From: Veillonellales bacterium
Lineage (GTDB): Bacteria > Bacillota > Negativicutes > Veillonellales > Dialisteraceae
Direction of reading: 5' to 3'
Assembly: GCA_944390485.1 (NCBI GenBank)
Contig: CALXPQ010000003.1
Location: 186,001-250,000 of the forward strand
DNA: 64,000 nt
The translations under genes and the position numbers were made by a program. Below the pieces are notes generated by a model, which was not told where the DNA came from, ran no database searches, and saw only the letters and a list, made by a program, of their open reading frames with translations. Shown here one piece after another: positions 1 through 64,000 of this stretch (the stretch's first letter is position 1; each line of letters begins with the position of its first letter).

Positions 1-2
1 AG

Positions 3-470
3 AGCCACATCACCGTCCACACCTATCCGGAAATGCATCCGCAGGACGGCATCTGCACCTTCCGCGCCGACATCGACGTATCCACCTGCGGCAAGATCTC
101 GCCGCTCAACGCGCTGAATTTCCTGCTGCGGTCCTTCGATGCGGACATCGTCGTGGCGGATTACCGCGTGCGGGGCTTTACCCGCGACGTGAACGGCAAG
201 AAGATCTTCATCGACCACCGCATCAATTCTATCCAGAATTACATCGCCCCCCAGATCCGGCATAAATACGACATGGTGGATGTCAATGTATATCAGGAGA
301 ATCTCTTCCACACGAAGATGATGCTCCACGATTTCCATCTGGATAACTACCTCTTCCACACCCGGGAAGAGGACCTGCCGCCGAAAGAAGTGAAGCGCAT
401 CCGCCGCCTGCTGAAGCAGGAGATGGCGGAAATCTTCAACGGGCGCAACATGCCCGCCGTGAAGGACTGA
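3..470 (+). CDS. speD: S-adenosylmethionine decarboxylase, 3' part (truncated by window edge)
   Basis: This enzyme decarboxylates S-adenosylmethionine to provide the aminopropyl donor for spermidine synthesis. The reading frame is open from base 3 and begins [10 protein letters not shown], which matches the segment right after the self-cleavage site of E. coli-type SpeD. The first Ser in the window is therefore the residue expected to become the pyruvoyl group, and the visible part is nearly exactly the alpha chain. Downstream motifs [20 protein letters not shown] and [11 protein letters not shown] are typical of the long (E. coli) class, and the end GRNMPAV is also shared. The 5' half lies outside the window. 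The malic enzyme follows after 45 bases with its own ribosome-binding site. Confidence 0.93.
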
Positions 471-515
471 CGCGTTTTCTGCGGCCTGCTTTTTACTTTT
501 GAAAGGAGCTCACTT

Positions 516-1718
516 ATGGATTTAAGAGAAGAAGCCATGCAGCTTAGAAGAGAAAAACATCAGATGATCCAGACCGCCCTGGCGGCTCCGGTGAACGATG
601 CGCACGACCTCGCCGTCGTCTACACCCCGGGCGTCTCCGCGCCGTGCCTGGCCATCAAGGAAGACGAGGACCTCTCCCTCGACCTCACCTGCCGCGGCAA
701 TATCGTCGCCGTCATCTCCGACGGCACCCGCGTGCTCGGCCTCGGCGACATCGGCCCGGCGGCCTCCCTGCCCGTCATGGAAGGCAAGAGCGCCCTCTAC
801 AAGCGCTTCGGCAATGTGGACGCCATCCCGATCGTCATCAATACGAAAGACCCGGACGAATTCATCCACACCGTGCAGCTTCTGGAAAAATCCTTCGCCG
901 GCATCAATCTGGAAGACCTGTCTTCCCCGAAATGCTACGACATCGAAGATAAACTGAAAGCGACCATGAACATCCCGGTCTTCCACGACGACCAGCACGG
1001 CACCGCCATCGCGGCCCTGGCAGCGGTCCTCGGCGGCCTGCGCCTCGTGGGCAAGAAGCTCGATGAAGTGAAAGTCGTCATGAACGGCGCCGGCGCAGCT
1101 GGTTCCGCCATCGCGCGCCTCCTCCTCGAAGCGGGCGTAAAGGATGAAAACATGACCATCCTGAACAGCAAGGGCATCATGTACGATAACGGCAGACTCG
1201 ACCGCATCCAGAAAGAACTGGCGGCCCGCGTCAATCCGGAAAACAAACACGGCACCCTCGCCGACGCGGTGAAAGGCGCGGACGTCCTCCTCGGCTGCTC
1301 CGCACCGGGCGTCTTCACGCCGGAGATCGTCAAGAACATGGCGGAAAAGAACATCGTCTTCGCCATGGCGAACCCGACGCCGGAAATGATGCTCGACGCG
1401 GCCCGCGAAGCCGGCGTCTACATCTTCGGCACCGGCCGGAGCGACATGCCGAACCAGGTCAACAACTCCAGCGTCTTCCCGGGCCTCTTCCGCGGCGCTC
1501 TCGACGTGCGCGCCCGTCAGATCAACGAAGAGATGAAGCTCGCGGCAGCGTACGCGCTGGCGAACCTCATGTCCGACGACGAGCTCGACCCGGATCACGT
1601 CGTAGTCGACGTCTTCGATCCGCGTGTCCCGAAAGCGGTCGCCAAGGCCGTCGCCAAAGCAGCCATCGAGACCGGTGTGGCGAGAGTGAAAGAACTCCCC
1701 GCCCAGTATCAGGACTGA
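516..1718 (+). CDS. Malic enzyme (NAD(P)-dependent, oxaloacetate-decarboxylating)
   Basis: This 400-residue protein converts malate to pyruvate and CO2 with reduction of NAD or NADP. The N-terminal malic domain carries [21 protein letters not shown] and the metal-binding region FHDDQHGTA. The NAD-binding domain has a Rossmann motif [13 protein letters not shown] at about residue 190 and ends with the family motif ANPTPEM. The length fits the short bacterial form without a phosphotransacetylase domain. The start at 516 is preceded by GAAAGGAG seven bases upstream. A strong hairpin terminator follows at 1741, so it is probably the last gene of its transcript. The cofactor preference cannot be read with confidence. 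Confidence 0.93.
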
Positions 1719-1740
1719 TATCGACAAATAAAGCAAATAA

Positions 1741-1768
1741 AAAGCGGCTCCTGACGGGCCGCTTTTTG
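1741..1768 (+). terminator. Rho-independent terminator after malic enzyme gene
   Basis: AAAAGCGGCTC pairs with GGGCCGCTTTT around a five-base loop, ending in a T run. It closes the malic enzyme transcript and marks the left edge of the CRISPR locus. A very similar hairpin lies after the array at 7726. Confidence 0.85.
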
Positions 1769-1800
1769 CGTGGGAATTTTTTTGAAAGGGAATTGGCAAA

Positions 1801-1984
1801 TAAAAAGAGCGCGTGCACATACATGCACGGGCTCTTTTGGCGGAATATTCGCGGATACCGCCGTACCCCACGGCAATGGCCTGTGAAGACCTGCCTTATC
1901 TTAGAACCTGATGGATATAGGTAAACTGATACATTTAGCCATGTTCTGTTGGACATAGGTAAACGGATACCATCTTCTAAGAAC
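1801..1984 (-). ncRNA. tracrRNA with two tandem anti-repeats
   Basis: This is the trans-activating RNA for the Cas9 locus, read on the minus strand. The functional anti-repeat is at 1898-1932: 21 bases (1912-1932) are the exact complement of the 3' part of the array repeat, then CAGG pairs UCUG, and CUAAGAU pairs the repeat start GUUUUAG, leaving the small internal bulge usual for crRNA:tracrRNA duplexes. AUAAGGC and a nexus-like hairpin (GGCA...UGCC) follow, then a CCGU/ACGG hairpin and a terminator whose stem AAAAGAGC/GCUCUUUU (1803-1838) ends in a U run. A second, more diverged anti-repeat copy (1933-1970) sits between the promoter and the functional one. The 5' end (about 1984) is predicted from the promoter. 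Confidence 0.88.
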
Positions 1985-1990
1985 AACATC

Positions 1991-2019
1991 AGTATAACAG
2001 GAGAAAATAAAAAAATCAA
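1991..2019 (-). promoter_or_regulatory. Promoter of tracrRNA
   Basis: On the minus strand TTGATT (2014-2019) is followed by a 17-base spacer and TATACT (1991-1996), with TGT just before the -10 box. It points away from cas9 and would start the RNA near 1984. Confidence 0.8.
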
Positions 2020-2062
2020 GGATTTTGATTTTATAGTTACGGAAATTCTAAAAAGAAACGTG

Positions 2063-2068
2063 TATAAT
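2063..2068 (+). promoter_or_regulatory. Candidate -10 box for cas9-cas1-cas2
   Basis: A perfect TATAAT lies 51 bases before the chosen cas9 start in an AT-rich stretch. No convincing -35 box is found at 16-18 bases, so the promoter may be weak or regulated. It is divergent from the tracrRNA promoter. Confidence 0.5.
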
Positions 2069-2118
2069 AAATATAATTATCAGACATGTTCACCATAGAT
2101 ATGACAGAGGAGGCACAT

Positions 2119-5100
2119 ATGGAACAAAGAATTTACCGGGCGGGACTGGATATCGGCATCGGGTCCGTCGGATGGGCTGTGATTTCTACGGATGCCCGCG
2201 GAGAAAACGGACGGATCGAGAGTTTTGGCACCCGCATCTTTGAGTCAGGAGAAAAAAGCGGCGGCAAGGACCGCACCAGCCAGGAACGGCGGGGATTCCG
2301 TCATATCCGCCGGACGCTGCGCCGCCGCCGCTCGCGCAAGGAGATTCTAAAAAATTATCTGAAATACATCCGCTTTTTGAAAGACAGTGAAATCCGTGCT
2401 GCCGCAGAGACGCCGGAGACGCGGATGGTCGCACTGAAGTGCCGGGCGGCAGAAGAGCAGGTCAGCCGGCAGGATCTGCTGCGCATCCTGATCCACTTCT
2501 GCAATCATCGGGGATACCGGGACTTCTATGAGCCGGAAGAACGGACACAGGCGTCCGGCGATGCAGTGCTGGAAGAAGAAGGGGCGACAAAAGAAGAACA
2601 GGCAAAACTGGATGAAGAACGGGGCCTGCTGGAAGCGGCGGACAGCTTTGACCGGAAATTCCGGGAAAGCGGTTGCCATACGGTCTCGCAGTATATCCGG
2701 GCCAATTATGTTATGTCCGATTCAGGACAATACAACTTCCGCAATCATGAGTACAAAGGAAATGACCGGCTGGTGGTGCGGCGGAAGCACTTTCAGGACG
2801 AAGCGCGCCTGATACTGGAAGAGCAGGCGGCGTACTGCCCGGAACTCACGGAAGACCATATTTCACAGATTATGGACATCATATTCCGGCAGCGTGATTT
2901 TGAGGACGGCCCGGGAGACCCGCAGGATAAAAACAGACGATACAAAGGGTTCCTAGAGACCCTCGGTATGTGCCGGTTCTATCCGGAGGAGAAGCGGGGA
3001 TTCCGGAATACGGTGCTGGGCGATCTTTATGCAGCCGTGAATGCTTTCTCGCAATACCGCTATGTCAATGAAGAAACGGGAGAAGCCGGTCTTACCAGAG
3101 AAGCGGCGCATCGGCTCATCTCGGCAGTGATGAAGGAGGGAAGCCTCACACGGAAGCAGGCGGAAAAGCTGCTGAAACCGCTGCATATGACGCTGCTCGG
3201 GCCGAAAGATGTGGACACGACGCTGACAAAATCATTCCGGTATATCCGGCTGATCAAAAAAGCGGCAGAGAAAGCAGGACTGTCCTGGGAAGCCATGATA
3301 GAAAGCGGGGACTGCTGGATAGAACGGGAGCCGATGTCATTCCTGAATCAACTGGGAGATACCCTTTCCAGCTATCAGACGCCGCGCCGCCGTGCAGAGG
3401 AACTGCGTCATATGCAGGAACTGGCGGAGACACGCCATATTCCGGTGAACGATACGTTCTGGAAAATGCTGAAAGGGGTTCGCCTGTCCGGCACAAGCGG
3501 CGTGTCCTATCATTATATGGCCGATGCCGTGGAAGCTTTTCTGGACGGTGATATTTACGGCAATTTCCAGTGGAGCCGTGAAAGCAAAGCCATTGAACAG
3601 CAGAAAACTAAAAAGACTTTCCTTCTGCCGCCGGATGTGCTGTCCCGGGACGAAGATCTGAAAGACAATCCGGTGGTGCTCCGCTCCATCAATGAGACGC
3701 GGAAAATCCTGAACGCGCTGATCCGCGTATACGGTACGCCGGACTATATCAATGTGGAAGTAGCGGACGATGTGGCCCGGAGTTATGTGGAGCGGCAGCG
3801 GCTGGACAAACTGAAAAAAGCCAACGAAAAGGAAAACGACAATATCCGTAAAAAAGTGGCGGAAATACTCCAGTGCGACTCTTCGGAAGTCAAAGGACCG
3901 CAGATTGAGCGGTACAAACTGTATTGCCAGCAGGAAGGAAAGTGTCTTTACAGCGGAGAACCTCTGGATTTGAAAATCGCGCTGACTCCCGGTAATCATC
4001 AGTATGAGGTTGATCACATCGTGCCGTATTCCCTGATTCTGGATAATACCATCCACAATAAAGCGCTGGTACTTGGTTCGGAAAATCAGAGCAAACGGCA
4101 GCAGACGCCGCTCATGTACCTCAAAGGAGAAAAACGGGACGCTTTTCTGGCCCGGGTGGAAGCGGCTTACCGCCGCAAGTCTCATCCCATCAGCCAGAGA
4201 AAATATCAGTATCTCCATCTGGAGAGCATTTACGGCGATAAGGCGGCGGAAGTGCTGAACGGATGGAAATCCCGCAACATCAACGATACCCGGTACATTA
4301 CAAAATACGTGGTGGGCCTGCTGAAACATCATCTGGCAGGAGATCCGAAAGTATACGGCATCCGCGGACATATCACGAGCCGTTTCCGCCGGGAATGGCT
4401 GAACCGGGACACCTGGGGCAGTGAAGAGAAGAACCGCGGGAACTATCTGAACCATGCGGCCGATGCGGTTATCATCGCCAATTTGACGGAAGCCGCGGCG
4501 GTGCTGGCCATGGACTATGAGAAACTGCGGCAGGTGCAGCGGCACTTCGGCGGGACGGAAAGCATCGCTTACCAGCGTATGCTGGACGGCTGCGTGCGGC
4601 AGCTTTCCGGTTATTATCACATGGATGCGGATCTGGCGCGGGCGCGTCTTCAGAATACGGCGGCGGTACCTTCCGTCGTGCCCGGCCTCCGGCAGGAAGT
4701 GGATCTGCGCTTCGGCTCGGCGGAAGGCGATGTGCGTTCTGCGGAAGAATTTCAGCATGAAGTGGAGCTGTACTACGGAGGCTGCGGCGATTTCATTCTG
4801 CCGCCTTACCAGCCCATTACTTCCATCAAGCCGGAGCGCCGCTTCCGTGGGGCCGTGGCGGACTCTAATCCCATCCGCCTTGTGAAAATCGACGGAGACT
4901 GGTGGAAAATCAGCCGGAAAGCCATCGGGAAAATCAAGAAAAGCGATCTGCCGAAGCTCTATACGACAGATGGATCGCTCCTGGAGGCGCTTCATCAGGC
5001 GCTGGACGGGCAGAGTGAAGGCGGCACGGTAGAAAAGTATCTGACAGAACAGGGGTTGCCGGAATTTCGCAATGCTGCAGGACAGGTGGTATACAAGGTT

Positions 5101-5589
5101 TCCGTAAAAGAGAAGAAAGTAAGTAACTTTTATCGAAAAGAAAGCGGAGAAGGGAATTACAGCATCCTCGGTCTGCCGAGATTCTACTGCGTGGAAATCT
5201 ACAGAGATGCGCGCGGGAGGAGCCGCATGTGGGGCATTCGCTATGTGGACGTAAAAAAACAGGATGGTCGTCTGTATCTGTTGCGCGCCCTGCCGGACGA
5301 TTATCGGAAACATGTAGGATATCTCTATCCGGGAGATTATCTGGAGGTGAGGAAGCAGGAGGAATTGCTTTTTTCCGGATTTTATCAGTCTGTTCACGTT
5401 ATTAATGATAATAGACTATATGGAAAGGCAATCAATCAGAGTACAATAGAAGATTTTCGGATTGGACCTGGGGCAGAAATTGTTAAGTATGCGGTCAATC
5501 TATTGGGGGAAAAAGAGGGCTCCATTGATGAGACAAAGGAGGGTTTTTCGTGTTTCGTACCCTTATCGTCGAAGAGGGAGAACAGCTGA
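2119..5589 (+). CDS. cas9: CRISPR-associated endonuclease Cas9 (type II-C)
   Basis: RNA-guided nuclease of 1156 residues that cuts both strands of target DNA with crRNA and tracrRNA. RuvC-I is at the N terminus (GLDIGIGSVGW, catalytic Asp11), followed by an arginine-rich bridge helix (RRTLRRRRSRK). RuvC-II has INVEVADD with Glu547. The HNH domain has YEVDHIVP with His633 and downstream Asn residues. RuvC-III has NHAADAVI with His779 and Asp782, and the C-terminal half is the PAM-interacting part. All catalytic residues are present. ATG 2119 is preferred over in-frame ATGs at 2086 and 2101 because GAGGAGG sits five bases before it. The size and the absence of csn2 or cas4 point to subtype II-C. 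GC content is visibly lower than in the flanking genes, which suggests transfer. Confidence 0.97.
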   Translation: MEQRIYRAGLDIGIGSVGWAVISTDARGENGRIESFGTRIFESGEKSGGKDRTSQERRGFRHIRRTLRRRRSRKEILKNYLKYIRFLKDSEIRAAAETPETRMVALKCRAAEEQVSRQDLLRILIHFCNHRGYRDFYEPEERTQASGDAVLEEEGATKEEQAKLDEERGLLEAADSFDRKFRESGCHTVSQYIRANYVMSDSGQYNFRNHEYKGNDRLVVRRKHFQDEARLILEEQAAYCPELTEDHISQIMDIIFRQRDFEDGPGDPQDKNRRYKGFLETLGMCRFYPEEKRGFRNTVLGDLYAAVNAFSQYRYVNEETGEAGLTREAAHRLISAVMKEGSLTRKQAEKLLKPLHMTLLGPKDVDTTLTKSFRYIRLIKKAAEKAGLSWEAMIESGDCWIEREPMSFLNQLGDTLSSYQTPRRRAEELRHMQELAETRHIPVNDTFWKMLKGVRLSGTSGVSYHYMADAVEAFLDGDIYGNFQWSRESKAIEQQKTKKTFLLPPDVLSRDEDLKDNPVVLRSINETRKILNALIRVYGTPDYINVEVADDVARSYVERQRLDKLKKANEKENDNIRKKVAEILQCDSSEVKGPQIERYKLYCQQEGKCLYSGEPLDLKIALTPGNHQYEVDHIVPYSLILDNTIHNKALVLGSENQSKRQQTPLMYLKGEKRDAFLARVEAAYRRKSHPISQRKYQYLHLESIYGDKAAEVLNGWKSRNINDTRYITKYVVGLLKHHLAGDPKVYGIRGHITSRFRREWLNRDTWGSEEKNRGNYLNHAADAVIIANLTEAAAVLAMDYEKLRQVQRHFGGTESIAYQRMLDGCVRQLSGYYHMDADLARARLQNTAAVPSVVPGLRQEVDLRFGSAEGDVRSAEEFQHEVELYYGGCGDFILPPYQPITSIKPERRFRGAVADSNPIRLVKIDGDWWKISRKAIGKIKKSDLPKLYTTDGSLLEALHQALDGQSEGGTVEKYLTEQGLPEFRNAAGQVVYKVSVKEKKVSNFYRKESGEGNYSILGLPRFYCVEIYRDARGRSRMWGIRYVDVKKQDGRLYLLRALPDDYRKHVGYLYPGDYLEVRKQEELLFSGFYQSVHVINDNRLYGKAINQSTIEDFRIGPGAEIVKYAVNLLGEKEGSIDETKEGFSCFVPLSSKRENS

Positions 5590-6473
5590 GCGTTGCGCAC
5601 CATGTGCTCCGTATCACCCGGCGGGGGAAAACGGTGCCTGTGCCCATCGACGATCTGTATTGCATCGTGTTGGATAATCAGCAGACCGTCGTTACAGCCG
5701 CGGCAATCACCGAGCTGACCCGGGCAGGGGCGCATATTGTGGTGTGCGATGAGAAGCACCTGCCCTCATCCGTGATGTATCCGGAGCTGGTGCATTACCG
5801 GCCTTACACGGTGGCCGTCCGGCAGATCGCCCTCACGCAGGGGCAGAAAGATGCGCTCTGGGACCGTGTCGTCCGGGCGAAGCTGATGAGTCAGGCCGCC
5901 GCGTTGGACTGCTGCTGTCCCGGCAGCGCCGTCGCGGACCGCATCCGGGAACTGGCGGAGGAAGTGACCGAAGGGGATCGCGGAAACCGGGAAGGCATCG
6001 GCGCGAAGCTGTACTTCCGCAGCCTGTTCGGCTCCCGCTTCCTCCGCATGGAAGACGACGGGGTGAATCATGCCCTGAACTACGGCTATGCCATCCTGCG
6101 GTCGGCCATGGTAAAGACGCTGTATCTCTTTGGCTATTATCCGCCGCTGGGCATCCATCACATCGGGCCCACCAATCCGTTTAATCTGGGAGACGATTTG
6201 ATGGAGCCCTTCCGCCCCATCGTGGATATGTGGGCGGACCTCTATCATGGCGAACTGGAGGAAGACCTGACCGCGGGTCAGCGGCGGCAGCTTGTAGGAT
6301 TGGTCAATCTGGAAATGGACTATGAAGGGGCACACATGAAAGTGCGGAACGTCATGGCCCGGTATGTGAGAAGCTTCACCGCGGCGGTAGAAAAGGGGGA
6401 TGCGTCGCTGTTTATCCCGCCGGTGCTGACTTCATGGATCTATAAGGAAATGATACGGGGATGTCCAGACTGA
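5550..6473 (+). CDS. cas1: CRISPR-associated integrase Cas1
   Basis: Cas1 is the metal-dependent integrase that, with Cas2, inserts new spacers at the leader end of the array. The 307-residue protein has the type II Cas1 pattern: an N-terminal beta domain (LIVEEGEQLSV...LRITRRGK), ITELTRAGAHIVVCDEKHLPS, and in the helical domain NYGYAILRSAM, IHHIGPTNPFNLGDDLMEPFRP, which holds the conserved His and Asp/Glu metal ligands. It starts with GTG 5550 after AAAGGAGGG and overlaps the end of cas9 by 40 bases, so the two are translationally coupled. Confidence 0.95.
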   Translation: MFRTLIVEEGEQLSVAHHVLRITRRGKTVPVPIDDLYCIVLDNQQTVVTAAAITELTRAGAHIVVCDEKHLPSSVMYPELVHYRPYTVAVRQIALTQGQKDALWDRVVRAKLMSQAAALDCCCPGSAVADRIRELAEEVTEGDRGNREGIGAKLYFRSLFGSRFLRMEDDGVNHALNYGYAILRSAMVKTLYLFGYYPPLGIHHIGPTNPFNLGDDLMEPFRPIVDMWADLYHGELEEDLTAGQRRQLVGLVNLEMDYEGAHMKVRNVMARYVRSFTAAVEKGDASLFIPPVLTSWIYKEMIRGCPD

Positions 6474-6781
6474 TGCGGCTCATGGTATTTTTTGATCTGC
6501 CCACGACGACGGTGCACGACAAGAAGAACTATACGGCATTCCGGAAGTATCTTCTCGGCGATGGGTACGACATGCTGCAATATTCGGTGTACTGCCGCAT
6601 CGCACGGAATCGGGACGATGCGGCGAAGTACATCGCCCGGCTGAAAGGACGGCTCCCGCCGGAAGGACAGGTGCGCGCTCTGCTCGTCACGGAAAAGCAG
6701 TATGCGCAGATGATGATCCTGCTGGGAAAGCCCACCGCCATGGAGGAACATCTGAAGGACCGGGAGCTCATTGTGCTGTAA
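6461..6781 (+). CDS. cas2: CRISPR-associated protein Cas2
   Basis: Cas2 forms the central dimer of the Cas1-Cas2 spacer-acquisition complex. The 106-residue protein has the ferredoxin-like start MRLMVFFDLPTTT with the conserved Asp, then FRKYLLGDGYDMLQYSVYCR and a C-terminal strand pattern typical of type II Cas2. It overlaps cas1 by 13 bases. Its last bases also carry the -35 box of the array promoter, so the array begins only 27 bases after its stop codon. No csn2 or cas4 gene lies between cas2 and the array. Confidence 0.95.
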   Translation: MSRLMRLMVFFDLPTTTVHDKKNYTAFRKYLLGDGYDMLQYSVYCRIARNRDDAAKYIARLKGRLPPEGQVRALLVTEKQYAQMMILLGKPTAMEEHLKDRELIVL

Positions 6782-6799
6782 GGGCAGCCCTGTTATAAT
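6771..6799 (+). promoter_or_regulatory. CRISPR array promoter in the cas2 3' end
   Basis: TTGTGC (6771-6776), a 17-base spacer and a perfect TATAAT (6794-6799) preceded by TGT (extended -10). Transcription would start at or just before the first repeat at 6809. Confidence 0.72.
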
Positions 6800-6808
6800 G
6801 AATTTAAG

Positions 6809-7702
6809 GTTTTAGCAATCTGTTGGATATAGGTAAACTGATACTAACGACCAGAAGGCTCCGTATCCGGCAGGGTTTTAGCAATCTGTTGGATATAGGT
6901 AAACTGATACGGAGCCAACGGAGATTTATTCAGAATCTCCGTTTTAGCAATCTGTTGGATATAGGTAAACTGATACCGGACGTTTTCGACACGATTTACA
7001 AAGCAGAGTTTTAGCAATCTGTTGGATATAGGTAAACTGATACTCGACGTATAGCCAAGTCCGACCACCACGGTTTTAGCAATCTGTTGGATATAGGTAA
7101 ACTGATACTCAGAAAAAGAGCTTACCTCAAAGCGAGATGTTTTAGCAATCTGTTGGATATAGGTAAACTGATACATCAAAGTGTATCGGTAATAATCCTG
7201 CATTGTTTTAGCAATCTGTTGGATATAGGTAAACTGATACTGGCTGTGGGTCGTCCTTTCTCCTCATGTTGTTTTAGCAATCTGTTGGATATAGGTAAAC
7301 TGATACGAAGGCTCCCGCGATGTCTTGCAGCGCGTTGTTTTAGCAATCTGTTGGATATAGGTAAACTGATACCCCAGATTCTGCATATTCGCCCGTTCCG
7401 GCGTTTTAGCAATCTGTTGGATATAGGTAAACTGATACCGAGACTTGATTGACAAGATTGAAGACGATGTTTTAGCAATCTGTTGGATATAGGTAAACTG
7501 ATACAAAACGTCGTCGACGTAAGACGGGAGCTGGGTTTTAGCAATCTGTTGGATATAGGTAAACTGATACTGAATAGATACTTCATCCATCACCTGTCTC
7601 GTTTTAGCAATCTGTTGGATATAGGTAAACTGACATCGACCGGCCCGAAAGGTGACAAAGGAGATGGTTTTAGCAATCTGTTGGATATAGGTAAACTGAC
7701 AT
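6809..7702 (+). CRISPR. CRISPR array, 14 repeats of 36 bp and 13 spacers
   Basis: The 36-base repeat begins GTTTTAGCAATCTG and ends GGTAAACTGATAC. It occurs 14 times at a 65-67-base period, the first at 6809-6844 and the last at 7667-7702. Spacers are 30 bases except spacer 3 (31) and spacer 4 (29). Twelve repeats are identical; repeats 13 and 14 end TGACAT instead of TGATAC. The degenerate end is distal to the promoter, so the leader is on the left and new spacers enter next to cas2. The orientation (spacer followed by GUUUUAG) agrees with the tracrRNA anti-repeat. The protein-like repeats FSNLLDIGKL seen in translation are only the repeat read in frame. Confidence 0.99.
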
Positions 7703-7725
7703 ACATTTGCTGGATACGGCACATC

Positions 7726-7755
7726 AAAAAAGCGGCTCTGTGTGAGCCGCTTTTT
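7726..7755 (+). terminator. Terminator after the CRISPR array
   Basis: AAAAAAGCGGCTC, loop TGTGT, GAGCCGC and five T residues form a strong hairpin 23 bases after the last repeat. It resembles the terminator at 1741 and shares its TTTTTGCGTGG tail. Confidence 0.85.
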
Positions 7756-7791
7756 GCGTGGAAGAAAAGGGGAGTGGATGGAAGGCAAAAT

Positions 7792-7812
7792 AAAAAAGCC
7801 GGCCGAAGCCGG
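7792..7812 (-). terminator. Terminator of the tRNA-Pro/tRNA-Arg transcript
   Basis: On the minus strand CCGGC-TTCG-GCCGG is followed by C and six T residues, 56 bases after tRNA-Arg. Confidence 0.75.
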
Positions 7813-7867
7813 TTTCTTTCCGCCGAGGGCGGAGCTTGTATTGATACGGCCGAAGCCGCAAATGATC

Positions 7868-7944
<77 letters not shown>

Positions 7945-7951
7945 GAATGGT

Positions 7952-8027
7952 TGGTCGGGGCAGCCGGACTCGAACTGGCGACCCCCTGCTCCCAAAGCAG
8001 GTGCGCTACCAACTGCGCTATGCCCCG
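7952..8027 (-). tRNA. tRNA-Pro (anticodon TGG)
   Basis: A complete cloverleaf on the minus strand: acceptor CGGGGCA/TGCCCCG, anticodon stem CCTGC/GCAGG with loop TTTGGGA (anticodon TGG), T loop GTTCGAGTC and an encoded CCA. It is the first gene of a two-tRNA unit with its own promoter. Confidence 0.95.
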
Positions 8028-8051
8028 CGGTTTTCCTGCAGGTACCTCACT

Positions 8052-8080
8052 ATTCTAATCTATCCGTTCCTTCTTGTCAA
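8052..8080 (-). promoter_or_regulatory. Promoter of the tRNA-Pro/tRNA-Arg unit
   Basis: Minus strand: TTGACA (8075-8080), 17-base spacer, TAGAAT (8052-8057), about 25 bases before tRNA-Pro. Confidence 0.8.
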
Positions 8081-8100
8081 ATGACCGGCAGGGGCATGGA

Positions 8101-8128
8101 AAAACGGCAAGGGAGAGGCCCTGCCGTC
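8101..8128 (-). terminator. Terminator of the HD-domain gene
   Basis: Minus strand: ACGGCAGGG, a short loop, CCCTTGCCGT and a T run, 12 bases after the stop codon of the HD-domain gene. Confidence 0.75.
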
Positions 8129-8140
8129 TGTCGGATGAAG

Positions 8141-8713
8141 TTATTTTTCGAGGCCGATCTCCGCTTTGTGGGCGGTCATGCCGTCGATGCAGCACTGCAT
8201 GACTTCCGCCGGGTCGACGCCCATCATGTCGAAGCCTTTCTGGATGACGTCGCGTTTGCAGCCTGCGGCGAAGCGCTTGTCTTTCCATTTCTTCTTGAGG
8301 CTCTTCACGGTCATGCCGTCGATGCCTTCCGGGCGCATGAGGGCGTACGCATGGATGAGGCCGGTCAGTTCGTCCACGGTGAAGAGGCTCTTCATGATGG
8401 GCGTGGTCGGTTCCACTTCGTCGGTGCAGATGCCCCAGCCGTGGGAGATGATGATGCGGATGTCTTCTTCGTCCACGCCTTCGGGAGCGAGGAATTCCCG
8501 CACGTGGTGGCAGTGCTCGTCGAGGGTGGGGTAGGCTTCATAGTCCACGTCGTGGAGCCAGCCGATGGCTTCCCAGTAGTCCTTGTCCTCGTGGTAGTAG
8601 TCGGCGAGCGCGCCCATGGCGGCGGAGACACACGCGGCGTGCACGAAGAGGGACGGCTGCGTGGTGTGCTTTTTCAGGATTTCTTTCGCTTTTTCGAGAG
8701 TCAGACGGCTCAT
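8141..8713 (-). CDS. HD-domain hydrolase-like protein
   Basis: A 190-residue protein of the HD phosphohydrolase superfamily. The HD motif is in GWLHDVDYE (about residue 50), with further conserved His residues in DEHCHHV and SHGWG. Proteins of this kind are metal-dependent phosphohydrolases of nucleotides or unknown phosphate esters; the substrate cannot be predicted. The frame extends upstream, but ATG 8713 (MSRLTLEKAKEILKKH) has AAGGAG eight bases before it and is the better start. It is transcribed alone, divergently from the sirtuin gene. Confidence 0.8.
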   Translation of the reverse strand: MSRLTLEKAKEILKKHTTQPSLFVHAACVSAAMGALADYYHEDKDYWEAIGWLHDVDYEAYPTLDEHCHHVREFLAPEGVDEEDIRIIISHGWGICTDEVEPTTPIMKSLFTVDELTGLIHAYALMRPEGIDGMTVKSLKKKWKDKRFAAGCKRDVIQKGFDMMGVDPAEVMQCCIDGMTAHKAEIGLEK

Positions 8714-8797
8714 AGGATCACTCCTTCGTTCAGAAATTATTTTTTCTATTATATGTCCGGGCCGGAGGAATGGCAAACCGGGCCGGCCCGGCGGGTA

Positions 8798-8806
8798 TGG
8801 TACAAT
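8798..8806 (+). promoter_or_regulatory. Candidate extended -10 promoter of the sirtuin gene
   Basis: TGG directly followed by TACAAT, 58 bases before the start codon. No good -35 box is seen. Confidence 0.5.
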
Positions 8807-8864
8807 GAAGGCAGAAGAAAACAGGGCGCGCGGCGCCGGAGTCCATGGCAGAGGAGGGATCGCG

Positions 8865-9617
8865 ATGACACCCATCGAACAGTTTGCAGAGCTGCTCCGC
8901 ACGCACAGGCGGATCGTATTTTTCGGCGGCGCGGGGGTCTCCACGGAGTCGCATATCCCGGACTTCCGCGGGAAGGACGGGCTGTACCGGCAGAAGACGG
9001 ACCTGCCGTGGTCGCCGGAGGAGATGCTGTCTCATCATTTCTATGAAGAGCATCCCGTGGAATTCTACACGCTGTACAAAGAGCGCGAGGGCCTGATGAT
9101 GGAGGCCCGGCCGAACCGGGCGCACTACGCGCTGGCGGAGCTGGAGCGCATGGGGAAGCTCTCCGCGGTGGTGACGCAGAATATCGACGGCCTGCACCAG
9201 AAGGCAGGAAGCCGGAATGTGCTGGAGCTCCACGGCTCGGTACTGCGGAATATCTGCCAGTCCTGCGGGAAGGAATACGGCATGGAGGAATTCCTCGCGC
9301 TGTGCACGCCCATCCCGCACTGCCCGGCCTGCGGCGGTGTGCTGAAGCCGGACGTGGTGCTCTATGAGGAATCGCTGGACGGATTCACCATCCAGTGCGC
9401 GGTGGACGAGATCGGCCGGGCGGATATGCTCATCATCGGCGGGACGAGCCTCGTGGTCTATCCGGCGGCGGGCTTCATCGATTATTTCCGCGGAGACGCG
9501 CTGGTGCTCATCAATCGGGACCCCACGCCGCGGGACAGCTCGTGCACGCTGGTCTTCCGGGAGAGCGTAGGCGAGGTGCTCGAGGAAGGGCTGCGCCTCC
9601 TCACGGAAAAACCGTGA
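8865..9617 (+). CDS. cobB: NAD-dependent protein deacylase (sirtuin, SIR2 family)
   Basis: A 250-residue sirtuin that removes acyl groups from protein lysines using NAD. Motifs in order: GGAGVSTESHIPDFRG (NAD binding, about residues 20-35), TQNIDGLHQKAGS and the catalytic His in LELHGSV, four zinc-binding Cys in CQSCGKEYG and CPACGGVLKP, and the NAD pocket GGTSLVVYPAA. The His in place of the usual Gly in the SGIP motif is a small variation. ATG 8865 follows GAGGAGGG. The stop codon lies inside a weak hairpin (CTCACGG/CCGTGAG) that may end the transcript just before the strong promoter at 9638. Confidence 0.93.
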   Translation: MTPIEQFAELLRTHRRIVFFGGAGVSTESHIPDFRGKDGLYRQKTDLPWSPEEMLSHHFYEEHPVEFYTLYKEREGLMMEARPNRAHYALAELERMGKLSAVVTQNIDGLHQKAGSRNVLELHGSVLRNICQSCGKEYGMEEFLALCTPIPHCPACGGVLKPDVVLYEESLDGFTIQCAVDEIGRADMLIIGGTSLVVYPAAGFIDYFRGDALVLINRDPTPRDSSCTLVFRESVGEVLEEGLRLLTEKP

Positions 9618-9637
9618 GATTTTCCGCGCTGCACGAG

Positions 9638-9667
9638 TTGACATCCGGCGGGGCCTCCTCCTATAAT
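9638..9667 (+). promoter_or_regulatory. Consensus promoter of the cysS leader transcript
   Basis: Perfect TTGACA (9638-9643) and TATAAT (9662-9667) separated by 18 bases. The predicted start near 9674 gives a leader of about 540 bases before cysS. Confidence 0.9.
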
Positions 9668-9675
9668 GAGTAGAA

Positions 9676-9886
9676 GCATCACGCAGGTCTGTGGTTGAAA
9701 GTCGATGCCAGCCGCAGGCGAAACGATCCACGTAAGGGCGCCGAAAGGGCGTCTGAGCACGGTGCGGTTTAGAAGTAAGTCCTGCCGGGCAGACCGAGAG
9801 GGCGAGTAGTGAGAGGCAGACCACCGGGTAGCGAAAACTCCAGCAGGCGGGTGTGGGGGCGAAAACCAGGTCAGCTGTGTGATGTG
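9676..9886 (+). ncRNA. Unassigned structured RNA domain (~210 nt) upstream of the Cys T-box
   Basis: The segment is closed by an 11-base helix, GCATCACGCAG (9676-9686) with CTGTGTGATGT (9876-9886), and begins at the expected start of a consensus promoter. Inside are several GAAA-type loops (GCGCC-GAAA-GG..., AGCGAAAAC, GGCGAAAACC) and short helices, for example CACC/GGTG around 9822-9852. There is no start codon with a ribosome-binding site that gives a sensible protein, and no terminator before the T-box, so it is probably the 5' domain of the same transcript. It does not show the conserved cores of RNase P RNA, tmRNA, 6S RNA or SRP RNA. I do not recognise the family. Confidence 0.6.
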
Positions 9887-9902
9887 AAAGAAGATACAAC
9901 AA

Positions 9903-10128
9903 TGCGAGGAGCAAAAGAAGTATTCCCGAGCGTTTCTCTTCAGAGAGGGCGGACCGCCGGCTGCAAGCCTGCCTGTGAAAACCGGGAAGAAATGCCTTTG
10001 TGAGCAGAAGGGGCGAAATGGGAAGAGTAGCCTTTTCCGTTTGTTTGCGATAAAAACAGAAGGAAGCGGCTTTCGGCTGCTTGCAGAGTGGAATAACGGA
10101 CCACCGTCTCTGTGAGGCGGTGGTTTTT
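9903..10128 (+). promoter_or_regulatory. T-box riboswitch for cysteine (controls cysS)
   Basis: This leader senses uncharged tRNA-Cys. Stem I features in order: AGTA (9919-9922), the distal loop AGAGAG (9942-9947), and the specifier region GAAATGCCTTTGTGAGC with codon TGC (9993-9995). The antiterminator pairs GCAGAG (10083-10088) with CTCTGT (10108-10113) and exposes the TGGA bulge (10089-10092) that binds the tRNA acceptor end. The competing terminator is an 11-base stem, ACCACCGTCTC/GAGGCGGTGGT (10100-10124), with a T run. The specifier and the downstream cysS agree. Confidence 0.9.
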
Positions 10129-10215
10129 CCTTTTCCTGCGGCGGGAAGGCGCTTTATATAAAAGAGGCATATTTCCGGGCGGTGCGGCGCATCCCCGGCT
10201 GTTAAGGAGGAAACC

Positions 10216-11667
10216 ATGGAAGACATCAGAGTGTACAACACCATGACGCGGGAGAAATCTCTCTTCGTGCCGGTCACGCCGGGCGAGGTGAAGATCTACG
10301 TGTGCGGCGTCACGCCGTACAATCACCCGCACATCGGCAATGCGCGCCCCGCGGTGACGTGGGACGTGATCCGCCGGTATCTGCAGTACATCGGCTACAA
10401 GGTGACGCTCATCCAGAACTTCACCGACGTGGACGACAAGATCATCAACAAGGCGAATGCGGAAGGCTCGTCGTGGAAGGTCATCTCCGACCGCTACATC
10501 GACGCGTATTTCCAGGTGACGGACGCGCTCCACGTGCGCCGTGCGGACAAATATCCCCGCGTGTCGGAGCATATGGACGACATCATCTCCATGGTGCAGA
10601 CGCTCATCGAGAAGGGACACGCCTACGTGCTGGATCACGACGTGTACTACGACATCTCCACCTTTGCGGATTACGGGAAGCTCTCCGGCCGGAACGTGGA
10701 GGACATGCTCGCCGGCGCCCGCGTGGAAGTGAACGAAGGCAAGCGCAATCCCGGCGACTTCGCCGTGTGGAAAGGCGCGAAGCCCGGCGAACCGGCCTGG
10801 GACAGCCCGTGGGGCCCCGGCCGTCCGGGCTGGCACATCGAGTGCTCCGCCATGTCCATCCACTACCTGGGCAAGACCTTCGATTTCCACGGCGGCGGCA
10901 GCGACCTGATCTTCCCGCATCATGAGAACGAGATCGCCCAGTCCGAGGGCTGCACCGGCTGCACCTTCGTCCACTACTGGCTGCACAACGGCTTCATCAC
11001 CATCAATCAGGAGAAGATGAGCAAGTCGCTCAACAATTTCTTCCTCGTGAAGGACGTGCTGGAGAAATACTCCGGCGACGCGCTGCGCTTCTTCCTGCTG
11101 TCCACCCATTACCGGAGCCCGCTCGATTTCAGCGACGACCGGCTGGAAGAGGCGGAGACGAACATGGCGCGCCTCACCGATGTGATCGGCCGCATCCGCG
11201 AGCTGGCGGAGCAGAAGGGCAGCGACGTCTCCGACGCGTCGAAGGCGCTCCGCGAAGCGGCGGAGACCGCCATGCGCGATTTCCACGCCGCCATGGACGA
11301 CGACTTCAATACGGGCCTCGCCTCGAGCACGGTGTTCGACCTGGCGAAAGCCATCAATATCTATTACACCGCCGTGCAGAGCGGGGAAGCGGGCATCGAC
11401 GCGGACGCGGTGGCACTCGCCATGAAGAACCTGAAAGAGATCATGGGCGTGCTGGGCATCCTCGAGAGCGCGTGGAACCGCCGGCCCGACGCGGCGGACG
11501 ACAAGGACTTCCGGCAGCTCATGCAGGTCATCCTCGATATCCGGCAGGAAGCCAGAGCGGAGAAGCAGTACGCCATCGCTGACAGAATCCGCGACCGGCT
11601 GGCCGCCATGGATATCGTCATCGAAGACACGCCGACCGGCGCGCGGTGGAAGAAACGTGGAGTTTAA
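10216..11667 (+). CDS. cysS: Cysteine-tRNA ligase
   Basis: Class I aminoacyl-tRNA synthetase of 483 residues that charges tRNA-Cys. The signature motifs are PYNHPHIGNARP (HIGN), the zinc and cysteine-binding residues in YVCGVTPY, GWHIECSAM and HHENEIAQSE, and KMSKS (EKMSKSLNN). The C-terminal anticodon-binding helical domain is complete. ATG 10216 follows AAGGAGG. It is controlled by the T-box at 9903-10128 and overlaps mrnC by 11 bases, as in many Firmicutes. Confidence 0.97.
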   Translation: MEDIRVYNTMTREKSLFVPVTPGEVKIYVCGVTPYNHPHIGNARPAVTWDVIRRYLQYIGYKVTLIQNFTDVDDKIINKANAEGSSWKVISDRYIDAYFQVTDALHVRRADKYPRVSEHMDDIISMVQTLIEKGHAYVLDHDVYYDISTFADYGKLSGRNVEDMLAGARVEVNEGKRNPGDFAVWKGAKPGEPAWDSPWGPGRPGWHIECSAMSIHYLGKTFDFHGGGSDLIFPHHENEIAQSEGCTGCTFVHYWLHNGFITINQEKMSKSLNNFFLVKDVLEKYSGDALRFFLLSTHYRSPLDFSDDRLEEAETNMARLTDVIGRIRELAEQKGSDVSDASKALREAAETAMRDFHAAMDDDFNTGLASSTVFDLAKAINIYYTAVQSGEAGIDADAVALAMKNLKEIMGVLGILESAWNRRPDAADDKDFRQLMQVILDIRQEARAEKQYAIADRIRDRLAAMDIVIEDTPTGARWKKRGV

Positions 11668-12121
11668 GCGGGTCCAGTTCCTGAAAAAGCAGATGGCGCA
11701 GAAGATGGGGCGCACCGGGCCCGAGCTCTCCGAGCAGGACGTCTTCTCCATGGACGCGCTCACCCTGGCGTACATGGGCGACGTGTGCTGGTCCTTCTTC
11801 ATCCGGGAGAAGCTCATCGCGACGGGCATCTACAACGTACAGATCCTGAGCACGCTTGCCGCGGAGATGGTCTCCGCGAAGTGGCAGAGCCGCATCCTCT
11901 TCGAGCTGCGGGAGCTGCTGGACGACCGGGAGCTGAAAGTGTGCCGCCGCGGGCGGAACACGCACTCCTCCGTGCCGAAGAGCGCCACCGTGGAGGAATA
12001 CCGCGAGGCGACCGCCTTCGAGAGCCTCCTGGGGTACCTCTATCTGGCCGGCCGGGAAGAGCGGCTGCAGTTCCTCATGAGCCGGGCGCTGCGGTACCTG
12101 GCCGAAGAATTCAAAGCATGA
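11657..12121 (+). CDS. mrnC: Mini-ribonuclease III
   Basis: A 154-residue RNase III catalytic domain without the dsRNA-binding domain; in Bacillus it matures 23S rRNA. The motifs are DALTLAYMGDVCW with the catalytic Asp and AFESLLGYLYL with the metal-binding Glu, separated by the usual helical region (KSATVEEYREATAFE). It overlaps the end of cysS, and the cysS-mrnC pair is a conserved Firmicute arrangement. A 12-base hairpin follows immediately. Confidence 0.93.
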   Translation: MEFKRVQFLKKQMAQKMGRTGPELSEQDVFSMDALTLAYMGDVCWSFFIREKLIATGIYNVQILSTLAAEMVSAKWQSRILFELRELLDDRELKVCRRGRNTHSSVPKSATVEEYREATAFESLLGYLYLAGREERLQFLMSRALRYLAEEFKA

Positions 12122-12125
12122 ATCC

Positions 12126-12158
12126 ATCCCCTGCGGAATTCCCGTCCGCAGGGGATTT
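12126..12158 (+). terminator. Hairpin terminator after mrnC
   Basis: A perfect 12-base stem ATCCCCTGCGGA/TCCGCAGGGGAT with a seven-base loop, followed only by a short T run, so it may be a weak terminator. Confidence 0.65.
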
Positions 12159-12172
12159 CCGCAGGCCGGTTT

Positions 12173-12203
12173 TTGACGGAACCGGCCCGCCGTATGATAT
12201 ACT
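12173..12203 (+). promoter_or_regulatory. Promoter of gatCAB
   Basis: TTGACG (12173-12178), 19-base spacer and TATACT (12198-12203), about 60 bases before gatC. A GATATA box at 17 bases overlaps it. Confidence 0.65.
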
Positions 12204-12264
12204 ATATGGTAGATTTTTATCGTCAGCGGCGGCTTTCCCGTCCGCAGAAAGGAAAGTGAAATCA

Positions 12265-12549
12265 GTGAAGATCTCTACAGAGGAAGTGCAGAAAGTGGCG
12301 CTGCTCTCCCGTCTGGCGTTCGGGCCGGAGGAGCTGGAGGAAATGAAAGCGTCGATGAACAGCATCCTGACCTACATGGATGAGCTGAACCAGTACGACA
12401 CCGAAAAGGTCGAGCCCATGGTCCACGCGGTGGAGCAGTACAACGTCATGCGGGACGATGTGCCCCATACGTCGTTCACCAATGAGGAAGCGCTCCTGAA
12501 TGCGCCGGAAAAAGAAAACGGCTATTTCAAAGTGCCGAAGATCATATAA
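12265..12549 (+). CDS. gatC: Asp/Glu-tRNA(Asn/Gln) amidotransferase subunit C
   Basis: The small structural subunit (94 residues) that stabilises GatA in the GatCAB amidotransferase. The pattern is typical: VQKVALLSRLAFGPEELEEM, NSILTYMDELNQYDTEKVEPMVHAV, and a C-terminal stretch MRDDVP...APEKENGYFKVPKII. The start is GTG 12265, with AAAGGAAAG upstream; an in-frame GTG at 12256 is a less well spaced alternative. It is the first gene of gatCAB. Confidence 0.93.
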   Translation: MKISTEEVQKVALLSRLAFGPEELEEMKASMNSILTYMDELNQYDTEKVEPMVHAVEQYNVMRDDVPHTSFTNEEALLNAPEKENGYFKVPKII

Positions 12550-12561
12550 GGAGGCAGGACT

Positions 12562-14022
12562 GTGAACCAGATGACCATTCACGATCTCCATGAAAAACTC
12601 CTCGCGAAGGAACTCTCCGCGGTGGAGCTCACGAAAACGTTCATCGCGCACCGCGACGCGGCGGAGGGCGAGATCCACGCCTATCTCTCCACAAGCGACG
12701 AGGCGGCCCTCGCGAAGGCGGCCGCCGTGGACGCGAAAATCGCCGCGGGCGAACCCGTCTCCGACATGGCGGGCATCCCCGGCGCGATCAAGGACAATAT
12801 CTGCATCAAAGGCGAGACCTGCACCGCGGCGTCCCGCATGCTGGAACACTGGGTGGCGCCGTACAACGCGACCGTCATCGAGAAGCTCGAAGCGGCGGAC
12901 TACGTCTCCCTCGGCAAGACGAATCTCGACGAATTCGCCATGGGCAGCTCCACGGAAAATTCCTATTTCGGACCGAGCCGCAATCCGTGGAATACGGAAT
13001 GCGTCCCCGGCGGCTCCTCCGGCGGCAGCGCGGCGGCCGTCGCGGCCAATGAAGCCGTGTGGGCCCTCGGCTCCGACACGGGCGGCTCCATCCGCCAGCC
13101 CGCGTCCTTCTGCGGCCTCGTGGGGCTGAAGCCTACCTACGGCCTCGTCTCCCGGTACGGCCTCCTCGCCTTCGCGTCCTCCCTCGACCAGATCGGACCG
13201 ATCGTCAAGGACGTGACCGACGCGGCCATCGTGCTGAACGCCATCGCGGGCCACGACCCGAGAGATTCCACCTCCATCCCGATGGAAAAGAAAGACTACA
13301 AAGAAGCACTCAAGACCGACGTGAAGGGGCTTCGCATCGGCGTGCCGGATGAATTCTTCGGCCCCGGCATCAAGGAAGAGACGAAGGAAGCCGTCAAGAG
13401 CGCGCTCGCCTTCTACGAAAAGGAAGGCGCGGAAATCGTGCCCGTGTCCATCCCGCACATCAAGAGCGGCGTCTCTGTGTACTACATCATCGCTCCTGCG
13501 GAAGCGAGCTCGAACCTCGCCCGCTACGACGGCGTGGGCTTCGGCTTCCGCATGCCCGGCGAAGACATCGTGGACATGTACATCAAGACGAGAAGCGCCG
13601 GCTTCGGCAAAGAAGTGAAGCGCCGCATCATGCTGGGGAACTACGTGCTCTCCGCCGGCTACTACGACGCGTACTACCTGAAAGCGCTGAAAGTGCGCCA
13701 CCTGCTGAAAGACGACTTCGACCGGGCCTTCGCGCAGTGCGACGTCATCGCCGCTCCGTCCGCGTCCGGCGCCGCCTTCCGGTTCGGCGCGTTCTCCGAT
13801 CCGCTCTCCCTCTACATGGAAGACATCTGCACCGTGCCGGTGAACCTCGTGGGCGCGCCGTCCATCAGCATCCCCGTGGGATTCCACGACGGGATGCCCC
13901 TCGGCATGCAGCTCATCGGACCGGCCCTCGGCGAAGAACGCATCCTGAACGCGGCCTACGCCTTTGAACAGGCCCATCCGGAATTGACCAGAACGGCACC
14001 GAAAGGAGAAATGGAAGCATGA
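12562..14022 (+). CDS. gatA: Asp/Glu-tRNA(Asn/Gln) amidotransferase subunit A
   Basis: The glutaminase subunit (486 residues) that releases ammonia from glutamine for transamidation of mischarged tRNA. It has the amidase signature with the Ser-cisSer-Lys triad: Lys in [24 protein letters not shown] and [16 protein letters not shown]. The start is GTG 12562, seven bases after AAGGAGG. It overlaps gatB by four bases (ATGA). The presence of GatCAB suggests that Gln- or Asn-tRNA is made by the indirect route in this organism. Confidence 0.96.
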
Positions 14023-15464
14023 AATACGAAGCCGTCATCGGACTGGAAGTCCACACGGAACTCCGCACCGCGACGAAGATTTTCTGCAGCTGCAAGACGT
14101 CTTTCGGTGCGGAACCGAATACCAACGTATGCCCGGTATGCCTCGGCCTGCCCGGGGTCCTGCCGGTCCTGAACAAGAAAGTCCTCGAATTTGCGGTGCG
14201 CACGGGCCTCGCGCTGAACTGCGAGATCTCCCGCTTCAGCAAATTCGACCGCAAGAACTACTACTACCCCGATCTGCCGAAGAATTTCCAGACCTCCCAG
14301 TACGATCTGCCCATCTGCGAGCACGGCCATCTGGACATCGAAGTGGACGGGAAGAAATCCACCATCCGCATCACCCGCGCGCACATGGAAGAAGACGCGG
14401 GCAAGCTCGTCCATCACGGCACGTCCATCACCGACTCCGACTACTCCCTCGTGGACTACAACCGCACGGGCACGCCGCTCCTCGAGATCGTCTCCGAGCC
14501 GGACATCCGTTCCGCGAAGGAAGCCGTCGCGTACATGGAAAAACTGCGCGCCATCCTCCAGTACTGCGGCGTCTCCGACTGCAAGATGGAGGAAGGGAGC
14601 CTCCGCTGCGACGCGAACATCTCCGTCCGCCCCGTGGGACAGAAAGAACTCGGCACCAAGACCGAGATCAAGAACATCAACTCCTTCCGCGGCGTAGAGC
14701 GCGCCATCGAGTACGAAGCCATGCGCCAGGCGCAGCTCCTCGAAGACGGCGGCACCGTCGTGCAGGAAACCCGCACGTGGGATGAAAAGGAAGGCGTCAC
14801 CAAGAGCATGCGCAAGAAGGAAGAAGCGAACGATTACCGCTACTTCCCCGAACCGGACCTCGTGCCCTTCACCGTGAGCGACGAATACATCGAAGAGATC
14901 CGCCGCACCCTGCCGGAGCTCCCCGACGCGCGGAAAGCCCGCTACATGGCGGAGTACGGCCTCGACGCGTACAACGCGGACTATCTCACGAACGACAAAG
15001 ACCGGGCCGATTACTTCGAAGCCATGGTCGCCGCCGGCGCGGACCCGAAGGACGCGGCGAACTGGCTCATGGGCGACTTCGCGAAGCTGCTCTCCCGGGA
15101 CGGTCTCGAAATGAAAGACGCCCCCGTGAAGGCAGCGGATATGGCCGACCTGCTCAAGCTCATCACGAAGGGAACCATCTCCGGCAAGATCGCCAAGCAG
15201 GTCTTCTCCGAAATGTGGACCAGCGGCAAGACGCCGGAAACCATCGTGAAAGAAAAAGGCCTTGTCCAGATCAGCGACACCGGCGCTCTCGAAGAACTGG
15301 CGGACCGCATCATTGCGGCCAATCCCCAGTCCGTCGCCGATTTCAAAGCCGGCAAGAAAAAAGCCGTGGGCTTCCTCATGGGCCAGATCATGAAAGAGAC
15401 GAAAGGCAAAGCCAATCCCCAGATCGTGAACGGCATCCTCACGAAGAAGCTCTCCGAGCAGTGA
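14019..15464 (+). CDS. gatB: Asp/Glu-tRNA(Asn/Gln) amidotransferase subunit B
   Basis: The tRNA-binding and kinase subunit (481 residues) that activates the misacylated Glu or Asp for amidation. It starts [13 protein letters not shown], has the Cys pair region [24 protein letters not shown] for zinc, the catalytic cradle ([19 protein letters not shown]) and a C-terminal YqeY-like tail domain (about residues 330-480). It overlaps gatA and is followed after one base by a small membrane protein gene. Confidence 0.96.
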
Positions 15465-15465
15465 T

Positions 15466-15792
15466 ATGGACGGATACAACAACGGTCCCGGCCGGGACGA
15501 GCCGCGGGTCATGTCCCGCGAGGACGTCCATGAATACCGCGGTCTCACGCTGAACGAGTCCGGCGAAGAAGAGCGCTGGGAAGAGCCCCGCGCGCAGATG
15601 GGCGGCTTCCATGTGCACGTCTTCTCCCCGTCCGCCATGCCCTGGTGGAAGAAAGCCCTCTTCTGGGGCGCGGCGGCCGCCGCCGTGGCGCTCATCCTCG
15701 TCGTGGCGTGGTTCTTCCTCCTGGGCGGTCTCGTCATCGCAGGCCTCGCTGCCGTGCTCTATCTGCTGAAAAAATATCTGGGCCGCCGCTGA
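15466..15792 (+). CDS. Small membrane protein of unknown function
   Basis: A 108-residue protein starting one base after the gatB stop codon, so probably co-translated with the operon. The first 60 residues are polar and acidic (RDEPRVMSREDVHEYRG, EEERWEEP). Residues about 64-100 form one or two hydrophobic segments (ALFWGAAAAAVALILVVAWFF, then LGGLVIAGLAAVLYLL), ending in basic KKYLGRR. I recognise no family. The position suggests only operon membership, not a role in tRNA amidation. A strong terminator follows. Confidence 0.7.
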   Translation: MDGYNNGPGRDEPRVMSREDVHEYRGLTLNESGEEERWEEPRAQMGGFHVHVFSPSAMPWWKKALFWGAAAAAVALILVVAWFFLLGGLVIAGLAAVLYLLKKYLGRR

Positions 15793-15805
15793 TGGTCCGA
15801 AAAAG

Positions 15806-15845
15806 AAAATTCCTGCCTCTCCCAAAAGAGGCGGGAATTTTTTTA
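15806..15845 (+). terminator. Terminator of the gatCAB operon
   Basis: A 15-base stem AAAATTCCTGCCTCT/AGAGGCGGGAATTTT with a six-base loop and a long T run. Confidence 0.88.
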
Positions 15846-16502
15846 TATTCATTTGTGGGTAGTCCCCATATGCAATGCCGTACGTGTCAAATCATTTACG
15901 AATGGTTCCGTTTTAGGAGCGCGAGCTCCATGGTCGTGTCGTTTTCCTTCTTCCACGGGGGAATAAGGAAGGGAACGTAACCAAAGGAAGAAGCGGCCGG
16001 CCAGGCGAAAAAGGGCCGGGCGCAAACACGGCGCTCCAGTTGAGAGCGCCTGAGGAGAAGGGCGGCACAGATTAGGAAGCCGCCCCGCTGGAACTGCCCG
16101 GCTTCGGGGCCGGGCTCAGGCGGAGAGGGAGACTGTATTCCCATTCGCAGGGAAAGAAGTGTCCGCAAGCGGACTTTCTCCGCCGCACTTCGCACGGGCG
16201 TAAAGAAAAAGAGGATTCCGGCTTCGCCGGAATTTTACGCGGCGCTTTGCGCCTGCGTATATAGAGCCGCTCCTGCATGCGGAAGTACAGAGCCGTGAGG
16301 GAGCATGCTCGCACGCGGCACAAAACTTCTTCGGACATGAAGGGAGAGGTGGTCATCTCTATGTGAACTTGCATCGGTGTATGAGAAACGTTCACGTCGA
16401 AAATGAAGCCCGCACCATATGGGTAATAAGTCTAACATTGGTCCAGCATCCCCGCCCGTTCCGTTGTAGGCTGGAGACGCGCGGCGGCGTCCCCTTTCTT
16501 AG

Positions 16503-16538
16503 CCGACACTCTTTCCGGGCGGCCGGAAAGAGTGTCGG
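16503..16538. repeat. 16-bp perfect inverted repeat
   Basis: CCGACACTCTTTCCGG and its exact reverse complement are separated by GCGG. No T run follows, so it is not an ordinary terminator. Confidence 0.85.
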
Positions 16539-16587
16539 GGACCATGGAATCCCATTCCAGAAATGGATTCATTTGTAAATGAGAAGT

Positions 16588-16657
16588 ACATACGGACTCT
16601 CTATGTGGGTCCGCACAAGTGTGGATGGACACGTACGGCCTCTCTATGTGGGCCCGC
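16588..16657. repeat. Two 27-bp imperfect direct repeats
   Basis: The copies at 16588-16614 and 16631-16657 share 24 of 27 bases, including the core CTCTCTATGTGGG. The motif GTACATACGG recurs once more near 16694. Confidence 0.8.
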
Positions 16658-16803
16658 CTCGACAGCTTCGGCAGGGAATTTTTCCGTCTGCTGTACATGA
16701 GATGTACATACGGTGCCGGTATGAAGTCCTTTTGCCGCGGGGAGATGGTGAGTTTGGTTTTGAATTTCATATGGAAAAAGTTCGATAAAAACGGGCGGCG
16801 GGA

Positions 16804-16832
16804 TTCAGAACGGCTGTTTCCCATGGTATAAT
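16804..16832 (+). promoter_or_regulatory. Promoter of uvrB
   Basis: TTCAGA (16804-16809), 17-base spacer and TATAAT (16827-16832) with TGG before it. The chosen uvrB start is 40 bases downstream. Confidence 0.7.
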
Positions 16833-16872
16833 ACGGGGAGACAACAGAGCATGAAGGAGAGGGGGCGCGGCC

Positions 16873-18981
16873 ATGCAGGATTCCCGCATCAAAAGACAAT
16901 ACCCGGAGCACATGACGCCTTTTACGCTGAAGGCGCCTTTTCAGCCTATGGGCGACCAGCCGAAGGCGGTGGCGTCGCTGGTGCAGGGGCTCCGCGAGGG
17001 GCAGTGGGCGCAGGTGCTGCTCGGCGCGACGGGCACGGGGAAGACGTTCACCATGGCGAAGGTGATCGAGGAGGTGCAGCGGCCTACGCTCATCATTTCT
17101 CCGAACAAGACGCTCGCCGCACAGACGGCCAGCGAGTTCAAGGATTTCTTCCCGGACAACGTGGTGTATTATTTCGTGAGCTACTACGATTATTATCAGC
17201 CGGAGTCGTACATCCCCGCAACGGACACGTACATCGAGAAGGATTCATCCATGAATGAAGAGATCGACCGGCTGCGCCACTCGGCGACGATGGCGCTCTT
17301 CGAGCGGCGGGATGTGATCATCGTGGCGTCCGTGTCGTGCATCTATGGCCTGGGCGATCCGGAGGATTACAGCACCATGGGGCTGTCGCTCCGGCCGGGG
17401 GAGGAGATCACGCAGGAGGCGATCCTCACGCGGCTGGTGGGGATGCAGTATCTGCGGAACGACATGAATTTCACCCGCGACACGTTCCGCGTGCACGGGG
17501 ACACAATCGACGTCTTCCCGGCGGCATCGAACAATACGGCGGTGCGCATCGAGATGTTCGGCGACGAGATCGACCGGCTCTCGGAGTTCGACGTACTCAC
17601 CGGGGAGACGGTGGCGGAGCGGAACCACATCGCGATTTTTCCGGCGTCCCATTATGTGACGACGTCGGAGAAGATGCTTCGTGCGGAGGCGTCCATCGAG
17701 GCGGAGCTGGAGGAGCGGCTGAAGGAACTGCGGGCAAAGGACCGGCTGCTGGAAGCGCAGCGGCTGGAGCAGCGCACGCGCTACGATCTGGAAATGATGC
17801 AGGAGGTGGGGTACTGCTCGGGCATCGAGAACTATTCCCGCCATCTGTCGAACCGGAAAGCGGGGGACCCGCCGTTCACGCTGCTCGACTATTTCCCGGA
17901 CGATTATCTCATCATGATCGACGAGTCGCATGTGACGGTGCCGCAGCTCCGGGCGATGTACAACGGCGATCGTTCCCGCAAGGAGACGCTGGTGGATTAC
18001 GGGTTCCGTCTGCCCAGCGCGCTGGACAACCGGCCGCTCACGTTCGACGAATTCACGGAGCGCATCAATCAGATCATCTATGTGTCCGCCACGCCCGGCC
18101 CGTACGAGATGGGGGCGCAGACGAATCTGGCAGAGCAGATCATCCGGCCCACGGGGCTGCTGGACCCGAGCATCGAGGTGCGGCCCATCGAGGGACAGAT
18201 GGACGACCTGCTGGGCGAGATCCACAAGCGGGAGGCGCTTCATGAGCGCGTGCTCGTGACGACGCTCACGAAGAAGATGGCGGAGGACCTCACGGATTTC
18301 CTGTCCGAGGTGGGCGTGAAGGTGCGGTATCTCCACTCCGACGTGGCGACCATCGAGCGGGCGGAGATCGTCCGGGACCTGCGGGCGGGCGTCTTCGACG
18401 TGCTGGTGGGCATCAACCTGCTCCGCGAAGGGCTGGATATGCCGGAGGTGTCGCTGGTGGTGATCCTCGACGCGGACAAGGAAGGCTTCCTCCGGTCGGA
18501 GACGTCCATGATCCAGGTGATCGGCCGGGCGGCGCGCAACGAGCACGGACACGTCATCATGTACGCGGACCGTATCACCGATTCCATGAAGCGGGCCATC
18601 GACGAAACGGAGCGCCGCCGGGCCATCCAGGAGGCGTACAATAAGGAGCACGGCATCACGCCGCACACCATCCAGAAGAAGGTCAAGGACCTGATCGACC
18701 TGACGAAGATCGAGGAGAAGCCCGCCCGGTACGGGAAGCAGGACGCCGGGGCGGACGGCCTCTCCGACGAGGAGCTGTACCAGCAGATGATCGAGACGGA
18801 GAAGGACATGAAGCGCGCCGCGAAGGCCCTCGAATTCGAGGAGGCGGCCATGTGGCGGGACCAGCTGGCGAAGCTCCGCCAGCAGTGGAGCGACCGCTAC
18901 GGCTCGCAGGCGCAGGCGGCCATGAAGCGGCAGGCCAGCGCGAAGAAGCGCATTTCTCGCCCGAAGAAGAAGCATGTGTAA
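16873..18981 (+). CDS. uvrB: UvrABC excinuclease subunit B
   Basis: The damage-verification helicase-like subunit (702 residues) of nucleotide excision repair. It has Walker [14 protein letters not shown], the beta-hairpin region [21 protein letters not shown], Walker B-type [11 protein letters not shown], the helicase motifs [15 protein letters not shown] and QVIGRAARN, and the C-terminal UVR motif (about 640-675) that binds UvrC. ATG 16873 is used; ATG 16912 ([10 protein letters not shown]) also has a ribosome-binding site and matches the usual UvrB N terminus. A 204-residue AT-rich gene separates it from uvrA. Confidence 0.96.
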
Positions 18982-18997
18982 CGAAGGAAATATAAAT

Positions 18998-19612
18998 ATG
19001 GGCTATCAGGTATTCATTAGAAAGTATTTTGAGCGGGGATCTGTTTTTCATATATTTCCGGCGTCATCTTTCCTCATAGAATCTATAGAAGAACGATATG
19101 ATTCTCTTGATGAAGGGAAGCTGCCATGCCTGACGGTGCATGAAGACGATATCCTGGATTTTTTCTATTGTTTTTTCTGTGAAAACATTCCGCCCCGTAA
19201 ATCATTTGACAGAGCGTCCGAGGCGTTTCAGCAGCGAGTGCTTTTTGACAATTATGATGACAATATTTATACCTATGACGATATACGCCATATGGCGGCT
19301 CTGTTGCGGCAGATGGCCGATATCATGGAGAAAGACGGGAGCAATCCTTCTCTTGGATTAATGAAAAAGAATTTGACTTCCTATGATTTGGCGGATTATG
19401 GGAGTCCGGACTATAGAGAGTGGGAAAGAAGAGAATACAAGGCAGCAAAGCAGAGCGGGGATTATCAGACAACGATCAAACGATGGGAAAGGGAATGGGT
19501 TGACTCTCATTTGTCCGTGGCGGTCGATTTCTATCGCCGCTTTGCGGATGCATTGGAATGGCTTATGAAGGAAGCTCCGGATTTTGATTTGATTTGTTTT
19601 TCTGGATCGTGA
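18998..19612 (+). CDS. Protein of unknown function, AT-rich insertion between uvrB and uvrA
   Basis: A 204-residue soluble protein with many acidic and aromatic residues ([51 protein letters not shown]). No signal peptide or membrane segment is seen. I recognise no family; the composition resembles small immunity or antitoxin-like proteins, but this is only an impression. ATG 18998 has AAGGAAA eight bases upstream; an upstream ATG at 18974 overlaps the uvrB end without a site. The GC content is clearly below that of uvrB and uvrA, which points to recent acquisition. It ends 24 bases before uvrA and is likely co-transcribed with it. Confidence 0.72.
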
Positions 19613-19635
19613 CCGGAGGTAAGAGAGGGAATTTC

Positions 19636-22491
19636 ATGGAAAAAGGCATTGTCATACAGGGAGCGCGGCAGAATAATCTGAAGAATGTGAGCCTCACGCT
19701 CCCGCGGAATAAACTCATCGTGTTCAGCGGCCTCTCCGGATCGGGGAAGTCGTCGCTGGCTTTCGATACGATCTACGCGGAAGGGCAGCGGAAATATGTG
19801 GAATCGCTGTCGGCGTACGCCCGCCAGTTCCTCGGGCAGATGAACAAGCCGGAGGTGGACAAGATCGAGGGGCTGTCCCCGGCGATTTCCATCGACCAGA
19901 AATCCACGAGTCACAACCCGCGCTCCACGGTGGGCACGGTGACGGAGATCCACGACTACCTGCGCATGCTCTATGCGCACGCCAGCCGGGCGTACTGCCC
20001 GAAGTGCGGCCGCCCCATCCAGCGCCAGTCCGTGGACCAGATCGTGGACGAGCTGCTGAAACTGCCGGAGCGGACGAAGCTGCTCCTCCTCGGACCCGTG
20101 GCATCGGCGAAGAAAGGGACGCACAAGAAGCTGCTCGAAGAGCTCCGGAAGCAGGGGTATGTGCGCGTCCGCGTGGACGGCGAAGTGCGGTCTCTCTCGG
20201 ACCCCATCGATCTGGAGAAGAACCGGAAGCACACCATCGAAGTGGTGGTGGACCGCCTCGTCGTGCGGGAGGGCATCACGAAGCGCCTCACCGACTCGGT
20301 GGAGACGGCGCTGAAACTGGGGGACGGCCTGCTCATGGCATCCGTCGTGGGCGGGGCGGATATCCCGTTCAGCACCCATTTCGCCTGCCCGGAGTGCGGT
20401 ATTTCCCTGCCGAAGGCGGAGCCGCGGATTTTTTCCTTCAACAATCCCTTCGGCGCGTGTCCGGCGTGCATGGGACTCGGCTCGTCGCTGGAAGTGGATT
20501 TCCGGCGGGTGCTGCCCGACGAGCACCTGTCTTTCCGGCTGGGGGCCATCCGGCCTTTCCCGGTGAACGGGGACAGCTGGCTCTACCGGCAGCTGGGGGG
20601 CTTCCTCGCGCAGTGCGGCCTTACCATGGACAACTGCTACGCGGATCTCACGGAGGCGCAGAAGGAGATCTTCCGGAACGGCGGCGGGGAGCCGGTGAGC
20701 TTCACTTATGAGAATATGCGCGGCGACGTGAATACGTATCACCGCGTTTTCGAGGGCATCGTGCCCATGGTGAAGCGCCGCTACGAGGAGGCGTTCACGG
20801 ACAAGATGAAAGAAGAACTGGCGGAGTATCTCGTGGAGACGCCCTGCCCGGTGTGCCACGGGGCGCGCCTCCGGCCGGAGAGCCTCGCCTTCCGCGTGGG
20901 CGGGAAGAATATCGCCGAAGTGTCCGACATGCCTGTGACGAAGCTCCTCGATTTCTTCAGCCATATCGAGCTCACGGAAAAGGAGGCGAAGATCGCCGAC
21001 CAGATCCTGCGGGAGGTGAAGAACCGGCTCCAGTTCCTGGCGGACGTGGGGCTGGACTACCTCACGCTGTCCCGGAGCGCGTCGTCCCTCTCCGGCGGAG
21101 AGGCCCAGCGCATCCGTCTCGCTACGCAGATCGGCTCGGGCCTCGTGGGCGTGCTGTATATCCTGGACGAGCCGTCCATCGGCCTGCACCAGCGGGACAA
21201 TGACAAGCTGCTGGCCACACTGAAAAACATGCGCGACCTGGGCAATACGCTCATCGTGGTGGAGCATGACGAAGACACCATCCGCGCGGCGGACTGGATC
21301 GTGGACATCGGGCCCGGCGCCGGCGAGGAGGGCGGCCGTGTGGTCGCGCAGGGGACCGTCGCAGACATCGAGGCGGTGCCGGAGTCCTACACCGGCCAGT
21401 ACCTGAAAGGGTCCATGTACATCCCGCTCCCGAAAGAGCGGCGCAGAGGAAACGGCTTCTGGCTCACCGTGAAAGGAGCCTCGGAGCACAACCTGAAACA
21501 CATCGACGTGAAGATTCCACTCGGCGCGCTCACTGTGGTGACCGGCGAGTCCGGCTCGGGGAAATCCACGCTCATCAACGACATCCTCTTCCGCGGCCTG
21601 TCGAACATGAAGAACCACACCTATTACCGCACGGGGAAGTACGACAGCATCGAAGGGGCGGAATACATCGACAAGATCATCGACATCGACCAGCAGCCCA
21701 TCGGGCGCACGCCCCGGTCGAACCCGGCCACCTATACAGGCGTCTTCAACGACATTCGCGAGCTGTTCAGCCAGACGCCGGAAGCGAAGATGCGCGGATA
21801 CCGCCCGGGCCGGTTCAGCTTCAACGTGAAGGGCGGCCGCTGCGAGACCTGCCACGGCGATGGCATCATTAAGATCGAGATGCAGTTCCTCTCCGACGTG
21901 TACGTGCCGTGCGAAGTGTGCCACGGCGCGCGGTATAACCGGGAGACGCTGGAAGTGACGTACAAGGGGAAAAATATTTCCGACGTGCTCAATATGACCG
22001 TGGAGGAAGCCATCCCCTTCTTCGAGAACCATCCGCGCATCCTGAAGAAGCTCGACACGCTCCGCAAGGTGGGGCTGGGCTACATCCATCTGGGCCAGCC
22101 GGCGACCACCATGTCCGGTGGGGAGGCCCAGCGGGTGAAGCTCGCCACGGAGCTCATGCGGCGTTCCACCGGCGGCACGCTGTACATCCTCGACGAGCCC
22201 ACCACGGGCCTCCACAGCGAGGACATCCGGAAGCTCCTCCTCATCCTGCAGAAGCTGGTGGATCAGGGCAATACGGTGGTGGTGATCGAGCATAATCTGG
22301 ACGTGGCGAAGGTGGCGGACCACATCATCGACCTCGGACCGGAAGGGGGCGACCGGGGCGGCGAAGTCATCGCCGAAGGCACGCCGGAGGAGATCTGCCG
22401 GTGCGCCCGGTCCTACACCGGCCAGTACCTCGCGCCGGTGATCGAGCGCACGCGCCGGCTCATGGAGCAGCATCATGATACCGGTGAATGA
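19636..22491 (+). CDS. uvrA: UvrABC excinuclease subunit A
   Basis: The damage-recognition ATPase (951 residues) of nucleotide excision repair, with two ABC ATPase halves. Walker A sites are [13 protein letters not shown] (N-terminal) and [14 protein letters not shown] (about residue 640); the signatures are [12 protein letters not shown] and [12 protein letters not shown]. Zinc fingers are CPKCGRP, CPECG...CPACMG and CETCHGDG...CEVCHG. The start is ATG 19636 ([15 protein letters not shown]) rather than the 14-codon extension, because GAGAGGG precedes it. It overlaps uvrC by 17 bases. Confidence 0.97.
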
Positions 22492-24337
22492 CAGGATCCG
22501 CGCGAAGGTGGACGCGCTCCCGGACTGCCCCGGCGTCTACCGCTGGAAGGATAAGGACGGGAAGATCATCTACGTGGGCAAGGCGGTCAACCTGAAGAAC
22601 CGCGTCCGCTCCTATGTGCGGGAGGACAAGAACCGGTCCCCGAAGGTGGCCGCCATGATCCGCCACGCGGAGGATCTGGATATCACCATGACCGCCACGG
22701 AGATGGAAGCGCTCATCCTCGAGTGCAACCTCATCAAGGAGCTGCACCCGAAGTACAACATTTCTCTCCGGGACGACAAGTCCTACCCCTACGTGAAGAT
22801 CACCAATGAGGAATGGCCCCGGCTCTTCATCACGCGGAACATGCGCCGGAACGACGGCGCGCACTATTTCGGCCCTTTCACGGACGTGGGAAGCCTCCAT
22901 ACGACGCTGCGCCTTCTGCGGAAGCAGTACCCCATCCGCACCTGCCGGAGCATGCGCGTGGATCGGCCGTGCCTCCAGTACCATCTCCATTTCTGCTGCG
23001 CGCCCTGCCGGGGCTGCTGCTCCCGGGAGGACTACGACGCCATCGTGAAAGGCCTCTGCGACATCTTCGAAGGGCGGAGCACGGCGCTGGTGAAGCAGCT
23101 CCGGAAGGACATGCTCGCCGCTTCGGAAGCGATGGAATTTGAAAAGGCCGCGGAGCTCCGGGACAAGCTGCGCGCCATCGAGAGCGTGCAGCAGCGGCAG
23201 AACATCGTCTCGAAGGAAGGGGACTACGACGTGGTGGGCATGGCCCGCGACGGCGAGCACACCGGTCTCGAAGTCTTCTACATCCGCTACGGGCGTATGG
23301 TGGGGAAGGAAAATTTCAATATCCCCGACAGCGCGGGCGAGACGGACGCGGCTATCCTCTCGGGCTTCATCAAAGATTATTACGGTGCGGACGGGGCCGG
23401 CGCGCCGAAGGAGATCCTCCTGCCGGAGCTGCCGGACGACGCGCCGCTCCTCGCGGAATGGCTCTCCGGGAAGCGGGGGAGCGAAGTGCGCCTCTACGTG
23501 CCGGAGCGCGGCTTCAAGCGCCGCCTGAAAGACATGGCGAAGGCGAATGCGGAAAAATATCTCTCTGACAAGAAGCTCCAGTGGGAGTACCGCGACGCCC
23601 GGGAGCAGGGGGCGCTACGCACGCTGCAGGAGGTGCTCCGTCTGCCGCGCCTGCCGGAGCGCATGGAGTGCTTCGACATTTCCCACAACCAGGGCGCGGA
23701 GACCACCGGGTCCATGGTAGTCTTCCTGGGCGGCCGCCCCGCGAAGAGCGAGTACCGGAAATTCCGGCTGCGCACTACGCAGGGCGCGCCGGATGATTTC
23801 AAGTCCATGGCGGAGGTGATGAGCCGCCGCTACGGCCATGAAAAGGACTGGCCGCAGCCGGATCTCATCGTGCTGGACGGCGGCCTCGGGCAGCTCCACG
23901 CGGCGCTTCCCATGATCCGCGCCGCCGGCTGCGAAGCGCCGGTCATCGGGCTCGCGAAGCGCATGGAGGAGATCTATACGGAGGGGAGCGAAGAGCCGGT
24001 GGTGCTGGACCGGCATGAGCCGGCGCTGCAGCTCCTCCAGTACATCCGCGACGAGGCGCACCGTTTCGTCATCACCTACCACCGCCAGTGGACGGCGAAG
24101 CGCAACGCGGAGTCCGTACTGGACCACATCCCCGGCATCGGCCCCAATCGGCGGAACGCGCTGTGGCGGGCGTTCCGCTCCTTCGACGAGATGAAGAAAG
24201 CCTCCGTGGAGGAGCTGGCGCAGGTGAAGGGCATGAACCGCCGCGCCGCGCAGAGCGTGTACGATTTCTTTCGCATGGGCAAGGACGAGCGGCAGATGGT
24301 CGTGCAGGGCCTGTCGGACGCATTGGAAAAGAAATAA
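22475..24337 (+). CDS. uvrC: UvrABC excinuclease subunit C
   Basis: The dual-incision nuclease (620 residues). The N-terminal GIY-YIG domain is seen in [30 protein letters not shown], followed by a Cys-rich segment ([17 protein letters not shown]), a UVR motif (about 200-235) for UvrB contact, an RNase H-like C-terminal endonuclease domain with DISH-type motif FDISHNQG and LIVLDGG, and a tandem helix-hairpin-helix end ([29 protein letters not shown]). All domains are complete. It is the last gene of the uvrB-uvrA-uvrC block. Confidence 0.96.
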
Positions 24338-24340
24338 AAG

Positions 24341-24374
24341 AAACGCGCAGGGAGTAAGTCCCCGCGCGTTTTTG
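24341..24374 (+). terminator. Terminator after uvrC
   Basis: AAACGCGC-A-GGG pairs with CCC-CGCGCGTTT, followed by T residues. Confidence 0.8.
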
Positions 24375-24432
24375 CGTGCCTGGCGGGCCGCGCCGCGATG
24401 GCGTACAATGAAAGGAAAAAGGAGGGAGACCC

Positions 24433-24963
24433 ATGAAGAAACTGCTCTTCGTCCTGCTGGCGGCGGTGCTGCTGGCAGCAGGCGGCGGATGGCATGCGCG
24501 GCAGACGCTGGCGCCGTTCCGGGAGGCGGCGGACGCGGCGTGGACGGACGCCGACAGCGCAATCCGGAAGCGGGCGGAGCTCGTACCGGCGCTCATCGCG
24601 GAAGTGGAGCGCTACACTTCGGAGGAACAGGCGGCGGTGCGGGCCGCAGAGGCCGCGCGGCGGCAGGTGACGGACGGGCAGACGCCGGAGGCGCGCATGG
24701 CGGCGAGCGACGCACTGTCCTCCGCGCTGGGGCGGCTCCTCCTGGCGGCGGACCGGTACCGCGGTCTCCGCGCATCCTCGGCGTACCGGCGGCTCCTGAC
24801 GGATCTCGCGGCGGCGGACAACACGCTCGCCGTGGCGCGGCAGGGGTACAACGAGGCGGCGCAGCGGTACAACAGCGCGCTCCGCGCATTTCCCCAGAAT
24901 TTCTACAGCGGTCTGCTGGGCTTCGAGCCCGCGCCGTATTTCAAGGTGACCCGCCTGCGCTGA
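24433..24963 (+). CDS. LemA family protein
   Basis: A 176-residue protein with one N-terminal hydrophobic segment (LLFVLLAAVLLAAGGG) that may be an uncleaved anchor. The rest is a four-helix LemA fold: AWTDADSAIRKRAELVPALIAEVERYTSEEQAAV, then DRYRGLRASSAYRRLLTDLAAADNTLAVARQGYNEAAQRYNS and AFPQNFYSGLLGFEPAPYF near the end. The function of LemA proteins is not well known. It is monocistronic with AAAGGAGGGAG upstream and a shared bidirectional terminator. Confidence 0.88.
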   Translation: MKKLLFVLLAAVLLAAGGGWHARQTLAPFREAADAAWTDADSAIRKRAELVPALIAEVERYTSEEQAAVRAAEAARRQVTDGQTPEARMAASDALSSALGRLLLAADRYRGLRASSAYRRLLTDLAAADNTLAVARQGYNEAAQRYNSALRAFPQNFYSGLLGFEPAPYFKVTRLR

Positions 24964-24974
24964 TCGGGCGCAAA

Positions 24975-25008
24975 AAAAACAGCCGGCATGAGTGGGCCGG
25001 CTGTTTTT
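24975..25008. terminator. Bidirectional terminator
   Basis: AAAAACAGCCGGC/GCCGGCTGTTTTT with an eight-base loop, between the convergent LemA gene and the membrane-protein gene. Confidence 0.85.
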
Positions 25009-25019
25009 CTTTGGCCGAT

Positions 25020-25769
25020 TCAGGAAAGCAGGGAAGACAGCGTGTCATGAAGGAGGAGCAGGGCGATCAGCACGGGCTGATGGAGCAGATAGAACGCGAG
25101 GGAATGACGCCCCGCCAGCGTGAGGAGGCGCGGTGCGGACCGGGCGAAAAAGGAGAGGAAATCCCGCTCCGCCGCGAGGCGGTGGAAGAAGAAGCCCGCC
25201 CCGTAGAGGAAGAGCCACGGGAGCAGAGAGAAATAATCGAGCGAGACGAAATCCGGCGGCGGGAAGCCGAGCCAGGCGGTGAACAGATCCCGGTACCATC
25301 CGCCGGGCAGCGGGGCGAGCGTGAAGAACGGCGGGAAGCCGAGGACGCCCCGGTTCACGCCGCGGGAGAGAACGAAGAGCGCGGCGCACAGCGCGAGGCC
25401 CGCGGCGGCGGGCACGCGGAAGAGGAGTGATCGCAGCGGCGCGAAAAGGATCATCGCCGAGCCGAGGAAGGTAAGGATGCCGAAGAGGATCGGCCCGGCG
25501 GGCATGGCGATGACGGACGCGGCGGTGATGACCGCGCCGCAGAAGAAGACTTCCAGTCCCCGGCGGACCGGACGGCGGCCGAGCGGCCACGAGAAGCCCG
25601 AGAGGAAGATGAACGTCCAGCAGATGCTCTGTTGCCACAGGTAGAGCGCCGTCTCATACCCGCGGGGATCCACCGCGCCGCAGAGATGGATGAGGTCCCA
25701 CGTCAGGTGGAACCCGGCCATGCTGCAGAGCGAGAAGCCCCGCAGGGCGTCCAGCAGGGGATAGCGCAT
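25020..25769 (-). CDS. Heparan-alpha-glucosaminide N-acetyltransferase-like membrane protein (DUF1624 type)
   Basis: A 249-residue protein with about seven hydrophobic segments. The start RYPLLDALRGFSLCSMAGFHLTWDL matches the first helix and the loop of the DUF1624/HGSNAT-like family, with the conserved Asp-Arg-Gly and His. The end SLAFYLLHQPVLIALL carries the conserved YLLHQP motif. Such proteins are thought to transfer acyl groups across a membrane; the substrate is unknown. The ATG at 25769 follows AGGAGG. The longer frame to 25868 has no site. Confidence 0.82.
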   Translation of the reverse strand: MRYPLLDALRGFSLCSMAGFHLTWDLIHLCGAVDPRGYETALYLWQQSICWTFIFLSGFSWPLGRRPVRRGLEVFFCGAVITAASVIAMPAGPILFGILTFLGSAMILFAPLRSLLFRVPAAAGLALCAALFVLSRGVNRGVLGFPPFFTLAPLPGGWYRDLFTAWLGFPPPDFVSLDYFSLLPWLFLYGAGFFFHRLAAERDFLSFFARSAPRLLTLAGRHSLAFYLLHQPVLIALLLLHDTLSSLLS

Positions 25770-25862
25770 CGGATCCGGCCTCCTTTCACGTACAGATGCT
25801 GTGGATATTGTAGGGGATGGAAGCGTCCTTCTGTCAAGACATAATTTTTCATCGGTCCCCTG

Positions 25863-25890
25863 TTGCAATTCTGCGGGAATGTGATATAAT
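25863..25890 (+). promoter_or_regulatory. Upstream duplicate promoter of the tRNA-Lys region
   Basis: TTGCAA (25863-25868), 16-base spacer and TATAAT (25885-25890). The 15 bases TATAATTACTTTCGT are repeated exactly at 25966. Confidence 0.6.
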
Positions 25891-25942
25891 TACTTTCGTC
25901 GTCAGGTGTGAAGGCCTCCCGGACAGCGGGAAGAAAAAACAT

Positions 25943-25971
25943 TTGACAGGACAGAAAACGGATGGTATAAT
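25943..25971 (+). promoter_or_regulatory. Promoter of tRNA-Lys
   Basis: Perfect TTGACA (25943-25948), 17-base spacer, perfect TATAAT (25966-25971), 15 bases before the tRNA. Confidence 0.9.
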
Positions 25972-25986
25972 TACTTTCGTTGAAAC

Positions 25987-26062
25987 GGATCATTAGCTCA
26001 GTTGGTAGAGCACCTGACTCTTAATCAGGGTGTCCGGGGTTCGAGACCCTGATGATCCACCA
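25987..26062 (+). tRNA. tRNA-Lys (anticodon CTT)
   Basis: Complete cloverleaf: acceptor GGATCAT/ATGATCC, D arm AGCTCAGTTGGTAGAGC, anticodon stem CCTGA/TCAGG with loop CTCTTAA (anticodon CTT), T arm GGTTCGAGACC, encoded CCA. It decodes AAG. Confidence 0.96.
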
Positions 26063-26070
26063 GAACAGTT

Positions 26071-26094
26071 CCCGTCACGAAGTGGCGGGTTTTC
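26071..26094 (+). terminator. Terminator after tRNA-Lys
   Basis: CCCGTCAC-GAA-GTGGCGGG followed by TTTTC. A second hairpin (CCCGCGGG...CCCGCGGG, then ATTTTTT, 26100-26138) lies just downstream. Confidence 0.8.
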
Positions 26095-26217
26095 TTTTGC
26101 CCGCGGGAAGGAACGGAAAGCCGGCCCGCGGGATTTTTTCATGCGTTTTTCTCATGCATCCGGCCTTTTCCGCGGCGAGTATGATAGAATAAAAGAAACT
26201 GACCTCGGAGGTGTACG

Positions 26218-27720
26218 ATGAAATACAGAAGCACACGAAGTACGGAGACGGTCACGGCGGCGGAAGCGCTGCTGCGCGGGCTGGCGGCGGACGGCGGCCT
26301 GTACCTGCCGGAGAAGCTGCCCGCGCCGTTCGTATCGTATGAAAAGATGCGCGATTTCTCCTACCAGGAGACGGCCGTCTGCGTGCTGAGCCGCTTCTTC
26401 ACGGAAATCCCGGAAGAGACGCTGGCGGATTTCGCGCGGAAGGCGTACGGCTCTTCGTTCGAGACGCGGGAGATCGTGCCGGTGCGCACCATCAATGAGT
26501 CGTTCTCCATGGCGGAGATGTTCCACGGCCGGACCTGCGCCTTCAAGGATCTGGCGCTCTCCCTCTTCCCGTACCTGCTCACCTGGGCGAAGAAAGAGGC
26601 CGGCGAGGACCGGCAGGTGCTCATTCTCACCGCCACGTCCGGCGACACGGGCAAAGCGGCGCTCGAAGGGTTCCGCGATGTGGAGGGGACGAATATCTGC
26701 GTCTTCTACCCGTCTCACGGCGTGAGCCCGCTCCAGAAGGACCAGATGCAGAAGCAGGAAGGGGACAACGTGCGCGTGTGCGGCATCGAGGGGAATTTCG
26801 ACGACGCCCAGAGCGCCGTGAAGGCGATTTTCGCCGCGCCGCTTGCTCCGGAAGAAGGCGGCGATGCGGTGGTTTTCTCCAGCGCCAATTCCATCAATAT
26901 CGGCCGGCTCTTCCCGCAGGTGGTGTACTACGTGTGGATCTGGCTGTCGCTCGTGCGGAGCGGCTCCATCGGCCAGAAGGAAGCGTTCAACGTGGTGGTG
27001 CCCACCGGGAATTTCGGGAACATCCTCGCCGCGTGGATCGCGCGGAAGATCGGCACGCCCATCGGGCAGCTGGTGTGCGCGTCCAATGAGAATCATGTGC
27101 TGAGCGATTTCTTCGCCACCGGCACGTACGACCGCCGGCGCGAGTTCCACCTCACGAAATCCCCGTCCATGGACATCCTCATCTCGTCGAATTTCGAGCG
27201 GTTCCTGTACTACATGGCCGGCTCGAAGGAAACGGCGGAGGCCATGCGGCTCCTCGCGGAGGAAGGAGCGTACACCATGCCGGCGGACGTGATGGCCCGC
27301 ATCGGAGAGGAAATGACGGGCGGCTGGGCCGATGAAGCGGCCATGGCGGCAGCCGCCTCCGACGTATATGAAAAGTACGATTACCTCATGGACCCGCATA
27401 CGTCCGTGGCGTACGCCGTGTACAGCGATCTCCGCCGGAAGGGGAAGATCACCCGCGGCACGCATACGGTCATCGTCAGCACGGCCCATCCGTATAAATT
27501 CCCCGATGCGTCGGCCGAGGCCGTCCATGCGGAGGTGTCCGGCAGCGCCTACGACCGGCTGCGCGCGCTCGCCGACGTGACGGGCATCCCCGTGCCGCCG
27601 CAGCTCGCGCGGCTGGAGGACGCGCCGGTGCGCTTCCCCGGCACCATCGCGCGGGACGCGATTGCGGATTATGTGAAAGCCTACGCGGGAGAAATCAGAA
27701 AAGGGCGCGGTCAGCGATGA
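26218..27720 (+). CDS. thrC: Threonine synthase
   Basis: A pyridoxal-phosphate enzyme (500 residues) that converts O-phosphohomoserine to threonine. It starts with the family pattern YRSTRSTETVTAAEALLRGLAADGGLYLP. The PLP lysine is in CAFKDLALSLFPYLL, and ATSGDTGKAALEGF and PTGNFGNILAAWIA are phosphate and cofactor-binding motifs. The length is that of the long (E. coli/yeast-like) class. The ATG follows CTCGGAGGTG. It overlaps the next gene by four bases (ATGA). Confidence 0.95.
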   Translation: MKYRSTRSTETVTAAEALLRGLAADGGLYLPEKLPAPFVSYEKMRDFSYQETAVCVLSRFFTEIPEETLADFARKAYGSSFETREIVPVRTINESFSMAEMFHGRTCAFKDLALSLFPYLLTWAKKEAGEDRQVLILTATSGDTGKAALEGFRDVEGTNICVFYPSHGVSPLQKDQMQKQEGDNVRVCGIEGNFDDAQSAVKAIFAAPLAPEEGGDAVVFSSANSINIGRLFPQVVYYVWIWLSLVRSGSIGQKEAFNVVVPTGNFGNILAAWIARKIGTPIGQLVCASNENHVLSDFFATGTYDRRREFHLTKSPSMDILISSNFERFLYYMAGSKETAEAMRLLAEEGAYTMPADVMARIGEEMTGGWADEAAMAAAASDVYEKYDYLMDPHTSVAYAVYSDLRRKGKITRGTHTVIVSTAHPYKFPDASAEAVHAEVSGSAYDRLRALADVTGIPVPPQLARLEDAPVRFPGTIARDAIADYVKAYAGEIRKGRGQR

Positions 27721-28439
27721 GGCGGCGGAACTGGGACGAAAAGGGAGAGCGGCGCTTCCGCCTGATTCTCCTGGCCGTGCTGGTGCTGTCGCTCGCGTCG
27801 ATCCATCTCATCGCGCCGGGATTCTATCCCACCATCCTGCAGCTCATCCGGGATCAGGATCTGGACGGGCTCATCGCGTACCTCCGGAGCTTCGGCATCT
27901 GGGCGGTCTTCGTGAGCTTTTTCATCGACGTGGTCATCAATATCGTGGGCTTCCTGCCGTCCATCTTCATTTCCACAGCGAACGGCCTCATCTTCGGCCT
28001 CTTCTGGGGGACGATCATTTCCTGGCTCGCCGAGACCACCGGCGTGGTGATCTCGTTCTGGGCGATGCGCGTGCTGTTCCGCACCATGGCGATGCACCTC
28101 ATCGAGAAGAGCAAAACCCTGTCGAAGCTGGACCAGTACGAGTCGTGGCAGGCCGTGGCGGTGGCCCGCGCCATCCCGTACATGCCGAACGGCCTCGTGA
28201 CGGCGGTGTCGGCCCTGTCCAGCATGCCTTTCGAACGGCATCTCTGGGGCAGCCTCATCGGGAAGCTGCCGTCCGTCGCGCTGGAAGTGTGCGTGGGGCA
28301 CGATATCGTGAATATGGGCGAACATGCGGAGCGCCTCACCGTCATCGTCCTCCTCGTGGCGGCGGTGTACGGCGCCGTCTGGTGGTACGGGCGGAAGAAA
28401 AAGAAAGCCGCGGAAGCGCGGAAAGAAGAACGGCAATGA
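27717..28439 (+). CDS. TVP38/TMEM64 family membrane protein
   Basis: A 240-residue inner-membrane protein with about five hydrophobic segments and a basic C terminus (GRKKKKAAEARKEER). The central part (GFLPSIFISTANGLIFGLFWGTIISWLAETTGVVISF...) and ARAIPYMPNGLVTAVSALSSMPFERHLWGSLIGKLPS match the VTT domain of TVP38/DedA-like proteins, which have been linked to lipid scrambling. It is translationally coupled to thrC, but no functional link is evident. Confidence 0.85.
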   Translation: MRRRNWDEKGERRFRLILLAVLVLSLASIHLIAPGFYPTILQLIRDQDLDGLIAYLRSFGIWAVFVSFFIDVVINIVGFLPSIFISTANGLIFGLFWGTIISWLAETTGVVISFWAMRVLFRTMAMHLIEKSKTLSKLDQYESWQAVAVARAIPYMPNGLVTAVSALSSMPFERHLWGSLIGKLPSVALEVCVGHDIVNMGEHAERLTVIVLLVAAVYGAVWWYGRKKKKAAEARKEERQ

Positions 28440-28443
28440 ACGG

Positions 28444-28466
28444 CCTGCTCGAAAGAGCGGGTTTTT
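28444..28466 (+). terminator. Terminator after the thrC operon
   Basis: CCTGCTC-GAAA-GAGCGGG followed by TTTTT, overlapping the region just after the stop codon. Confidence 0.82.
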
Positions 28467-28845
28467 CTTTTGCTTTTCTGCGGAAAATTTTTCTTTTTCC
28501 TGCATAAACATTCGGCCGGCTTCCCGGGGAGAAACGGGCGCGGCAGGAGACGGGAAAGCCGATAAACAGGGAACTTTCTGCATGTCTGTAACAGGGTAAA
28601 GACATGCCTGCCATAGTTTTTGCGCATATGGCGGATAAAATCTGCGTATGTTGCTATACCCTCAGGCTATGGGTACAATAACAGATATGTTCAGCCTGCC
28701 GGGGGAAACGGCGGGCCCTGCCGCAGGGACGGCGCGCGGGCGGGAGGAAAATCAGCTGTACTTCCTCTCTTCCGGACAGTAGGCGCCGACGGTCGGCAGA
28801 GAAGGCATGTCCCGCAGAGGGGCATCCGGACAAATTGGGGGAAAA
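28467..28845 (+). other. Intergenic region and structured leader of the permease gene
   Basis: No gene is seen in these 380 bases. An inverted repeat GCATGTCT/AGACATGC (28580-28607) and CCATA/TATGG near 28611 lie upstream of a promoter at 28651. The 160-base leader after it can form CCCTG-CCG-CAGGG and a larger stem GGACA...TGTCC around GCCGAC/GTCGGC. No known riboswitch core is recognised. Confidence 0.5.
28651..28679 (+). promoter_or_regulatory. Promoter of the amino-acid permease gene
   Basis: TTGCTA (28651-28656), 17-base spacer and TACAAT (28674-28679). Confidence 0.7.
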
Positions 28846-30282
28846 ATGAATCAAAACGACAAAGAGCTTCACGAAGATCTGGAGCGCGGCCTGAAAGCCC
28901 GCCACATCCAGCTCATCGGACTGGGCGGCGCCATCGGCGTCGGCCTCTTCCTCGGTTCTGCCACCGCCATCGAGCTGGCAGGCCCGTCGGTGCTGCTGAC
29001 CTATATCATCGGCGGCATCGCCATCTATTTCATGATGCGCGCGCTGGGCGAGCTGTCCATCGCGTATCCGGTCTCCGGCGCGTTCAGCGCCCATGCAGCC
29101 CGCTTCCTCGGACCGAAATGGGGCTATCTCACCGGATGGACCTACTGGTACATGTGGATGGTCACCTGCATGGCGGAACTGACCGCCGTGGGAATCTACA
29201 TGAACTTCTGGTTCCCCGAGCTGCCGCAGTGGGCCTCGGCCCTCGTTGCGCTCCTCGTCATGACGGCCATCAACTTCATCGCCGTCGCGGCTTACGGGGA
29301 ATGCGAATTCTGGTTCGCGCTCATCAAGATCGTCACCATCATCTTCATGATCGTCGCCGGCGCGGGGATGATTTTCTTCGGCATCGGGAATGACGGCGTC
29401 GCCACCGGCATCAGCAATCTGTGGGCGCACGGCGGCTTCTTCCCGAACGGCTTCGAGGGCACGCTCATGGCGCTCGTCATGGTCATGTACTCCTATCTGG
29501 GCATCGAGATCATCGGCGTCACCGCCGGCGAAGCGAAGAACCCGGAAAAGACCATCAAGCAGTCCATCAACGAAGTCTTCTGGCGCATCCTTATCTTCTA
29601 TGTGCTCTCTCTGGCAGTCATCATGTCCATCTATCCGTGGAACGAGATCGGCCACATGGGGAGCCCCTTCGTTACCACGTTCGAGAAGCTGGGCATCCGC
29701 GGCGCGGCAGACATCATCAATCTGGTGGTCATCACCGCGGTCCTCTCGTCCTGCAACAGCGGGATCTTCAGCTCCGGACGCATGCTGTACAATCTGTCCC
29801 TGCAGGGCAATGCGCCGCAGTGCTTCCAGACGCTGAACCGCCACCGCCTGCCGTGGGTCGGCATCGTATTCTCCGCTTTCATCCTGCTCATCGCGGTCGG
29901 CCTGAACTACATCATGCCGGCGCAGGTCTTCGTCTACATCACGAGCGTCGGCTCCTTCGGCGCCCTGTGGACCTGGTTCGTCATCCTGCGCACGCAGCAG
30001 AAATTCCGCGCTTCCCTCACGAAAGAGGAAGTGGCGAAGCTCAAATTCAAGATGCCCGGCGCGCCGTATACGGGCTGGCTCACCATCGCGTTCCTGCTGT
30101 GCGTCGTCGTGGCGTCCGCCTTCCGTGAAGATACGCGCGTCGCGCTCTACGTCACGCCGGTGTGGTTCCTGATCCTCCTCGTGGGCTACCGCTTCATCGA
30201 GAAGAAAAAGAACCGCGACGGACGCAAGGTGGTCGACGTGGTCGCCGCCACGGAAAACCGTCCGGAAGCGGCGGAACAGTAA
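28846..30282 (+). CDS. Amino-acid permease (APC superfamily, AAT family)
   Basis: A 478-residue transporter with 12 predicted membrane helices. The N-terminal LKARHIQLIGLGGAIGVGLFLGSATAIELAGPSVLLTYIIGG is the substrate-binding first-helix motif of AAT-type permeases such as ProY, GabP and LysP, and GVTAGEAKNPEKTIKQSI is the loop signature. The substrate is not certain; proline, aromatic or basic amino acids are possible. ATG 28846 follows GGGGGAAAA; the longer frame from 28807 has no site. It is monocistronic. Confidence 0.9.
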   Translation: MNQNDKELHEDLERGLKARHIQLIGLGGAIGVGLFLGSATAIELAGPSVLLTYIIGGIAIYFMMRALGELSIAYPVSGAFSAHAARFLGPKWGYLTGWTYWYMWMVTCMAELTAVGIYMNFWFPELPQWASALVALLVMTAINFIAVAAYGECEFWFALIKIVTIIFMIVAGAGMIFFGIGNDGVATGISNLWAHGGFFPNGFEGTLMALVMVMYSYLGIEIIGVTAGEAKNPEKTIKQSINEVFWRILIFYVLSLAVIMSIYPWNEIGHMGSPFVTTFEKLGIRGAADIINLVVITAVLSSCNSGIFSSGRMLYNLSLQGNAPQCFQTLNRHRLPWVGIVFSAFILLIAVGLNYIMPAQVFVYITSVGSFGALWTWFVILRTQQKFRASLTKEEVAKLKFKMPGAPYTGWLTIAFLLCVVVASAFREDTRVALYVTPVWFLILLVGYRFIEKKKNRDGRKVVDVVAATENRPEAAEQ

Positions 30283-30287
30283 AAAAG

Positions 30288-30317
30288 AAAGACACGGTCT
30301 CCGGGCCGTGTCTTTTC
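30288..30317 (+). terminator. Terminator after the permease gene
   Basis: AAAGACACGG/CCGTGTCTTTT with an eight-base loop. Confidence 0.85.
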
Positions 30318-30351
30318 CTTCGGCGGAGCGGCGTCCGGGCCGCGGGATTCC

Positions 30352-30380
30352 TTGACAAAAGCCGGCCCGCCAATTATAAT
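30352..30380 (+). promoter_or_regulatory. Consensus promoter of rpmF
   Basis: Perfect TTGACA (30352-30357) and TATAAT (30375-30380) with a 17-base spacer, fitting a highly expressed ribosomal-protein gene. Confidence 0.9.
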
Positions 30381-30477
30381 GATGAAGTTGATAAATTCTT
30401 TCGGAACAATCCGGAGGTGCGGCAGAGCCGTAATATCCGTCGGCAGACGTCCGATGATCGGTAAGGAGGTGCAACAG

Positions 30478-30663
30478 ATGCCAGCCCCGAAGCGTAAACA
30501 TTCTAAAGCCCGTCGCGACAAGAGACGCGCAAATTGGAAATTGACTGTACCCGGCCTCGTAGAGTGCCCGCAGTGCCATGCACTGAAAATGCCTCACCGC
30601 GTATGCCCGGTATGCGGTTTCTATAAAGGCAAATCCGTAGTCCAGGCGCAGGCTGCCGAATAA
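30478..30663 (+). CDS. rpmF: 50S ribosomal protein L32
   Basis: Ribosomal protein bL32 of 61 residues: MPAPKRKHSKARRDKRRANW at the start and a four-Cys zinc site CPQC...CPVC, so the zinc-binding form. ATG 30478 follows AAGGAGGTG. The DUF177 (yceD) gene often found upstream in other bacteria is absent here; instead the gene has its own consensus promoter and a 90-base leader. A strong terminator follows. Confidence 0.96.
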   Translation: MPAPKRKHSKARRDKRRANWKLTVPGLVECPQCHALKMPHRVCPVCGFYKGKSVVQAQAAE

Positions 30664-30674
30664 GCGGCGCACAG

Positions 30675-30708
30675 ATACATCTCAGAGTTTCTGAGGTGTA
30701 TTTTTTTT
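30675..30708 (+). terminator. Terminator after rpmF
   Basis: ATACATCTCAG-AGTTT-CTGAGGTGTAT followed by eight T residues. Confidence 0.9.
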
Positions 30709-30810
30709 GCGCCTTCCGCGGCCGCCGGGTTTCACTGAGTTCCCACCTGCGCGGCGGCCCGGCAGGGCGGCGGGAGGCTTCGCGGACGGAAGGCGCGGCC
30801 CGCGCTTCAA

Positions 30811-30839
30811 TAGATTAAATAGAGGCGGCGTGGTATAAT
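30811..30839 (+). promoter_or_regulatory. Candidate promoter of the ABC importer operon
   Basis: TAGATT (30811-30816), 17-base spacer and TATAAT (30834-30839) with TGG before it. The transcript would have a ~85-base leader. Confidence 0.65.
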
Positions 30840-30931
30840 AACAATCATATAACTGCGGGGCGGCAGCGCTTCAGGGAGAAAAAGAAACGCAGGGCCCGCG
30901 CCGCAGAAGGAGTTTCAGGAGGTTGAGAAGT

Positions 30932-31918
30932 ATGGAAGGAAGAAAATGGAAGGCGCTCGCCGCCGCGGGGCTCCTCGGGCTCGCCGCCGCGGGGATGCTT
31001 TCCGGATGCGGCGGCGCGTCCGATTCGTCCGGCGGCAAGATGAAGGTGGGCGTAGTGCAGATTGTGCAGCACCCCGCGCTGGATGACGCCAACAAAGGCT
31101 TTACGGATGCGCTCGCCAAGCGCGGCCTCAGCGACAAGATCGAGATCGATCAGCAGAACGCGCAGGGGGATCAGTCCAATCTGCGCTCCATCGCGAATCG
31201 CTTCGTGTCCGGGAAATACGCGCTGATCGGGGCGATCTCCACGCCGGCCGCGCAGGCCATGGCGAACGCCACGACGGAGATCCCCATCATCTGCACGGCG
31301 GTGACGAATTACGAGACGGCCCGCCTCATGAATTCGGAGGCGGCGCCGGACGGCAATGTGACCGGCACGTCGGACCGCGGCCCCACGGAAAAGGAAGTGG
31401 CGCTGATCCGGGAGATCCAGCCCGACGCGAAGGCGATTGGCATCATCTACAATTCGAGCGAGATCAATTCCGTGATCCAGGCGAAGCATCTCCATGAGAT
31501 CTGCGAGCCGCTGGGAATGTCCGTGAAGGAACTCACCGTGAATTCCATCAACGACATCCAGCAGGTGGCGGAAAGCTTCGCAGGCCAGGTGGATGCGATC
31601 TACGTGCCGACGGACAATGTGGTGGCCTCGTCCATCCCGACGCTGATGTCGGTGGCGAACGCCAATAAGATCCCCGTGTACGGCGCGGAAGTGGGCCATG
31701 TGGAGAACGGCGTGCTCGCGTCGGAATCCATCAGCTATTACGACATCGGATATCAGGCCGGCGAGATGGCCGCGGATATCCTCGAAGGAAAGAAGACCGT
31801 GAAGGACCTGCCCGTAGAGACGGCGGATAAATCGCAGCTCTACATCAACAAGCAGGAAATGGAGCTCCTCGGCATTCAGATCCCGCAGTCCGTACTGGAC
31901 CGGGCGAAGCTGATCTGA
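30932..31918 (+). CDS. ABC transporter substrate-binding lipoprotein (TrpX-like), copy 1
   Basis: A 328-residue lipoprotein with lipobox MLSGC after a short signal peptide. The mature part follows the ABC_sub_bind (COG2984) family: VGVVQIVQHPALDDANKGF, ALIGAISTPAAQAMANAT, IGIIYNSSEINSVIQAKHL, VPTDNVVASSIPTLMSVAN and ASESISYYDIGYQAGEMAADIL. In streptococci this family (TrpX) binds tryptophan, so an aromatic amino acid is likely but not shown. ATG 30932 has AGGAGG nine bases before it. It is the first gene of the five-gene importer operon. Confidence 0.9.
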   Translation: MEGRKWKALAAAGLLGLAAAGMLSGCGGASDSSGGKMKVGVVQIVQHPALDDANKGFTDALAKRGLSDKIEIDQQNAQGDQSNLRSIANRFVSGKYALIGAISTPAAQAMANATTEIPIICTAVTNYETARLMNSEAAPDGNVTGTSDRGPTEKEVALIREIQPDAKAIGIIYNSSEINSVIQAKHLHEICEPLGMSVKELTVNSINDIQQVAESFAGQVDAIYVPTDNVVASSIPTLMSVANANKIPVYGAEVGHVENGVLASESISYYDIGYQAGEMAADILEGKKTVKDLPVETADKSQLYINKQEMELLGIQIPQSVLDRAKLI

Positions 31919-32005
31919 CCGGGGAAAGGGCAGAAGCGGCGCGGCAGGAGCCGCCCGTTCTGATACAAGCGGGGCATCCCGCAGGATTTGAAGGAGGAAA
32001 GTAGA

Positions 32006-33001
32006 ATGGCAGGCAAAAACATGTGGAAAAAAGTGCTGGCGGCAGGGATCGCCGGCGTGCTCGCAGCGGGCGTGATGGCAGGATGCGGCGGAGACTCCGC
32101 CAAAGCGGGGAGCGACGGGAAGAAAATGGTAGGCATCGTGCAGATCGTGCAGCACCCCGCGCTGGATGACTCCAATAAAGGCTTCGTAGACGCGCTCAAC
32201 AAGCGCGGCCTCGGCGACAAGATCGAGATCGACCAGCAGAACGCGCAGGGCGACCAGTCCAATCTGCGCACCATCGCGAACCGTTTCGTATCCGGCAATT
32301 ACGCGCTGATCGGGGCGATCTCTACGCCGGCGGCGCAGGCCATGGCCAATGCAACGAAGGACATCCCCATCGTCTGCACGGCGATCGCCGATTTTGAAAA
32401 TTCCAAACTGATGGCTTCGGAAGCGCACCCGGACGGAAATATCACCGGCACGCACGATCGCGGGCCGCTGGACAAGCAGGTGGCGCTGATCCGGGAGATC
32501 CAGCCGGATATCAAGACGCTGGGCATCCTTTATAATTCGAGCGAAATCAATTCCGTCATCCAGGCGGAAAACCTGAAGAAGGCCTGCGCGCCGTACGGCA
32601 TCGAGGTGATGGAGCTCACCGTGAATTCCATCAACGACATCCAGCAGGTGGCGGAGAGCTTCCTCGGCCACGCGGACGCGATCTTCGTTCCCACGGACAA
32701 CGTGGTGGCCTCGTCCATCCCGAATCTGATGGCGGTGGCGAACCGCGGGAAGATCCCCGTGTACGGGGCGGAAGCGGGCCACGTGCAGAGCGGAGCCTTC
32801 GCTTCGGAGTCGATCAGCTTCTATGACATCGGCTACCGCGCCGGCGAGATGGCCGCGGACATCCTCGAAGGGAAGAAGACCGTGAAGGACATCCCCGTAG
32901 AGGGCGCGGCGCAGTCGAAGCTGTACATCAATAAACAGGAAATGGAGACGCTCGGCATCGCGGTGCCGCAGTCGGTGCTGGACCGGGCGGAGCTCATCTG
33001 A
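32006..33001 (+). CDS. ABC transporter substrate-binding lipoprotein (TrpX-like), copy 2
   Basis: A 331-residue paralogue of the preceding gene with lipobox VMAGC. Long blocks are identical in both, for example the segments around IVQHPALDD, KIEIDQQNAQGDQSNLR and ELTVNSINDIQQVAESF, so this is a tandem duplication. Differences cluster in the region after about residue 130 (TAIADFENSKLMASEAHPDG against TAVTNYETARLMNSEAAPDG), which may alter ligand choice. ATG 32006 follows AAGGAGG. Confidence 0.9.
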   Translation: MAGKNMWKKVLAAGIAGVLAAGVMAGCGGDSAKAGSDGKKMVGIVQIVQHPALDDSNKGFVDALNKRGLGDKIEIDQQNAQGDQSNLRTIANRFVSGNYALIGAISTPAAQAMANATKDIPIVCTAIADFENSKLMASEAHPDGNITGTHDRGPLDKQVALIREIQPDIKTLGILYNSSEINSVIQAENLKKACAPYGIEVMELTVNSINDIQQVAESFLGHADAIFVPTDNVVASSIPNLMAVANRGKIPVYGAEAGHVQSGAFASESISFYDIGYRAGEMAADILEGKKTVKDIPVEGAAQSKLYINKQEMETLGIAVPQSVLDRAELI

Positions 33002-33040
33002 CGGATTCCCTGACAGACAGGGGAGGAGTGGAATGACACG

Positions 33041-34081
33041 ATGGTCCAAGGCAGGCTGAGGGCCCTGGGATGGCTTCTCGCCGTCCTGTGCATCGGTTCG
33101 CTGGCCGCGGCGGGGCTGCTCGTCCAGGCCGGCGGTGCGGACCGGAGGGCGGACATCCGGCCCCTGCCGGAGAAAGCGGTCTATGAAGTGGGCATCCTGC
33201 AGGGCGACACCGTGCCGGAGCAGGAAAAGCTCAGGGAGGGCTTCCTCGCGGCGCTCGCCAGCGAAGGCTGGGAAGACGGAAAGAATCTCCGCATCGAGCT
33301 CCTGAGCGGCGGAGGCAACGCGGGCGCGCTGCAGGAAGGCGCGGACGCGTTCCGCCGGGAAAAGAAAGACCTCGTCGCGGCCGTCGGCACGGACGCGGCC
33401 CGCACGGCGGCGGCCGTCTTCCATACGACGCCCGTGGTGGGCATGGGCGTGCTGAATTTCAAATACGCCCGCTGGATGGAAGGGCACCGGAATTTCACCG
33501 GCGTCATGTCCCTGCCGGCCGTGGTGCGCCAGTTCGACGCGGCCCGCCGGGTCCTGAAGATCCGCCGGCTGGGCGTGCTCTACTCGGAGGACAATCCGAA
33601 GGCGGAGATGCAGCTCCGGTGGCTCCGGGCGGCGGCTGCGCGGAAGCAGCTGTCCCTCGCGGAGCTGCCGGTGCCGGCCTCCGTGCCGCCGGAGACCGCC
33701 GCGGCCTCGCTGGCCGGACAGGCGGACGCCGTGTATATCGCCATCGACGGGCGCATGCAGACCCATTTCTCCGCCATCGCGGCGGTGCTGACCGCAGCGG
33801 GCATCCCCATCGTGGGGAGCGACGACGACATGGTCCGCCGCGGCGCGGTCCTTTCCGTATCGGAAGACTACTACCGCATGGGCTTTGCAGCGGGGAAGGC
33901 GGCGGCGAAGCTGCTCTCCCGCCGGGCGGTGCCGCAGGACCTGCCCATCATCCGGCAGACGGACCCGGACCTGGTGGTCAATATGGCGGCGCTCTCCCGC
34001 CTCCAGCTCGGCCTCCCCGGGGATATCTGGCAGAAAGCGCGAAAACTGTATTTATATGACGGTCAGCCGGCTCGTCCATAA
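33041..34081 (+). CDS. Diverged ABC substrate-binding-like protein, copy 3
   Basis: A 346-residue protein with the same fold signatures (VYEVGILQGDTVPEQEKLREGFLAAL, LGVLYSEDNPKAEMQLRWL, VGSDDDMVRRGAVLSVSEDYYRMGFAAGKAAAKLL) but far more diverged. It has an N-terminal hydrophobic segment (ALGWLLAVLCIGSLAAAGLLV) without a lipobox Cys, so it may be membrane-anchored or secreted rather than a lipoprotein. GGAGGAG lies 12 bases before ATG 33041, a wide spacing; an out-of-frame ATG at 33033 leads only to a short open frame. Confidence 0.78.
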   Translation: MVQGRLRALGWLLAVLCIGSLAAAGLLVQAGGADRRADIRPLPEKAVYEVGILQGDTVPEQEKLREGFLAALASEGWEDGKNLRIELLSGGGNAGALQEGADAFRREKKDLVAAVGTDAARTAAAVFHTTPVVGMGVLNFKYARWMEGHRNFTGVMSLPAVVRQFDAARRVLKIRRLGVLYSEDNPKAEMQLRWLRAAAARKQLSLAELPVPASVPPETAAASLAGQADAVYIAIDGRMQTHFSAIAAVLTAAGIPIVGSDDDMVRRGAVLSVSEDYYRMGFAAGKAAAKLLSRRAVPQDLPIIRQTDPDLVVNMAALSRLQLGLPGDIWQKARKLYLYDGQPARP

Positions 34082-34128
34082 AAGCCGGACAAATGAGGGG
34101 CAGGGCCCCGTACAAGGAGTGGAAATCT

Positions 34129-35010
34129 ATGTTTGATCTTGCAGTCTCGACCATAGCGCAGGGCCTGATGTGGTCCATCCTGTCGCTTGGCGTTTTCCTT
34201 TCTTTCCGCGTGCTGGACGTGCCGGATATGACCTGCGAAGGGAGCTTCCCCCTGGGCGGTGCCATCGCGGCGACGCTCATCACGATGGACGTGTCCCCCT
34301 GGACGGCGATCCTCGCGGGCGCTTTCGGCGGCATCATCGCCGGCACCGTGACGGGCATCCTCTACACGAAGCTGAAGATCCCCGCCATCCTCGCCGGGAT
34401 CCTCACCATGATCGCGCTCTATTCCATCAACCTGCACATCATGGGCAAGGCCAATATTTCCCTGCTCCGCACGGACACGGTCTTCACGCTCACGCAGAAA
34501 CTGTTCGGCGTAGGGCAGGGTGCAGCGGCGTTCCTGCTGCCGGCGGTGCTGGTGATCGTCCTCGTGCTCGCCATCTACTGGTTCTTCGGCACGGAGCTCG
34601 GCATGTGCATCCGCGCGACGGGCTTCAACGTGCAGATGATGCGCGCGCAGGGCGTGAATACGGACACCATGATCATCGTGGGCCTCTTCATCAGCAACGC
34701 GCTCATCGGTCTCTGCGGCGCGGTGGTCGCACAGAATAACGGCTTCGCCGACGTGGGCATGGGCATCGGCACCATCGTCATCGGGCTGGCATCCGTCATC
34801 ATCGGCGAAGTCATCCTGGGCGTGTCGTCTTTCAAGGAATCCCTCATCGCGGTCATCCTCGGCTCGGTGCTGTACCGCATCGTCATCGCCGTGGTCCTCT
34901 TCATGGGGATGCCGCCGAACGATTTGAAGCTCTTCACGGCCGTGCTCGTCATGATCGCGCTGGCCATGCCGATGATCAAGGAAAACCTGAATTTAGGAAA
35001 GGCGGAGTGA
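34129..35010 (+). CDS. ABC transporter permease (TrpY-like)
   Basis: A 293-residue membrane protein with eight or more hydrophobic segments. Matches to the COG4120/BPD_transp_2-like family are LSLGVFLSFRVLDVPDMTCEGSFPLGGA near the start, ELGMCIRATGFNVQMMRAQGVNTDTMIIVGLFISNALIGLCGA, and GLASVIIGEVILG. The start is ATG 34129 with AAGGAG nine bases upstream; 12 codons of open frame before it have no site. It forms the channel for the substrate-binding proteins and is directly followed by the ATPase gene. Confidence 0.9.
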   Translation: MFDLAVSTIAQGLMWSILSLGVFLSFRVLDVPDMTCEGSFPLGGAIAATLITMDVSPWTAILAGAFGGIIAGTVTGILYTKLKIPAILAGILTMIALYSINLHIMGKANISLLRTDTVFTLTQKLFGVGQGAAAFLLPAVLVIVLVLAIYWFFGTELGMCIRATGFNVQMMRAQGVNTDTMIIVGLFISNALIGLCGAVVAQNNGFADVGMGIGTIVIGLASVIIGEVILGVSSFKESLIAVILGSVLYRIVIAVVLFMGMPPNDLKLFTAVLVMIALAMPMIKENLNLGKAE

Positions 35011-35012
35011 CC

Positions 35013-35804
35013 ATGCTGCAGATCTCACACATCAGCAAGACCTTTTTCAAGGGCACGCAGAATGAAAAGAAAGCGCTCATCGACCTGTCCCTCACGCTGA
35101 ACGACGGCGATTTCTGTACGGTCATCGGCGGCAACGGCGCAGGGAAGAGCACGCTCCTGAACAGCATCTCCGGGGCGTACATCCCGGACTCCGGCAAGAT
35201 CCTCATTGACGGCAAGGACGTGACGCACATGCGGGAGTACAAGCGGGCGAAATACATCGGCCGCGTCTTCCAGGACCCGATGAAGGGCACCGCGTCCGGC
35301 ATGCAGCTGGAGGAAAATCTCATCCTCGCCGCGCGGCGCGGAGAGTCCCGGCGGCTCCGCTGGGCCTTCGGCAAAGGGGACCATGAAAAATTCCGCGACA
35401 TGCTCGCCCGGCTCGACCTCGGGCTGGAGAACCGCCTCGAGACGCGCATCGGCCTCCTGTCCGGCGGGCAGCGGCAGGCGGTGACGCTCCTCATGGCGAC
35501 GCTGAAGAAACCGGAGATCCTGCTCCTCGACGAACCGACGGCCGCGCTCGACCCGAAGACCGCGGAAAAGGTGCTGAAGCTCACCGACGAGATCGTGCAC
35601 GAGCAGCACCTCACCACGCTGATGATCACGCACAACATGAGAGACGCCCTCCGCTTCGGCAACCGCCTCATCATGATGAACAGCGGCCGCATCATCGCGG
35701 ACTACACGCCGGAAGAGAAGAAGGAACTGACCATCGACATGCTCCTCAAGAAATTCGAGGAGACTTCCGATGCGATCAGCGACCGGCTCATGCTCGGCAA
35801 CTGA
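35013..35804 (+). CDS. ABC transporter ATP-binding protein (TrpZ-like)
   Basis: A 263-residue ABC ATPase: Walker A GGNGAGKSTLLN, Q loop VFQDPMKGTASGMQLEENL, signature LSGGQRQAV, Walker B EILLLDEPTAALDP and the switch His in LMITHNMRDAL. This pattern is the COG1101 type that goes with the permease before it. ATG 35013 overlaps the permease end nearly (GTG 35007 is an alternative). It is the last gene of the operon. Confidence 0.93.
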   Translation: MLQISHISKTFFKGTQNEKKALIDLSLTLNDGDFCTVIGGNGAGKSTLLNSISGAYIPDSGKILIDGKDVTHMREYKRAKYIGRVFQDPMKGTASGMQLEENLILAARRGESRRLRWAFGKGDHEKFRDMLARLDLGLENRLETRIGLLSGGQRQAVTLLMATLKKPEILLLDEPTAALDPKTAEKVLKLTDEIVHEQHLTTLMITHNMRDALRFGNRLIMMNSGRIIADYTPEEKKELTIDMLLKKFEETSDAISDRLMLGN

Positions 35805-35813
35805 AAATGAAAC

Positions 35814-35844
35814 ATCCCCGGCGCTCCGCGCGTCCGGGGATTTC
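35814..35844 (+). terminator. Terminator after the ABC importer operon
   Basis: ATCCCCGG...CCGGGGAT followed by TTC. A second, bidirectional hairpin (AAAAGCACGCC/GGCGTGCTTTTT, 35857-35892) serves the convergent aldo/keto reductase gene. Confidence 0.82.
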
Positions 35845-35905
35845 TTATGACAGGCGAAAAGCACGCCGCCGTTTCCGGCAGGCGTGCTTTTTCTGTGCAG
35901 ACGGG

Positions 35906-36943
35906 TCAGATGGTCTGGGAGCCGGTGGACCACACGTGCGCCGCACGGGCGGCGGCCGGCGTATTCTGGGCCATGACGCCCGCGAGGGGATGCGGCACGT
36001 AGGGCTCGTCCAGATAGGCGATCTCCTCCGGCGTGAGCACGAGGTCGGCCGCTTTCGCCGCGCCTTCTACGTGGGAGACCTTCGTCGCGCCCACCACGGG
36101 AGCGGTGACGCGGGTGAGGAGCCAGGCGATGGCCACTTCCGTCATGGAGACGCCGCGGCGGTCGGCGATCTCCGCGGTGCGCCGGATGATGGGCGCGTCC
36201 TCATCGGCGGTGCCATCGTATTTCAGGCGGGCGTAGCTGTCCTCGGCGAGGCGCTTCGACGTCTCGCCGGGATGTTTCGAGAGACGGCCGCCGGCGAGCG
36301 CGCTGTACGGCGTGAGGGCGATGTTTTCCATGCGGCAAAACGGCGCCATTTCCCGCTCCTCTTCGCGGAAGATCAGGTTGTAGTGGCCCTGCACGGAGAC
36401 GAACTGCGCGTATCCTTCCTGCGCGGCGAAGTCGTTCGCCCGGCAGAGCTGCCATGCGAAGCAGTTCGAGATGCCGATGTACCGCGCCTTGCCGGCTTTC
36501 ACCGCGTTGTTCAGCCCTTCCATGATGTCTTCCATGGGAGTCTGCCAGTCCCACATGTGATAGATGTAGAGATCCACGTAGTCCATGCCGAGATTTTCGA
36601 GGCTCTTGTCGAGCATGCGGCGGATGTGCTCCTGCCCGGAGACGCCCGCTTCGATCTCCTCGTTCGTGCGGGGCAGGAACTTGGTGGCCACCACCACGTC
36701 TTCGCGGCGGGCGAAGTCGCGGAGCGCCCGGCCCAGATACTGCTCGCTGGTGCCGCTCTGGTAGGCGATGGCGGTGTCGAAGAAATTGATGCCCAGGTCG
36801 AGGCCGCGGCGGATAATGGCGCGGGATGATTCCTCGTCCACGGTCCACGTGTGCTGGCCGTGCGCCGCGTCGCCGAAGCCCATGCAGCCCATGCAGATGC
36901 GGGAGACGGTCAGGTCGGAACGGCCCAGTTTGGTGTATTTCAT
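35906..36943 (-). CDS. Aldo/keto reductase
   Basis: A 345-residue NAD(P)H-dependent oxidoreductase with a TIM-barrel fold. The catalytic tetrad is present: Asp56 and Tyr61 (FFDTAIAY), Lys88 (VVATK) and His129 (LYIYHMW). The cofactor-binding end has VSHVEGAAKAADLVLTPEEIAYLDEP. The physiological substrate is not predictable. The start ATG has GGAGG ten bases upstream. It is divergent from the flavin reductase gene, with a structured region between them. Confidence 0.92.
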   Translation of the reverse strand: MKYTKLGRSDLTVSRICMGCMGFGDAAHGQHTWTVDEESSRAIIRRGLDLGINFFDTAIAYQSGTSEQYLGRALRDFARREDVVVATKFLPRTNEEIEAGVSGQEHIRRMLDKSLENLGMDYVDLYIYHMWDWQTPMEDIMEGLNNAVKAGKARYIGISNCFAWQLCRANDFAAQEGYAQFVSVQGHYNLIFREEEREMAPFCRMENIALTPYSALAGGRLSKHPGETSKRLAEDSYARLKYDGTADEDAPIIRRTAEIADRRGVSMTEVAIAWLLTRVTAPVVGATKVSHVEGAAKAADLVLTPEEIAYLDEPYVPHPLAGVMAQNTPAAARAAHVWSTGSQTI

Positions 36944-36979
36944 GATGATCCCTCCTGTTTTTCCAACGATATCCTGTCT

Positions 36980-37000
36980 GTATTGTAGTCCCCGCGGAAG
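36980..37000 (-). promoter_or_regulatory. Candidate -10 region of the aldo/keto reductase gene
   Basis: TACAAT on the minus strand near 36980-36985; the -35 candidate TTTCGA is weak. Confidence 0.4.
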
Positions 37001-37009
37001 AAAATCGAA

Positions 37010-37102
37010 AATGCCTGTTCTTTATGTGCCTCCATACGCCGGATGCATTCCCGGGGAGGGGAAATGCTCCCGCAGTATGGATGCCTATCCGGAACAGGCA
37101 TT
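37010..37102. repeat. Nested inverted repeats between divergent redox genes
   Basis: Three nested arms: AATGCCTGTTC (37010-37020) with GAACAGGCATT (37092-37102), CCATAC (37032) with GTATGG (37075), and GCATTCCC (37045) with GGGAAATGC (37059). The right arm ends at the -35 box of the flavin reductase promoter. Confidence 0.8.
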
Positions 37103-37130
37103 GGAAGCAAGGACCCGCCGCGCCTACAAT
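37101..37130 (+). promoter_or_regulatory. Promoter of the flavin reductase gene
   Basis: TTGGAA (37101-37106), 18-base spacer and TACAAT (37125-37130). The -35 box abuts the nested inverted repeat. Confidence 0.65.
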
Positions 37131-37178
37131 GGAGACAACGAAAGCGGCCGCGCGGGCGGCCGGGAAAGAAGGATGACT

Positions 37179-37730
37179 ATGAAAAAACAGATCGGAACTA
37201 CGCTGGCGCTCTATCCGACGCCGCTCACGGTGATCGGCGCGATGGTAGACGGGAAGCCGAACTGGGCGCTCGTGGGCCATGTGGGCATCATCGGGCATGA
37301 CCGCCTCCTCATCTCCATGGCGGCGGCCCACCGCACGAATGAGGGCATCCGCGAAGAGGGTGTGCTGTCCGTGAACCTCGTGGACGAGGCGCTCCTGCCG
37401 AAAGCGGACCACGCGGGCTGCGTCAGCGGGAAGCGGGAAGACAAGAGCGGGCTCTTCGCATGGCACGCGGCGGAGAACGGCGCGCCGCTCATCGATGAGT
37501 CCCCGGTCTCCATGGCGTGCACCGTGGTGGATACGTACCGCACGCCGGGCTTCGAGAGCTTCATCTGCCGCATCGACGGGACCTGGGCGGACGAGCAGGT
37601 GCTGAACGATGCGGGCAAGATTGACTACCGCGCGCTGAAGCCGGTGCTCTTCGAAATGCCCACGTATGAGTACGTCGCCTCCGGGGATGTGATCGGCCGG
37701 TGCATGCACCTGAAAGACGATAAGAAATAA
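37179..37730 (+). CDS. Flavin reductase-like protein (FMN-binding split barrel)
   Basis: A 183-residue protein of the flavin reductase-like family: YPTPLTVIGAMVDGKPNWALVGHVGIIGHDRLLISMAAAHRTNEGIREEGVLSVNLVDEA is the FMN-binding half, and SPVSMACTVVDTYRTPGFESFICRI the second half. It probably binds FMN and reduces it or a small substrate. ATG 37179 is spaced well from GAAGGA; ATG 37173 two codons upstream is possible. It is monocistronic. Confidence 0.88.
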   Translation: MKKQIGTTLALYPTPLTVIGAMVDGKPNWALVGHVGIIGHDRLLISMAAAHRTNEGIREEGVLSVNLVDEALLPKADHAGCVSGKREDKSGLFAWHAAENGAPLIDESPVSMACTVVDTYRTPGFESFICRIDGTWADEQVLNDAGKIDYRALKPVLFEMPTYEYVASGDVIGRCMHLKDDKK

Positions 37731-37756
37731 AGCGCCGCCGGGAAGGCGGGCCGAAA

Positions 37757-37787
37757 AAAAGCCTCCGGACATTGTCCGGAGGCTTTT
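37757..37787. terminator. Bidirectional terminator
   Basis: AAAAGCCTCCGGAC-ATT-GTCCGGAGGCTTTT, between the convergent flavin reductase and fba genes. Confidence 0.88.
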
Positions 37788-37800
37788 GCCGCGCATGGGC

Positions 37801-38733
37801 TCAGATCTTGTTCTGGGATTCGAGGACGGCGGTGATCTTGTGCTTCACCATGTCCTTCACGGCCTGACGGCCCGCTTTGAGGTAGGACCGGGGATCGAAG
37901 TTGGACGGGTCCTTGAAGAGGCTCTCGCGGATCGCGCCGGTCATGGCGAGGCGGATGTCCGTGTCGATATTGATCTTGCACACCGCCATGTGAGCCGCTT
38001 TGTTCAGCATGTCTTCCGGCACGCCTTTCGCGCCCTGCACGTTGCCGCCGAATTCGTTGCATTTCTGTACGAATTCCTGGATGACCGTGGAAGCGCCGTG
38101 GAGGACGATGGGGTAGCCCGGCAGGAGCTGGCCCACTTTCTCGAGGCGGTCGTAGTCGAGGTAGGGATCGCCCTTGTATTTGTAGGCGCCGTGGCTCGTG
38201 CCGATGGCGATGGCGAGAGAGTCGCAGCCGGTGAGATGCACGAATTCCGCCGCTTCTTCCGGATCGGTGAAGAGCGCGTCTTTCGCGGAGACGCTCACGT
38301 TGTCTTCCACGCCGGCGAGGCGGCCCAGCTCGGCCTCGACCACCACGCCCTTGTCATGGGCGTATTCCACGACCTGCTTCGTGAGGCGCACGTTCTCCTC
38401 GAAGGGATGCTTCGAGCCGTCGATCATGACGGAAGTGAAGCCGCCGTCGATGCAGGCTTTGGCGATCTCGAAGGTGGAGCCGTGGTCCAGATGGAGCGCC
38501 ACCGGGATGTCCGGGTACTGCGCGCAGGCGGTCTTCACGAGATCGACGATGTAATTCTGGCCGGCGTAAGTGCGGGCCCCTTCGGACGCCTGGAGGATGA
38601 CGGGAGACTGCTCCTCTTCCGCCGCTTCCATGATGCCCTGGATGATCTCCATATTGTTGACATTGAAAGCGCCGATGGCGTAATGGCCTTCATAGGCCTT
38701 CCTGAACATTTCCCTGGTTCCGACGAGCGGCAT
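37801..38733 (-). CDS. fba: Fructose-bisphosphate aldolase, class II
   Basis: Zinc-dependent aldolase (310 residues) of glycolysis and gluconeogenesis. The zinc ligands lie in LHLDHGSTFE and, later, AIGTSHGAYKY and LHGAS. Catalytic-loop and phosphate-binding motifs FTSVMIDGS, KINIDTDIR and the N-terminal AIGAFNVNNMEIIQGIM fit the FbaA/GatY type found in Firmicutes. The start is preceded by GGAAGGAA. Its leader contains two competing stems and its promoter has an inverted repeat upstream. Confidence 0.95.
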   Translation of the reverse strand: MPLVGTREMFRKAYEGHYAIGAFNVNNMEIIQGIMEAAEEEQSPVILQASEGARTYAGQNYIVDLVKTACAQYPDIPVALHLDHGSTFEIAKACIDGGFTSVMIDGSKHPFEENVRLTKQVVEYAHDKGVVVEAELGRLAGVEDNVSVSAKDALFTDPEEAAEFVHLTGCDSLAIAIGTSHGAYKYKGDPYLDYDRLEKVGQLLPGYPIVLHGASTVIQEFVQKCNEFGGNVQGAKGVPEDMLNKAAHMAVCKINIDTDIRLAMTGAIRESLFKDPSNFDPRSYLKAGRQAVKDMVKHKITAVLESQNKI

Positions 38734-38775
38734 GATGATTCCTTCCTTTCTGTATGAGCGCGGCGCTGCGCGAAG

Positions 38776-38834
38776 CAGGCGTACGCCTGAAACACAAATA
38801 GCATATACATATGCCCGGGATGTCCCTTTCAGGC
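38776..38834 (-). promoter_or_regulatory. Mutually exclusive stems in the fba 5' leader
   Basis: The perfect palindrome CAGGCGTACGCCTG (38776-38789) shares bases with a long-range pair GCCTGAAA/TTTCAGGC (38785-38792 with 38827-38834), which encloses GCATAT-AC-ATATGC (38801-38814). Only one of the two outer pairings can form. Confidence 0.5.
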
Positions 38835-38910
38835 ATGAAATAAAACGGGAGAGAGGTCCGCTCCGGCCGGGGAATGTCCCGCGGGCAGGGAGAGAGGCTA
38901 CTCTTTTTGT

Positions 38911-38939
38911 ATTATACTGGAAGGCCGCCCCTTTTTCCA
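38911..38939 (-). promoter_or_regulatory. Promoter of fba
   Basis: Minus strand: TGGAAA (38934-38939), 17-base spacer, perfect TATAAT (38911-38916). A 9-base perfect inverted repeat, CAGTGAGAA/TTCTCACTG (38953-38973), lies just upstream and may be an operator. Confidence 0.72.
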
Positions 38940-38986
38940 GTGCGCGGAAAGGCAGTGAGAATTTTTCTCACTGGGAAATGGGCACG

Positions 38987-39008
38987 AAAAAAGCCGGCCG
39001 GAGCCGGC
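38987..39008 (-). terminator. Terminator of the MerR-family gene
   Basis: Minus strand GCCGGC-TCCG-GCCGGC followed by six T residues. Confidence 0.78.
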
Positions 39009-39014
39009 GCGCGT

Positions 39015-39392
39015 TCAGCCTTCCGGGGCGCGCTTCGCATGACCGGGCTGGTAGTATTCGATCTTGTAGTCGATGAGGCGCATCATGTCCCGGAGCTCGT
39101 CCATTTTCTGGCGGAGCACTTCCTGCTGGGCGGTGAGGATGGAGAGCCGCCGCGCCGCGGTGTCCTCGCTGCCGGCGGGGAGCTCGATGAATTCCCGGAT
39201 GGCGCGGATGGTCATGCCGGTCTTCTTCAGGCACTGGATGAGGCGGAGCGCGTCGAAATCCTCTTCGCGGAAGACGCGGGCGCCGCTCTCCGTGCGGCCG
39301 ATGAAGGGAAGAAGGCCTTCTTTGTCGTAGTAGCGGAGGGTGGACGGCGCGATGCCGAGCAGACGGGCCGCTTCGCTGATGCTGTAAGTCAT
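39015..39392 (-). CDS. MerR family transcriptional regulator
   Basis: A 125-residue regulator: an N-terminal winged helix YSISEAARLLGIAPSTLRYYDKEGLLPF, the second wing (ARVFREEDFDALRLIQCLKKTGMTIRAIREFI) and a coiled-coil C-terminal dimerisation helix. No Cys-rich metal site is seen, so it is of the NmlR/AdhR-like or drug/aldehyde-sensing type. It is divergent from the cupin/CMD operon, and a TGACTT-N6-AAGTCA element lies between them, so it probably controls that operon. Confidence 0.92.
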   Translation of the reverse strand: MTYSISEAARLLGIAPSTLRYYDKEGLLPFIGRTESGARVFREEDFDALRLIQCLKKTGMTIRAIREFIELPAGSEDTAARRLSILTAQQEVLRQKMDELRDMMRLIDYKIEYYQPGHAKRAPEG

Positions 39393-39533
39393 GGGATGCC
39401 TCCTGTGGTCCTAACGATGTTTCTTCCATTATAGGGACAGGAAAAGAACGCCGTCAATGAGGGAAAAGCCGCCGGAGCATGCTTCTTTGGAATAATCGGG
39501 TATGTCAAGCAAGTATTGGCGATTTTCCCCGGT

Positions 39534-39552
39534 TTGACTTAAAGTAAAGTCA
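39534..39552 (+). promoter_or_regulatory. MerR-type operator/-35 region of the cupin-CMD operon
   Basis: TTGACT (-35) begins the inverted repeat TGACTT-AAAGTA-AAGTCA (39535-39552), the arrangement of MerR-family promoters. No good -10 box is seen at the expected 19 bases. Confidence 0.6.
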
Positions 39553-39589
39553 CAGGAAAAGATGCAGTTCCGGCAAAGGAGGATGCGCA

Positions 39590-40000
39590 ATGACGAAAGA
39601 AGAAGAATTACAGCAGGTATCCGCGTTTCCCGCGGGGGAGAAGAATCCCTACGGCCAGTTTTTCGACGGGCAGAGCTACCTGGCCATGCTCGTCAAGGGG
39701 CCGGTGAACGTGGCGAACGTGACATTTGAACCGGGGTGCCGCAACCACTGGCACATCCATCACAAGAGCGGCCAGATCCTCATCGTGACGGGCGGCCGCG
39801 GCTACTACCAGGCGTGGGGCGAGGAACCCCGCGAGCTCCATCCGGGAGACGTGGTGGACATCCCGCCGGAAGTGAAGCACTGGCACGGCGCGGCACCGGA
39901 CAGCTGGTTCAGCCACATCGCGGTGGAAGCGCCCGTGGAAGGCTCCGGCAGCGAGTGGTGCGAGCCGGTCTCGGAAGAAGAGTACAATAAGCTGAAATAA
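39590..40000 (+). CDS. Cupin-domain protein (cytoplasmic)
   Basis: A 136-residue single cupin domain: FEPGCRNHWHIHHKSGQILIVTGGRGYYQ carries the first cupin motif with HxH and Gln/Glu, and LHPGDVVDIPPEVKHWHGAAP the second with His. A metal-dependent role such as a dioxygenase or quinone-related enzyme is possible. It has no signal peptide, unlike its paralogue 38 bases downstream. ATG 39590 follows AAAGGAGG. Members of this cupin group often sit next to carboxymuconolactone decarboxylase genes, as here. Confidence 0.88.
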   Translation: MTKEEELQQVSAFPAGEKNPYGQFFDGQSYLAMLVKGPVNVANVTFEPGCRNHWHIHHKSGQILIVTGGRGYYQAWGEEPRELHPGDVVDIPPEVKHWHGAAPDSWFSHIAVEAPVEGSGSEWCEPVSEEEYNKLK

Positions 40001-40037
40001 AAGAGACAGCGCGGATTTGCAGAAAAGGAGAAAGAAG

Positions 40038-40532
40038 ATGAGAAAATTCGTACTGGCGGCGGCAGCCGCAGCGGCAGTGGCATTCGGCGGCATGGCCGCC
40101 ATGGCGGCGGAAACGACCGCTGCGTCCGGCCTCGAGATGGCCAATCGCGTATCGGTCTTCCCCGCAGGGGAGGAAAATCCCTACGGCAAATATTTCACCG
40201 GCCAGAGCTACCTCCAGATGCTGGTGACGGATGCCATCCCGATCGGCAACGTGACCTTCGAGCCGGGCTGCCGGAACAACTGGCACATCCATCACAACAG
40301 CACGCAGATCCTGCTCGTGACGGGCGGCCGCGGCTACTACCAGGAATGGGGCAAGGCGCCGCAGGAACTCCATCCGGGCGACGTGGTGGAGGTCCCGCCG
40401 GAAACGAAGCACTGGCACGGCGCGGCGCCGGACAGCTGGTTCAGCCACCTGTCGGTGGAAGTGGCCGGGGAAGGCGCGTCCAACGAATGGTGCGAGCCGG
40501 TGTCCGATGAAGAATACAGCCAGGTACAGTGA
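40038..40532 (+). CDS. Exported cupin-domain protein
   Basis: A 164-residue paralogue of the preceding protein with an added N-terminal signal peptide (RKFVLAAAAAAAVAFGGMAAMAAE, cleavage likely after AMA). The cupin motifs are almost the same: CRNNWHIHHNSTQILLVTGGRGYYQEWG and LHPGDVVEVPPETKHWHGAAP. The start is ATG 40038 (AAAGGAG upstream) rather than the upstream TTG. The protein would act outside the cytoplasm, presumably with the exported CMD protein encoded next. Confidence 0.88.
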   Translation: MRKFVLAAAAAAAVAFGGMAAMAAETTAASGLEMANRVSVFPAGEENPYGKYFTGQSYLQMLVTDAIPIGNVTFEPGCRNNWHIHHNSTQILLVTGGRGYYQEWGKAPQELHPGDVVEVPPETKHWHGAAPDSWFSHLSVEVAGEGASNEWCEPVSDEEYSQVQ

Positions 40533-40564
40533 GCGGATGCGCGGAAAGTGACAGGGATGGAACG

Positions 40565-41413
40565 ATGAAAAAAAGATGGCTCATCGCAGCCGCGGCAGCG
40601 GCGCTCCTCCTGTGCGGCAGCGCGGCACAGGCAGCGGATATGACAAAAGGAGAAATGGCAATGGATCCGACGAAAGTAACAGCAGAACCGACGAAAGTCG
40701 TACAGACCGCGGGGCGGACGGTGCTCGGCACGTTCGCGCCGAAATTTGCAGAGCTCAATGACGACGTGCTCTTCGGGGAGGTATGGTCCCGGACGAACGT
40801 GCTGTCCCTGCGCGACCGCAGCCTCATCACGGTGACGTCCCTCGTGGCGAGCGGCGTCACGGACAGCTCGCTCCAGGCGCATCTGGAGAACGCGAAGCGG
40901 AACGGCGTGACCGCGGAGGAAATGGGCGAAGCCCTCACGCACGTGGCCTTCTATGCAGGCTGGCCGAAGGCCTGGGCGGCGTTCCGCATGGCGAAGGACG
41001 TCTATGCGGATGAAAGCATCCCCGCGCCGGCCATCGCACCGAAAGAGACCGCGGAAGGCGATCCCACGAAACTGACGGCGGAACCGTCCCATGTAGTGCA
41101 GACCGCAGGACGGGCGGCGCTCAGCACGTTTGCGCCGAAATTCGCAGAGCTCAATGACGACGTGCTCTTCGGGGAAGTCTGGTCCCGGACGAACGTGCTG
41201 TCCCTGCGCGATCGCAGCCTCCTCACGGTGACGGCGCTCATCGGCAGCGGCATCACCGACAGCTCGCTCTCGTACCACATCGGCGAGGCGAAGAAGAACG
41301 GCATCTCCGCGGAGGAGATGGGCGAGATGCTCACGCACATGTCGTTCTACGTGGGCTGGCCGAAGGCCTGGGCGGCGTTCCGTCTGGCGAAGGACGTCTA
41401 CGCGGCAGAATGA
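40565..41413 (+). CDS. Exported tandem carboxymuconolactone decarboxylase-like protein
   Basis: A 282-residue protein with a signal peptide (MKKRWLIAAAAAALLLCGSAAQAA) and two near-identical CMD domains. Both repeat TFAPKFAELNDDVLFGEVWSRTNVLSLRDRSLLTVT, then a helix with His, then HMSFYVGWPKAWAAFRLAKDVY (about residues 55-150 and 180-282). The CMD fold is usually a single-domain trimer of hexamers; the tandem duplication suggests half the number of chains. Neither domain has the CxxC of AhpD peroxidase. Reaction unknown. Terminator at 41430. Confidence 0.88.
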   Translation: MKKRWLIAAAAAALLLCGSAAQAADMTKGEMAMDPTKVTAEPTKVVQTAGRTVLGTFAPKFAELNDDVLFGEVWSRTNVLSLRDRSLITVTSLVASGVTDSSLQAHLENAKRNGVTAEEMGEALTHVAFYAGWPKAWAAFRMAKDVYADESIPAPAIAPKETAEGDPTKLTAEPSHVVQTAGRAALSTFAPKFAELNDDVLFGEVWSRTNVLSLRDRSLLTVTALIGSGITDSSLSYHIGEAKKNGISAEEMGEMLTHMSFYVGWPKAWAAFRLAKDVYAAE

Positions 41414-41429
41414 GCGGCGCGGAAGGAGG

Positions 41430-41461
41430 GGTACGGCGGCCTGCGGGTCCCGTACCTTTTT
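41430..41461 (+). terminator. Terminator of the cupin-CMD operon
   Basis: GGTACGG...CCGTACC followed by five T residues. Confidence 0.82.
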
Positions 41462-41540
41462 CCGTATCCGCTTTCCAATCGCCGGCGTCGCTGTGAATCG
41501 TGTATAATCAGGAACAACCGCAGAAATACAAGGAGGCCCT

Positions 41541-42032
41541 ATGAAAATACTGACGCTGTATTATTCCCGGAGCGGCCACACGAAGCGCGTGGCAGAGCTC
41601 ATCCATGAAGCCGCGGGCGGAGACATCGCGCCGCTCCGCACGCGGCGGTCGTATTCCGGCTCCTATGCGGTGGCGGTCATCCAGGGCGGGCTGGAGAAGC
41701 TCAGGAACGCCCGGCCGGCGCTGATGGCGCTGCCGGTGGACCCGGACGAGTACGACGTAATTTTCCTCGGCGGGCCGGTGTGGTGGTTCACCATCGCCCC
41801 GGCGCTGAAATCCTTCCTCGCGGCGCATGACCTCTCCGGAAAGACCGTGTACCCCTTCCTCACGAGCGGCGGACAGCCGCAGGACGCCTTCGGAGATCTG
41901 GAGAAGCTCTGCACGGGCCGGGTGGGCGAAGGATTTCACGTGTATTTCCGCAAGGACGACATGCAGGCCGGCGAAGACGAGATCCGCCGGTGGGCGAAAC
42001 GCTGCGCGGCGGAAAGCGGGGACCGGTCATGA
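41541..42032 (+). CDS. Flavodoxin-like protein
   Basis: A 163-residue FMN-binding electron carrier-like protein. The phosphate-binding loop is YYSRSGHTKRVAELI, followed by FLGGPVWWFTIAPALKSFL and FLTSGGQPQDAFGDLEKL, all typical of long-chain flavodoxin-like or NAD(P)H:quinone-type proteins. ATG 41541 follows AAGGAGG. A TATAAT box at 41503 gives a short leader. The stop codon overlaps the start of the phosphoesterase gene (ATGA). Confidence 0.88.
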   Translation: MKILTLYYSRSGHTKRVAELIHEAAGGDIAPLRTRRSYSGSYAVAVIQGGLEKLRNARPALMALPVDPDEYDVIFLGGPVWWFTIAPALKSFLAAHDLSGKTVYPFLTSGGQPQDAFGDLEKLCTGRVGEGFHVYFRKDDMQAGEDEIRRWAKRCAAESGDRS

Positions 42033-43306
42033 GCACGGCGTGGAAGCGCCGCGCGGGACTGGCCGCGGCGGGGGCGCTCCTCCTCGGGGCGGCATTCCTC
42101 GGCGGCTGCGGCGCGTCTCCGTCCGACGCGGCGGGGGAGAAGGTCTCCGTCACCATGGCGCCGGAGGCGCTGCGGCAGATCGTAGCGGCGGACAATGAGC
42201 ACGGCCGCACGGTCATGTGGCAGGCGGAGACGGAGGAAGCGGCCTCCGTGGAGTACCGGGAAGAGGGCGGCGGCGCGATCCGCGAGGCGCCGGCGAAATC
42301 GCAGCGCCTCGCGGGCACGCAGGGCGAGCCGGACCGGTACATCTATGAGGCGCGGCTCACGGATCTCGAGCCGGGCGGCGCGTATGAATACCGCACCCGC
42401 GCCGGGGACCGGGTGAGTCCGTGGCATCCGCTCTCGGCGGACGACGGCGGCCCCTTCACCGCGCTGGTCTTCCCGGACACGCAGAGCCAGGACTACGGCG
42501 TGTGGGAGAGCATTGCCGAAGCGGGAAAGAAGCAGGCGCCCGATGCGGAATTTTTCATCAATATGGGCGACCTCGTGGACAACGGACAGGATGAGAACCA
42601 ATGGCAGGCGTGGCTCGGCGCGGCGGAGGGACTTTTCGAGACAATCCCCGCGGCGCCCCTCATGGGGAACCATGAGGCGTATTCCCTCGACTGGCAGACC
42701 GCGCGGCCCGACCGGTACCTCGCGCAGTTCGCCCTGCCGGAAAACGGCGATCCCTCCATGCCGGAGCTGTTCTGGTCCTTCGACTGGGGGCCGGTCCATT
42801 TCGCCGTGCTGAATACGCAGATGGCGGAGATTTCCGAGTGGTACCCGGACCTGCTGTCCCGGCAGCAGGCGTGGCTCGAGCAGGACCTGACCGGCACGGA
42901 CAAGCCGTGGAAGGTGGTGCTCATGCACAAGGACCCGCTCCAGTACCGCATCGCCTCCCGACCGGAGCGGAAGGAAGGATTCTCGGAAGAAGGGGAGGCC
43001 TTCATGCCCATCTTTGACCGGACGGGCGTGGACGCGGTGCTGTCGGCCCATCTCCACACGTACCGCGACCGCGGGCACATCTACGATTTCCGCCGGGACG
43101 AGCGGGGGCCGCTGTACATCCTGACCGGCGTGGCGGGCGACGTGCGCTACCCGAATCTCTGGACGGACCACGCGCTGGACGTGACCGTGGCGCCGCAGCC
43201 GGAGACGGACAACTTCATGACCATGGAAGCGGACAGCCATACGCTCACGTTCCGGGCGTGGCTGCCGGACGGCACGATGCTCGACGAAGTGACGCTCACA
43301 AAATAG
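42029..43306 (+). CDS. Metallophosphoesterase lipoprotein (purple acid phosphatase-like)
   Basis: A 425-residue lipoprotein (lipobox FLGGC) with an N-terminal fibronectin/PAP-type domain (about 40-125, YEARLTDLEPGGAYEYRTRAG) and a calcineurin-like phosphoesterase domain. Metal-binding motifs: PDTQS, NMGDLVDNG, PLMGNHEA, VLMHKDPL and LSAHLHTY. It would act at the cell surface or periplasm on phosphate esters. It is coupled to the flavodoxin gene by a four-base overlap. The terminator follows at once. Confidence 0.88.
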   Translation: MSTAWKRRAGLAAAGALLLGAAFLGGCGASPSDAAGEKVSVTMAPEALRQIVAADNEHGRTVMWQAETEEAASVEYREEGGGAIREAPAKSQRLAGTQGEPDRYIYEARLTDLEPGGAYEYRTRAGDRVSPWHPLSADDGGPFTALVFPDTQSQDYGVWESIAEAGKKQAPDAEFFINMGDLVDNGQDENQWQAWLGAAEGLFETIPAAPLMGNHEAYSLDWQTARPDRYLAQFALPENGDPSMPELFWSFDWGPVHFAVLNTQMAEISEWYPDLLSRQQAWLEQDLTGTDKPWKVVLMHKDPLQYRIASRPERKEGFSEEGEAFMPIFDRTGVDAVLSAHLHTYRDRGHIYDFRRDERGPLYILTGVAGDVRYPNLWTDHALDVTVAPQPETDNFMTMEADSHTLTFRAWLPDGTMLDEVTLTK

Positions 43307-43316
43307 AAAGAAAACG

Positions 43317-43365
43317 AAAACAGGACCTGTCATGGGAAAAAGGAATGACCGGCCCTGTTTTTTTA
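43317..43365 (+). terminator. Terminator after the phosphoesterase gene
   Basis: AAAACAGG...CCTGTTTT enclosing a second stem TGTCAT/ATGACC, followed by a T run. Confidence 0.8.
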
Positions 43366-43371
43366 TGCCTG

Positions 43372-43399
43372 TTGACAGCCTTCCTGTCTGCTATATAAT
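43372..43399 (+). promoter_or_regulatory. Promoter of the NhaC gene
   Basis: TTGACA (43372-43377), 16-base spacer, TATAAT (43394-43399). Confidence 0.82.
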
Positions 43400-43463
43400 A
43401 AAAACTATGTAAAAAATGAAAAGGCCGCCCGAGGCGGGGCAAGCGGAAGGCGGCGGGAAAGGA

Positions 43464-44987
43464 ATGATTCATTTGGCAGAAACCGCCTGGGCCCTCGTCC
43501 CACCGATCATCACCATTGCGCTGGCGCTCCTCAGCAAGGAGGTCTACATGTCGCTGGGCATCGGCATCTTCGTGGGCGCCTTCATGTACTGCGACTTCGA
43601 TTTCCTCCGCTCGGTGGACACCATGTTCAACATCATGGCCGAGTCGGTGGGAGGCAATGTGCACATCCTCGTCTTCCTTGTCCTGCTGGGCATCATCGTG
43701 GAAGCCATCGCGTCGTCCGGCGCGGCGAAAGCCTACGGCGAGTGGGCGGCCCGCGTCATCAAGGGCAAACGCAGCGCTCTCTCCGTCACGGTGATCCTGG
43801 GCATCCTCATCTTCATCGACGACTATTTCAACTGCCTCACCGTCGGCACGGTCATGCGGCCGGTGACGGATAAATTCAAGATCACCCGGGCGAAGCTGGC
43901 ATACATCATCGATGCCACGGCGGCGCCGGTGTGCATCATCGCGCCGGTGTCCAGCTGGGCGGCGGCGGTGGCGTCCTCTCTGCCGGAGAGCTCCACCATC
44001 GACGGATTCAGCCTGTTCCTCCAGACGATCCCCTTCAACATCTACGCATGGCTCACCATCCTCTTCATGATCCTGCTCATCTGGCGGGGGCGGGACTATT
44101 TCGCCATGGATGCCTATGAGAAGAACAGCCACGGCCAGCTCCTCATCGCGGAAGAGTACCAGCAGTCGGAGAGCAAGCTCCGCGCCGGCGGCAACGGAAA
44201 GATCATCGACCTCGTCCTCCCGCTGGCCGTGCTCATCGGGTGCTGCATCTTCGGCCTGCTCTACACGGGCGGCATCATGGAAGGCAAGAGCGTGCAGATG
44301 GCATTCGCGGACTGCGAAGCGGCGCGGGGACTCGTCATCGGCTCTTTCATCGCGCTGATCTTCACGTTCCTCTTCTATATCCCGCGCCATGTGCTGAGCT
44401 TCCCGGATTTCTGCAAATGCCTCACGGCGGGCTTCGTGGACATGACGTCCGCCATCTTCATCCTCTGCCTCGCGTGGACGCTGTCCGCGGTGTGCGGGGA
44501 GGACTATCTCAATCTCGGCGGCTACGTGGGCAGCGTAGTGAGCGGCAACGCGCAGATCGCCATGCTCCTGCCGGCGCTCTTCTTCGGCGTGGCGCTCGGC
44601 CTCGGCTTTGCCACGGGCACGTCCTGGGGCACCTTCGGCATCCTCATCCCGATCGTCCTCTCCGTGGTGGACCCGGCGGACGCGCATCTCCTGGTCATTA
44701 CGGTGGCGGCGGTCCTCGCCGGCGCGGTGGGCGGCGACCATGTGTCCCCCATCTCGGATACGACCATCCTCGCCTCGGCAGGCGCGCAGTGCCATCACAT
44801 CGACCACGTGAGCACGCAGATTCCCTATGTCATCATCGTCTCGGTGTGCTGCGTCCTGGGCTACCTCGTGTCGGGCATCACGGAGAACGGCTGGATGGGC
44901 ACGGCCACGGGCGTGGTGTGCCTGCTGGCGGCTTTCCTTGTGATCGACCGCATCTATGCGCGGAAAGACGCGAAGCGCGCGGAATAA
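43464..44987 (+). CDS. nhaC: Na+/H+ antiporter, NhaC family
   Basis: A 507-residue transporter with about 12 membrane helices. The family patterns are SLGIGIFVGAFMYCDFDF, ILGILIFIDDYFNCLTVGTVMRPVTDKFKITRAKLAYIIDATAAPVCIIAPVSSWA, and GFATGTSWGTFGILIPI with GGDHVSPISDTTILASAGAQCHHIDHV. The Asp residues in IDDYFN and SDTT are the conserved ion-handling positions. A role in sodium/proton or solute exchange is expected. Start: ATG 43464 has AAAGGA immediately before it; TTG 43473 is better spaced from the same site. Confidence 0.9.
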   Translation: MIHLAETAWALVPPIITIALALLSKEVYMSLGIGIFVGAFMYCDFDFLRSVDTMFNIMAESVGGNVHILVFLVLLGIIVEAIASSGAAKAYGEWAARVIKGKRSALSVTVILGILIFIDDYFNCLTVGTVMRPVTDKFKITRAKLAYIIDATAAPVCIIAPVSSWAAAVASSLPESSTIDGFSLFLQTIPFNIYAWLTILFMILLIWRGRDYFAMDAYEKNSHGQLLIAEEYQQSESKLRAGGNGKIIDLVLPLAVLIGCCIFGLLYTGGIMEGKSVQMAFADCEAARGLVIGSFIALIFTFLFYIPRHVLSFPDFCKCLTAGFVDMTSAIFILCLAWTLSAVCGEDYLNLGGYVGSVVSGNAQIAMLLPALFFGVALGLGFATGTSWGTFGILIPIVLSVVDPADAHLLVITVAAVLAGAVGGDHVSPISDTTILASAGAQCHHIDHVSTQIPYVIIVSVCCVLGYLVSGITENGWMGTATGVVCLLAAFLVIDRIYARKDAKRAE

Positions 44988-45002
44988 GACAACAGCAAAA
45001 TA

Positions 45003-45034
45003 AAAAACGCTCCGGCTGTCCGGGGCGTTTCTGC
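45003..45034 (+). terminator. Terminator after nhaC
   Basis: AAACGCTCCGG-CTGT-CCGGGGCGTTT. Confidence 0.8.
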
Positions 45035-45054
45035 ATGGTCGGAAAACCGGCAAA

Positions 45055-45092
45055 GAAAAATCCCTTCTGTCAGGAGACAGAGGGGATTTTTT
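45055..45092 (-). terminator. Terminator of the methionine operon
   Basis: AAAAATCCCTTCTGTC/GACAGAGGGGATTTTTT, working in both directions, just after metF. Confidence 0.85.
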
Positions 45093-45098
45093 CATGAA

Positions 45099-45980
45099 TC
45101 ACCGTTTCTGCGGGAGGCCCGCTTTCCGGGCGATCGCTTCGACGGCGGGCACGTCGTTGATGGGGAGGAGATGGACGCCCGCCGCGCCCAGGTCCCGCAG
45201 GCCGCGGACGAGGTCCGCCGCGATGGCGAGGCCCGTTTCCCGGCCGCCTTCCGCCATGGCGTCCTGCAGCGCCTTCGGGATGGTGATGCCCGGCACCTTG
45301 TCGTGCATGTAGAGCGCCATTTTATAGCTTTTGAGGGGCAGCACGCCGAAGAGGACGGGGAGGCCCAGCTCCCGCGTGCCTTCGAGGTAGGCTTCCGCCT
45401 GCCGCAGGTCGTACACGGGCTGGGTCTGGACGAACTGCGCGCCGGCGTTTTTCTTTCCCTCGAGGCGGCGGAGCTCCGCGTCGAGGTCCGCCGCGGCGGG
45501 ATTGCCCGTGGTGCCGATGTAGAACTGCGTGGGCTGGCCGAGCTCGTTCCCCGCCATGTCATGGCCGCCGTTCAGCGTGCGGGCGATCTCGATGAGGCCG
45601 GTGGAGTCCGTCTCGAAGACGGGCTTCGCGTCCGGATGGTCGCCTGCGGACGGCGGATCGCCGGTGAGGGTGAGAATGTTGTGCACGCCCAGCGCGGACG
45701 CGCCGAGGAGCTCCGCCTGCAGGCCGATGAGGTTCCGGTCGCGGCAGGTGAGATGGAAAATGGTCTCCAGATGGTAGTCCATCTGGATGATGTGGGCGAG
45801 GGCGATGGGGCTCATGCGGAGCTTTGCCATGGGGCAGTCCGCGATATTCACCGCATCGGCCCAGCCGATGAGCTGCACCGCCTCTTTCTGCGTCTTGAGC
45901 GGAGAAGCGCTTTTCGGCGGATCGAGCTCGACGGTGACAGTGAACTGGCGGCGCTGATGTTTTTCGCGCAGAGTAAGCAT
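45099..45980 (-). CDS. metF: Methylenetetrahydrofolate reductase
   Basis: A 293-residue FAD enzyme that makes 5-methyl-tetrahydrofolate, the methyl donor for MetH. TIM-barrel motifs: FTVTVELDPPKSA, NIADCPMAKLRMSPIALAHI, FHLTCRDRN, ILTLTGDPP, and AGAQFVQTQPVYDLRQAEAYL. It is the third gene of the methionine operon, 34 bases after metH, under the Met T-box. The end GVHLLPINDV is usual for the family. Confidence 0.95.
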   Translation of the reverse strand: MLTLREKHQRRQFTVTVELDPPKSASPLKTQKEAVQLIGWADAVNIADCPMAKLRMSPIALAHIIQMDYHLETIFHLTCRDRNLIGLQAELLGASALGVHNILTLTGDPPSAGDHPDAKPVFETDSTGLIEIARTLNGGHDMAGNELGQPTQFYIGTTGNPAAADLDAELRRLEGKKNAGAQFVQTQPVYDLRQAEAYLEGTRELGLPVLFGVLPLKSYKMALYMHDKVPGITIPKALQDAMAEGGRETGLAIAADLVRGLRDLGAAGVHLLPINDVPAVEAIARKAGLPQKR

Positions 45981-46014
45981 AGAGGTTCCTTCCTTGGTGA
46001 TGAGACAGTATCAG

Positions 46015-48390
46015 TCATTCGGCGCGGGCGGCGAGGCGGTCGGCCTTGCGCACCGCGTCCACGCCGTCTTTCGCATAGGCGTCGGCGCCGATCTCGTCGG
46101 CGTAGTCCTGGGTGACTACCGCGCCGCCCACCATGATCCGGCAGCGGGGCCAGCGGGCGCGGAGGGCGTCCACGGTCTTCCGGAGCTCCGGCAGGGTGGT
46201 GGTCATGAGGGAGCAGAGGCCGAAGAAATCGGGCGCTTCCTTTTCGCCAGCGGCGACGACGGCTTCGGGGGCCACGTCCTTGCCGAGGTCGATCACGCGC
46301 CAGCCGCTGTTCTCGAGGAGCGCCGCCACGATGTTCTTGCCCAGGTCGTGGATGTCGCCCTGCACGGTGCAGAGGACGGCGGTGCCCTTCGGTTCGGTCT
46401 CCATGGAGGGGAGGAGCGTCTTCAGGGCGGAGAAGGCGGCCTGCATGGCTTCGGCGGCCATCATGACCTGCGGCAGGTAGACTTTGCCGGCGCCGTAGCC
46501 GTCGCCCACTTCGGTCATGGCGGCGGTGAGCCCCTCCTTTATAATAACGTCCGACGGGAGGCCGGCGGAGACCGCCTCGCCCATGAGGCGCGCCGCCTCT
46601 TCTTTCTCGCCGTGCGTCACGGCGGCCCGGATCTGCTCGGGGAGCGGCTTGTCCGACGGGGCGGCGGGGGCAGGAGCGCCGGCATCGGCCGCGCCGGAGG
46701 CGGCCGCGATGTAGCGCCGGGCTCCTTCGTCATACCCGAGGAGGAGCCGCGCCGCGGTGAAGGCGCGCTGCATGTCCGCGTCGAGCGGGTTGATGATGGG
46801 CGCGTCCATGCCGCAGGCGAAGGCCATGGAGAGGAACGACGCGTTGAGCAGCGGCCGGCCGGGGAGGCCGAAGGAGACGTTGCTCGTGCCCATGACCGCG
46901 GCGCAGCCGAACTCCTGCCGGTAGAGGCGGAGCGTACGGAGCGTTTCGAGCGGCGCGTGCGGATCGGAGGCCGCGGTGAGCACCAGCGGGTCGAGGAGCA
47001 GGTCTTCCCGGCGCAGGCCGCAGGCGAAGGCCGTCTCGAGGATCTGCCGGATGAGGGCGGCCCGTTCCTCCGCCGTCCGGGGAAGCCCGCCTTTCGCGAT
47101 GGGCAGGCAGAGCACGGCCGCGCCGTAGGTCTTCGCCAGCGGGAAGACTTTCTCCATGAGGAGCGGGTCGGCGTTCACGGAATTGATGAGCGGACGGCCC
47201 GGGTAGACTTCCACGGCTTTCTCGAGGACGGCGGGGTCGGTGCTGTCGATGGAGAGCGGCGCGGGGCAGAGCATGGAGAGCTCGGTCACGACCTTTTCCA
47301 TGGCGGCGCGCTGGTCGATGCCGGGGACGCCCATATTGACGTCCAGCACGTCCGCGCCGGCGTCGACCTGGGCGAGGGCTTCCTTCTTCACGGAGACGAA
47401 GCTGCCGCTCTGGATCTCTTCGCGCATTTTCTTCCGCCCCGTGGGGTTGATGCGTTCGCCGATCATGACGGGCGGCCGGCCCGGCCCGAGGAAGACCGTA
47501 CGCGTGCGGGACGTGAGCGCCGTGAAGGCGGGCACCTTGGGACGGTCCGCCGTTTCCGGCAGGGCGTCCATGGCTTCCCGGACGGCGCGGATGTGGGCGG
47601 GGGTGGTGCCGCAGCAGCCGCCCGTGTAGGAGACGCCCGCTTCGGCGAAATCGGCGATATACCGGGCCATGTCTTTCGGCGAGAGGGGGAAGCGGGTCTC
47701 GCCGCCCTCCAGCACGGGCATGCCCGCATTGGGCTGGATGATGAGGGGACGGTTCGTCACGGCTGCCATCTGCCGGGCCGCTTCGAGGAGCCGGTCCGGG
47801 CCGACGGAGCAGTTCGCGCCGATGACGTCCGCGCCCATCGCGTCGAGGAGGATGGCCGCGGCGGCCGGGTCCGTGCCGGTGATGGTGCGCCCGTCCTCTC
47901 CGTAGGACATCTGGCAGATGACCGGGAGGCGGCACGCGGCTTTCGCCGCGGTGAGGGCGGCGCGCATTTCCTGGATGTCGATGATCGTCTCGATGATGAG
48001 GCAGTCCGCGCCGGCGTCGGCGAGGGCTTTCGCCAGCCGGTAGAAGCTGCTCGCCGCCTCGTCGAAGGAGAGGTCGCCCAGCGGGCGGATGAACCGGCCC
48101 GTGGGGCCCATGTCGCCGGCCACGCGGATGCGGGGGGAGGCCGCGCGGGCGTTCTGCACCGCCGCCTGCGCGATGGCTTCCACCTTGTCCTCGAGGCCGT
48201 AGTCGGCAAGCTTCAGCGGGGACGCGCCGAAGGTGTTCGTGGTGATGTATTCGCTGCCCGCTTCGGCGTATTCCCGGTGGATGCGCTGGACGATGTCGGG
48301 ATGGGAGAGATTGTAGATGTCGGGGCATTCGCCGCCGGCGAGTCCGTATTTCTGGAGCATGGTGCCCATGGCGCCGTCGAAAAGATGCAT
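46015..48390 (-). CDS. metH: Methionine synthase, cobalamin-dependent (without activation domain)
   Basis: A 791-residue MetH lacking the C-terminal activation domain. In order: homocysteine-binding barrel (GAMGTMLQ, Cys zinc ligands in GANCSVGP and GGCCGTTP), methyl-THF-binding pterin domain (MIGERINPTGRKKM, DAGADVLDVNMG, NSVNADP), helical cap (about 560-660), and B12-binding domain with the cobalt-ligand motif GDIHDLGKNIV and a GGAVV end. It methylates homocysteine. The missing activation domain is supplied by the gene just upstream. The next gene, metF, makes its methyl donor. Confidence 0.95.
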   Translation of the reverse strand: MHLFDGAMGTMLQKYGLAGGECPDIYNLSHPDIVQRIHREYAEAGSEYITTNTFGASPLKLADYGLEDKVEAIAQAAVQNARAASPRIRVAGDMGPTGRFIRPLGDLSFDEAASSFYRLAKALADAGADCLIIETIIDIQEMRAALTAAKAACRLPVICQMSYGEDGRTITGTDPAAAAILLDAMGADVIGANCSVGPDRLLEAARQMAAVTNRPLIIQPNAGMPVLEGGETRFPLSPKDMARYIADFAEAGVSYTGGCCGTTPAHIRAVREAMDALPETADRPKVPAFTALTSRTRTVFLGPGRPPVMIGERINPTGRKKMREEIQSGSFVSVKKEALAQVDAGADVLDVNMGVPGIDQRAAMEKVVTELSMLCPAPLSIDSTDPAVLEKAVEVYPGRPLINSVNADPLLMEKVFPLAKTYGAAVLCLPIAKGGLPRTAEERAALIRQILETAFACGLRREDLLLDPLVLTAASDPHAPLETLRTLRLYRQEFGCAAVMGTSNVSFGLPGRPLLNASFLSMAFACGMDAPIINPLDADMQRAFTAARLLLGYDEGARRYIAAASGAADAGAPAPAAPSDKPLPEQIRAAVTHGEKEEAARLMGEAVSAGLPSDVIIKEGLTAAMTEVGDGYGAGKVYLPQVMMAAEAMQAAFSALKTLLPSMETEPKGTAVLCTVQGDIHDLGKNIVAALLENSGWRVIDLGKDVAPEAVVAAGEKEAPDFFGLCSLMTTTLPELRKTVDALRARWPRCRIMVGGAVVTQDYADEIGADAYAKDGVDAVRKADRLAARAE

Positions 48391-48403
48391 GGTTCCTCCT
48401 GGA

Positions 48404-49087
48404 TCAAAGGAAATGTCTCTCCGCCTTCGCGCGGAAAGGACAGGATGCGAGATGACACTGGCTGCACCGCAGGGGCTGCGGCGCTTCGCTGCACGGAGAG
48501 AGGCCGATGACCGCCGTCACCGATTTCCGCGGGACGAGCATGGCGTGGTCCGTCACGGCGATGCCGATCTCCCCGGCGCGGATGAGGCGGCACAGAGCCT
48601 GCTGCTGCGTCACGGGCCAGTCCCCGTAGCCGGGGCTGTAGCGCCAGGCCGCGTGGCGGCCCGTGCGGCGCGCCTCGGCCTGGATATAGCCGTCGAGCTG
48701 GTCGGCAAGGTGCTCGGCGGCGGCGGTGGCCGCCGCGTCGAGGAGGAGTCCCTCGGTGTAGCGCCCCGCCCGGAAATGGGCCGCGGACGCTTCCTCGATG
48801 GCGGGCCCCGCCGTGACGGCGAGCACCGCCGCGGAGACCGAGCGGGCGAGGTGCCGGCGGATCTCTTTGCCCTCCAGCGCGAGCGGGGGATCGCCGAGGA
48901 TGACGCCCGCCTCCGCGTCGTAGGGGTAGAGCTGCCAGATGCCGCGCGGCTCGGCGAGGGCCGCCGCTTCCCGGAGCGCGCCCCGGACGAGTGCCTCGGG
49001 GACCGCGCCGGCTTTCGGCGGGAGACCGGCGTAGCGCAGCATCTCGCTCCGGTCAATCTGAAACAATGTGCCGTGGAATACGGGCAT
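48404..49087 (-). CDS. Methionine synthase activation domain as a separate protein
   Basis: A 227-residue protein matching the MetH reactivation domain: PKAGAVPEALVRGALREA near the N terminus, then AHFRAGRYTEGLLLDAAATAAAEHLADQL, the AdoMet-binding motif YSPGYGDWPVTQQ and MLVPRKSVTAVIGLSPC. It ends with an extra Cys-rich tail CSQCHLASCPFR, which may bind a metal. It would rescue oxidised cob(II)alamin MetH. The start ATG 49087 follows GGGAGG; the frame runs on into the T-box and is not coding there. Confidence 0.9.
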   Translation of the reverse strand: MPVFHGTLFQIDRSEMLRYAGLPPKAGAVPEALVRGALREAAALAEPRGIWQLYPYDAEAGVILGDPPLALEGKEIRRHLARSVSAAVLAVTAGPAIEEASAAHFRAGRYTEGLLLDAAATAAAEHLADQLDGYIQAEARRTGRHAAWRYSPGYGDWPVTQQQALCRLIRAGEIGIAVTDHAMLVPRKSVTAVIGLSPCSEAPQPLRCSQCHLASCPFRAKAERHFL

Positions 49088-49106
49088 GGACGCCTCCCTG
49101 ACAAAT

Positions 49107-49362
49107 AAAAAAATCTTCCTCCTCATGGGACGAAGATTCGCGGTACCACCCAGATTCGCTTCGGGAAAAGAAGCCTCAGCCGGCAGGCTGGCCTGCCGCC
49201 GTCCTGTAACGGGGACGCCCGGGCGGCCTACTTGGCTTTCAGCGCGCCTGACTCCGAGACCATCTTCCGCCGCTCTGCCTGCGCTCCTTCTCACCCTTCG
49301 GAGCTCTCTGTGGCCGCGTCCCGGCGTACTCTTCTCTTCCTTGCCTGTATGGGAATGCTTTC
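49107..49362 (-). promoter_or_regulatory. T-box riboswitch for methionine (controls metH operon)
   Basis: Minus-strand leader reading tRNA-Met. Stem I has AGTA (near 49327), the loop AGAGAGC, GGGTGAGAAGG and the specifier context GAAGATGGTCTCGGAG with codon ATG (49261-49263). The conserved T-box core GGGTGGTACCGCG is at 49139-49151, followed by the terminator AATCTTCGTCC...GGAGGAAGATT with seven T residues ending at 49107. The specifier agrees with the methionine genes downstream. Confidence 0.93.
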
Positions 49363-49391
49363 AATATAGCATCCGCCTCCCGGTCTGTCAA
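49363..49391 (-). promoter_or_regulatory. Promoter of the methionine operon
   Basis: Minus strand: TTGACA (49386-49391), 17-base spacer, TATATT (49363-49368). Confidence 0.88.
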
Positions 49392-49469
49392 TTTGTATGG
49401 ACAGGGGAGGACACGGGCTGCGGGGCGGGAGAGATTTTTTCTATAGCCCTGCGGAAGAAATTCCCTGTC

Positions 49470-49498
49470 TTGACCCCAAAGGCCGCTCCGGTTAAAAT
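49470..49498 (+). promoter_or_regulatory. Promoter of the YhcH-family gene
   Basis: TTGACC (49470-49475), 17-base spacer, TAAAAT (49493-49498). Confidence 0.72.
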
Positions 49499-49542
49499 AA
49501 ATAGAATACTATTCAATTGCCTGTCCGAAAGGAGGAGCTGTC

Positions 49543-50010
49543 ATGATTGCCGGAGATACAGCGTGGCTGGAGGAATATGAAAATCAGCTTCCGAAGAAGA
49601 TCGGCGAGTGCCTCAGGAAGGTGCGCGGCTTTGATTTCGATCATGCGGAAGACGGGAAATATGAGATCGAGGGATGCGGCACCATGTCCATCGAGTCCCC
49701 GGAGACGGAGCCGGCGGTGATGCGCCGCCTGGAAGGGCACCGGAAGTACATCGACGTGGTGTACCTCATCCGCGGCGAGGAGTGGATCGGCTGTCTGCCG
49801 CGCCACGATGCGCGGGGCGAGAAAGAAGCCCTGCCGGAGCGCGACCTCTATTTTTACGAGGGGGCGGACGACGAGACGAAGGTCTACCTGCGGCCGGGGC
49901 GCTTCGCCGTCTTCTTCCCGGAGGATCTGCACCGTCCGCTCTGCGCGGGCGCGGCGGGCCGGATGACCATCCGCAAGGCGGTAGTGAAGGTGCCGGTGGA
50001 CGCGGTCTGA
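49543..50010 (+). CDS. YhcH/YjgK/YiaL family protein
   Basis: A 155-residue protein of the YhcH/EbgC (DUF386) cupin-like family. The family patterns are EGCGTMSIESPETEPAVMRRLEGHRKYIDVVYLIRGEEWIG, FYEGADDETKVYLRPGRFAVFFPEDLHRP, with His residues that bind metal. Some relatives act on sialic acid or other sugars as anomerases. No sugar genes lie nearby, so the role is open. ATG 49543 follows AAAGGAGG; it is monocistronic and ends 139 bases before the efflux operon. Confidence 0.88.
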   Translation: MIAGDTAWLEEYENQLPKKIGECLRKVRGFDFDHAEDGKYEIEGCGTMSIESPETEPAVMRRLEGHRKYIDVVYLIRGEEWIGCLPRHDARGEKEALPERDLYFYEGADDETKVYLRPGRFAVFFPEDLHRPLCAGAAGRMTIRKAVVKVPVDAV

Positions 50011-50054
50011 CGGAAATCCGACGAAAATTTTACAGCAAATAATTAATAAACTAA

Positions 50055-50092
50055 TTGATTTTCATCGCTTACTTTGCTATCATAATTGATAG
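50055..50092 (+). promoter_or_regulatory. Promoter and palindromic operator of the RND efflux operon
   Basis: TTGATT (50055-50060), 17-base spacer and TATCAT (50078-50083). The inverted repeat CTATCA-TAAT-TGATAG (50077-50092) covers the -10 box, as in repressor sites of TetR or MarR type. No regulator gene is adjacent. Confidence 0.65.
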
Positions 50093-50148
50093 TTAGAATT
50101 AATTGCATTTCTGATAATAACAGTGGAAATCGGATTTGGAGGAAAGAT

Positions 50149-51306
50149 ATGAAGTATAGAAAGTGGCTCGCCGCATCGGTGCTCTGCGCTGCGGCGGCGA
50201 CAGGCGTCCTGATGGGGGGATGCGGGAATCAGCAGGCGGCGCAGGCGCCGCAGGCGGTGAAGGTCACCACGTTCCGGCCGTTCACGTCCGATACGCCCAT
50301 CGTCTATGAGTACACCGGCACGGTGGCGGCCCTGCAGGAAGTGCCGGTGCGCGCCCGCGTCTCCGGGACGATCATGGAGAAGTACATCCGCGGCGGCGAG
50401 ACGGTCACGCAGGGGCAGCCCCTCTACCGGATCGATACGCGGCAGTACGAGGCGAACCTGGCGAACGCCATGGCCAATCAGGCCCAGTGCGGCGCGACCT
50501 ATCAGAATTCGCTGGCCGACCTGGCCCGGTATGAGCAGCTCATCGCCATCGACGGCATCTCCCGCCAGACCTACGACACGCAGAAATCCATGACCGAGCA
50601 GTACCTCGCGGCGTACAACGCGGCGGGGGCGCAGGTGAAGATCGCCCAGGACGACCTGGATGACACCATCGTCCGCGCGCCCTTCAACGGCAAGCTCTCC
50701 ATGGACGACGTGAATATCGGCACGTACGCCACGGCGGGCAATACGTCGCTCGTCACCATCTCGTCCACGGACCCGGTGTACGTGCAGTTCGACATGTCCG
50801 AGACGGAATACCTCGAGATGGCCCGGAAGAACGTGGACGTGGAGACCTGGGGCAGCGGCCTCAAGCTCCGCCTCTCCGACGGCAGCATGTATGAAGGCAC
50901 GGGCCGCATCGTGCAGATCAGCCCCGGCCTCACCAGCGGCCAGCTCTCCATGAAGGCGGAATTCGAAAACCCGCAGGGCCTCCTCGTGCCGGGCATGTAC
51001 GGCACCATCGTCTCCGATACGGAAATCGCGGCGAACAGCCTCCTCATCCCGACGCAGGCTCTCATCCCGCTCCTCGATAAGAATATGGTCGATGTAGTGG
51101 TCGACAACAAAGTGGCGCAGAAAGCCATCGAAATCGGCGGCACGTACGGCAACTACACCGTAGTCACCGGAGGACTCTCGGCGGACGACGAGATCATCGT
51201 CGAAGGCCAGGGCAAAGTCACGGTCGGCCAGGCGGTCGCCGGAGAAGAGATCTCCCGCGAGAAGCTGGACGAACAGATCGCCGCCCGTGACACCGGCGCG
51301 AAATAA
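50149..51306 (+). CDS. RND efflux pump periplasmic adaptor (membrane fusion) lipoprotein
   Basis: A 385-residue adaptor with lipobox LMGGC. Lipoyl-type halves are VPVRARVSGTIMEKYIRGGETVTQGQPLYRID and IVRAPFNGKLSMDDVNIGTYATAGN, with a coiled-coil hairpin (about 90-150) between them, then the beta-barrel and membrane-proximal domains ending before residue 360. It joins the RND pump to an outer-membrane channel, so it supports an outer membrane in this organism. ATG 50149 follows GGAGG. It is nine bases from the pump gene. Confidence 0.93.
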   Translation: MKYRKWLAASVLCAAAATGVLMGGCGNQQAAQAPQAVKVTTFRPFTSDTPIVYEYTGTVAALQEVPVRARVSGTIMEKYIRGGETVTQGQPLYRIDTRQYEANLANAMANQAQCGATYQNSLADLARYEQLIAIDGISRQTYDTQKSMTEQYLAAYNAAGAQVKIAQDDLDDTIVRAPFNGKLSMDDVNIGTYATAGNTSLVTISSTDPVYVQFDMSETEYLEMARKNVDVETWGSGLKLRLSDGSMYEGTGRIVQISPGLTSGQLSMKAEFENPQGLLVPGMYGTIVSDTEIAANSLLIPTQALIPLLDKNMVDVVVDNKVAQKAIEIGGTYGNYTVVTGGLSADDEIIVEGQGKVTVGQAVAGEEISREKLDEQIAARDTGAK

Positions 51307-51315
51307 GGAGGGACT

Positions 51316-54300
51316 ATGGCAAAGTTCTTTATCAATCGTCCCGTATTCGCCATCGTCATCGCGCTTTTCATCACGATCGCCGGCTTCCTGTGCATGTTCA
51401 CGCTGCCGGTAGACCGCTACCCGACGATCACGCCGCCGCAGATCTCCGTCCGCGCGAACTACCCGGGCGCTGACTCCGACGTCGTCGAGCAGACGGTCGC
51501 AGAAGTCATCGAAAAGCAGGTCACCGGCGTCGAAGGCTTCGACAACATGACCTCCACGAGCAATGCGGACGGTTCGTATTCACTGACAGTGCAGTTCCTC
51601 TCCGGCACGGATGAGGATATGGCAAACGTCCGCGTGCAGAACGCCGTGCAGCAGGCCGACCCGTCGCTGCCGGATACGGTGCGCGAACTGGGCGTCACCA
51701 CGAAGAAATCGTCTTCGGACATCGCCCTCGTCATCGGGCTCACCTCGCCGGACGGGACTTTCGACGACGTATGGCTGAAGAACTACTTCAGCATGAACTA
51801 CCTGGATGAGATCAAGAACATCAAGGGCGTCGGCGACGTGCAGGAATTCGGCGCGGAATACGGCATGCGCCTCTGGCTCGACCCGACGAAAATGGCGCAG
51901 AACAACGTCACGGCGGCGGAAGTCCTCGCCGCTGTGGAATCGCAGAACCAGCAGGTCGCAGCCGGCCAGCTCGGCGCCCGTCCGGAAGCGGGCGGACAGT
52001 CCTTCCAGTATACGATCATGGTGCGCGGCCGTCTCGCTACGCCGGAGGAATTCGGCAACATCGTGCTCCGCACGAATCCGGACGGCTCCATGCTCCATCT
52101 GTCCGACGTGGCCCGCGTAGAGCTGGATGCGAAGGACTACAACTTCGTCTCCAACAGTGACGGCCATCAGGGCTCCGGCATCGGCATCTCGCTCACCACG
52201 GATGCGAACGCCATGGAGACCATCAATGCGATCAAGGCCAAGCTGGAAGAGGACAAGAAGTCCTTCCCGGCCGGCATGGAAGCGACGGTCATCATCGATA
52301 ACACGGACTTCATCATGGCGTCCATCACGGAAGTTATCCATACCTTCGTGGAAGCGCTGATCCTGGTCGCGATCATCGTATACCTCTTCCTGCAGAATTT
52401 CCGGTCCACCCTCATCCCGATGGTGGCGGTGCCGGTGTCGCTGCTCGGCACCTTCGCGTCGTTCGCCATCCTGGATTTCACCATCAATACGCTGACCCTC
52501 TTCGCGATGGTCCTCGCCATCGGGCTGGTCGTCGATGACGCCATCGTCGTCATCGAGGCCGTGGAGTACGAGATGCGCTACAACGGCAAGGAGCCGAAAG
52601 AAGCGACCATCATCGCCATGGAGAAAGTCCAGAGCCCGGTTATCGGCGTCGCCGCCGTCCTGGCCGCCGTCTTCGTGCCGGTCGCCTTCCTGGGTGGCGT
52701 CATGGGCATCCTGTACAAGCAGTTCGCCCTGACCATCGCGGTCTCCGTCCTGATTTCCGCCTTCGTGGCCCTGTCTCTCACGCCGACGCTGTGCGCGATG
52801 CTCCTGAAGGAAGGCAAGAAAGAGGCGGACAAGGGGAAACTGGACCGCTTCTTCGACTGGTTCAACCGCAGCTTCGACAAGATGGTCGAGAGATACGGGG
52901 AGATCCTGGAGAAGCTGGGGCAGAAGTTGGTTGTCCCCATGGGCATCCTCATCGGGCTGGCCGCCTGCGCGGGCTTCCTCTTCCTGAGACTGCCTACGGC
53001 CTTCATCCCGCAGGAAGACAACGGGTACTTCCTCGCTTCGATCTCCCTGCCGGAAGGCGCTACGCTCTCCCGTACGTATCAGGCGGTCGATGAATACACG
53101 AAATACATCAATTCCCAGCCGGGCATGCTCCACTACATGGGTCTGGCCGGTATGGACGTCCTCTCCAGCGGGCACAAGACGAGCGCCGGCACGGCCTTCT
53201 TCCGGCTGCAGCCGTGGGATGACCGCACGACCCCGGATACGCAGGTCGATTCGTACATCGCCAAGAGCTTCGCGTACAGCGCGCTCCATCCGACGGTCAA
53301 CATCATCGGCATGAACCCGCCGCCGATCCCCGGTCTCGGCGCGTCCGGCGGCTTCACCATCTACATCCAGAGCAAGGCCGGCGGCAGCACGCAGGAGCTG
53401 TATGACATCGTGCAGCAGTTCCTGGCGAAAGCCAACGAGCGGCCGGAGATCGGCAACGCGTACACCATGTTCCGCATGGATACGCCGGCGTACAACTTTG
53501 ACATCGACCGCGACAAGGCCATGAGAAACGGCGTCAATGTGTCCGACATCTTCACCACGCTCCAGACCTACTACGGCGGCGTGCAGATCAACGACTTCAC
53601 TATCTACGGCAGAAACTACAAGGTCGTCGCGCAGGCGGAAAGCGATTACCGCATGGAGCCGGAGGACAACAAGTTCCTCACCGTCCGCGACAGCAGCGGC
53701 AACATGGTGCCCATCAGCAACTTCATCACGCCGAAGCAGACCAGCTCTGCCGCGGTCCTGACGCGGTTCAACAACTTCCCCGCCATCAAGATCGGCGGCA
53801 GCCAGGCGGACGGGTATTCCTCCGGCCAGGCGCTGAATGCCCTCGAAGAAGTGGCGCAGGAAGTCCTGCCGACCGGCTACGCCTACATGTTCGCCGAGAC
53901 GTCCCAGCAGGAACGCGAAGCGGGCGACAAGACCGTCTACGCTCTGGGGCTCGGCATACTCTTCGTCTTCCTCGCGCTGGCCGCGCTGTATGAAAGCTGG
54001 AAGGTGCCGTTCACGGTGCTCTTCGGCATCCCCACCGGGTTCTTCGGCGCCGCGGCCGCCGCGACGGCACTCAATGTATACAACGACATCTATTTCCAGA
54101 TCGGTCTTCTCACGATCATCGGGCTGGCTGCGAAGAACGCCATCCTGATCGTCGAATACGCGAAGGTCCGCGCCGACGCGGGCATGGAGGTCCACAAAGC
54201 GGCCGTCGAGGCGGCGCAGATTCGTCTCCGCCCGATCCTGATGACGTCGCTCGCTTTCATCCTCGGGTGTATCCCGCTGGCGCTCTCCACGGGCGCAGGC

Positions 54301-54447
54301 TCGGTCTCCCGTTCGGAAATGGGCATCGCGGTCGTCTTCGGCACGTTCTCCGCGACGGTGTTCAGCATCTTCCTCACGCCGATGCTCTTCATCGTCATCG
54401 AGAAGATTCACGGCATTTCCTTCCGGCGGCACCGCACGGAGGAATGA
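51316..54447 (+). CDS. RND multidrug efflux pump (HAE1/AcrB type)
   Basis: A 1043-residue inner-membrane proton antiporter with 12 membrane helices and two large periplasmic loops, close to the usual length. It starts AKFFINRPVFAIVIALFITIAGF, and helix 4 holds the proton-relay Asp pair in IGLVVDDAIVVIEAVE. Also typical are FRSTLIPMVAVPVSLLGTF, DYRMEPEDNKFL and GLAAKNAILIVEYA. No outer-membrane channel gene follows, so the pump must share one encoded elsewhere. The substrate range is not predictable from sequence. Confidence 0.95.
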   Translation: MAKFFINRPVFAIVIALFITIAGFLCMFTLPVDRYPTITPPQISVRANYPGADSDVVEQTVAEVIEKQVTGVEGFDNMTSTSNADGSYSLTVQFLSGTDEDMANVRVQNAVQQADPSLPDTVRELGVTTKKSSSDIALVIGLTSPDGTFDDVWLKNYFSMNYLDEIKNIKGVGDVQEFGAEYGMRLWLDPTKMAQNNVTAAEVLAAVESQNQQVAAGQLGARPEAGGQSFQYTIMVRGRLATPEEFGNIVLRTNPDGSMLHLSDVARVELDAKDYNFVSNSDGHQGSGIGISLTTDANAMETINAIKAKLEEDKKSFPAGMEATVIIDNTDFIMASITEVIHTFVEALILVAIIVYLFLQNFRSTLIPMVAVPVSLLGTFASFAILDFTINTLTLFAMVLAIGLVVDDAIVVIEAVEYEMRYNGKEPKEATIIAMEKVQSPVIGVAAVLAAVFVPVAFLGGVMGILYKQFALTIAVSVLISAFVALSLTPTLCAMLLKEGKKEADKGKLDRFFDWFNRSFDKMVERYGEILEKLGQKLVVPMGILIGLAACAGFLFLRLPTAFIPQEDNGYFLASISLPEGATLSRTYQAVDEYTKYINSQPGMLHYMGLAGMDVLSSGHKTSAGTAFFRLQPWDDRTTPDTQVDSYIAKSFAYSALHPTVNIIGMNPPPIPGLGASGGFTIYIQSKAGGSTQELYDIVQQFLAKANERPEIGNAYTMFRMDTPAYNFDIDRDKAMRNGVNVSDIFTTLQTYYGGVQINDFTIYGRNYKVVAQAESDYRMEPEDNKFLTVRDSSGNMVPISNFITPKQTSSAAVLTRFNNFPAIKIGGSQADGYSSGQALNALEEVAQEVLPTGYAYMFAETSQQEREAGDKTVYALGLGILFVFLALAALYESWKVPFTVLFGIPTGFFGAAAAATALNVYNDIYFQIGLLTIIGLAAKNAILIVEYAKVRADAGMEVHKAAVEAAQIRLRPILMTSLAFILGCIPLALSTGAGSVSRSEMGIAVVFGTFSATVFSIFLTPMLFIVIEKIHGISFRRHRTEE

Positions 54448-54460
54448 TCCCGCAGGTTTG

Positions 54461-54496
54461 AAAAGCTCTGCTCTCTTCGGAGGGCGGGGCTTTTTT
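54461..54496 (+). terminator. Terminator of the RND operon
   Basis: AAAAGC...TGCTCTC-TTCG-GAGGGCG...GCTTTT with a long T run. Confidence 0.85.
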
Positions 54497-54586
54497 CGTG
54501 CCGGGCGCGGGGGAAAGACGCCCGGCACATCCTGCCGCGGGAGGCTTTTTCCGCACGGCGGGGAAGGGGCGCGCCGCGCGCGGATA

Positions 54587-54595
54587 TGCTATAAT
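54587..54595 (+). promoter_or_regulatory. Extended -10 promoter of ppaC
   Basis: TGC immediately followed by TATAAT (54590-54595), 58 bases before the start codon. Confidence 0.6.
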
Positions 54596-54653
54596 GGACG
54601 AGGAAAATTTCACCGGCGCGGACCGACGCGCCCAGAAGAGAAGGAGAGATAAT

Positions 54654-55580
54654 ATGAGTCAGGTTTTTGTTATCGGACATAAATCCCCGGATACGGACAG
54701 CATCGCCGCTGCCCTGAGCTACGCCTATCTGAAGCAGCAGCTCGGCATGGACGCCGCAGCGAAGCGCGCGGGTGAGCTGAACAAGGAAACGAAGTACGCG
54801 CTGGACTATTTCGGCGTGGAAGCGCCGGAGTATGTGGAGCACGTCGCGGCGGACCAGCCGGTCATCCTCGTGGACCACAATGAATCCAAGCAGCGCGCCG
54901 ACGGCATCGAAAGCGCGCAGATCCTCGAAGTGGTGGATCATCACCGCCTGGGCGACCTCGAGACTCCCGGCCCGATCTTCATGCTGTTCCGGCCCCTTGG
55001 CTGCGTGAATACGGTCATCTACGGCCTGTACAAGCTCCACGGCGTCACCCCGACGAAAGCCATCGCAGGGATGATGCTCTCCGCCATCATTTCCGACACG
55101 GTCCTCTTCCGCTCGCCCACGACGACCGACGAAGATAAAGCGGCTGTGAAGGAACTCGCCGAGATCGCCGGCGTGGACTATGAAGCGTATGGCATGGACA
55201 TGCTGAAAGCCGGCGCGGACATCTCCGACTACAGCGCCGAGCAGCTCGCGCACAACGACACGAAGGAATTCGAAGCGGGCGACAAGATCTTCACCTGCGG
55301 CCAGATCTCCGTCATGGACACCGCGCCCATCGAAGCGAAGAAGGCGGACATCCTGGCGGTGCTGAACGCGGACAAGGCGGCCAAAGGCTATGCGGGCTCC
55401 TACCTCATGGTGACGAACATCCTCACGGAGAACACCGACCTGTGGTACACCGACGGCGACGAAGCCACGGCGGAAGAAGCGTTCGGCAAGAAAGCGGAAA
55501 ACGGAAAGATCTTCCTCCCCGGCGTCATGTCCCGGAAGAAGCAGGTCACGCCGTTCCTCATCAAGACGCTTTCGAAATAA
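54654..55580 (+). CDS. ppaC: Manganese-dependent inorganic pyrophosphatase
   Basis: A 308-residue family II pyrophosphatase that splits PPi. Metal-binding motifs: GHKSPDTDSIAAAL, ILVDHNE, VVDHHRLGD (DHH) and SDTVLFRSPTTTDED. The C-terminal substrate domain has ITVMDT-like ISVMDTAPI and ends with MSRKKQVTPFL. The start is ATG 54654 with AAGGAGA upstream, rather than the long extension from 54498. It is alone in its transcript. Confidence 0.95.
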   Translation: MSQVFVIGHKSPDTDSIAAALSYAYLKQQLGMDAAAKRAGELNKETKYALDYFGVEAPEYVEHVAADQPVILVDHNESKQRADGIESAQILEVVDHHRLGDLETPGPIFMLFRPLGCVNTVIYGLYKLHGVTPTKAIAGMMLSAIISDTVLFRSPTTTDEDKAAVKELAEIAGVDYEAYGMDMLKAGADISDYSAEQLAHNDTKEFEAGDKIFTCGQISVMDTAPIEAKKADILAVLNADKAAKGYAGSYLMVTNILTENTDLWYTDGDEATAEEAFGKKAENGKIFLPGVMSRKKQVTPFLIKTLSK

Positions 55581-55595
55581 TTCCGCATACGGAAA

Positions 55596-55645
55596 AGAAA
55601 AAGAGACTCATACATGGCGCGCCATATATGGGTTTCTTTTTTACG
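55596..55645 (+). terminator. Long-stem terminator after ppaC
   Basis: AAAAAGAGACTCATA...TATGGGTTTCTTTTTT with an inner ATGGC/GCCAT stem, about 20 base pairs, just before the helicase gene. Confidence 0.8.
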
Positions 55646-55655
55646 AAAGGAAAAC

Positions 55656-57875
55656 ATGAGCTATTTAGACGATCTGAACAAAGAGCAACGGGAAGCGGTG
55701 ATGCAGACCGAGGGGCCGGTGCTCATCATGGCCGGCGCGGGGTCCGGCAAGACGAAAGCCCTCACGTGCCGCATCGCGTACATGCTGGAGCAGGGCATCC
55801 GCCCGTGGGAGATCCTCGCCATCACCTTCACGAACAAGGCGGCGGCGGAGATGCGGGAGCGCGTCCACCAGCTCGTGGGCCCCGAGGCGGACAAGATCTG
55901 GATGTACACGTTCCATTCCTTCGGTGCGCGCTTCCTCCGGCAGGAGATCGAGGCGCTGCCGCCGTACACGAAGAAATTCACCATTTACGACGCGGAGGAC
56001 TCCCGGTCCGTGGTGAAGAACCTCCTGAAGGAAATGAACCTGGACGACAAGCAGTACCAGCCGCAGGCCGTGCAGAGCCGCATTTCCAATGCGAAGAACG
56101 CGCTCCTCTCGCCGGAAGCGTTCGCCCGGGCTGCGGCCGGCAATTTTCACTCGGAAAAGATCGCGGAGGTGTACGCGCTCTATGACAAGCGGATGAAGCA
56201 GAACAACGCCCTCGATTTCGACGACCTGCTCCTCCTCACGACGCGGCTCCTCGAGCGGCAGGACATCCGGGAGAAATGGCAGAAACATTTCCACTACATC
56301 CTCATCGACGAGTATCAGGATACGAACCACGCGCAGTACCTCATGGCGAAGTACATCGCCGGCAGCCGGGAGAACATCTGCGCCGTGGGCGACGCGGACC
56401 AGAGCATCTACTCCTGGCGCGGCGCGGACCTGCGGAATATCCTCGACTTCCAGAAGGACTATCCGAAGGCGAAGGTGATCAAGCTGGAGCAGAACTACCG
56501 CTCCACGCAGGTCATCCTGAACGCGGCGAACGCGGTCATCCAGAACAACCTGAACCGCCCGTCGAAGCGCCTGTGGACGCAGAACGGGGCGGGGGCGCAC
56601 ATCCAGCACTACCACGCTGCCGACGAAAAGGAAGAGGCGGATTTCATCGCCCGCACGATGAAGCGCGAGCATGACGAGAACCACCGCTCGTACAACGACA
56701 TGGCGGTGCTGTACCGCATGAACGCCCAGTCCCGCTCCATCGAAGACGCCATCAAGAACAAGTGGATCGACTACACCATGGTGGGAGGCGTCCGCTTCTA
56801 CGAACGGCAGGAGATCAAGGACATCATGGCCTATCTGCGCCTCCTGGCGAATTTCCGGGACGATGTGAGCCTCCGGCGCATCATCAACGTGCCGAAGCGC
56901 GGCATCGGCGACACCACGGTGGAGAAGCTCGCCGCCTTTGCGCGGGAGTCGGGGTGCTCCCTCTTCGAGGCCATCATGGCATCGGAAGCGTCCGGCCTGC
57001 CGAAAGCGGCGCAGCAGAAGCTCCAGAAATTCAGCGCGCTCATCTTCGAATTCCTGAACGCCGCCGCGGAGAACGACATCTTCTCCCTCATCGAGCAGAT
57101 CGTGCAGAAGACGGAGTATTCGAAGTACATCCAGGACGCGAAGGAACCGGACGAGCGCAAGCACGACCGGGAGGCCAATATCGGCGAGCTCTTCAACGTG
57201 GCCCGGGAGTTCCAGCAGGACAATCCGGAGGGCACGCTGGACGATTTCCTCGAGAAGACCGCCCTCGTGAGCGACACCGACTCGTACAGCGAGAATGACG
57301 GCAAGGTCACGCTCATGACGATCCACAGCGCGAAGGGGCTGGAATTTCCCATCGTCTTCCTCGCGGGGATGGACGAGGGCATCTTCCCCGGCGTGCGGTC
57401 CCTCATGGACGAGACGAAGCTCGAAGAGGAGCGCCGCCTCTGCTACGTGGGCATCACCCGGGCGAAGGAGAAGCTCTACGTGACGAATACGGACATGCGC
57501 ACCATGTACGGGCAGATGAAGCCCTACACGGCGAGCCGCTTCCTGAAAGAGATTCCCCCGGACCTCATGGACGAGGTCGAGCGGGACCGCGGGGCGGAAG
57601 CGCAGCGGGATTTCCGCCGCCGCGTGGACTCGCAGGCGAGCAAGTGGGCGCTCGCCAATTCGTACGCGCCGCAGAAGCCGAAGCGCCTCGCGCCGCGGGC
57701 GTCCGCCACTTACGACTGGCAGGTGGGGGACACCGCCGTGCACAAGCTGTGGGGCGAGGGGAAGGTGACGGAGGTCACCGGCGAAGGCCGGAAGATGATG
57801 CTGAAGCTCCTCTTCCCCGGCGGACAGGTGCGCCAGATCATGGTGGCCTTTGCGCCGATCATGAAAAAAGAATAA
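55656..57875 (+). CDS. pcrA: ATP-dependent DNA helicase PcrA/UvrD
   Basis: A 739-residue superfamily 1A 3'-5' helicase used in repair and rolling-circle replication. Motifs: Q motif LNKEQREAV, Ia/Walker A AGAGSGKTKALT, FTNKAAAEMRERV, II DEYQDTN, III VGDADQSIYSWRGAD, IV NYRST, V TIHSAKGLEFP, VI CYVGITRAKEKLY. The C-terminal Tudor-like RNAP-binding region (DTAVHKLWGEGKVTEV) is present, as in PcrA. The start is ATG 55656 with AAAGGAAAA upstream. Confidence 0.95.
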   Translation: MSYLDDLNKEQREAVMQTEGPVLIMAGAGSGKTKALTCRIAYMLEQGIRPWEILAITFTNKAAAEMRERVHQLVGPEADKIWMYTFHSFGARFLRQEIEALPPYTKKFTIYDAEDSRSVVKNLLKEMNLDDKQYQPQAVQSRISNAKNALLSPEAFARAAAGNFHSEKIAEVYALYDKRMKQNNALDFDDLLLLTTRLLERQDIREKWQKHFHYILIDEYQDTNHAQYLMAKYIAGSRENICAVGDADQSIYSWRGADLRNILDFQKDYPKAKVIKLEQNYRSTQVILNAANAVIQNNLNRPSKRLWTQNGAGAHIQHYHAADEKEEADFIARTMKREHDENHRSYNDMAVLYRMNAQSRSIEDAIKNKWIDYTMVGGVRFYERQEIKDIMAYLRLLANFRDDVSLRRIINVPKRGIGDTTVEKLAAFARESGCSLFEAIMASEASGLPKAAQQKLQKFSALIFEFLNAAAENDIFSLIEQIVQKTEYSKYIQDAKEPDERKHDREANIGELFNVAREFQQDNPEGTLDDFLEKTALVSDTDSYSENDGKVTLMTIHSAKGLEFPIVFLAGMDEGIFPGVRSLMDETKLEEERRLCYVGITRAKEKLYVTNTDMRTMYGQMKPYTASRFLKEIPPDLMDEVERDRGAEAQRDFRRRVDSQASKWALANSYAPQKPKRLAPRASATYDWQVGDTAVHKLWGEGKVTEVTGEGRKMMLKLLFPGGQVRQIMVAFAPIMKKE

Positions 57876-57913
57876 AAAATTCCCCGGCGGCGAAGCCGTG
57901 GGGAAGGCATGCG

Positions 57914-57946
57914 AAAAGGCGGGGCCCGGAAGGGCGCCCGCCTTTT
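57914..57946. terminator. Bidirectional terminator
   Basis: AAAAGGCGGG...CCCGCCTTTT between the two convergent helicase genes. Confidence 0.8.
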
Positions 57947-57952
57947 ATGCGT

Positions 57953-60115
57953 TCATTCGGAGAGGGGAAGGAGTTTCACCCGGAAGGAGATCTGCCGGGG
58001 CGTGGCCATGCGGTCGAAGCGGATGAGATAGGCCCCGGCGTCCGTGTCCGCGCCGAGCACCGTCCCCGCGCCGAAGACGGCGTGGCGCACGCGCTGGCCG
58101 CAGGGGAAGGGCGCGTCATCCCCGGGCGCGTCCAGGGCGGGGCTGCTGCGGCGGATGGCTTCTTCCGCCTCGCGGAGCAGGTCTTCCCGGAGCGGCGGCG
58201 TGAAGGTCATGGCGCCGCTGCCGATGTCCAGCAGGAACCGCGAGGGCCACCGCGGGGAGCCGTTGAAATTCCAGCCGTACGCCGCGGAGAGGCAGAGCCG
58301 GTCTTCCGCCCGGGTGAGCGCCACGAAGGCGAGGCGCCGCTCTTCTTCCATGGCGGCGGGGGTCCGCACCTTCCGGGAAGGGAAGATGCCTTCGCTCATG
58401 CCGCAGAGGAAGACCGCCGGGAATTCCAGCCCTTTCGCGGCATGCACGGTCATGAGCTTCACCCGGTCGCCCGGCGCGCCGGCGTCGGCATTGGTGAGGA
58501 GCGCCGCCCGGGCGAGGTAATCCGCGAGGGTGAGCTCTTCGCCGCAGGTGGTCTCGTACTCATAGACGGACTGTTTCAGCTCCGCCAGATTGTCCAGCCG
58601 CTCCTGGCTGCCTTCTGTGCGGAGCATTTTTTCGTAGCCGCTCCGGTCGAGGAGGGCGGCCAGCACGTCGGACACGGCCCGCCCTTCGCAGGCGGCGGGG
58701 GAGAATTCGTCCATGAGGCGGAGGAAGCGCCGCGCGCCGGTGCCGCGGAAAAGCGGCTCTTCCGCGCAGTCCGCCAGCGCCTGCCAGAGGGAGCACCCGC
58801 GGGCGGCGGCGTATTCCTCGAGGTAGGCCATGCGCCGCTTCCCGAGGCTGCGCCGGGGCTTGTTGATGATGCGGCGGAAGGACAGATCGTCCCGGTAGGC
58901 CGCCATGCGGAGGTAGGAGAGCGCGTCCTTGATCTCTTCCCGCTGGTAGAACTGGACGCCGCTGTAGATGACGTAGGGAATCTTCTCCGCGAGGAGGGCC
59001 ATTTCCACCGAGCGGGTCACGTAGTGCGCCCGGTAGAGGATGGTCATGTCCCGCCAGGGGAGGCCGCCCGCGTGGAGCCGCTGCAGCTCGCCGGCGATCC
59101 AACGGGCCTCGTCGTCCTGCGTGTCCGCCAGATGACACACCACAGGCGCGCCGGCGGGGCGCACCGCGGAGAGGGTTTTCGGGATGCGGGTCCGGTTCTT
59201 TTCGATGAGCGCGTTGGCCGCGCGGAGGATCTCCGGGGTCGACCGGTAATTTTCCGTCAGCAGGATGGTCTTCGTGCCGGGAAAATGCTGATCGAAATCG
59301 AGGAGGTACTTCACGTTCGCGCCGCGCCAGGTGTAGATGGTCTGGTCCGGGTCGCCCACGACGAAGAGGTTCTTGTGGTAGCCGCAGAGCACGTCCATCA
59401 GCTCGTACTGGAGGCCGTCGATGTCCTGGAATTCGTCGATCATAATGTATTCCAGCCGCTGCTGCCATTTCAGCCGGATGTCCTCATGCTCCCGGAAAAT
59501 GTACAGCGTGAACTTGATGAGGTCGTTGTAGTCGAGGCCGAAGCATTTCTTCTCCTGATAGAGGTAGCCGTAGAAGATGATGTCCCCCGCGTCCCGTGCC
59601 TGCTCGTATTTTTCTTTCAGCGCGTCGAGCGGCATGGCGATCATGTCGGCATAGTACTCCGGCTCCTTGAACAGTTTGCGGATCTCGATCATGTCCCGCG
59701 CGGCGGCGAAGGTCATGTCGCGCAGCGTGAGGCCGCGCTCGTCGTAGATGAGCTGGAGCATGGCGTCGATGTCGCCGTTGTCCAGCACGAGGAAGCGCGC
59801 GGGGTACTGCACGGCGCGGCTGTCTTCCTGCAGCACGGACACGCAGAAGCCGTGGAACGTATTGATGTAGCCCGTGCCGCCGTCGCCGGTGAGGCGCCGG
59901 ATGCGCTGGCGCATTTCTTCGGCGGACTTGTTGGTGAAGGTGACGCACAGGATATGGCCCGGCAGGATGCCCAGCTCATTCACGAGAAAGGCGAAGCGCC
60001 GGGACAGCGCCCGCGTCTTGCCGGAGCCCGCGCCGGCGATGACACGAACAAAGCCTTCGGTGGACGTCACCGCGTCCCGCTGCGCGGCGGACAGCCCGTC
60101 CAGCAGATCAGTCAT
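57953..60115 (-). CDS. Second UvrD/PcrA-like DNA helicase
   Basis: A 720-residue SF1A helicase paralogous to PcrA but distinct. Motifs: LSAAQRDAV, GAGSGKTRALSRR, FTNKSAEEMRQRI, DEFQDIDGLQYELM, VGDPDQTIYTWRGANVKY, NYRST, TVHAAKGLEFP and ALTRAEDRL. It also ends in a Tudor-like segment (GQRVRHAVFGAGTVLGADTDAGAYLIRFD). ATG 60115 is used. Its promoter carries a palindrome over the -10 box and a LexA-like site, so it may be damage-inducible. The exact role among Rep, UvrD and PcrA forms is not clear. Confidence 0.9.
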   Translation of the reverse strand: MTDLLDGLSAAQRDAVTSTEGFVRVIAGAGSGKTRALSRRFAFLVNELGILPGHILCVTFTNKSAEEMRQRIRRLTGDGGTGYINTFHGFCVSVLQEDSRAVQYPARFLVLDNGDIDAMLQLIYDERGLTLRDMTFAAARDMIEIRKLFKEPEYYADMIAMPLDALKEKYEQARDAGDIIFYGYLYQEKKCFGLDYNDLIKFTLYIFREHEDIRLKWQQRLEYIMIDEFQDIDGLQYELMDVLCGYHKNLFVVGDPDQTIYTWRGANVKYLLDFDQHFPGTKTILLTENYRSTPEILRAANALIEKNRTRIPKTLSAVRPAGAPVVCHLADTQDDEARWIAGELQRLHAGGLPWRDMTILYRAHYVTRSVEMALLAEKIPYVIYSGVQFYQREEIKDALSYLRMAAYRDDLSFRRIINKPRRSLGKRRMAYLEEYAAARGCSLWQALADCAEEPLFRGTGARRFLRLMDEFSPAACEGRAVSDVLAALLDRSGYEKMLRTEGSQERLDNLAELKQSVYEYETTCGEELTLADYLARAALLTNADAGAPGDRVKLMTVHAAKGLEFPAVFLCGMSEGIFPSRKVRTPAAMEEERRLAFVALTRAEDRLCLSAAYGWNFNGSPRWPSRFLLDIGSGAMTFTPPLREDLLREAEEAIRRSSPALDAPGDDAPFPCGQRVRHAVFGAGTVLGADTDAGAYLIRFDRMATPRQISFRVKLLPLSE

Positions 60116-60131
60116 GGAAGTCCCTCCCTTG

Positions 60132-62301
<2,170 letters not shown>

Positions 62302-62315
62302 CCCGGCAGCAGGGC

Positions 62316-62344
62316 TTGCATTTCTGTCCTGACCGTGATAAAAT
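62316..62344 (+). promoter_or_regulatory. Promoter of tRNA-Val
   Basis: TTGCAT (62316-62321), 17-base spacer, TAAAAT (62339-62344). Confidence 0.75.
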
Positions 62345-62357
62345 GATATCGTTGTAA

Positions 62358-62434
62358 GGGGCTATAGCTCAGTTGGTTAGAGCGCTTCGCTCACATCGAA
62401 GAGGTCCTGTGTTCGAGCCACAGTAGTCCCACCA
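62358..62434 (+). tRNA. tRNA-Val (anticodon CAC)
   Basis: Complete cloverleaf: acceptor GGGGCTA/TAGTCCC, D arm AGCTCAGTTGGTTAGAGC, anticodon stem CTTCG/CGAAG with loop CTCACAT (anticodon CAC), T arm GTGTTCGAGCCAC, encoded CCA. It decodes GTG. Confidence 0.93.
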
Positions 62435-62440
62435 GAAATG

Positions 62441-62471
62441 AAATGCTTCTCCTGAGGGAGAGGCATTTTTG
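62441..62471 (+). terminator. Terminator after tRNA-Val
   Basis: AAATGCTTCTCC-TGAG-GGAGAGGCATTT with further T residues. Confidence 0.82.
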
Positions 62472-62486
62472 TTTTGCAGAAAAAAA

Positions 62487-62525
62487 GAAAACCCTGCCTC
62501 ATCGGAGAGACAGGGATTTTTTTAT
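62487..62525 (-). terminator. Terminator of the Ppx/GppA gene
   Basis: Minus-strand stem CCCTGTCTC...GAGGCAGGG followed by TTTTC, at the stop codon of the phosphatase gene. Confidence 0.7.
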
Positions 62526-64000
62526 CGGGCGAGGTCGGGTTCTTCTTTTTTGAAGATGGAAGCCTGCCGGCTGCCGGGGAACCACTGGATGTCCAGCGGG
62601 CGGCCGAAGGCTTTCTCGAAGGGCCGCAGGAAAGGCTGGAGCGCGTGGGCCTGCACGTCGAAGGCGTCCTGGTTCGTGTAGACGCGGAGCTCCGCCGTGC
62701 GCGGCGTGGCGTGGCAGATGAGGCGGGTGATGCACTGTTCTTTCGTCTCGTCGAGACCTTCGGCGATGGCGAGGAAAAGGGAGAGCTTCTTGATCTTCTG
62801 GAGATCGTCGTCGTCGATGATGGAGAGCTGCGAGCTCGTCTTGAGGAGTTTCCCCGAGTAGCCGTGGTGGAACGCCGCGATGAGCGAGCAGATGAGCTGT
62901 TCTTTGTGGTTCAGCCCGAAAAGATGGGCGTTGGCGATCATGTACGCGCTGTGCCGGGCGTGGCTGTAGTAATTGATGAGACCGCCGATGTCGTGGAGGA
63001 GCCCCGCCGCGGTGAGGAGCAGGCGGTCGCGCTCGGTGAGGCCGTGGAGGCTCTGCCAGTGGTCGAAGAGGTAGTCCGCCATTGCGGTGACGTACCGCGT
63101 GTGGGACAGGTCGTCCAGCGGGAGCGTCTTCCGGTAGTTCCGCACGGACGAGAGGAGCATGCGGTGCTCCCAGTCGCGGTTCTTGCCGTAGATGGGGTCG
63201 TAGTAATGGAAGAAGAGCCCTTCGCGGATGCCGCAGCCGGAGACGGTGAGGCTCTCCGCGCCGGTGAAGGCGACCAGCTCCGAGACGACGAGCGCGCCGG
63301 CGATGATGATGTCCGCCCGCTCGGAGGACAGGCCGGAGATGCGCTTCCGCTCCGCGCAGTTTTTCCGGCAGAGCTCGTTCACCAGCGGGAAGAGGCTCTT
63401 GGCGGGGAACTGGTAATTGTGGAGCTTGGGCAGCGGGTACTGGATGCGCCGCTGATGGATCTTGGCGAGGTTCCGTACGGTGCCGCCGATGCCGATGATG
63501 GGGATCTTTCCTTTCGGGAGCCAGGCGACTTCCGAAAGCTTCCGGCGGATGTAGCGCTGCATCTGCTCTTTTTTCTCCGGGGAGACCGTGTCGCTCGAAT
63601 CGAAGAGCTCCGTGAGGGTCACCGCCCCCATGGGGATACTGATGGAGTGGAGGCGGCGCTTGCCGCGCACGAGGGAGATTTCCACGCTGGCCCCGCCCAG
63701 ATCGAAGAGCAGGAAGTCGCTCTGGTCGATGGTGTGGATGACGCCGGAGAAGCCGAGGCGCGCTTCTTCGCGGCCGCTGATGATCGTCATGGGGATGCCT
63801 GTGGCGGTGCGGACCCGCTTCAGGAAGGACGAGCCGTTCCGCGAATTGCGCACGGCCGCCGTGGCTACGGCGAGGATCTTCGTCACGTGGAGCACGCGCG
63901 CGGCGTGGGCGTACACTTTCAGGCAGTCCAGCGCGCGGCGCTGCGCCGCTTCGGTGAGCATGCGGTCGTCCTTCGTCATGCCTTCGGAGAGGCGGATGGA
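62522..64000 (-). CDS. Ppx/GppA phosphatase family protein, 5' end cut by window
   Basis: Exopolyphosphatase or guanosine pentaphosphatase, at least 492 residues visible. The frame stays open to the window edge, reading IRLSEGMTKDDRMLTEAAQRRAL, so the N-terminal first phosphate-binding motif is outside. Seen: VLAVATAAVRNSRNG-type motif VATAAVRN, the second ATPase-fold motif FLLFDLGGASVEISLV, IGIGGTVRNLAKI, and a C-terminal HD-like domain (LLTAAGLLHDIGGLINYYSHARHSAYM). Such proteins degrade polyphosphate or pppGpp. It converges on tRNA-Val. Confidence 0.93.
   Translation of the reverse strand, partial: SIRLSEGMTKDDRMLTEAAQRRALDCLKVYAHAARVLHVTKILAVATAAVRNSRNGSSFLKRVRTATGIPMTIISGREEARLGFSGVIHTIDQSDFLLFDLGGASVEISLVRGKRRLHSISIPMGAVTLTELFDSSDTVSPEKKEQMQRYIRRKLSEVAWLPKGKIPIIGIGGTVRNLAKIHQRRIQYPLPKLHNYQFPAKSLFPLVNELCRKNCAERKRISGLSSERADIIIAGALVVSELVAFTGAESLTVSGCGIREGLFFHYYDPIYGKNRDWEHRMLLSSVRNYRKTLPLDDLSHTRYVTAMADYLFDHWQSLHGLTERDRLLLTAAGLLHDIGGLINYYSHARHSAYMIANAHLFGLNHKEQLICSLIAAFHHGYSGKLLKTSSQLSIIDDDDLQKIKKLSLFLAIAEGLDETKEQCITRLICHATPRTAELRVYTNQDAFDVQAHALQPFLRPFEKAFGRPLDIQWFPGSRQASIFKKEEPDLAR

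Follow-up and report, generated by a model that had tools for sequence, protein, structure and literature searches.

A raiA (ModT) RNA directly upstream of a cysteine T-box in an apparently composite cysS leader

The leader of cysS in a Veillonellales genome (GCA_944390485.1) raises the question of what the structured RNA of about 210 nt lying directly upstream of the Cys T-box is, and whether both RNAs are made from one promoter as parts of a single leader. An initial annotation of the window (64,000 nucleotides of contig CALXPQ010000003.1, positions 186,001 to 250,000), made from the letters and their open reading frames, had left this domain unassigned and had proposed a composite leader. 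The features of the locus are collected in Table 1, in window coordinates.

Table 1. Features of the raiA, T-box and cysS locus
Feature	Position	Strand	Basis or remark
sigma-70 promoter TTGACA-18-TATAAT	9638..9667	+	12/12 match; sole promoter-like site for raiA, T-box and cysS
raiA (ModT) noncoding RNA	9678..9883	+	RF03072 match, covariation; P1 extends to 9676-9686 paired with 9875-9885
Linker, 14 nt, without terminator or promoter	9884..9897	+	Consensus scans; 10-40 nt across family f1
Cys T-box leader	9898..10114	+	RF00230, 85.4 bits, E 4.4e-19
Specifier codon UGC (Cys)	9993..9995	+	Invariant across 15 loci; pairs with tRNA-Cys GCA anticodon
T-box bulge UGGA	10089..10092	+	Complementary to UCCA end of tRNA-Cys
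T-box intrinsic terminator	10098..10126	+	13-pair stem plus T run; predicted 3' end of short raiA-T-box transcript
cysS, cysteinyl-tRNA synthetase	10216..11667	+	Pfam PF01406, PF09190, PF23493
RNase III domain protein, Mini-III-like	11657..12121	+	PF00636; overlaps cysS end

Identity of the two RNAs

When the whole window was searched with Rfam 15, the domain matched the raiA motif RNA (RF03072 / ModT) at full length, over model positions 1-209 of 209, with 187.1 bits (E 8.9e-48) against a gathering score of 101.3. It is an ordinary raiA/ModT RNA, a known class: the Rfam scan that the initial annotation had proposed as a check thus returned the strong hit that it had named as counting against an unassigned domain, and the raiA motif, offered there as one possibility, proved to be the correct one. 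The score over the full model rules out a new class of structured RNA with near certainty, and nothing spoke for such a class after the search. The 11-base helix described as closing the domain was confirmed as P1 (nine of its pairs lie within the Rfam alignment) and it covaries, with 10/12 pairs, as counted on 32 relatives, varying on both sides. Across the 32 raiA sequences of the order, changes on both sides were found in 22 of the 55 pairs of the consensus helices and in 168 alignment cells versus 62 in shuffles, and the covariation score was 0.269 versus 0.137 for shuffled and at most 0.157 for slid controls; apical helix 5 was just 52% paired in the MAFFT alignment. The consensus fold was not reproduced by the single-sequence minimum-free-energy fold of 9674-10130, as is expected for an RNA with pseudoknots, and this fold adds no independent support. 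The raiA RNA is single-copy in the source genome, occurs once per genome in 59 of 60 relatives and, in the class as a whole, gave a match in 181 of the 300 genomes searched. Its usual neighbour is hpf, the gene of the raiA protein, and the single hpf homologue of the source genome lies on another contig (G000:C1:306395-306664, L152).

The Cys T-box reported to follow this domain was borne out as well. Its RF00230 match (85.4 bits, E 4.4e-19) is slightly below the Rfam gathering score of 93, which is exceeded by the orthologous leaders L004 (93.3 bits) and L055 (93.2 bits) of the same family, and a T-box is present at all 15 homologous loci of this family and its sister family. UGGA was likewise found in all 15, with an alignment gap splitting it in two rows, and the source genome encodes a tRNA-Cys with anticodon GCA whose gene ends in TCCA (UCCA in RNA). 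With the UGC specifier, the UGGA bulge, the matching anticodon and 3' end of this tRNA, a terminator and cysS downstream, the T-box is Cys-specific. About 20 further T-box matches were observed elsewhere in the source genome.

Arrangement at the locus and across related families

All promoter and terminator calls throughout were made by consensus scans. The promoter annotated as perfect matches at 12/12 positions (TTGACA at 9638-9643, an 18 nt spacer and TATAAT at 9662-9667), and the scan found no intrinsic terminator between the raiA domain and the T-box, in agreement with the initial annotation. Downstream, cysS is single-copy, with one match in the source genome, and the Mini-III-like gene is likely part of the cysS operon; its RNase III domain product is a candidate processing enzyme. 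The upstream part of the window carries a type II CRISPR-Cas system at 2086-7600, comprising a Cas9-like protein (HNH and RuvC domains; PF13395, PF18541), Cas1 and Cas2, followed by a repeat array that appears as repeated DIGKLI peptides in the list of open reading frames, and a tRNA-Arg (TCT) and tRNA-Pro (TGG) pair lies on the minus strand at 7868-8027, between this array and the raiA locus.

We compared the source genome's own family (f1; 11 genomes with a raiA match, source included), its sister family (f2; 4 genomes) and two other families of the order (f3 and f4); a twelfth f1 member, G011, is 75% complete and has no match to raiA or cysS. The order raiA, linker, T-box, cysS was found in all 11 f1 genomes, and the promoter upstream of raiA scored 10-12/12 in each of them. 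A second f1 promoter before the T-box was not found by the scan, the best sites reaching 6-8/12 and in most genomes not exceeding shuffles. Some f1 loci (L002, L003 and L055) have 9/12 promoter-like matches inside the 3' half of raiA or reaching into the linker. By these scans, the f1 locus appears to be a composite raiA-T-box unit in 11 of 11 genomes, with one promoter and without a recognisable terminator or inner promoter, which supports the proposed composite cysS leader and its conservation across the family. In one f1 genus, an RNase P RNA gene was observed about 100 nt upstream of raiA, placing RNase P RNA, raiA, T-box and cysS in a row (RNase P RNA at 1055-1398 with raiA at 1501-1708 in L014, and at 2291-2635 with raiA at 2001-2207 in L054).

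The sister family has the order raiA, T-box, a cysE-like gene (assigned by hexapeptide repeats and sequence character) and cysS, and a second promoter before the T-box that scored 10-11/12, a level reached by 0-6 of 200 shuffles. This f2 promoter lends some credit to the reading that raiA and the T-box are independent neighbours in f1 too, with a non-consensus promoter inside raiA driving the T-box and cysS; given an f1 linker of merely 10-40 nt and the lack of sites above shuffles in most f1 genomes, we regard this as very unlikely. A dedicated raiA terminator was absent from all 15 f1 and f2 loci, where no hairpin was better than -5.4 kcal/mol, and 22 of 23 f3 and f4 loci have one (hairpin energies between -9 and -29 kcal/mol, then T's). 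No T-box was found near raiA at 19 f3 and f4 loci or at 19 loci elsewhere in the class. In f3 and f4, cysS lies apart from raiA and has its own T-box at 10 of 11 loci, nine of these ten T-boxes having their own promoter (10-12/12).

The CysS tree groups f1 with f2 (support 98/94). An in-frame TGA flagged in the f3 CysS was merely the terminal stop, the aligned protein having no internal stop. Taken together, the fused f1 loci, the f2 loci with an inner promoter, the separate f3 and f4 loci and the joining of f1 and f2 in the tree show a clade-specific change from separate to fused genes, and what was once a stand-alone noncoding RNA gene now seems to form the 5' part of a T-box leader. In the simplest history, raiA would have been joined to the T-box-cysS unit a single time, before f1 and f2 split, and its terminator lost in the process; the inner promoter would later have disappeared from f1.

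Proposed mechanism and its alternatives

We consider it probable that a raiA gene has been fused ahead of the Cys T-box/cysS operon under one promoter, with raiA acting in trans and the T-box gating cysS. One strong promoter would drive raiA, the T-box and cysS as a single transcript starting at about 9674, and most transcripts would end at the T-box terminator, giving an RNA of roughly 455 nt whose raiA portion, untrimmed or trimmed, may act in trans as in Clostridia. With tRNA-Cys uncharged, the T-box antiterminator would form and allow read-through into cysS and on into the RNase III-domain gene that overlaps it. Rfam labels the raiA RNA a cis-regulatory riboswitch, but in Clostridia raiA/ModT acts in trans, is abundant and stable, and has an effect on entry into stationary phase (PMC11706538). 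In C. difficile a long ModT isoform arises when transcription continues to a terminator further downstream (PMC11706538), which provides a precedent for a long raiA-T-box transcript.

The domain could also be a second cis sensor, an extra sensor having been among the suggestions of the initial annotation: its folding state would alter transcription through the T-box, so that cysS would respond to growth phase and cysteine supply together. The tandem of raiA and T-box with short linkers, kept throughout f1, is consistent with this, as is the shift of raiA/ModT conformation with growth phase seen by in vivo probing (PMC11706538). However, no expression platform belonging to the domain lies between it and the T-box, T-box stem I begins after P1 ends with no shared sequence, raiA elsewhere in the order is solitary with its own terminator, and deletion was complemented in trans in two Clostridia (PMC11706538). 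We therefore find a second cis sensor unlikely; a cis role for raiA is possible, but nothing in the sequence demands one. Within the fused-gene reading, the fusion may itself be functional and couple raiA supply to cysteine sensing, either through the T-box state setting the raiA isoform or through the raiA fold affecting read-through, a suggestion we put forward tentatively. If true, such coupling would make this a natural leader in which a housekeeping-like RNA that acts in trans is paired with a sensor of tRNA.

Significance and comparison with known systems

Both RNA classes are known, and it is their arrangement that is new; no report of raiA with a T-box and cysS was found in the open-access literature. 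The gene neighbours of raiA/ModT have been judged uninformative (PMC11706538), and a family in which raiA is locked to a Cys T-box and a single-copy cysS in one unit offers a tractable system for the role of this RNA. The arrangement predicts a natural long raiA isoform whose 3' end is set by a regulated terminator, and it would tie raiA output to aminoacyl-tRNA supply; the families also suggest how a stand-alone noncoding RNA can, step by step, turn into part of a leader.

The domain resembles other raiA motif RNAs (RF03072), for which a cryo-EM structure at 3.0 Å has been published (PMC11751092), in its full-length match, conserved core, covarying P1 and other helices, strong sigma-70 promoter at the 5' end and single copy, but differs in having no intrinsic terminator of its own, no adjacent raiA (hpf) gene and a T-box directly downstream. 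The T-box is like other Cys T-box leaders (RF00230) in its UGC specifier, UGGA bulge, antiterminator/terminator pair and position upstream of cysS; unlike them, the f1 T-box has no promoter of its own, and transcription would arrive through the raiA RNA. Two structured RNAs in a single leader recall the tandem riboswitches of a survey (PMC12452182) whose consulted passages do not name a raiA-T-box pair. Here only the T-box has a recognisable expression platform; since the reported action of raiA is in trans, the pair would be a noncoding RNA with a riboswitch and not two cis sensors. As with the long ModT isoform of C. difficile (PMC11706538), the transcript is predicted to run past raiA to a downstream terminator, but in this case that terminator is the regulated one of the T-box.
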